The position numbers and the translations under genes are program-made. The notes beneath the pieces are model-generated. The model was given only the letters and a program-made list of their open reading frames with translations, was not told where the DNA came from and did no database searches. 25,787 nucleotides of DNA from a virus, in the IMG/VR virus record IMGVR_UViG_3300042546_000298, positions 1 to 25,787 of that record; one strand, given 5' to 3'. Shown piece after piece: positions 1 to 25,787 of the stretch; position 1 is the first letter of the stretch; each line of letters starts with the position of its first letter.

Positions 1-849
1 TGCATCACGGAATAATGTGGTGTATTTTGTTGTACCATCAACATATGAACCAAAGAAACCAATATCAAGGGCATCAGCTGCGTTATTTGCGGCTAATTCA
101 ATGAGAGAATCTTGTGCGACAATTGTTTCAACATCTTGTGTAATTGTGTTACCAAGAACAACTAGATTGCCCGTAACTGCCAAATCACCAGAGATTGTAC
201 CGCCAGTTGTTCGAACAACCGTATTGTCAACATCAAACTTAACATTACTGTTTGCTGAATAAGCGACTGTGGTGATACCATCACCACCAACAAATGTAAT
301 TGTATCGGTAGCAAGAGCGACAGCATCTGTGCCTGTATCACCAGCAATGTTTAGTGTTGTGGCAATTGATACATTGGCAGCAGAAGTAATACGACCTTTT
401 GAATCAACTGCAAATGTAGGAATTTGTGATGCACCACCGTATGTACCGGCAGAAACACCTGTTGTTTTTAAGTTACCTTGTAAAACAACACCTGCGGTGC
501 CATCAAATGCAACTGCCGCAGATTCAACATCAAGTCCGTTAATTTCAAAGTTACGACCATTAAGAAGGGAAGTAGCGGTATTGGCATTGCCATATAAAGC
601 CGCTTTAACAACGGTGGCAGAAAAACTTCCTGCTGAATCTCGTTTTACGATTACATTGGCAGTATTTGCACTTGTTGCTTCATCTACTCGGTCAACATAA
701 TATTTACCACCAATCAGCACTGGTGTTGAATTGTTATCACCAATGAAAAGTTTTCCAGAAGAATTAGAATACGCAGGTTCCGCAACATTAAGCGATGCCG
801 GCGTTGCCGTTACTTCGGAATATTTTAGTTGAATGACTGTATTTGCCAT
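1..849 (-). CDS. tail fibre-like protein, 3' partial
   Basis: The frame opened by the ATG at 847-849 (AAGGATAAGA upstream) runs without a stop through 283 codons to base 1, so the C-terminus lies outside the window. Residues 1-55 are a head domain (VIQLKYSEVTATPASLNVAE, KLFIGDNN, VLIGGKYYVDRVDEA), common in cyanophage structural proteins. Residues 119-163 carry the fibre motif GVVLQGNLKTTGVSAGTYGG followed by IPTFAVDSKGRITSAANVSI, known from many tail fibres. Residues 217-234 give a GTISGDLAVTGNLVVLGN beta repeat, and 248-283 read SLIELAANNAADALDIGFFG, SYVDGTTKYTTLFRDA. Probably a long fibre or its proximal part. It forms a unit with the two small genes before it. Confidence 0.85.
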   Translation of the reverse strand, partial: MANTVIQLKYSEVTATPASLNVAEPAYSNSSGKLFIGDNNSTPVLIGGKYYVDRVDEATSANTANVIVKRDSAGSFSATVVKAALYGNANTATSLLNGRNFEINGLDVESAAVAFDGTAGVVLQGNLKTTGVSAGTYGGASQIPTFAVDSKGRITSAANVSIATTLNIAGDTGTDAVALATDTITFVGGDGITTVAYSANSNVKFDVDNTVVRTTGGTISGDLAVTGNLVVLGNTITQDVETIVAQDSLIELAANNAADALDIGFFGSYVDGTTKYTTLFRDA

Positions 850-862
850 TTCTTATCCTTTT

Positions 863-1114
863 TTAAAATGCTCCACCATTAATGTTGGTGATATTGTTTG
901 AATTAATTTCAATTTGTTTTATTACATAATTGTTGTTAGCTGCATCATAAACAAGCGCTTCACCATCTTCCGCACCCGATGTATCAACATTCACTAAGGT
1001 GCTCAGCGTAATATTCGCTGATGGTGCAACAGTAACAACGGCCTCATATTTACTTGCAGGCTTTACTATTACAGTCGAAGCAGCAGATGTGTTTACAACA
1101 GCGGTTATCGCCAT
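863..1114 (-). CDS. small conserved phage virion-type protein
   Basis: 83 residues: a Val/Thr/Ala-rich first half (ITAVVNTSAASTVIVKPASK) and a second half with TSGAEDGEALVYDAANNNYV followed by IKQIEI and a NITNINGGAF end. The DGEALVYDAANNNYV pattern (D-G-x-x-L-V-Y-D) is seen in cyanophage fibre-cluster proteins and in fibre connector segments. No function is known to me. GAGGTAA, overlapping the previous gene's stop, is the ribosome site. It stands between the BppU-like protein and a large fibre, which suggests a linker of the same assembly. Confidence 0.75.
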   Translation of the reverse strand: MAITAVVNTSAASTVIVKPASKYEAVVTVAPSANITLSTLVNVDTSGAEDGEALVYDAANNNYVIKQIEINSNNITNINGGAF

Positions 1115-1117
1115 ATT

Positions 1118-1450
1118 TTACCTCGTTACAGAAGGCAATATTGTGGCAATTCCCTCAATAACTCTTGATTTTACACTTGTAGGACTTGTAATTAACAAAT
1201 CATACACATATCTTCCGGGAGCTAAGTTAGCAGTATTTGCTGAGGTGATTGACATTGTGATTTGACCTGCAGCTGCATCAGTAACCGCAACTGTAAATTC
1301 CGTTGCAGTCGTTGAGTAATACGATTTTCTCAACTGTGCGGCCGCAGTATAATTGGTCAAATTGGTGGGAGAACCGTTCGAATCGTTTACCGTAACGGTC
1401 GTAGAATAATTAGCACCCTGTTCAATTGTGAGTTCAACAAAACCAGCCAC
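1118..1450 (-). CDS. BppU-like N-terminal domain protein (GTG start)
   Basis: 110 residues beginning VELTIEQGANYSTTVTVNDS and continuing LTNYTAAAQLRKSYYSTTAT, with AGQITMSITSANTANLAPGR, YVYDLLI and the end VIEGIATILPSVTR. This is the immunoglobulin-like domain found at the N-terminus of Siphovirus BppU baseplate proteins and as a free protein in many T4-like cyanophages. In BppU it anchors receptor-binding proteins. The start is GTG at 1448-1450, placed by a perfect AAGGAG 5 bases upstream; no in-frame ATG lies nearby. That Shine-Dalgarno sequence falls inside an inverted repeat (1453-1498). Unlike its neighbours it is thus set up for controlled translation. The next gene starts 3 bases after its stop. 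Confidence 0.8.
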   Translation of the reverse strand: MAGFVELTIEQGANYSTTVTVNDSNGSPTNLTNYTAAAQLRKSYYSTTATEFTVAVTDAAAGQITMSITSANTANLAPGRYVYDLLITSPTSVKSRVIEGIATILPSVTR

Positions 1451-1452
1451 AA

Positions 1453-1498
1453 TAACTCCTTATTAGTTTTATCGTCTATTTAGTTAAAACAGGAGTTA
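1453..1498 (-). promoter_or_regulatory. Inverted repeat sequestering the Shine-Dalgarno of the GTG-start gene
   Basis: On the transcript strand TAACTCCT (1498-1491) can pair with AGGAGTTA (1460-1453), 8 of 8 bases. Immediately inside, GTTTTA (1490-1485) pairs with TAAAAC (1471-1466), 6 of 6. The loop is 13 bases and there is one 5-base bulge. The right arm contains the AGGAG of the gene starting at 1450. No U-run follows, so it does not look like a terminator. Pairing is read from the sequence; folding energy was not computed. Confidence 0.6.
1477..1483 (-). promoter_or_regulatory. Late-promoter-like CTAAATA in the hairpin loop
   Basis: Reads AACTAAATAGACG on the minus strand, 27 bases before the GTG start. 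It resembles the T4 late -10 element TATAAATA, which needs no -35 box. A transcript from it would begin near 1471, past the 5' arm of the inverted repeat. Confidence 0.45.
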
Positions 1499-1523
1499 CT
1501 GCGGTAAGTTTAGAATTGATTTT

Positions 1524-2141
1524 TTATAGATGAAGTGCTGTGAGAGATTCTTCTTCACCAAAATAACCTTTGGCAAAGACATTAAATGCGAGACTACAAC
1601 GAGTATTGTCACCTTCTTTGGCTTCAACATTGTGTGTCAAAGAGGACGGGAAAAGAACTAAGTCTCCTGTTTTAACTTGAAAAAACCAGCTTTGAGAGTT
1701 GAACCAGTTCCAGTCTTTGGCAGGAAAACTAATTTGCTTGTATTTGATTGGATTATGAAAGTAGATTTTATCTTTTTCTAAATCGGCATTAATATAAAGA
1801 ACACCAGAAATAATGCTATTTGGGTGTTCATGGGTATGATGATATTGGCCAGGTTGAGTGTAATTAAGCCAAGATTGTGTGATATAAAATTCAACAGGAT
1901 TTTTAGGACTAATTACCTTGTCAATGTAAACTTGAATCCCCTCAGAGATAAAATCTAAAAATCCTTTTGCTTCGGGTGCGTTGAGAACATATCGGTCATT
2001 TGATGTTGTGTTACCCATATTGTTATGAGTATTGTCTGAATGGTAATTTACAAAGTCTAGTTCTTTTTCAGTCCATTCACGACCGATATTTGATTTGATA
2101 ACGGGTTGAGGAAAAATACCTACCGATTCAAATTGTGCCAT
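1524..2141 (-). CDS. 2-oxoglutarate/Fe(II)-dependent oxygenase
   Basis: 205 residues, matching the 2OG-Fe(II) oxygenase superfamily of the PF13759 type (single double-stranded beta-helix domain). The core is ITQSWLNYTQPGQYHHTHEH at 87-106, then PNSIISGVLYI at 107-117, and DLVLFPSSLTHNVEAKEGDN at 160-179 followed by TRCSLAFNVF. H104 or H106 would begin the metal triad, H170 is the distal His, and R181, 11 residues later, is placed to bind the 2OG carboxylate. All key positions are intact, so it is probably active. Substrate is unknown. It sits among fibre genes, not metabolic ones, behind its own CTAAATA motif and GGAGT ribosome site. Hydroxylation of a neighbouring virion protein is an attractive inference; a host target is the alternative. 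Confidence 0.88.
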   Translation of the reverse strand: MAQFESVGIFPQPVIKSNIGREWTEKELDFVNYHSDNTHNNMGNTTSNDRYVLNAPEAKGFLDFISEGIQVYIDKVISPKNPVEFYITQSWLNYTQPGQYHHTHEHPNSIISGVLYINADLEKDKIYFHNPIKYKQISFPAKDWNWFNSQSWFFQVKTGDLVLFPSSLTHNVEAKEGDNTRCSLAFNVFAKGYFGEEESLTALHL

Positions 2142-2174
2142 AATAATAAAACTCCAGTCAGTTAATGATAAAAA

Positions 2175-2181
2175 TATTTAG
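2175..2181 (-). promoter_or_regulatory. Late-promoter-like CTAAATA before the oxygenase
   Basis: AACTAAATATTT on the minus strand, in the 45-base gap between glycine-rich gene C and the oxygenase, 34 bases before its ATG, followed by GGAGT as ribosome site. Same core as at 1477 and 5013. Confidence 0.45.
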
Positions 2182-2186
2182 TTGCG

Positions 2187-3149
2187 TTAATTTAGAGAAA
2201 ATATTGCTGTATTAGAAGTAAATGTTCCGTCACCAGTAAATGTATGGATTGTATTTGCACCAGAAGTTGTAATTGTTCCTCCAGTAGCACCTTGAGAACC
2301 TGTATATCGAATGATTACAATACCAGAACCTCCGTTTCCACCAATGACGTTTGTTGTGGATCCACCTCCACCACCGCCGCCTCCGCCAGTATTTGTTGTT
2401 CCATTACTTCCATTACCTGCTGGATTTGCATTACCTCCGCTTACGCCTGGAGTTCCTGGGCCACCGGTTCCAGATACTGATCCACCAAAACCGCCGCCGC
2501 CGCCGCCACCGCCTGCATATGTTACTGATGAACCTGAATATGGCGAAGCAGTTCCTGCACCACCATTAGCACTTGGAGCACTATTACCACCAGCAACACC
2601 TGTTCCACCGGCGCCACCACCACCACCACCTCCAGCGGGGTTACCCCCGCTAACATAATTAATTCCCGTTCCTCCATCATTTCCTTGTCCTGCAGTTGCT
2701 ACACCGCCTGCGCCTCCACCTGAAGCATATGAACCTCCTCCTCCAGAACCTCCATCACCTCCGGCTTGAGTACCTCTTCCTGGATTAGTTGCTAAATCTC
2801 CTCCTCTACCACCACCATTTGAAGTTATTGTTGCGGGAGAAAAAGCCACAGAAGAAGCTGAACCTACTACACTTGGAGTAGTAGTAACATAAATGCCACC
2901 GTTTCCTCCACCTCCAACTGTGACAGAAACACCTGAACCTTGAGTTACGGATTGTCCAGTGCCAGTTCTAAAACCTCCAGCGCCACCGCCGCCGCCAAGG
3001 TAAGAACCGCCGCCTCCACCGCCAGCAACTATTAAATAATCTACTGAAGTTGGCCCGGCGGCGCTAACAGATAATCCAACAGGAAATTTAAATCCTGTGG
3101 GTCTTATTGTATTATTTTCTATATTAAGATTTAAAAATTTTAAACTCAT
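2187..3149 (-). CDS. glycine-rich adhesin-like protein C
   Basis: 320 residues. The anchor is IRPTGFKFPVGL (15-26), then SVDYLIVAGGGGGG (35-48), SPYSGSSVTYAGGGGGGGG (202-220) and GGSGIVIIRYTGSQGATGG (273-291), ending GDGTFTSNTAIFSLN. Loops between glycine runs (TNPGRGTQAGGDG, TGINYVSGGNPAGG, NSAPSANGGAG) are unlike A and B. The last 123 bases of shared sequence match protein A's gene more closely than B's, so exchange between copies is likely. A role as the receptor-contacting tip, by analogy to glycine-rich phage adhesins, is inferred. It ends the second cassette; the oxygenase gene follows after 45 bases with a CTAAATA motif. Confidence 0.85.
   Translation of the reverse strand: MSLKFLNLNIENNTIRPTGFKFPVGLSVSAAGPTSVDYLIVAGGGGGGSYLGGGGGAGGFRTGTGQSVTQGSGVSVTVGGGGNGGIYVTTTPSVVGSASSVAFSPATITSNGGGRGGDLATNPGRGTQAGGDGGSGGGGSYASGGGAGGVATAGQGNDGGTGINYVSGGNPAGGGGGGGAGGTGVAGGNSAPSANGGAGTASPYSGSSVTYAGGGGGGGGFGGSVSGTGGPGTPGVSGGNANPAGNGSNGTTNTGGGGGGGGGSTTNVIGGNGGSGIVIIRYTGSQGATGGTITTSGANTIHTFTGDGTFTSNTAIFSLN
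2211..2333. repeat. Conserved 3' block of glycine-rich gene C
   Basis: 123 bases nearly matching 5982-6104, with long identical runs such as the stretch coding for IVIIRYTGSQGATGG. Encodes the shared C-terminal domain. Confidence 0.8.
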
Positions 3150-3475
3150 TATGAAATCTCCACGCCATATGCATTGAAAGAAACACTTCCACTATTTGTA
3201 TTTGCCGCTAAAATTGTATTGGCGTTCATTGTTACTGCACCTGTAATTGTAATTAATTCTCTTGCTGGTAATACACCACCACGAATAATGAAATGTTGTG
3301 TATTTAATGTTGTTGCAGTTGGTCTCACCACAAGACTATATGAAGCATTTGAATCGGAAAAATTGTGAATGGTAATTGTACCAACAATTGCCGATGATGA
3401 ACCGGTACTATACACATTTGTAAGTGTGTTTGCTGTAGGAGATATTTGTCCTAGTATTTCGTATGTTGCTGGCAT
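3149..3475 (-). CDS. YKxLGQ-family small beta protein, copy 4
   Basis: 108 residues, closest to copy 3: ATYEILGQISPTANTLTNVY, AIVGTITIHNFSDSNASYSL, VVRPTATTLNTQHFIIRGGV, LPARELITITGAV and NAYGVEIS. The stop overlaps the start of glycine-rich gene C as TAATG, and GTG GAG ATT TCA at its end places GGAG 10 bases before that ATG. As with copy 2, a member of this family lies directly before a glycine-rich gene, which suggests the pair work together, for example as adaptor and adhesin. Confidence 0.8.
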   Translation of the reverse strand: MPATYEILGQISPTANTLTNVYSTGSSSAIVGTITIHNFSDSNASYSLVVRPTATTLNTQHFIIRGGVLPARELITITGAVTMNANTILAANTNSGSVSFNAYGVEIS

Positions 3476-3822
3476 TATGTAATCTCCACACCAAATATGC
3501 TAATTGAACAGTTTGGTGTTTTCGTTTCACCACTTCGTCTTGCCACATTAGCTGCAATAATTGTGCTTGAATTCATTGTAATATTTAGATTCAAAATAAT
3601 TGTATCTGCTTGACCTAATAATTGTTGTCTTAGGATATAGTGTTGATTTGCAAGTGCGACACCAGTTGGTCTTACAATAATATCCACATTGGCATTTGCA
3701 GTATCTTGATTACAAATATAAATGCTATTTAAAACGGCCGAAACAGAACTTGTGCTATATGCGTTAGTTAATGTATTTGCTGTAGGTGCAATCTGACCTA
3801 AAATCTTATATGAATTTGCCAT
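3475..3822 (-). CDS. YKxLGQ-family small beta protein, copy 3
   Basis: 115 residues, the same family as its direct neighbour at 3149. It starts NSYKILGQIAPTANTLTNAY and has the strands AVLNSIYICNQDTANANVDI, VRPTG, QHYILRQQLLGQADTIILNL and the end CSISIFGVEIT. Compared with copy 4 it has a short extra loop near the end (ARRSGETKTPN). Its final codons GTG GAG ATT ACA TAA carry the GGAG of the following gene, whose ATG overlaps the stop. Two family members in a row point to tandem duplication. Virion role inferred from context. Confidence 0.8.
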   Translation of the reverse strand: MANSYKILGQIAPTANTLTNAYSTSSVSAVLNSIYICNQDTANANVDIIVRPTGVALANQHYILRQQLLGQADTIILNLNITMNSSTIIAANVARRSGETKTPNCSISIFGVEIT

Positions 3823-4169
3823 TATGTACCTGTATAGAATAGAGCATTAATACCTAAATCAATATCAGATGCTAATTTTGCAGTTGTCACAGAACCATCT
3901 GAAGGAACAGTAGTTGTAGCACCAACACCTAAATGAAGAACAACAATGTTACTTGTTCCTGATGCAGGTGCCGATGTAAAGTTTAGTGTTGTTCCACTTA
4001 CAGTATATGCAGATGATGGGTCTTGATACACACCACCAACAAAGACTGCAATTGCCGCAGTTCCTGCCGGCGCAAAAGTCATTCCAGTAAACTGTGTTGC
4101 ACTAGCAGTTCCTGAGAACCGGTCTACAATGAACGGGTTTGACTTTATTTGATTTCCGATATATGCCAT
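3822..4169 (-). CDS. YIGN-type fibre connector protein, copy 2
   Basis: 115 residues, related to the protein at 7231-7653. It has an MAYIGNQIKSNPFIVDRFSG start, SATQFTGMTFAP, AVFVGGVYQDPSSAYTVSGT, TLNFTSAPASGTSNIVVLHL and a linker with GSVTTAKLASDI. The family pattern is the attachment-type N-terminal domain of many marine phage fibres, here as a free-standing gene. The stop overlaps the next start (TAATG) and CAGGTAC serves as ribosome site. It opens the second cassette: connector, two YKxLGQ proteins, glycine-rich protein C. Confidence 0.8.
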   Translation of the reverse strand: MAYIGNQIKSNPFIVDRFSGTASATQFTGMTFAPAGTAAIAVFVGGVYQDPSSAYTVSGTTLNFTSAPASGTSNIVVLHLGVGATTTVPSDGSVTTAKLASDIDLGINALFYTGT

Positions 4170-4174
4170 TTATT

Positions 4175-4582
4175 TTACTCTTTTACTGGAGGTTGCCCTT
4201 CAGGTTTTGGAAACTTTTCTTTTATTCCTTTAATCTTCTGAAACCATTCAGAATTTTTTAAATCTATTCCTTTATTTATAGCGTGCCACAACATATCTAG
4301 TTGTTCAAATCCATCAGGATATTCGGCACATCTACTATACGCATATTGATAATACTTTTGAAGCCTTGTTTGAAATTCTAACTCAGCATCAATCTCTGTC
4401 TTTGTTGGTGGTTTTAATTTATTTGGATCCCACCATTTGTGGTAAACATATTCACCACCTGATACTGTAATTTCCCATTTTGCACCTGGTCTAAGTGCTT
4501 TAATGGCGGTGTCAACACCTACTGGCATGACACCTTCACCTTTAAAATTATTCATTACTTCATCAACATTATTTACATCCAT
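4175..4582 (-). CDS. conserved fibre-cluster protein with YPDGxxQLDxLWHAI motif
   Basis: 135 residues, likely soluble and charged. The N-terminal half is a small domain (ALRPGAKWEITVSGGEYVYH, KWWDPNKLKPPT). The C-terminal half is helical with the motif RCAEYPDGFEQLDMLWHAIN followed by DLKNSEWFQKIKGIKEKFPK. The EYP-x(4)-QLD-x-LWHAI pattern recurs in phage proteins encoded beside tail fibres, often C-terminal in fibre-assembly-type proteins. A chaperone or cofactor role for the nearby glycine-rich proteins is plausible but inferred. AGGAG lies 9 bases upstream of the ATG. A perfect TATAAATA lies within its coding sequence at 4273-4280. Confidence 0.8.
   Translation of the reverse strand: MDVNNVDEVMNNFKGEGVMPVGVDTAIKALRPGAKWEITVSGGEYVYHKWWDPNKLKPPTKTEIDAELEFQTRLQKYYQYAYSRCAEYPDGFEQLDMLWHAINKGIDLKNSEWFQKIKGIKEKFPKPEGQPPVKE
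4273..4280 (-). promoter_or_regulatory. Perfect TATAAATA inside a coding region
   Basis: The full T4 late consensus octamer occurs on the minus strand within the 135-residue gene, about 104 bases before the connector gene at 4169. It also encodes ordinary residues (AINKG), so it may be chance, or an internal promoter for the second cassette. Confidence 0.25.
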
Positions 4583-4600
4583 AATTAAAACTCCTAATAA

Positions 4601-4975
4601 TTAAATTTGTTCAACCCAAGAAAGTGTTTCTTCGTTCCATGAATACATTTTGCCATCATTTGGCATTGGTGTTGGTGGATCCCAACGGCATGTATCTTCG
4701 TTGAGTGTCCAAGAATTAAAAGGTTTTGGTGGAATAAAAGCATTTCTGCCTGCATCCCATGTCATACCAATACCCGCATAGTTTTTACGCATATTGTTAT
4801 TGTATGATGTTTGACGCCAAATAAAATTGGAGTCGGAACCATGAACTGATTCTAAGTAGGCAATTCCAATTGACTCTACTTCGTTACCTTCGCCGTCAAC
4901 AATATTCCAGTTATCTACAACTGAAATATGAACGACTTGATTTGTATTTACATTGATTTTAGCAAAGTGTGCCAT
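4601..4975 (-). CDS. conserved small Trp-rich phage protein
   Basis: A 124-residue protein of a type very common in T4-like cyanophage and pelagiphage fibre clusters. Marks are the start MAHFAKINVNTNQVVHISVV, the core WRQTSYNNNMRKNYAGIG, DAGRNAFIPPKPFNSWTLNE, and the end MYSWNEETLSWVEQI. Seven tryptophans in 124 residues are unusual and suggest a stacking surface for sugar or protein. Nobody has assigned a function that I know of; fibre-fold chaperone, fibre cap and carbohydrate binding are all possible. It lies behind a 40-base gap with a CTAAATA motif and a CGGAG 10 bases before the ATG, so it probably heads a late transcript together with the genes down to 2187. Confidence 0.85.
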   Translation of the reverse strand: MAHFAKINVNTNQVVHISVVDNWNIVDGEGNEVESIGIAYLESVHGSDSNFIWRQTSYNNNMRKNYAGIGMTWDAGRNAFIPPKPFNSWTLNEDTCRWDPPTPMPNDGKMYSWNEETLSWVEQI

Positions 4976-5012
4976 TTATTTTTTTCTCCGTCAATGATGA
5001 AAAGTGATATAC

Positions 5013-5019
5013 TATTTAG
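5013..5019 (-). promoter_or_regulatory. Late-promoter-like CTAAATA before the 124-residue gene
   Basis: CAACTAAATAGTATA on the minus strand, 38 bases before the ATG at 4975. The TAA stop of glycine-rich gene B is part of the motif. Same core as at 1477 and 2175. Confidence 0.45.
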
Positions 5020-5948
5020 TTGATTAAGTAAGAGGATAAATTGGATCTAAATGTTCCATCACCAGTAAATGTATGGATTGTATTTGCACCAGAAGTTGTA
5101 ACTGTTCCGCCAGTAGCACCTTGGCTACCAGCATAACGAATGATTACAATACCAGAACCACCCGCTCCGCCGGTACCGTTTGTTGATGGAGCACTCGGAC
5201 CTGATCCTGCACCACCGCCTCCACCGCCAGTATTTGTTCCGCCACTTGCGGCTGTGCCTGAGGTAGCTCCGTTACCTCCAGGAGAACCTCCTGAACCGGC
5301 AGATTTTCCTATAGCAGATGAACCTCCACCTCCACCTCCACCAGCATATGTTACTGGTGAACCTGAATAAGGTGACGCTGTACCTGATCCGCCAGTACCT
5401 CCAGATGATGGTTGTGCATTACCTCCTACACCTCCTGCACCGCCGCCGCCTCCAGCAGTACCATTTGCACCACCAAGACCACCATTAGTTCCACCAGCGT
5501 TTCCTTGTCCTGGTGTTCCTGGTGATGATGTATTTTCAGACGCTTTTGCGCCGCCACCCGAACCTCCAGAACCAGAAGGATTTGGATCGGTACCTCCTCT
5601 GCCGCCACCTAAAGATGAAACGATAACTGCGGGACCTGTATTGACAAATGACGAAGAACCATTTGTTGATGGTGTAGTTCTAGCAACGCCGCCGGGCCCA
5701 CCTGCACCAATAGTTATACTATAAGATGAACCAGTAGTAATAGACAGACTTGTTCCTGTTACAAAACCTCCGGCACCACCCCCACCACCGGTGCTTCCTT
5801 GACCAGTTCCAATTTCACCTCCGCCGCCTCCGCCACCAGCAACAATAAGATAATCTACTGAACTGGGACCCGTATTATTATCACCACCAACAAAAGTTAA
5901 TCCTGTTGGATAAACATAACCTTTTGGTCTTACACGAAAAACTGCCAT
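5016..5948 (-). CDS. glycine-rich adhesin-like protein B
   Basis: 310 residues, same design as protein A. The anchor is VRPKGYVYPTGL (6-17), then VDYLIVAGGGGGGG (31-44), SPYSGSPVTYAGGGGGGG (192-209) and GGSGIVIIRYAGSQGATGG (263-281), ending GDGTFRSNLSSYLIN. The loops (ASENTSSPGTPGQGN, AIGKSAGSGGSPGGN, SGPSAPSTNGTGG) differ from A and C. It follows A by 9 bases, with AAAGGT as ribosome site, giving a tandem pair. Its stop codon TAA lies inside a CTAAATA late-promoter-like string, so this gene closes one predicted transcription unit while the next begins. Role as for A, by inference: alternative or hetero-oligomeric receptor-binding tip. Confidence 0.85.
   Translation of the reverse strand: MAVFRVRPKGYVYPTGLTFVGGDNNTGPSSVDYLIVAGGGGGGGEIGTGQGSTGGGGGAGGFVTGTSLSITTGSSYSITIGAGGPGGVARTTPSTNGSSSFVNTGPAVIVSSLGGGRGGTDPNPSGSGGSGGGAKASENTSSPGTPGQGNAGGTNGGLGGANGTAGGGGGAGGVGGNAQPSSGGTGGSGTASPYSGSPVTYAGGGGGGGSSAIGKSAGSGGSPGGNGATSGTAASGGTNTGGGGGGAGSGPSAPSTNGTGGAGGSGIVIIRYAGSQGATGGTVTTSGANTIHTFTGDGTFRSNLSSYLIN
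5048..5159. repeat. Conserved 3' block of glycine-rich gene B
   Basis: The same block as at 2211-2333. Its first 60 bases differ from copy C by only a few bases; the rest is more diverged. Confidence 0.75.
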
Positions 5949-5957
5949 TTTATACCT

Positions 5958-6884
5958 TTAATTGATAATGAATGTGTCTGCATTAGAAGTAAATGTTCCG
6001 TCACCTGTAAATGTATGAACGGTGTTACCACTAGGAGTTGTAATTGTTCCTCCAGTAGCACCTTGAGAACCTGTATATCGAATGATTACAATACCAGAAC
6101 CTCCAGCTCTACCCCCACTTCCGCTTCTTGATCCGCCACCACCGCCACCAGTATTTGGGCTGCCAGCCGTGGCATCATTGGCATAAACAGGAGCTACTCC
6201 TCCTCCACCCGTACCACCTCCACCCGTACCACCTGGACTGCTGGCACCGCTTCCTTCAGGTGGATTTCCTCCGCCGCCACCGGCATATGTTACTGGAGAA
6301 CCTGAAATAGAAGATGCTAAACCGTTGCCTCCAGGTCCACCTGTTCCTGCGGGTGATGAATTACCTCCAACAGCACCTGCACCGCCGCCGCCACCCGATA
6401 CATATCGTGTTTCACCGGATCCTTGGCGATTTCCACCTGTGCCACCGGCATTACCCTGTGGCGCTGTACCAGAACCGCCTGTTGGTGGAGTACCATTTTC
6501 GGAACATCCGCCACCGCCGCCAGAACCGCCTGTTGAACCGTTAATACCAGTGGGAGAACCGTAACTGCCACCGCCACCGCCACCAAGCGATGTGATTGAA
6601 GAAAAAACACTATTTGATCCATTTATTCCGTTTGCAGGAGAGCCGGGTGATCCTGGTCCGCCGCCACCAACAGTAATCGAATAAGGTGTTCCTTTAGATA
6701 TTGAAAATCCTGTAGCAGTTCTAAAACCTCCTGCACCACCACCGCCTCCTAAGCCGCCGCCTCCGCCTCCTCCTGCGACAACAAGATAATCTACTGAAGT
6801 CGGACCACCAGTTTGGCCAGTTAATCCAACAGGATATTCATATCCTTCGGGCCGAATCCTTTCGAGTGTAGCCAAACCTTTCAT
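5958..6884 (-). CDS. glycine-rich adhesin-like protein A
   Basis: 308 residues, with glycine dominating residues 36-265. The N-terminal anchor IRPEGYEYPVGL (10-21) and GGPTSVDYLVVAGGGGGG (26-43) are shared with the two paralogues at 5016 and 2187. The centre has the common SISGSPVTYAGGGGG motif (192-206), and the end has GGSGIVIIRYTGSQGATGG (261-279) and HTFTGDGTFTSN. Between these lie runs of GGGGG with short non-glycine loops (GCSENGTPPTGGSG, PVYANDATAGSPNTG) not shared with the paralogues. There are no Gly-Pro-X repeats, so it is not collagen. Such sequences can fold as packed polyglycine-II helices, as in the gp38 adhesin of Salmonella phage S16, with loops forming the receptor site. Receptor binding is inferred from composition and context. 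Upstream is the copy-2 YKxLGQ gene, 1 base away. Confidence 0.85.
   Translation of the reverse strand: MKGLATLERIRPEGYEYPVGLTGQTGGPTSVDYLVVAGGGGGGGLGGGGGAGGFRTATGFSISKGTPYSITVGGGGPGSPGSPANGINGSNSVFSSITSLGGGGGGSYGSPTGINGSTGGSGGGGGCSENGTPPTGGSGTAPQGNAGGTGGNRQGSGETRYVSGGGGGAGAVGGNSSPAGTGGPGGNGLASSISGSPVTYAGGGGGNPPEGSGASSPGGTGGGGTGGGGVAPVYANDATAGSPNTGGGGGGSRSGSGGRAGGSGIVIIRYTGSQGATGGTITTPSGNTVHTFTGDGTFTSNADTFIIN
5982..6104. repeat. Conserved 3' block of glycine-rich gene A
   Basis: Same length as the copy at 2211-2333. About the last 65 bases are almost identical to it, while the first half has diverged, a mosaic pattern that suggests exchange between copies. Confidence 0.8.
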
Positions 6885-6885
6885 A

Positions 6886-7224
6886 TTATGTTAATTCCGA
6901 TCCAAAGACAGAAAATGAAATATTAGGTGAATTGGTATTTGCCGCAATGACTGTTCCTGCATTTGCGGTAAGACCCATTGTCAATACTAAAGTATCTGCC
7001 GCAGGAACAACAGCACCACGAACAATAAAGTTTTCGGCTGCCGATGGAGATGCAAATGCACCTGACGGCATTACAATTAAACTAAATGATTGATTTGTTG
7101 AAACTTGATTGCAGATAGTGATTGTTGAGATAACTGCTTCTGTTGCAGCCGGCACAACATACACATTGGTCTGCGTATTAGCGGATGGGTTGATTGCGCC
7201 TAGTCGTTTATATGATTGTGCCAT
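6886..7224 (-). CDS. YKxLGQ-family small beta protein, copy 2
   Basis: A 112-residue protein clearly related to those at 3475-3822 and 3149-3475. Shared points are the start (QSYKRLGAINPSANTQTNVY), the strand VISTITICNQ, VMPSGA, the ENFIVRGAVVPAADTLVLTM hairpin and the end TVIAANTNSPNISFSVFGSE. The family is widespread beside phage tail fibre genes, normally annotated as hypothetical. The single-domain beta fold and conserved length suggest an oligomeric collar or joint. It ends 1 base before the first glycine-rich gene, with GGAATT from its own last codons as the likely, weaker, ribosome site. Confidence 0.8.
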   Translation of the reverse strand: MAQSYKRLGAINPSANTQTNVYVVPAATEAVISTITICNQVSTNQSFSLIVMPSGAFASPSAAENFIVRGAVVPAADTLVLTMGLTANAGTVIAANTNSPNISFSVFGSELT

Positions 7225-7230
7225 TTTTGA

Positions 7231-7653
7231 TTACATTCCCGATAACATTAAAATATTTGGTAGTGGAGGTAAAACTGCATTTGGGTCTAGTTTTTCAATT
7301 GTTACTGCTGCATCTGCAATTTTTGATGTTGTTACTGAATTAGCCTGCAATCTTTCTGCATCAACAACATTATATGCGTTGTAATTAATTGCAGTATATC
7401 TTACTTGAATATTGTCTGTACCTGATGCTGGAGCAGAAGTAAAAGTAATATCTGCGGTACCTGAAGTATTGTTTGCAGCTAAAGTATAGGCTGCAGTTGG
7501 TTCTTGAATAACATTTTCAATAACCGCAATTACATCGTCAACATCTAATATTCTACGATTAAGAGTAAAAACGGTTTGAGAACCAGTACCGTTAAATTTT
7601 TGTGTCGCAGCATCAAATTGGTAGACTTCAGGTGTATTACCTAGATATGACAT
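7231..7653 (-). CDS. YIGN-type fibre connector protein, copy 1
   Basis: 140 residues. It has the pattern seen at the N-terminus of many marine phage fibres: an MSYLGNTPE start, KFNGTGSQTVFTLNRRI (19-35), ENVIQEPTAAYTL (46-58) and ITFTSAPASGTDNIQVRYTA, then a polar linker with DAERLQANSVTTSKIADAAV. The last part usually leads into a shaft or marks the attachment end of a fibre; here the protein stops soon after (PPLPNILMLSGM), so it is a stand-alone connector. It resembles the 115-residue protein at 3822-4169 (SATQFTGMTFAP, GGVYQDPSSAYTV, LNFTSAPASGTSNIVVLHLG). It opens the first of two similar gene cassettes. The GGAGAT ribosome site lies in the end of the upstream gene. Confidence 0.8.
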   Translation of the reverse strand: MSYLGNTPEVYQFDAATQKFNGTGSQTVFTLNRRILDVDDVIAVIENVIQEPTAAYTLAANNTSGTADITFTSAPASGTDNIQVRYTAINYNAYNVVDAERLQANSVTTSKIADAAVTIEKLDPNAVLPPLPNILMLSGM

Positions 7654-7654
7654 T

Positions 7655-7981
7655 TTATGTAATCTCCAATACTGATAAAATCACATCAGCAGAACTTGCT
7701 GAACTTGTCTGAACTTGAAGGTAATCAGTTGCTTCCATAACCAATTTTTGGTCTCCTCCAACTGGCACTAATGCACCGCCTGGAGCAATGGTTGCTTTTT
7801 TAAGCATGAAAATTGTTGTGCCACTATGAGTTAAAGTAACATTTGCAGTAATTGGAGAGTCGGTAGTATTTGCAATAGTCATACCGATAACGGTAGATTG
7901 CGTTCCTGCACCGACCGCATACACATTCTGCGCTGATGTACCTGCGTTTTGTAAAATGTAGTTTTTAAATGAGTTTGCCAT
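7655..7981 (-). CDS. small beta protein, divergent member of the YKxLGQ family
   Basis: A 108-residue all-beta-looking protein (STVIGMTIANTTDSPITANV, TLTHSGTTIFMLKKATIAPG) with the family outline of the proteins at 6886, 3475 and 3149: a short N-terminal SFKNYIL segment, NVYAVGAGTQSTVIGMTIAN in the place of the others' VYST/STITICN strand, a central PGGALVPVGGDQKLVMEA hairpin, and the C-terminal LEIT. It is the most divergent of the four. It follows a 31-base gap holding two ATAAATA motifs and an AGAGGATA ribosome binding site, so it probably heads a transcript. The codons for its last residues (TTG GAG ATT ACA TAA) form the Shine-Dalgarno sequence of the next gene. Probably a virion decoration or fibre-joint protein; no experimental role known to me. 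Confidence 0.75.
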   Translation of the reverse strand: MANSFKNYILQNAGTSAQNVYAVGAGTQSTVIGMTIANTTDSPITANVTLTHSGTTIFMLKKATIAPGGALVPVGGDQKLVMEATDYLQVQTSSASSADVILSVLEIT

Positions 7982-8001
7982 GAATATCCTCTGTATCCAA
8001 C

Positions 8002-8016
8002 TATTTATGTATTTAT
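8002..8016 (-). promoter_or_regulatory. Tandem ATAAATA late-promoter-like motifs
   Basis: The minus strand reads GATAAATACATAAATAG, two ATAAATA copies 8 bases apart (8010-8016 and 8002-8008), in the 31-base gap after the beta-repeat fibre gene. The second copy is 21 bases upstream of the ATG at 7981, leaving room for a short leader with AGAGGATA. The first overlaps the preceding TAA stop. Confidence 0.45.
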
Positions 8017-8810
8017 CCTAACGCAATCGCATATGCCAGAGCGGATCCATCTCTTTCTTCAATTGCTGTAAAAATCCTTGTATTTGCAACACCGGCCATA
8101 TTATTTGCGGTCAATGTTCCAGTTACTTCTGCATGTCTAAATGTTGCGTTTCCTGTTGTGTTCGATGTACCAGTAATTGATGCGTTTCCGGATACAGTTA
8201 AATCATTAAAACCAACTGAATCGATAATTGTGTTTCCACCAATTGTCAAGTCACCAGCAATGTAAACAGAACCACCAATATTTGCAGTTGATGTAACATT
8301 GAGTGTTGCAATATTACCTGTAATCGTTACATTTGAAAGTGTGGTTGCACCAGTCACTCCAAGTGTATTTGAAATCGTTGCCGAACCGTTTACTTTTAAA
8401 TCATCAAATCCAATCGTATCAAGTGTCAAATTACCTGATACTGTCAAATTACCAGAAATGGTAGTATCACCAACTAAGGTAGATTCACCATAAACGGTCA
8501 AATCATCACCAACAAATAAATCGTTAGTTACATTGACATTTTCAACATTGGCAGTAACAACAAGATTTCGAACAGTTGCATTAACTGTATTAACTGTATT
8601 AGATGTTTGAGTATTTATTGTTGCTGATGTTTCAACATTAAGAGAAACATTGGCACCAGAACCACCAATAATTAGATTCGTATTTGCATAAAAAGATTGA
8701 CCATTACCATTCGTTAAAAGATTGGTCGTTGAAATTAACGATTCGGTAGCATTAAGCCAATGTTGAAAAGTATTGGCAGTCGATAACTGATTAATTAAAT
8801 TTGCCGACAT
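8013..8810 (-). CDS. beta-repeat tail fibre-like protein
   Basis: A 265-residue protein, rich in Thr, Asn, Ser and Gly, with no Cys. Residues 1-95 are an N-terminal domain (LINQLSTANTFQHWLNATES). Residues 98-235 are short beta repeats of the form L-x-V-x-G-(N/S/E)-x-T/S (DLTVYGESTL, NLTVSGNLTL, DLKVNGSATI, DLTIGGNTII, DLTVSGNASI). A longer unit containing D(T/S)(I/V)GF(D/N)DL(K/T)V(N/S)G(S/N)A(T/S)I occurs twice (about 131-147 and 197-213), an internal duplication. This pattern is typical of trimeric beta-helical fibre shafts. The C-terminus, RIFTAIEERDGSALAYAIAL, is compact and may cap the shaft. GAGGAAAG supplies a good ribosome binding site. It is the first gene of the fibre cluster after the baseplate genes. 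Confidence 0.8.
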   Translation of the reverse strand: MSANLINQLSTANTFQHWLNATESLISTTNLLTNGNGQSFYANTNLIIGGSGANVSLNVETSATINTQTSNTVNTVNATVRNLVVTANVENVNVTNDLFVGDDLTVYGESTLVGDTTISGNLTVSGNLTLDTIGFDDLKVNGSATISNTLGVTGATTLSNVTITGNIATLNVTSTANIGGSVYIAGDLTIGGNTIIDSVGFNDLTVSGNASITGTSNTTGNATFRHAEVTGTLTANNMAGVANTRIFTAIEERDGSALAYAIALG

Positions 8811-9040
8811 TATGCTTTCCTCATCTGTGCGATTTCATGCAACAGATTCTTTATTTCTGTCATATCATTTTCTAACTTTACTAATCTTTGTTTGGTTTCT
8901 TCTTTTTCAACTTGTTGTTTTTTAGCAAGTTCTCTTTTCATCATATAATCTTCTAAACCAACTCTATCCGTATTTAGAATAGCTTTGGAATGTAAATCTC
9001 TTACAAGTTTAGAGTTTTCAATTTGAACATGGTCGGTCAT
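8810..9040 (-). CDS. small coiled-coil protein
   Basis: A 76-residue soluble protein. Residues 1-34 (VQIENSKLVRDLHSKAILNT) are a conserved-looking head with the motif LVRDLHSKAILNTD. Residues about 35-72 are a charged coiled coil (KQRLVKLENDMTEIKNLLHE). A strong AGGAG lies 6 bases upstream of the ATG. It begins 1 base after the giant gene's stop region and its own stop overlaps the next start as TAATG. Small proteins of this type are common beside baseplate genes in T4-like cyanophages. It could be a trimeric connector or a chaperone for the fibre encoded next; function is not known to me. Confidence 0.8.
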   Translation of the reverse strand: MTDHVQIENSKLVRDLHSKAILNTDRVGLEDYMMKRELAKKQQVEKEETKQRLVKLENDMTEIKNLLHEIAQMRKA

Positions 9041-9041
9041 A

Positions 9042-12000
9042 TTATGCTCCTGAAGGCAATGCGATTGCTCTCAAATCACGAACTTTAGGAACATCAATAG
9101 TTTCATTACTTGCCATAACAACTTTAATTGCAAATGTTTTAAATGAATTAAATGCAGTTGAACCAGATGTATAAGAGACAATATTATTTGCCGTGTCACT
9201 TACACCAGGAGCAAATGCAAGTTCACGGAAGTCAGTTCTGCTTGTTGATGCAAAATTTGGATTTCCAAGTTGTGTCATCAATTGATATGATTTATCATCA
9301 AAAATATCAGCATCAGAACCAGAAAGTATTTTATAGTAAACATAGATGTTTGAACCAGATGGCTTATATGCGGTCAAATAAACACGCAAATCACCCGAAT
9401 CAAATCCATCAGCAAGAGTTACACGGCGAGTAATATAACGAACATTAGAATTACCGCCAGATTTCTTATCTTCACCATTGAAAATTGCAACAGCAGTTGT
9501 ATTACCACCTGTTACAGGAGGTTCGGCAATTGTAATCGTTGGTGAACTGGTATAACCAGAACCAGGAACATCAACAACAATTGATGTAATATTTCCTGTT
9601 GTAATGTTTGCAACTGCGTATGCATTACCACCCGAACCACCACCGCCTGTAATAGTTACTCCTGTATTTCCTGTGTAACCAGTTCCTAGTGTAGTGATTA
9701 CAAAATCACTATTTGATAATGGTAAATTATTAATTATATTTTCAATAAAAATTCCACCAAACCTTGTAATATCAATAACTGGTGTAATATCTGGATTTCG
9801 TGTAGAGATTGCGGCTTTAAATATAAAAGTTGTATTTCCAGTTGAACTGTTTAAAACACGGCGTCCATCACCGTCATCCATTATATAATCTTCTTTTGAA
9901 TTAATATTTTTAAATCCTGTAATTCCGCCAACTGTAGCTCTTTCAGATAAGAAAGAATAATTAATGGTTGTATTGGCCATTGTTATTTCAGATGTGATTG
10001 CATGAACAACATCATAAGCGGTGTTACCATTTGGTGCTTGAACTAAAAATTGTGCAGTAGCAGGAGTGGTACTAAAAACTTTTTTATAAATTCCAAACAT
10101 TATATCAAGATTTTGGTCGGCAGTCCATGTTGAACCATTTTGTGATTGGAAAAACGAACCACCATAAGGTTGTTCAGAAATTTGAACACCTGATACTAAA
10201 TCTAGTTTTCCAACTTCAGCAACATACGCTTCATATTTGTTACAGTTGGATAACAATACAAATGAATGTTCACCTGGCAACATATAAACAGGACTATCAA
10301 AAACAAAATCTGTATATTTGTTAGGATCAGTTAAACTTGGTGAATCTGTAACTTTAACTTTATCTGGTGTTAATGTAACAGAACCATATGGATAAATGAC
10401 TGTTGAAGATGGATATCCATTAACAGTAGGCCTTAATTGCAATGTTACTGGAACAGTATCATCTTTTGTTTTAAAGCAAACACGAAGTCGTTCAATAAAA
10501 ATACCTTGAGGGTATTGTCCAGGTGAAATTAAAAATGTTTGTGCAAGAGGGTCCCACCATCCTGAAACTGGAACATCATTCACACTTGTTGTTGTAGTTA
10601 CACGACTATCATTTACTGATGTTCTTTGAATAGTTGGTTGAATAGTAGAAACAATTGTATTTTCAGTTGTTTGTAATAAACCTTGTGCAAAGAAAGATGC
10701 ATCGCCATTTGTTGTTGATGAAGGAATATCTCCAGTTGAACTATCAATTAAGCGGAATAGTTTTTCACCAACACGGAATACTCCTGAAGGTACATTGAAA
10801 ACTCCAGCAACATCACCTGCTCGAGTGGTTGTCAAACGACCAATAGAATAAAAAGATGTAGCATCAGGTGTTGTAGCCCAAGAACTTGAAATTGTTGCTA
10901 TACGAGTTGCAGCATTATATGAAGAAATAGTTGCTTGTTGTCCTGCACCTTTTCCACTTATAATTGAAATTATATTACTATTTGAAGTGTTTCCGTAAAA
11001 TGTTTCATTACTTGCACCAGAAACTTCAGGTGCTAGTGTAATAGTAGAAGAAGTTGCCGTATTTACTCTACCAGAATAATGTTCAAATGAAGTAATTGCA
11101 ACACTTGTTCCAGTTTTTGAACCAACAAGAGTTAGGCCTGTACCTAATTTTGCAGTATTTGGTGTTAATCCAAAATTAAGAACAAAAATAGAATTGTTGG
11201 ATGTTTTAACACCTATGCAAGTTGCATTTGTTCTAGCCGATCCATTAACAATGCTTAATGTTTCAGCTTCGGTAAGTTTAACATTGTAACTTAAATTATT
11301 ACTTGCAAGAACAAATTTGTTTGCTCTCGCAACATATTTTTCAACCGCAGTTCCGTCAAAGAATGGATATAAAATAGTATCTGGTTTAAAATCAGATGCA
11401 GAAAAAGCAATTGATTTTTCACGCATATAAGGAATAACAGAAACATCAACTACTCGGTCACCAATTGATTGTGTAATTGTTTGTGGTGCAACTTGGCTTA
11501 AAATACCTGAACGAGTTTGTGCTGTTGATGTAGTTGTTGTGGTTCTGTTAAAATTGGGACGAACAAAACCTCCATCACCAATAAACTGAGTAGATTGAGT
11601 TGTTCCTGACCAAATAGTTTCCCAATTACTCCACTCATAAGTAAACGCCGAAGAATTTGTTGCTTGTAAAATTAAATCCCAAGCGTCTTTATCTCCACCA
11701 ATATTTACAAGAACATCTGGTTTTTTACTTGTATCAACCCATATATCAGATGGTGGATTTAATTGAATTTTTCCAAGATAGTTAACCACATTAAATGGGT
11801 TAATATTCATTGTCTTAGAAGAAAGTGGTTGTTCAACAAATGCAGTATTAGATGCGGCAACAGTTACAAAAGAACCTGTCTGTAAATATGAACCAGAGTT
11901 GGCAGCATCAAAAGTGAACATATAAGACGATACATTAAATGATGGTCTTAACTCTTTTCTTTTTGGGTCAATGGATGCTTTATATTCAGCAGAAGTTACA

Positions 12001-14999
12001 TCAGCAACTGAATGTCCTTTGAACGAATCTACAATAATACCATTTTTAAATCTTGGTAAGTTTGTGGTATCAAGAATAGTCAAATCTTGTTTGTTTACGG
12101 CATCTTGTTCCAACAATGACAATGATGTGTAGTATTCAAGATTATCAACACGCTTTTCAATGTTACCAATGTCTCGCATAGTATAACGGCGATTATTGAT
12201 ATATTGAACTTGAATATCACCTGTGTTTGCAACATACGCCGGACTACGAAGAATGTATAAATTCATTGAATCATCTTTGTCCTTAGGTGGAGTAGGATTC
12301 AATGAAGATTGGCCTTTAACTACTTCAAAAGTTCTATTTTTATTTAAAATTACTTTGTCAATACGAGGTAGATAATAGGAGAAATCTAAAATAATATCTG
12401 AACCATTTTCTGGTATCTTAGGACCAAAAGTTGTAGGGTCAACATCAAATGTTTTAGTTACAGTACCAGAATCTAATGCGTTGGTTGCATTTTTACGAAC
12501 AGGTCTAAAATCCAAACAATCTCTTAAAAAATATTCGGTATTTGTAATTGGTGATTCATATGTTGGAATAGTTGCGTAGTCTGGATAAGAATCTACTGTA
12601 AAGAATCCTGAACCAGATGAAGTATAAAGATTATATCGAACAACTAATGGTCCAACAGGTGGTGCAAAACCAGGTTTTAATTTAATTGAAGCATGGTCAT
12701 AATAAGAATCTCTTTGACCAATATCTAAAGTATATTTGAAAGTAATGTCAGAACCACCAGTATTAGAAACTGCGGCACCATTATAATCTAAAACTTGAAT
12801 TAAATCAACAACATCAGAAACATATAATGTTTGTGCGGTATCCGGTGTTTTGATAATATTATTTGCTTGAATTGTTGTTTGACCAGAACTTGCATAAACA
12901 ATTGCTCCACTTGTGTTTACAACTTCACCACCAGTATTTTGAATTGTGGATGAAGTAGTAACAAATGTTTTTGATTTTGCTGGACTACCTGATGCTAAAG
13001 AATATGTTAATGTTGCAATAATATTTGCAACCATGCTATTCGCATTGGCAATTGTTAACTTTTTGGTCGTTTTGTTTACAGCAGTAATTTTATCGGCAGG
13101 AACAGTTGAACCTACTGGGTATGGAGAAGAACCTGCATTTGTTACAATTACTTGATAATTTTCTGCAATTGAACTTGAAGTGTTTGCAGATGTTAATTCT
13201 TCACCTGAATATGTTGTAAGTGCAGGAGAATCAGCGGCACCAAATGATTGTGCGGAATAAAGTCGTCTGAGAGAATAAACAAAATCTGCAATTGTATCTT
13301 CAGTAATATACTCTTGGCCAAGTTTAAAAATAACTGGTTCAAAACTTGCATCGGTCAAGAAAGTATCATCATATGTTGAGGCTAAATCTTTAGAACGAGA
13401 ATCAATATCACCAGAATTTATTTTTGTTGTGCTGTTAAATGATGCAATACTTTTAACATCATTAAATTCAAAGTCAATTGAAAATTGCGATAGATTATTA
13501 GGTGTCGTAATAAAATTTTCTGCAAGAGTTACTGTTTGTGTTGTACCATTAAATGCAGTAATTAATTTTGGTGATTCACTAGAACCTAAACCAGAAGTAA
13601 TACGAAGTTTTGCACCTGCATAAGCATCAGCAATAACAGAAAATACATTACCTGCAACAGTATTTGCAAGTTGAACAGTATTTACTGTTGCGGCATTTGC
13701 AGTACCTGTAATAGAACCCACACTTACATCGAATAAAAATGTTTTGTAAGTATAAGTTTGTGAATTAGATGTATTTGATGCTGAATCAAATGCAACAGAT
13801 TTTACTCTTGCGGTACCAATTTTAGTATTAGTAATTGAACCAGTAGAAGTTACATTGATATTTGCATTTGAAACGCAATGCAAATCAACTGTGCTTAGAT
13901 TATCAATTGGCCAACTTCCATAATGATTGGTTGTATAAACAAAATTACCATAGTCTGCGGTAACAAATTTGTTTTGAACATTATCTGTTTCTCTTGGTTT
14001 TTCAATAACAACTGTTGACGGAGAAATAGTTTCGTATTCATAACCAAACACATATGCTTTACCTGGTGACAGAATCACATCCATGTTTGCAGTATTAGAT
14101 GCACTTGTATCTAAAGCAAGATTAAATTGCTTTACAGTATAGTTGCCTGATTCATCATATGTTCTTCGAGCAAGAGTATCTTCAAGAACAGAATAAATTG
14201 GAAAAATATAATTTCTTGTTAGAGAACCTTCTTCAACACGGGACAATTCAATAAATTGTGTGGTGTCAGTAGAAGAAAGTGAGCGTGAAGATAAGATTAA
14301 ATCAATTTTAAATCGGTCTGAACCTGGTGCTTGATAGTTAGACGCATCTTGTGCTGGGTCTAATAATGATGTGTCCGCTGAAGAAGTAATAATAGATTCT
14401 GTTATTTCAAAACCAATTCTTGCATTTGCGGTATTATTATTGTATTTTGATGTTGCTATAGTTTGTGAATCATTCTTAATAAAGAAACCATCATAGAAAA
14501 AAACACCTTCTGTCACAGAAAATGTTTGACCTGTTCCTACGCCAGTTGTATTTGCAAAAACAGGTGAAATTTCGTTTGTTTTAATAATTTCATCAGATGT
14601 AAAAGCTTCACCATAAACTTGCTTAACCATCAATGTGATTGGGTCACCACCTTCAATAGCTTCATATACCTTAATAACTTCGGCACGCTTCGATTCGTCA
14701 TTGGAAAGAATGGTTGTTCCAATAAAATTGTTTGCAACAATTTCGGTTGAAACATAAGTTGGACTTAAATTAATATAAGTCGCATCTTGTAAGAATGTTT
14801 GGCCTCCAGTAACAACAGAACCATTTTTGAAAACATGGTTTCCAAATCTTTCTGATTGTTTTTGGAGAATAGTTTGAAGTTGTGTTAATTCTCTAGCTTG
14901 AACCGCATAGCCAGGCTTAAACAACATTCTGAGGAATTTTTTATCCTCATCATAATCATCGTAATATGGGTTTACATTAAAATTAGTTTCAAGAGCCAT
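9042..14999 (-). CDS. giant DUF4815-type virion protein (baseplate periphery)
   Basis: 1985 residues, the largest gene in the window. The N-terminus (YYDDYDEDKKFLRMLFKPG, then AVQARELTQLQTILQKQSER and FGNHVFKNG) is the pattern I associate with DUF4815 proteins of T4-like cyanophages. Internal modules include two related beta segments at about 453-507 and 1343-1385 (KGAGQQATISSY, then WATTPDATSFYSIG) and a Thr-rich stretch near 1150. Residues about 1765-1842 form a pair of GxGYT modules (GTGYTGNTGVTITGGGGSGG and GSGYTSSPTITIAEP). There is no signal peptide or membrane segment. It follows gp8 directly, where T4 has gp9-gp10-gp11, and I recognise none of those here, so it may fill the peripheral baseplate and fibre-socket role; that is inference from order and size. 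AAAGGA precedes the ATG at about 12 bases. Confidence 0.85.
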   Translation of the reverse strand: MALETNFNVNPYYDDYDEDKKFLRMLFKPGYAVQARELTQLQTILQKQSERFGNHVFKNGSVVTGGQTFLQDATYINLSPTYVSTEIVANNFIGTTILSNDESKRAEVIKVYEAIEGGDPITLMVKQVYGEAFTSDEIIKTNEISPVFANTTGVGTGQTFSVTEGVFFYDGFFIKNDSQTIATSKYNNNTANARIGFEITESIITSSADTSLLDPAQDASNYQAPGSDRFKIDLILSSRSLSSTDTTQFIELSRVEEGSLTRNYIFPIYSVLEDTLARRTYDESGNYTVKQFNLALDTSASNTANMDVILSPGKAYVFGYEYETISPSTVVIEKPRETDNVQNKFVTADYGNFVYTTNHYGSWPIDNLSTVDLHCVSNANINVTSTGSITNTKIGTARVKSVAFDSASNTSNSQTYTYKTFLFDVSVGSITGTANAATVNTVQLANTVAGNVFSVIADAYAGAKLRITSGLGSSESPKLITAFNGTTQTVTLAENFITTPNNLSQFSIDFEFNDVKSIASFNSTTKINSGDIDSRSKDLASTYDDTFLTDASFEPVIFKLGQEYITEDTIADFVYSLRRLYSAQSFGAADSPALTTYSGEELTSANTSSSIAENYQVIVTNAGSSPYPVGSTVPADKITAVNKTTKKLTIANANSMVANIIATLTYSLASGSPAKSKTFVTTSSTIQNTGGEVVNTSGAIVYASSGQTTIQANNIIKTPDTAQTLYVSDVVDLIQVLDYNGAAVSNTGGSDITFKYTLDIGQRDSYYDHASIKLKPGFAPPVGPLVVRYNLYTSSGSGFFTVDSYPDYATIPTYESPITNTEYFLRDCLDFRPVRKNATNALDSGTVTKTFDVDPTTFGPKIPENGSDIILDFSYYLPRIDKVILNKNRTFEVVKGQSSLNPTPPKDKDDSMNLYILRSPAYVANTGDIQVQYINNRRYTMRDIGNIEKRVDNLEYYTSLSLLEQDAVNKQDLTILDTTNLPRFKNGIIVDSFKGHSVADVTSAEYKASIDPKRKELRPSFNVSSYMFTFDAANSGSYLQTGSFVTVAASNTAFVEQPLSSKTMNINPFNVVNYLGKIQLNPPSDIWVDTSKKPDVLVNIGGDKDAWDLILQATNSSAFTYEWSNWETIWSGTTQSTQFIGDGGFVRPNFNRTTTTTSTAQTRSGILSQVAPQTITQSIGDRVVDVSVIPYMREKSIAFSASDFKPDTILYPFFDGTAVEKYVARANKFVLASNNLSYNVKLTEAETLSIVNGSARTNATCIGVKTSNNSIFVLNFGLTPNTAKLGTGLTLVGSKTGTSVAITSFEHYSGRVNTATSSTITLAPEVSGASNETFYGNTSNSNIISIISGKGAGQQATISSYNAATRIATISSSWATTPDATSFYSIGRLTTTRAGDVAGVFNVPSGVFRVGEKLFRLIDSSTGDIPSSTTNGDASFFAQGLLQTTENTIVSTIQPTIQRTSVNDSRVTTTTSVNDVPVSGWWDPLAQTFLISPGQYPQGIFIERLRVCFKTKDDTVPVTLQLRPTVNGYPSSTVIYPYGSVTLTPDKVKVTDSPSLTDPNKYTDFVFDSPVYMLPGEHSFVLLSNCNKYEAYVAEVGKLDLVSGVQISEQPYGGSFFQSQNGSTWTADQNLDIMFGIYKKVFSTTPATAQFLVQAPNGNTAYDVVHAITSEITMANTTINYSFLSERATVGGITGFKNINSKEDYIMDDGDGRRVLNSSTGNTTFIFKAAISTRNPDITPVIDITRFGGIFIENIINNLPLSNSDFVITTLGTGYTGNTGVTITGGGGSGGNAYAVANITTGNITSIVVDVPGSGYTSSPTITIAEPPVTGGNTTAVAIFNGEDKKSGGNSNVRYITRRVTLADGFDSGDLRVYLTAYKPSGSNIYVYYKILSGSDADIFDDKSYQLMTQLGNPNFASTSRTDFRELAFAPGVSDTANNIVSYTSGSTAFNSFKTFAIKVVMASNETIDVPKVRDLRAIALPSGA

Positions 15000-15014
15000 G
15001 AACTATTTTTTCCT

Positions 15015-16607
15015 TTAAAATCTTACAACAAACTTGAGATTTTCAGCTTGTCCGTCTGTTCTTTCTGTTTTTACTATATTCTCTACATGCATTACATCAC
15101 CAGTATAAGGTTGGAACTCTGGATTCTTTTGCGAAATAACTCGTCTGCCTGATGGATTTGTGTTTGCTCCAATCAATGGTGCACCTACTTGAGCAGAACC
15201 TCTAACTTTAGTAAGTCTAACAACATTTGATGTAAAATCATTTATATAGCCACTAAAACTTGTTGAGTTTATTGATGCACCTTGATAAACAAACTCATTT
15301 AAATTATAAGCCGTACCTGCAACAATCGTTAAATCTGTTGTTTGCGAGATAACACTATTTGCTACCGCCGTATTTGCTTGAATTGTTGCTCCATATTTAT
15401 ATGGGTCTCTTAGCAGGCCATACTGACGGAAGGTTGTATTTGCAGAAATTAAACCGCCTTCAGTAGAATCAATTTCACCAATTTTCATGGCAACCATAAC
15501 ATTTGATGCACCTAACTGTTTTGCAGAGTTGAATCCATGGCCAAACTTTGGCGGCAATACTGCTCTAGCAGTAGCACCAGTTCCTGTTCCAAAGATACGC
15601 ACATTTGTATAAGTGTAATCTCTACCTCTTGTGGTAACTGTTATTTTTTGAATTGAATTTCCGCTTAATCTTGGTAGACTTAGTACCGTAGTTCCATCAC
15701 CTTCAACATAAACCCTTGTCGTTAAAGCAAGTGCATTTGCAGTATTTGAACCACCACCATTTGCAGTCGCACCTGTTGAAAGTGTGATTTTTAAATTTAC
15801 AGAATCGACAGAAGCCACATAGTAAGAACCACCAAGGCCTGTTCCTGCAATTGACATATTTGAAGTATTTTTTAAAGCTGCCGATAAATTAGGAGAAACC
15901 GTATCATCGGTACTCAAAACTGTTAAAATTGTGCAACCTGTTTGAAATGCAGAAACAATAACATTACTGTGAGTGTATCCTGTACCACCATTAGTAACTA
16001 CAATTTTTGATAATTCACCATCAACTGCAATATTGGCAGATGTAGAATAATCTAATTTTGAAGTAGATGTTGGTGCAGGAATCCAGTTTGTAGTTAAAAA
16101 ACGATTAGATGCACGAACATTATACAAATATTTCCAAAGATAACCATCTGAAGTTTCGATAACTCCATTGGCGGCTAAATTTTGACCTGATGGTTCTACG
16201 GTAGAATTTGACGAAACATTATTGCACAAGCAAAGATAAACATTTTTATCTGTGTTCACCACATACATTGGTTTTAAATTTTGACTTGTATTTGTTGACA
16301 ATAATGATGACAATTCAATTGTATCATCATACTGACGATATTTTGTGTTACTTGTCCAATCAATTTTTGGAACAACTAATTCAACATCATTACCTGTAAC
16401 TCTTTTTGCGGCATACATGTTATCCCAAACACTTTTTTCATCTTTTACGGTGTCTGAAATAGAATCAGGCACATCATCATTTGTCCAAGGAATATGATTG
16501 CCAATAAACACATAACCAAGTGTAGCTGGTTCTGGTTCGTAGAATGATTCTTTAAATTGTTCTGCGTTATTAAACGCAAGTTTTTTAGATGTGTATGAAG
16601 TCGCCAT
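15015..16607 (-). CDS. gp8: gp8-like baseplate wedge protein
   Basis: 530 residues, longer than T4 gp8 (334). Points shared with T4 gp8 run in order: an early FIGNHIPWTND segment (34-44, T4 has FGRSEPWSS), VWDNMYAAKRV (60-70), VVPKIDW (78-84, T4 VIPRRDW), ETSDGYLWKYLYNV (151-164, T4 EPGDGYVWEYLFEI), FRQYGLLRDP (393-402, T4 FRQISIITNP) and GDVMHVEN at 503-510 close to the end (T4 GEMIYMEN). gp8 is a dimeric wedge protein that links gp7 and gp6 and holds the outer baseplate. The extra length lies mainly at 195-350, which contains two GxGYT-type beta modules (NGGTGYTHSN, TRGRDYTYTN). The next gene starts 15 bases after its stop. Confidence 0.95.
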   Translation of the reverse strand: MATSYTSKKLAFNNAEQFKESFYEPEPATLGYVFIGNHIPWTNDDVPDSISDTVKDEKSVWDNMYAAKRVTGNDVELVVPKIDWTSNTKYRQYDDTIELSSLLSTNTSQNLKPMYVVNTDKNVYLCLCNNVSSNSTVEPSGQNLAANGVIETSDGYLWKYLYNVRASNRFLTTNWIPAPTSTSKLDYSTSANIAVDGELSKIVVTNGGTGYTHSNVIVSAFQTGCTILTVLSTDDTVSPNLSAALKNTSNMSIAGTGLGGSYYVASVDSVNLKITLSTGATANGGGSNTANALALTTRVYVEGDGTTVLSLPRLSGNSIQKITVTTRGRDYTYTNVRIFGTGTGATARAVLPPKFGHGFNSAKQLGASNVMVAMKIGEIDSTEGGLISANTTFRQYGLLRDPYKYGATIQANTAVANSVISQTTDLTIVAGTAYNLNEFVYQGASINSTSFSGYINDFTSNVVRLTKVRGSAQVGAPLIGANTNPSGRRVISQKNPEFQPYTGDVMHVENIVKTERTDGQAENLKFVVRF

Positions 16608-16625
16608 ATTCTTTATTTATTTTGA

Positions 16626-18854
16626 TTACCAAGCGTCAGTCGAGGCAATTCTACTCCAGATATTTGTCGTTCCATCATATGCGGTTGTGCAATAATAGAA
16701 GTAATTGTTCGCAAGATATACCATACCTTTTGTATCACCACCAGCACCTTTATTATTTGCAGGCGCAGAAGAAACAATAATCAATGAATTAGCACGAACA
16801 TAAGCGGTATTTTGAATTGTGCTATCTGGGAATGTTAATGTACCATCATCACCAAATGTCCATTGTTTTGATGTTCCTCCAGTATTGGCCCTAATTTGAA
16901 TACTTGTATAAGCGTATAAATCAGCAGATACCGCACCCATAAACAATGCAGTAGAATCATCGCTAGTGGTTGTTAGATATGCGGAGTTGGCTCCGTAAGT
17001 ATTAAAATCTAGTTTAGAGTTTCCTAATCCATTAATAATGGTGCGAGTATTTGCGTTATTTGCAGTATTAAATGCAGATTGAGCTAAAACATTTGCGGAG
17101 TTGGCTTTATCAAAAGCCGCATTTGCAAGATTGTCGTAGTTGATTGCAATCGCAGCCGTTGCAAGTGCGATATTTGCAGTATCATATGCGGAATTGGCGT
17201 GAGAAGATACACTATAAACTAATGTATTTGCGATATTTGCGAGATTGAAAGCACCATTAGCATGTGCAAAGTTAACCGCAGAGTTCGTATTAGCAGCATT
17301 AAATGCAACTTGTGCTAAAACATTTGCGGCGTTTGCTTTACTAAATGCTGCATCAGCAGTAACATTTACGGTGTTTGCCCACGCATAAGAAGCATCTGCT
17401 TTTATATTGACAGTATTGGCAAAAGCATATGCAGAAGTAGTGATGGTGGCAACTGTATTCGAAGAATTAAATGCGGCTTGTGCCAAAACATTTGCAACAT
17501 TGGCTTTATCAAAAGCACCTTGAGCCAACGCACTAATAGAGTTTGCAAAATCAAAAGAACCATTAGCGTGATTGTATGCAGCTAAAGCAATTGTTTCTGC
17601 CGTATTTGATTTATTAAACGAAAGTGCAGCAGTTGTGAGTGCAGTATTTGCTTGATTAAACGCACCATTAGCGTGATTATAACCCGCATTTGCAGTATTT
17701 GATGCATTAGTGATAAACTGATTGTTTAATGAAATTGAAATTGTGTTTGCAAAATTATAAGCATTTTGTGCTAAAACATTAGCAGCATTGGCTTTAGTAA
17801 AGGCAGTATCAGCAGTAATATTTACGGTGTTTGCGAAAGCAAAAACCGAATCTACTTTGACATTTACCGTATTTGCAAAACTATGTGCATCATTGGCTTT
17901 TGTAAATGCCGCATCTGTTTTAATATTTACAGTATTACTAAATGCAAATGCAGCTTCTGCTGTAATGTTGGCAGTATTTGCTTTTGCGAAGGATGCTTCA
18001 CCAGTTGCATTAGCAGTATTGGCGGCGTTAAATCCTGCTTGAGCAAGAACATTAGCGGCATTAGCTTGTGCAAATCCTGCAACAGAAGTTGCATTAACTG
18101 TGTTTGCAAATGCATATGCAGAATCAACTTTTACATTAATTGTATTTGCAAATGCGTAAGATGCTTCAGCCGTTATATTTGCGGTGTTTGCTTGGTTGTA
18201 GGCACCTTGAACAACACCCGCATTAGCAGTATTAGCGGCATCAAATGCAGCTTGTGCTAAAACATTAGCGGCATTGGCTTTTGTATAAGCCGCCTCAGCA
18301 GTTATATTGACTGTATTCGAAAAAGAGAAGGCAGCATCTGTTTTAATATTGATTGTATTTGCAAACGCATACGCAGAATCGACTTTAATATTTACGGTAT
18401 TACTAAATGCGTATGCTGAATCAACTTTAATGTTGATGATATTGGCAAAAGCATATCCAGAATCTACTTTGATATTGGCAATATTTGCAAATGCATAAGC
18501 GGAATCTGCAATTATATTTGCAGTATTTGCTCGTGAAAATGCAGCTTCAGCGGTGGTGTTTGCAGTATTTGCTTTTGCAAATCCGGCGCTCGCATCTGCC
18601 TGTGCGGTATTAGCAGCATTAAATCCTGCTTGTGCTAAAATGTTTGCAGAATTTGCTTTTCCATACGCAAGATTAGCAGTCGCAAACGCAACAGGTGCCA
18701 CATTATCAATTGCAAAGTCTAAGTTTGCAAGACTAAGTTGTTTGGTGGTAAAAGTACCACTACTTTTATCAACGACCACAAATACCGTATTCAGCGTATT
18801 TGAATCGGGCGTTGTTAGTTCTGTTAAATCGGTTATTCTAATTGTCGTTGACAT
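16626..18854 (-). CDS. long repeat-shaft fibre protein between gp7 position and gp8
   Basis: A 742-residue protein in three parts. Residues 1-60 are a head (IRITDLTELTTPDSNTLNTV), typical of virion attachment domains in this phage group. Residues about 63-603 are a shaft of 14-residue repeats with consensus AYAFANTVNIKVDS; variants are AFTKANAANVLAQA and GFNAANTANATGEA. A 7-residue half unit at 316-322 and a 15-residue unit at 203-217 break the pattern. A 14-residue period is two heptads, so a trimeric coiled-coil-like rod is the simplest reading. Residues about 605-742 are a non-repeat C-terminal domain with QWTFGDDGTLTFPDSTIQ and a Cys in FYYCTTAYDG, similar to terminal domains of cyanophage fibres. 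AGGAA precedes the start by 5 bases. It is probably a short tail fibre or a spacer/whisker of the baseplate. Confidence 0.8.
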   Translation of the reverse strand: MSTTIRITDLTELTTPDSNTLNTVFVVVDKSSGTFTTKQLSLANLDFAIDNVAPVAFATANLAYGKANSANILAQAGFNAANTAQADASAGFAKANTANTTAEAAFSRANTANIIADSAYAFANIANIKVDSGYAFANIINIKVDSAYAFSNTVNIKVDSAYAFANTINIKTDAAFSFSNTVNITAEAAYTKANAANVLAQAAFDAANTANAGVVQGAYNQANTANITAEASYAFANTINVKVDSAYAFANTVNATSVAGFAQANAANVLAQAGFNAANTANATGEASFAKANTANITAEAAFAFSNTVNIKTDAAFTKANDAHSFANTVNVKVDSVFAFANTVNITADTAFTKANAANVLAQNAYNFANTISISLNNQFITNASNTANAGYNHANGAFNQANTALTTAALSFNKSNTAETIALAAYNHANGSFDFANSISALAQGAFDKANVANVLAQAAFNSSNTVATITTSAYAFANTVNIKADASYAWANTVNVTADAAFSKANAANVLAQVAFNAANTNSAVNFAHANGAFNLANIANTLVYSVSSHANSAYDTANIALATAAIAINYDNLANAAFDKANSANVLAQSAFNTANNANTRTIINGLGNSKLDFNTYGANSAYLTTTSDDSTALFMGAVSADLYAYTSIQIRANTGGTSKQWTFGDDGTLTFPDSTIQNTAYVRANSLIIVSSAPANNKGAGGDTKGMVYLANNYFYYCTTAYDGTTNIWSRIASTDAW
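17046..18668 (-). repeat. Degenerate 42-base tandem repeat in the fibre gene
   Basis: About 38 degenerate units of 42 bases encode the 14-residue shaft repeats. The plus strand shows recurring GCAGTATTTGC/GCAAAAGC-type words at that spacing. Third positions vary between units, so this is an old or drifting array rather than a fresh duplication. Unit number is a likely source of length change between related phages. Confidence 0.85.
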
Positions 18855-18862
18855 TTTTATTC

Positions 18863-21487
18863 CTATGTTTCTACTGAAAGAATCAAATCATTTTCAGCAA
18901 TAATCTCGTCTAGTGTTACTTCTGTTGCAACCGCATCGTAATCAACATTCAATACCACCAATTCTTCATTATTTGCAGTTATTGTAAAGGCACTATTTAC
19001 AGTCAGTAATGTATCGCTAATGATTGAATTCACCATGCGAATCTCTGAGTTTACGGCAATCCATGTGTTTGCGCCAATAAAATCAAGATTGGCTGCCTTA
19101 GTAAATTTAGTACCTGTTCCAACAACAAAAATGGTGCTGTTAACATTAACAGTACCAGAAAGTGTTCGTATATTTTTAGGCACCGTTAATGTGCTCATTG
19201 TCACATTATTGGCATCTAATTCATTTAGTTTATTTAGCTCTGCATAGGATTTAAATCCAGCAGGATGTAAGAGTTCTTTAAAGATTTTTTTGTATCGTGC
19301 AAATTCAATTTCAGACGATAACAAGTAAGAATAGTTAATGTAATAGTCACGACCTTGTAATTTTCTGTCAGAAGATGAGAGAATTGAGTCTGAAGAAGTC
19401 CATCTTCCGGCCAATTCTTGCAATGTTGGACTGAGTGTTGCATTTGCTTGAGCCGTTCCATCTCCAATTGAAGTCAAAACAATTTGAGGTGTGGTACGAA
19501 TACCTTTACCTGGATCAAGAATTGTGATTTCTTGGATTTCACCAGCACGACCAGTACCACGGGGAAATAGATTTTCTCCATTACCCATAATTGTCGTAAC
19601 GGCTATGTTCGCACTTATTCCAAGTGTAGAACTTACAGTAATTGTTGGAAGTTTGTCGTTAGTGTATCCTTGACCACCTATCAAATATCTTCCCAAATGT
19701 CTAACTGGTCTATTTGTTAGAATTGAACCGAAGCTTGTATTTACATTAAGTGAAGTATTTGAAGCAATTGATACCACAGTTCTTGTATTAGAACCAATCA
19801 TAATTTTATCGCCAACAATTAGTTCTGTTTCAAACAATGTTCCATAACCTTGAACCATTACATTACTTGCAGATGTTACACTTGCGTTTCCAGTGATTTT
19901 TGCAGGAACAAATTTTACTTCTGTAATTGTTCCTAATGCAGAAACATTTGTAACCTCGGCCGCAGCACCAAGTCCAAAACTCATTGGTTTGTTGGTAAAA
20001 ACAAGTTCATCACCAACTGCGTAATCTATGCCTCCGTCAGTAATTATTAGTTTACCTAAAGAACCAAAAGTATCTATTTTTACGATTGTGTTGGTGGTTG
20101 TATTTGCAATTGGAACAATGTCAACAATCGCTGGGTCTGCATTTAGTGTTGGTGTTGTTGTTACTGCTAATTCAGAAATAAGAACTCGAACATTACTAAT
20201 TTCACCAATAGTAGAATATGAAATGTTTGATAATGCTTGAGAAATAACAGTATTTACATTTGCAACTGTACCGCCAGATAATCCAAAATTTAAATTTAAG
20301 ATTACATTGTTGGCGGGGTCAATATCTGAAATTACATCTGAAAAAATAGTATAACTATTTGGTGTATTAGTACCTGTTGTATTAATTGCACCTACGGCAA
20401 AAAATAATTCGGCTTCAGGAACACCTACTGCACGAACATTGGCCGCAACTTGAAATCCTGCACCACCATCACGAATTATTACTTGATTAATTTTACCACT
20501 AAATGTTTTAGAGATAAACGCTTTTGGTTCTCTCTCAAAAGTAGGAACAATAATACTAACTGGATCACCAACATTATAGTTTGCACCACCATCAAGAACA
20601 GTAATTGTTAATAATGAAGAAAATGCTCTTGCACGAAGATGTATTAATGTATCGTCATTTGCGACAATATCAAATAAAATTGTTTCACCAATTGTAAAAT
20701 CACTAACAACAGTTTTTGAATTTACATAAAATGCAGTAATTTGTTCATTGTTTATAGTTTCAATCTCTACTTCTTCAATTAATGCAGTTGCACCAGAAAT
20801 TAAACCAGTTATTTTTCTATTTTTAAATATTTCTATATTGATGTTACGATAAAATACTTCAATCTCTGAATTGTTTGCAGGTGCAGTATAAAAATAAAGT
20901 TTGTTTATTTCTTTACGAACAAAATAATTAGATGCTGCTATTAAAGAACCATTCACATAAACTGTAATGGTTGTATCTAATGCCGAGTTAAAAGGAACAA
21001 GATTGAATTCTTTTTTAGTTCCATTTCCAGTATAGAAACTTGAAATGTCTTGAGTTACCTTAATAACCTCATCTCTTTTCCATTTACCATCAGATGCTCT
21101 TAGAACATCATTTTTAGGATACTTAACTTCAAGTTCTTGTCCAAATAACATTCTGAACAATAACTTAAACGAGTTCTCAGAACCTTTTGCTAAGTAAAGA
21201 GGTAAAACATTTTTAATTAAAAACGCTTTATCAACCTCAACATCTTTAGATACTAATGAGGCATATGTTGCAAAAAACTGTTCTTCAAAATCATCAATTG
21301 AATCGTCAACATCAGATAGATTTCGAAGGTCTTTGGCTCTTTGAGTTAAATCATTGAGTTGAGTACCTTGTTTAGTTTCAAGATATTCGTAATATGCTTC
21401 TAAAAAAGAAATGAATAACGGATACTCTTCCCGAATAAATTCAGGAACTTGGCGATTAACAAGTAAAGAAGTTTTTAAATCAGACAT
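18863..21487 (-). CDS. large baseplate wedge protein in the gp7 position
   Basis: This protein has 874 residues. The N-terminal helical region (VPEFIREEYPLFISFLEAYY at 14-33; KNVLPLYLAKGSENSFKLLF near 92-111) is widespread at this position in T4-like marine phages. The middle holds several GGxxY/F beta modules (GGANYNVGD at 300, GGAGFQV at 341, GGIDYAVGD at 485, GGQGYTND at 604). Two similar modules of the type G-x-V-x-V-(x)n-G-x-G-T-x-F lie at about 533-587 and 776-845. A conserved helical motif, SSEIEFARYKKIFKELLHPA, lies at 724-743. By gene order it should be the wedge core component, equivalent to T4 gp7 (1032 residues), but I see no direct similarity to gp7, so no symbol is given. It has no Shine-Dalgarno sequence; the start overlaps the gp6 stop. 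Confidence 0.8.
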   Translation of the reverse strand: MSDLKTSLLVNRQVPEFIREEYPLFISFLEAYYEYLETKQGTQLNDLTQRAKDLRNLSDVDDSIDDFEEQFFATYASLVSKDVEVDKAFLIKNVLPLYLAKGSENSFKLLFRMLFGQELEVKYPKNDVLRASDGKWKRDEVIKVTQDISSFYTGNGTKKEFNLVPFNSALDTTITVYVNGSLIAASNYFVRKEINKLYFYTAPANNSEIEVFYRNINIEIFKNRKITGLISGATALIEEVEIETINNEQITAFYVNSKTVVSDFTIGETILFDIVANDDTLIHLRARAFSSLLTITVLDGGANYNVGDPVSIIVPTFEREPKAFISKTFSGKINQVIIRDGGAGFQVAANVRAVGVPEAELFFAVGAINTTGTNTPNSYTIFSDVISDIDPANNVILNLNFGLSGGTVANVNTVISQALSNISYSTIGEISNVRVLISELAVTTTPTLNADPAIVDIVPIANTTTNTIVKIDTFGSLGKLIITDGGIDYAVGDELVFTNKPMSFGLGAAAEVTNVSALGTITEVKFVPAKITGNASVTSASNVMVQGYGTLFETELIVGDKIMIGSNTRTVVSIASNTSLNVNTSFGSILTNRPVRHLGRYLIGGQGYTNDKLPTITVSSTLGISANIAVTTIMGNGENLFPRGTGRAGEIQEITILDPGKGIRTTPQIVLTSIGDGTAQANATLSPTLQELAGRWTSSDSILSSSDRKLQGRDYYINYSYLLSSEIEFARYKKIFKELLHPAGFKSYAELNKLNELDANNVTMSTLTVPKNIRTLSGTVNVNSTIFVVGTGTKFTKAANLDFIGANTWIAVNSEIRMVNSIISDTLLTVNSAFTITANNEELVVLNVDYDAVATEVTLDEIIAENDLILSVET

Positions 21488-23550
21488 TAGACACTAACAA
21501 GTTCGGTTACAATAGCAGAAGGGTCTGCACTATCAATTGTAATAATAGTATTTTTTGCAGATGATAAAATACCTTTTTCTGATTCTAAAGAAATACGAAT
21601 AAAACCATCACTTGGTTTTACAGATAAAATGCGAATATCAGTTAAAGTAATAATACCATTTTGATAATCAATTGTTCCTGCTTTTTCACGAATAATTTGT
21701 TTCTGTGCAAAATTATCATAATAAACAGTTCTTAAATCACCAAATCTGGAATCTAAAACCGCAATAGCAGTAGCACCATATCCATCTCCATCACCGCCAG
21801 AAATAGTAACTAATGCAGATGTGTAATCAATACCACGATTAACAACCGTAATCTTTTGAACACGACCATTTACAATTGTTGCTGTAGCAGTAGCACCAGT
21901 TCCATCACCTGTAATTGTTACAGTTGGTGCAACAGTATAATTGAATCCTGGATTTGTCACATTAATTTCGGTGATACCAGTATATGAGTTTTGCACTTCT
22001 TCTAATTGTACCGTTCTACGAACACCTAACGAATCGAATACATCAAATTCAGAGGATGCAAGTCGATTGGATGTTGTACCACGGTGCAATTCGGCATTAA
22101 ATTCAATTTGATATGTTTTTGAAACATTAAGTTCCGGAACAAATCTTTTTTGTAATCTTAGTATAGTTTCCGAACCACGAATTGCATTTAAATCTACACC
22201 ATCAACAGAATCTTGTAGTTTTGAAAGAACAAAAGTGGCATCAAACTTGTTTAAATTTGTATTGTTATAAGTTAAAACTGCATTGCGAATTGAAGTTTTA
22301 ATTGCTTCGGCACTTTGAGTTGTTTTGTTTTTATCATATTCCACATAGTTGTCGATTAAAAGATACAAGAATTGTGGATCAATAATTTCCGCACCAACAG
22401 AAACAATTGCTTTTGGTGAAATAATATCATCAACAATTCTTTGTTTTTCTGTTTCTGAGATATAGTAATTTTGTTTTGGTTTTAATGACACAAATACTTT
22501 ACCATAAACAGGAGGTATCGCATCTTCGCCACCCCAAACAGACAATGAATCTACCGATGGGTAGTTTTTCTTGATGTATGATTCATAATCTTTAAATGTA
22601 ACCAAACGATTCTGTGTGGTAAATTGTGCAGGTGCACCAAATTTAATTTCATCAACACTTTCTCTTAATGAACCACCAGAGGCGGCAGAGATGGGAGAAA
22701 TTACATAATTGTTGATACCTTCATTTAAAGAATCTACCAATGCGGATGTCGCAACAAAGTTATTGGCTTTATCTGCAGCAGTTCCATTTGTAACCAAGTA
22801 TGTTACAGAAACAACCGCACCATCGGGTAATTTTTTACCAACTACATCATTACCAAAATAAATTTGGAATTTACCACCTTTGTTTTCTTGCACATAAAAA
22901 ACTTCGGATGATGAAGTCACATCCAAAACATCGGTAACTTTATTGTAAACAGTTAATTGTGTATTGCCTGCGGCAGGAATTGAAGTTATTTTAATTGTGG
23001 TTGTGTCAATATTTGTATCTGGTAAATTGAATACTTGTTTTGGATTTGATGCTTGGTCATAGTTGAAAACATAAGTGACTAACTGACCTTCGTAAATATC
23101 AAGGTTCTCAAAATAATATTGATTGTTCGCTTTTAATACAGTAATTTCATCCAAGACAACAAAGTTATATGATGTGTTGTCAATTTGGTTTGACAAAAAT
23201 GCAAACCCAGAGGGAATTGTTAAACTACCTGAATTACTTGTTGCGGACTGTGCAGTAAAATTAATTGTTGCAATTGGTGCTCTTTGAGAATATGGAACAT
23301 ATCCTAAAGTTTTAGCATGTGAAACTACCGAATCACGAAGCAATGCACTATCTAAAAAAGACTCATTCGCAACCATGTTTAGATAGTATGCGTTATAATG
23401 AGTATTGTAGGCTAAAAGGTCAAGTAAAATACTTAAACCAGAACCTTCAAAATCATAGTCTGTGAATTCAGATTGTTGATTTAAAAAGTTCTTTAAATTT
23501 TGCTTGATTGTATCAAAATCAAGTTCGGTAACTCTTAAACGGTCTGCCAT
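21487..23550 (-). CDS. gp6: gp6-like baseplate wedge protein (baseplate J type)
   Basis: A 687-residue protein against 660 in T4 gp6. The N-terminus is diagnostic: LDFDTIKQNLKNFL (10-23), the FEGSGLSILLDLLAYNTHYN segment at about 34-53, and residues 61-90 with ANESFLDSALLRDSVVSHAK then TLGYVPYSQR. The middle (300-350) matches the conserved QNRLVTFKDYESYIKKNYPS stretch. gp6 forms the inner iris dimers that join wedges into the hexagonal baseplate. Residues about 525-600 (bases 21751-21978) are a beta-rich insert with two copies of a G-x-x-Y-T motif (NPGFNYTVAPTVTITGDG and NRGIDYTSALVTISGGDG), also found in three neighbouring proteins but not known from T4 gp6. The stop overlaps the next start as TAATG, so the two are probably translationally coupled. 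Confidence 0.95.
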   Translation of the reverse strand: MADRLRVTELDFDTIKQNLKNFLNQQSEFTDYDFEGSGLSILLDLLAYNTHYNAYYLNMVANESFLDSALLRDSVVSHAKTLGYVPYSQRAPIATINFTAQSATSNSGSLTIPSGFAFLSNQIDNTSYNFVVLDEITVLKANNQYYFENLDIYEGQLVTYVFNYDQASNPKQVFNLPDTNIDTTTIKITSIPAAGNTQLTVYNKVTDVLDVTSSSEVFYVQENKGGKFQIYFGNDVVGKKLPDGAVVSVTYLVTNGTAADKANNFVATSALVDSLNEGINNYVISPISAASGGSLRESVDEIKFGAPAQFTTQNRLVTFKDYESYIKKNYPSVDSLSVWGGEDAIPPVYGKVFVSLKPKQNYYISETEKQRIVDDIISPKAIVSVGAEIIDPQFLYLLIDNYVEYDKNKTTQSAEAIKTSIRNAVLTYNNTNLNKFDATFVLSKLQDSVDGVDLNAIRGSETILRLQKRFVPELNVSKTYQIEFNAELHRGTTSNRLASSEFDVFDSLGVRRTVQLEEVQNSYTGITEINVTNPGFNYTVAPTVTITGDGTGATATATIVNGRVQKITVVNRGIDYTSALVTISGGDGDGYGATAIAVLDSRFGDLRTVYYDNFAQKQIIREKAGTIDYQNGIITLTDIRILSVKPSDGFIRISLESEKGILSSAKNTIITIDSADPSAIVTELVSV

Positions 23551-23552
23551 TT

Positions 23553-23963
23553 TTATCTAATCCGTTCTAGGAAAAAATTAATTGTAATTGGGCTTGGGTT
23601 GTTAATTACGAAAAACTCAAGCACAACTGAGTATTTGTTTTCGTCTGGCGTTGCAGTCGCAGTAACTTTTGAAACACGAGCTCTTGGCTCAAAGTTATTG
23701 ATTGTTTCTTCAACTTCTCGCTCAATTTGTGCGGCCATAACCGAGTCAACATTTTCAAACAAAAGTCTGCGAATGTTACTTCCCAATTCAGGTTGAAATG
23801 GGCGCTCATAGTGATTTGTTAGAACAAGATTTTTAATGGAGTTAATGACGGCATATTCACCTTTATAAACATTGACATCCTTTCTTACAGGATGAATGGT
23901 GAACGCCAAGTCCAAGTCTCGGAATGTTCTTGTTGTATTATCGATTGTCGTTACTGTTGTCAT
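23553..23963 (-). CDS. gp25: gp25-like baseplate wedge subunit
   Basis: At 136 residues it is close to T4 gp25 (132). It carries the family pattern FTIHPVRKDV near residue 21, NSIKNLVLTN (41-50), ERPFQPELGSNIRRLLFE (53-70) and the conserved EPR motif at 92-94 (NNFEPRARVSKV), which is also the hallmark of the type VI secretion protein TssE. gp25 sits at the inner ring of the baseplate, contacts gp6 and gp53 and helps nucleate the sheath. The lysozyme-like label often given to the family is by fold; I see no catalytic residues to support activity. gp6 follows after 2 bases, the usual gp25-gp6 order. An ATAAATA string lies directly upstream but is too close to the ATG to be its promoter. Confidence 0.95.
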   Translation of the reverse strand: MTTVTTIDNTTRTFRDLDLAFTIHPVRKDVNVYKGEYAVINSIKNLVLTNHYERPFQPELGSNIRRLLFENVDSVMAAQIEREVEETINNFEPRARVSKVTATATPDENKYSVVLEFFVINNPSPITINFFLERIR

Positions 23964-23974
23964 CTTCTATTTAT

Positions 23975-24265
23975 TCAACCTCCGGCAAAAACATTTGAAG
24001 AACCTGCGGCCACAGAAGTGCATCCTGACAAAGCATCTCCAACTCTTCCTGCACCTTTTCCGTTCACAAAAACTTTTGAAGAACCTGCGGCAATCGGAGC
24101 ATTATGTGCGGGACAAGGAGAGCCTGGGAGTAAATGAACTGTGTTCACATCGCCTTGCCGAGACCAAGGAATACCATTGACAAAAACATTGCCAGAACCT
24201 ACTGCTCTAACCATTCCTGAGCAATGTGCGGAATCTGCATCTCCAACTCTTGTTGCTGCCGGCAT
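23975..24265 (-). CDS. PAAR-motif spike-tip protein (T4 gp5.4-like)
   Basis: A 96-residue protein of the PAAR type, which forms a sharp zinc-binding cone that caps the distal end of the gp5/VgrG spike. It opens MPAATRVGDADSAHCSGMV and has the typical late repeats PAHNAPIAAGSSKVFVNG and GRVGDALSGCTSVAAGSS. Candidate metal ligands are H14, C15, H44, C51, H54 and C82; the family usually uses three His and one Cys, so not all need bind. Length is normal for the family, and there is no toxin extension, so it is a plain tip. AGGATA precedes the start. The gp25 gene begins 11 bases after its TGA stop. The short beta-helix of the upstream gp5 gene fits a spike completed by this separate tip. Confidence 0.9.
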   Translation of the reverse strand: MPAATRVGDADSAHCSGMVRAVGSGNVFVNGIPWSRQGDVNTVHLLPGSPCPAHNAPIAAGSSKVFVNGKGAGRVGDALSGCTSVAAGSSNVFAGG

Positions 24266-24273
24266 CTTATATC

Positions 24274-24765
24274 CTAATCGTAGTAAGTATCCATAAATGA
24301 ACGAATGCCCTCTAAATCATTCATTATTTTTTGTGTTACTGTAAATGTTTCTGTGCCTGGAACTAAAAACTCATCATCATAATTAACAGTAATTTGATAT
24401 GTTTTAAGTTCAAATAATCTTGTATCTTGGTTTAAATCATATAGTTCTTTTTTTAAAGGCATCTTCTGCACACCAACAATTATTGTGGGAGTTTCTATTT
24501 TATCACTACTGCCTTTACTTACATATTTAAAAGTATCTAAAAAAGGATCCGCATATTTACCAATAATAGTGGCTAAAATTGGACCAGAAGTTATAACTAC
24601 ACCAGGTTCAGAGACTCCAGTTGAACTTGCACCCACAACAATATTTGATTCCATTTCATCACCTGAAGCGGTAATTGTTGCATTTACAGTTCTTATGGAC
24701 CTGGCGGTTGACTGTATTTCTGTTGGAGAATCTCCCGCAGGTGAGACAACAATACTAATGGCCAT
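24274..24765 (-). CDS. unrecognised baseplate-hub-region protein
   Basis: A protein of 163 residues, with no cysteine, no signal peptide and no membrane segment. The N-terminal 60 residues are Ser/Thr/Val rich (ISIVVSPAGDSPTEIQSTAR). The C-terminal part is more structured (FELKTYQITVNYDDEFLVPG, then TETFTVTQKIMNDLEGIRSF) and ends in DTYYD. It overlaps the upstream 67-residue gene by 11 bases and ends 8 bases before the PAAR gene; AGAGAA upstream of the start can serve as ribosome binding site. The position between gp5 and PAAR, in a run where every identifiable neighbour is a baseplate part, makes a virion or baseplate-assembly role likely. I cannot name a family. Confidence 0.8.
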   Translation of the reverse strand: MAISIVVSPAGDSPTEIQSTARSIRTVNATITASGDEMESNIVVGASSTGVSEPGVVITSGPILATIIGKYADPFLDTFKYVSKGSSDKIETPTIIVGVQKMPLKKELYDLNQDTRLFELKTYQITVNYDDEFLVPGTETFTVTQKIMNDLEGIRSFMDTYYD

Positions 24766-24958
24766 TCGTTTCTCTTTTCATTAATTCCTGCAATCTTTCA
24801 TTCCAAGAATCCATTTCTTCGTGTTGTTCATGTGTATGTGGTGGTTCAGGTATTTCAGGTATAAACCGAATGACATTATCAAATCTTTCGGGTATATCTT
24901 CATACTTCGTATATGTCTTTAACTCACCATTCAACAAAACAACAAACTCATGCGCCAT
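24755..24958 (-). CDS. small acidic, His-containing protein of unknown function
   Basis: This is a 67-residue protein that I do not recognise. The first half reads like a small beta/alpha domain (HEFVVLLNGELKTYTKYEDI, PERFDNVIRF). It is followed by a proline-rich linker (PEIPEPP), a His/Glu cluster (HTHEQHEE) and a charged helix (SWNERLQELMKRETNGH). No signal peptide or membrane segment is visible. It starts 1 base after the gp5 stop, has no clear Shine-Dalgarno sequence, and overlaps the next gene by 11 bases, so translation is probably coupled to its neighbours. Its place between the spike gene and the PAAR gene suggests a small hub or assembly factor, but that rests on context alone. Confidence 0.7.
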   Translation of the reverse strand: MAHEFVVLLNGELKTYTKYEDIPERFDNVIRFIPEIPEPPHTHEQHEEMDSWNERLQELMKRETNGH

Positions 24959-24959
24959 A

Positions 24960-25787
24960 TTAATTCAAATCAATTCTTGGTGCATTAACACTATAATTTC
25001 CGGCAGAGTTCCAAGAAGTTGTTCCACCAACATCAGCCGCAAAATTTCTTCCAACAGTCATATTCATATTGCCATCTACTTTCATATCAGCATTACCTTG
25101 CACATAAACTTCAGCGTTACCTTGCACAGTAATATTACAGTCTCCCATAATATAAACATTATCGTCTTTCATAACGATAGAGTATTTGTCTTTTGTAATT
25201 TTCTCTACTCTGTCACCATTAGGATACCATTCGGTAAAACTACCATTTCGGTGTGCAATATGAATTCGTTCTTTACCTGGTGTATCGTCATATTCGACAA
25301 TGTGACCAGATTCAGTTTCCATTACTTTATTGTATGGGTAAACTGTATCATATTTTGTTTCAGGTTCGTTCCATGTAGATGTTACAGTTGAAACTCCAGT
25401 TACTTTATTCTCTTTTCGTTCCTGAATATAAGTTTTTATAATTGTATCTGAATCATTTCGTGCAAGCCTTGATGTAGTTGGTTCATCTAAGTTTAATGGA
25501 TAATTATTTGCTTGTGTTTTTTCAACAATCTCAATACCTGTTCCATCAGTATTGTATGTTTTTGATTCTGGTGTTCTTGGTGATTTCGCAAGTTCAGCAG
25601 ATGTTCTTGGGTCACTATACGCCTCTTGTATGTTTGCAGGTTTTAATGGAATACTAGGAAAAACACCAAGAACTATCGGTTCTTGTGCCATTTCTCCATC
25701 TGTAAAAAACCCAAACACCATTTCACCTTCTTTTGGTGCATATGGGTTTATATTATTTGTTGGTAAAGAAACTTGAGCCCAAGGAAG
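24960..25787 (-). CDS. gp5: gp5-like baseplate central spike, 5' partial, no lysozyme domain visible
   Basis: The reading frame stays open to the window edge, so the N-terminus is missing; 275 residues are visible. A methionine exists at base 25721, but the 22 in-frame residues before it (LPWAQVSLPTNNINPYAPKE then GE) read as the end of an OB-type domain, and EMVFGFFTDGEMAQEPIVLG continues it, as in T4 gp5 and VgrG proteins. Visible residues 150-200 hold a VgrG-like segment (GHIVEYDDTPGKERIHIAHR, then NGSFTEWYPNGDRV). Residues about 205-275 form a short run of octad repeats with V-x-G-N (ITVQGN, VYVQGN, MKVDGN), the signature of the gp5C triple-stranded beta-helix. In T4 the lysozyme domain lies between OB fold and helix. 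Here that interval is about 150 low-complexity residues with no lysozyme-like motif. The protein should be the trimeric membrane-piercing needle under the tail tube. Stop is TAA; the next gene starts 1 base later. Confidence 0.85.
   Translation of the reverse strand, partial: LPWAQVSLPTNNINPYAPKEGEMVFGFFTDGEMAQEPIVLGVFPSIPLKPANIQEAYSDPRTSAELAKSPRTPESKTYNTDGTGIEIVEKTQANNYPLNLDEPTTSRLARNDSDTIIKTYIQERKENKVTGVSTVTSTWNEPETKYDTVYPYNKVMETESGHIVEYDDTPGKERIHIAHRNGSFTEWYPNGDRVEKITKDKYSIVMKDDNVYIMGDCNITVQGNAEVYVQGNADMKVDGNMNMTVGRNFAADVGGTTSWNSAGNYSVNAPRIDLN

Follow-up and report, generated by a model that had tools for sequence, protein, structure and literature searches.

In bacteriophage T4, the leaders of genes e, soc and 49 hide the Shine-Dalgarno (SD) sequence in read-through RNA, while the late RNA starts without the 5' arm of the structure (PMC3014915). 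For regulation of the gene e type, the early read-through RNA and a repression of about 100-fold have been measured (PMC3014915). A late promoter that lies in, or overlaps, a hairpin over the ribosome site has also been described for T4 I-TevI, I-TevII, I-TevIII and segB and for mobE of phage Aeh1 (PMC2988022). Late promoters of the form NATAAATA are known from work on cyanophages (PMC2984593), and gp55-type late machinery has been reported for the phage Melnitz (PMC9004378). In the literature that we searched, the scope of which left most subscription journals outside, no report of portal or fibre-adaptor genes with hairpins that hide the SD was found.

The locus analysed here resembles T4 e, soc and 49 in that the SD sequence is hidden in RNA derived from upstream and a late promoter would remove the 5' arm. 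It differs in that the T4 cases were measured, whereas ours is known from sequence and folding alone, and in the type of gene concerned, a fibre adaptor instead of lysozyme, capsid decoration protein and endonuclease VII. The layout is nearly the same as that of the I-TevI, I-TevII, I-TevIII, segB and mobE leaders, but these belong to mobile endonucleases in early or middle units, whereas the gene studied here encodes a virion structural protein in a late region. The mechanism is already known from T4; what appears to be new is its use at fibre-adaptor and portal genes, an apparently selected set.

The fibre-adaptor gene and its leader

The window, i.e., the complete stretch of 25,787 nucleotides that was analysed (IMGVR_UViG_3300042546_000298, positions 1-25,787; its leader is termed W in comparisons), is part of a marine T4-like phage. 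All main genes are on the minus strand, a T4-type baseplate wedge gene is present, and the neighbourhood of the fibre genes resembles that of myophages of Pelagibacter and Methylophilales (HTVC008M, Mosig and Melnitz). Two glycine-rich fibre-like proteins, both belonging to phrog_2295, are encoded about 2 kb apart (Table 1).

The gene behind the hairpin encodes a 110-aa protein that a preliminary description, made from the sequence, had called BppU-like. While no Pfam family, neither LtfC nor BppU_N, scored above cut-off for the protein itself, it matched phrog_3304 ('L-shaped tail fiber protein assembly') at 1.9e-27, and among 49 homologs PF23926 (LtfC) was found in 24 and PF10651 (BppU_N) in four. 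The label is backed by the predicted fold: with an AlphaFold model (pLDDT 94) as query, Foldseek returned T5 p132 and the L-shaped-fibre collar protein of DT57C as best matches, followed by baseplate chains of 80alpha and TP901-1, with E values of 3e-8 to 3e-7 and query-normalised TM-scores of 0.71-0.75 for the comparison with the collar protein and BppU. A profile search matched 7qg9 and 8hqz. By profile and fold match the protein belongs to the LtfC/BppU_N fibre-adaptor fold, and it is most likely a tail-fibre adaptor. It has its predicted fold in common with T5 p132, the DT57C collar protein and BppU of TP901-1; unlike these, it is a single domain of 110 aa in a T4-like myovirus, for which we infer the adaptor role. 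The genes located 5' of the adaptor gene vary between loci and are often fibre-like.

In the window, the gene upstream encodes a 2OG-Fe(II) oxygenase and is the probable source of read-through RNA; no terminator was found between the CTAAATA motif preceding it and the adaptor gene. Its stop codon lies about 20 nt from the base of the hairpin. Most other gene junctions nearby overlap or almost touch, in contrast to this wide gap, and the hairpin should therefore not be melted by ribosomes that reach the end of the oxygenase gene. In the Pelagibacter phage Mosig (L081:8326-19774), genes of metabolism (aminotransferase, peroxiredoxin, dioxygenases, methylase) form a block immediately 5' of the homologous fibre gene, a setting in which insulation of the fibre gene would matter.

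On the minus strand, the gap between the two genes reads CCGCAGTAACTCCT-GTTTTA-ACTAAATAGACGA-TAAAAC-TAATA-AGGAGTTATT-GTGG. Direct reading agrees with the preliminary description in the eight and six exact pairs, the loop of 13 bases and the position of AGGAG within the right outer arm; the GTG at 1450 is also inside the stem. The interval 1447-1498 assigned to the hairpin was slightly short, since G-U pairs extend the outer stem to 14 pairs (1491-1504 with 1447-1460). The inner stem has six pairs, and the predicted late start coincides exactly with the first base of its right arm.

Table 1. Features of the window and arms of SD-hiding hairpins in related leaders
Feature	Position	Strand	Basis or remark
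Adaptor gene, 110-aa LtfC/BppU_N-like beta-sandwich	1118..1450	-	phrog_3304, Pfam of homologs, AlphaFold, Foldseek
Right outer arm AGGAGTTATTGTGG	1447..1460	-	fold, opening energy
GTG start codon	1448..1450	-	in right outer arm
SD sequence AGGAG	1456..1460	-	in right outer arm
Right inner arm TAAAAC	1466..1471	-	sequence, fold
Predicted late transcription start	1471	-	from T4 spacing (last base of motif = -6)
Late promoter motif CTAAATA	1477..1483	-	in loop 1472-1484; position conserved in relatives
Left inner arm GTTTTA	1485..1490	-	sequence, fold
Left outer arm CCGCAGTAACTCCT (anti-SD arm)	1491..1504	-	sequence, fold, stem scan; in read-through RNA only
2OG-Fe(II) oxygenase gene	1524..2141	-	Pfam PF13759, 1.3e-23; ends 73 nt before GTG
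CTAAATA before oxygenase gene	2175..2181	-	without SD-hiding hairpin
Glycine-rich fibre-like protein	2187..3149		phrog_2295
Glycine-rich fibre-like protein	5016..5948		phrog_2295
T4-type baseplate wedge gene	21487..23550	-	
Arms in L002/L003: CCCCTTAT/ATAAGGGG			inner stems differ between the two
Arms in L170, L172: AACCCTTATAAAT/ATTTATAAGGGTT			promoter itself part of arm
Arms in L013: GAATCCCTCTT/AAGAGGGGATTC			
Arms in L097: AACACAGTTTCCT/AGGAGACTGTGTT			

Predicted folding and accessibility of the SD sequence

When the folds of the full and the late-start RNA were compared, the SD sequence was predicted to be closed in the former and more open in the latter, as had been proposed. RNA from 1520 to 1430 folds at -28.7 kcal/mol (shuffle mean -12.3, z -5.7, reached by 0 of 200 shuffles), and RNA truncated to begin at 1472 folds at -5.2 (z -0.6). 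Accessibility was expressed as ensemble opening energy, which superseded a duplex-only measure, and the late RNA was modelled as starting at 1471. With 25 nt of coding sequence, opening the SD costs 12.7 kcal/mol in the read-through RNA and 0.8 in the late RNA (p 0.01); with 50 nt the values are 12.1 and 4.2, and at 20-25 C they are 14-15 and 5.8-6.4. The leader has two traits of the T4 gene e/I-TevI type: SD and start codon are paired in the computed fold of the upstream-extended RNA, and loss of the 5' arm lowers the opening cost from 12.1-12.7 to 0.8-4.2 kcal/mol. Folding and the independent recurrence in relatives support the switch geometry outlined in the preliminary description, with the qualification that in the longer late RNA the SD stays partly structured (about 4 kcal/mol with 50 nt of coding sequence), i.e., it is strongly but not completely opened.

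The same test, applied to T4, gave 11.4 versus 0.3 kcal/mol (p 0.01) for I-TevII, which is like the window. Genes e, soc and 49 were not flagged by the shuffle measure, their arms lying partly in the unshuffled part or being weak; known cases are missed, and the measure is therefore conservative. T4 gene 20 was considered as a precedent for a portal hairpin and discarded, as the T4 portal leader is without one (p 0.83).

Length of the stem alone is poor evidence, because shuffled strands contain about 1.5 stems of at least 14 pairs (four were seen in the window strand); this argument was dropped, and position-specific tests count instead. When the 47-nt left segment was shuffled, 0 of 500 versions paired as strongly with the start region, and 0 of 100 shuffled left flanks reached the opening cost of the window. 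CTAAATA occurs six times in the window, with 5.6 expected. Its number is not enriched and was rejected as evidence for a promoter; the motif owes its credibility to its conserved position in relatives. The observation that the other three late-type motifs before gene starts have no such arrangement fits both the shuffled-flank test, which gave p 0.89 at 2175 and 0.08-0.09 at 8002/8010 (5013 lay outside this test), and the folds at 2175, 5013 and 8002/8010, which are no more stable than shuffles. The adaptor gene is therefore singled out within the window. Rfam covariance models yielded no matches in the window at gathering score.

Recurrence and loss of the hairpin in relatives

To collect relatives, viral contigs were scanned three times with the adaptor family and once with the portal of Melnitz; together with annotated phage regions this gave 313 loci (2.9 Mb) with 218 homologs. 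The motif [A/C]TAAATA is present at -48 to -24 in 104 of 140 distinct homologous leaders, compared with 3.2 in shuffles and seven in a control interval farther upstream. It is chiefly this conservation of position that speaks for a late promoter before the adaptor gene, the activity of which we infer from sequence. Among adaptor leaders with motif and SD, the latter is hidden in 24 of 94 at p<=0.05 and in 13 of 94 at p<=0.02. The arms that hide it are unrelated in sequence between relatives (Table 1), and further hairpins with arm sequences of their own occur in L013/L014, L140/L164/L165/L167 and L184. The fibre and portal leaders of Melnitz EXVC044M (L082) are like that of the window in carrying TATAAATA or CTAAATA between SD-hiding arms; they differ from it in the sequences of the arms, and the structure at the fibre gene is weaker, with mismatches.

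In a census of SD hiding at all 364 gene starts with a late motif in the collected loci, hairpins at p<=0.04 were found for 17 of 88 adaptor-family and 12 of 56 portal leaders, but for only two of 151 leaders in four other late families (tail fibre 'MPFIGQQPLTG' 1/76, gp22-like 0/34, neck 0/22, gp23 1/19), these cluster names resting on T4-like annotation of members and on gene order and not being separately proven. Rare genes contributed one of 35. The difference persists after thinning of similar leaders (adaptor 8/55 and portal 9/49 versus 2/121, Fisher 6e-5) and when 50 nt of coding sequence are included (16/88 and 15/56 versus 2/151). The excess pairing spans -16 to +2, that is from the SD to the start codon, with the loop below expectation; in the tail-fibre and gp22-like families, pairing of the SD is itself below expectation. 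In the two hairpin classes (adaptor and portal), opening the SD of read-through RNA costs 8.8 and 7.5 kcal/mol on average, compared with 1.9 and 1.0 for late RNA. Against a switch stands the fact that most adaptor-family leaders (63/88) have no significant hairpin.

At the portal gene (gp20) of Melnitz and of about one fifth of marine relatives, too, a hairpin hides the SD, and the late motif is part of its arms or lies between them (L082:36350-36420, L267, L255, L253, L248, L241, L287, L239). Which base stands second in the late motif depends on the gene family: CTAAATA is found in 35/56 portal, 33/76 tail-fibre and 11/88 adaptor-family leaders and in none of the gp22-like (0/34) and gp23 (0/19) leaders, perhaps reflecting weak versus strong late promoters.

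Within the clade of the window, the hairpin occurs without a terminator in W, L002 and L003, whereas L001, L160, L161 and L162 have no hairpin and all four have an intrinsic terminator (4/4 versus 0/3; Fisher p = 0.03, by hand), GACCCTGC-TTCG-GCAGGGT-TTTTT or a near variant, about 43-46 nt 5' of the motif. In L001 the protein is 100% identical and so is the segment from motif to start, but the left arm and hairpin are absent. Within a short span of evolution, either device can therefore take the place of the other. Loss of the pairing in a relative that retains the gene had been named beforehand as evidence against the switch; L001 is such a relative, but because a strong intrinsic terminator stands in the hairpin's place, the loss reads as replacement and not as refutation. 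The alternation, as read from these sequences, suggests insulation from upstream transcription. It is a statement about this clade (three versus four loci); across the family, exclusivity of hairpin and terminator was rejected, with terminators in 2/25 leaders with and 9/63 without hairpin (not significant), and some Melnitz-like leaders (L098, L102, L126) have both. Terminators just 5' of the late motif occur in 11/88 adaptor-family, 3/76 tail-fibre, 0/56 portal and 0/34 gp22-like leaders. The terminator ACCCTGC-TTCG-GCAGGGT-TTTTT is near-identical in L001 (25-52), L160, L161 and L162 and keeps its distance from the motif behind different upstream genes.

Compensatory changes, which had also been suggested as a check, gave weak evidence. 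In 23 Melnitz-clade leaders a structure of 15 pairs is formed in 91.6% of cells, and two-sided changes affect two pairs (seven cells), a score reached by one of 500 shuffles but equalled by a control slid by -2; RNAalifold found no double changes in these leaders. With so few double changes, covariation was not used as proof. A MAFFT alignment of the W, L002 and L003 leaders misaligned the arms and was left unused. Taken together, the pairing is enriched in two of six families with differing sequences, yet it is lost in L001 and shows little covariation within a clade. A stronger argument than covariation is that the pairing recurs with different sequences.

A probable translational insulator and its alternatives

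We consider it probable that the hairpin insulates translation in the manner of T4 gene e and I-TevI. RNA coming from the 2OG-oxygenase gene or beyond would carry the left arm, fold the hairpin and hide SD and GTG, and the adaptor gene would be left untranslated on it. A late sigma factor would start RNA at about 1471, without the left arm, and the better exposed SD would permit translation, so that most expression of the adaptor gene would come from the late promoter of its own. That the read-through RNA would be early, an element of the original proposal, is only one possibility: the genes upstream appear structural or are preceded by late motifs, and sigma-70-like sites in the window do not exceed chance level. 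Late read-through from the oxygenase gene, starting at the motif at 2175, is no less likely to be what the hairpin acts on. With sigma-70-like sites no more frequent than by chance and a late-type motif as the closest promoter candidate upstream, insulation from any upstream transcript is favoured.

More tentatively, the hairpins that alternate with terminators in marine T4-like phages might insulate the translation of two low-copy virion proteins, portal and fibre adaptor, whose genes lie downstream of abundantly expressed late genes, and so set their stoichiometry. In Melnitz the portal gene comes after that of the tail tube, and both portal and adaptor are probably needed in few copies; a role in stoichiometry is therefore conceivable, as a speculation. 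On this reading, which is possible but less likely than not, the hairpins would block translation of late read-through mRNA instead of imposing an early-to-late delay as at T4 gene e.

Alternatively, the hairpin could act on RNA metabolism, either protecting the 3' end of the oxygenase mRNA or providing an RNase site that splits the cistrons, for which a strong stem about 20 nt past the oxygenase stop would be plausible. We regard this as unlikely: family-wide the extra pairing sits on SD and start codon, and the arms flank a late motif whose distance is conserved, neither of which a protective or processing stem needs, and the four other late families show no excess of hairpins. Slightly less likely still is that the pairing is a by-product of chance. 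The leaders are AT-rich, long stems arise in shuffled strands, the hairpin is dispensable, as L001 shows, and most homologs are without it, but the position-specific tests (0/500 and 0/100) and the recurrence with different sequences, in two gene families only, speak against it. That the hairpin itself terminates or attenuates upstream RNA is very improbable; true intrinsic terminators do occur at the same junction in L001, L160, L161, L162, L096 and L126, but the window's stem is followed by TTATTGTGG, TTGGTT-like coding sequence, and not by the T run that follows the G+C stem of an intrinsic terminator, and it was absent from the terminator scan. Least credible of all is an operator bound by the gene product or a RegA-like repressor, for although leader structures of T4 genes 32 and 43 act in this way (PMC3014915), arms and loops differ completely between clades save for the late motif, unlike a conserved recognition site.

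The combination of hairpin and late promoter, best known from T4 for lysozyme and homing endonucleases, appears here selectively at the fibre-adaptor and portal genes of marine T4-like phages, both cultured and uncultured. If the hairpin is a translational insulator, a prediction that can be tested in a cultured phage, Melnitz on OM43, phages may insulate particular structural genes within long late units, by RNA hairpin or by terminator.
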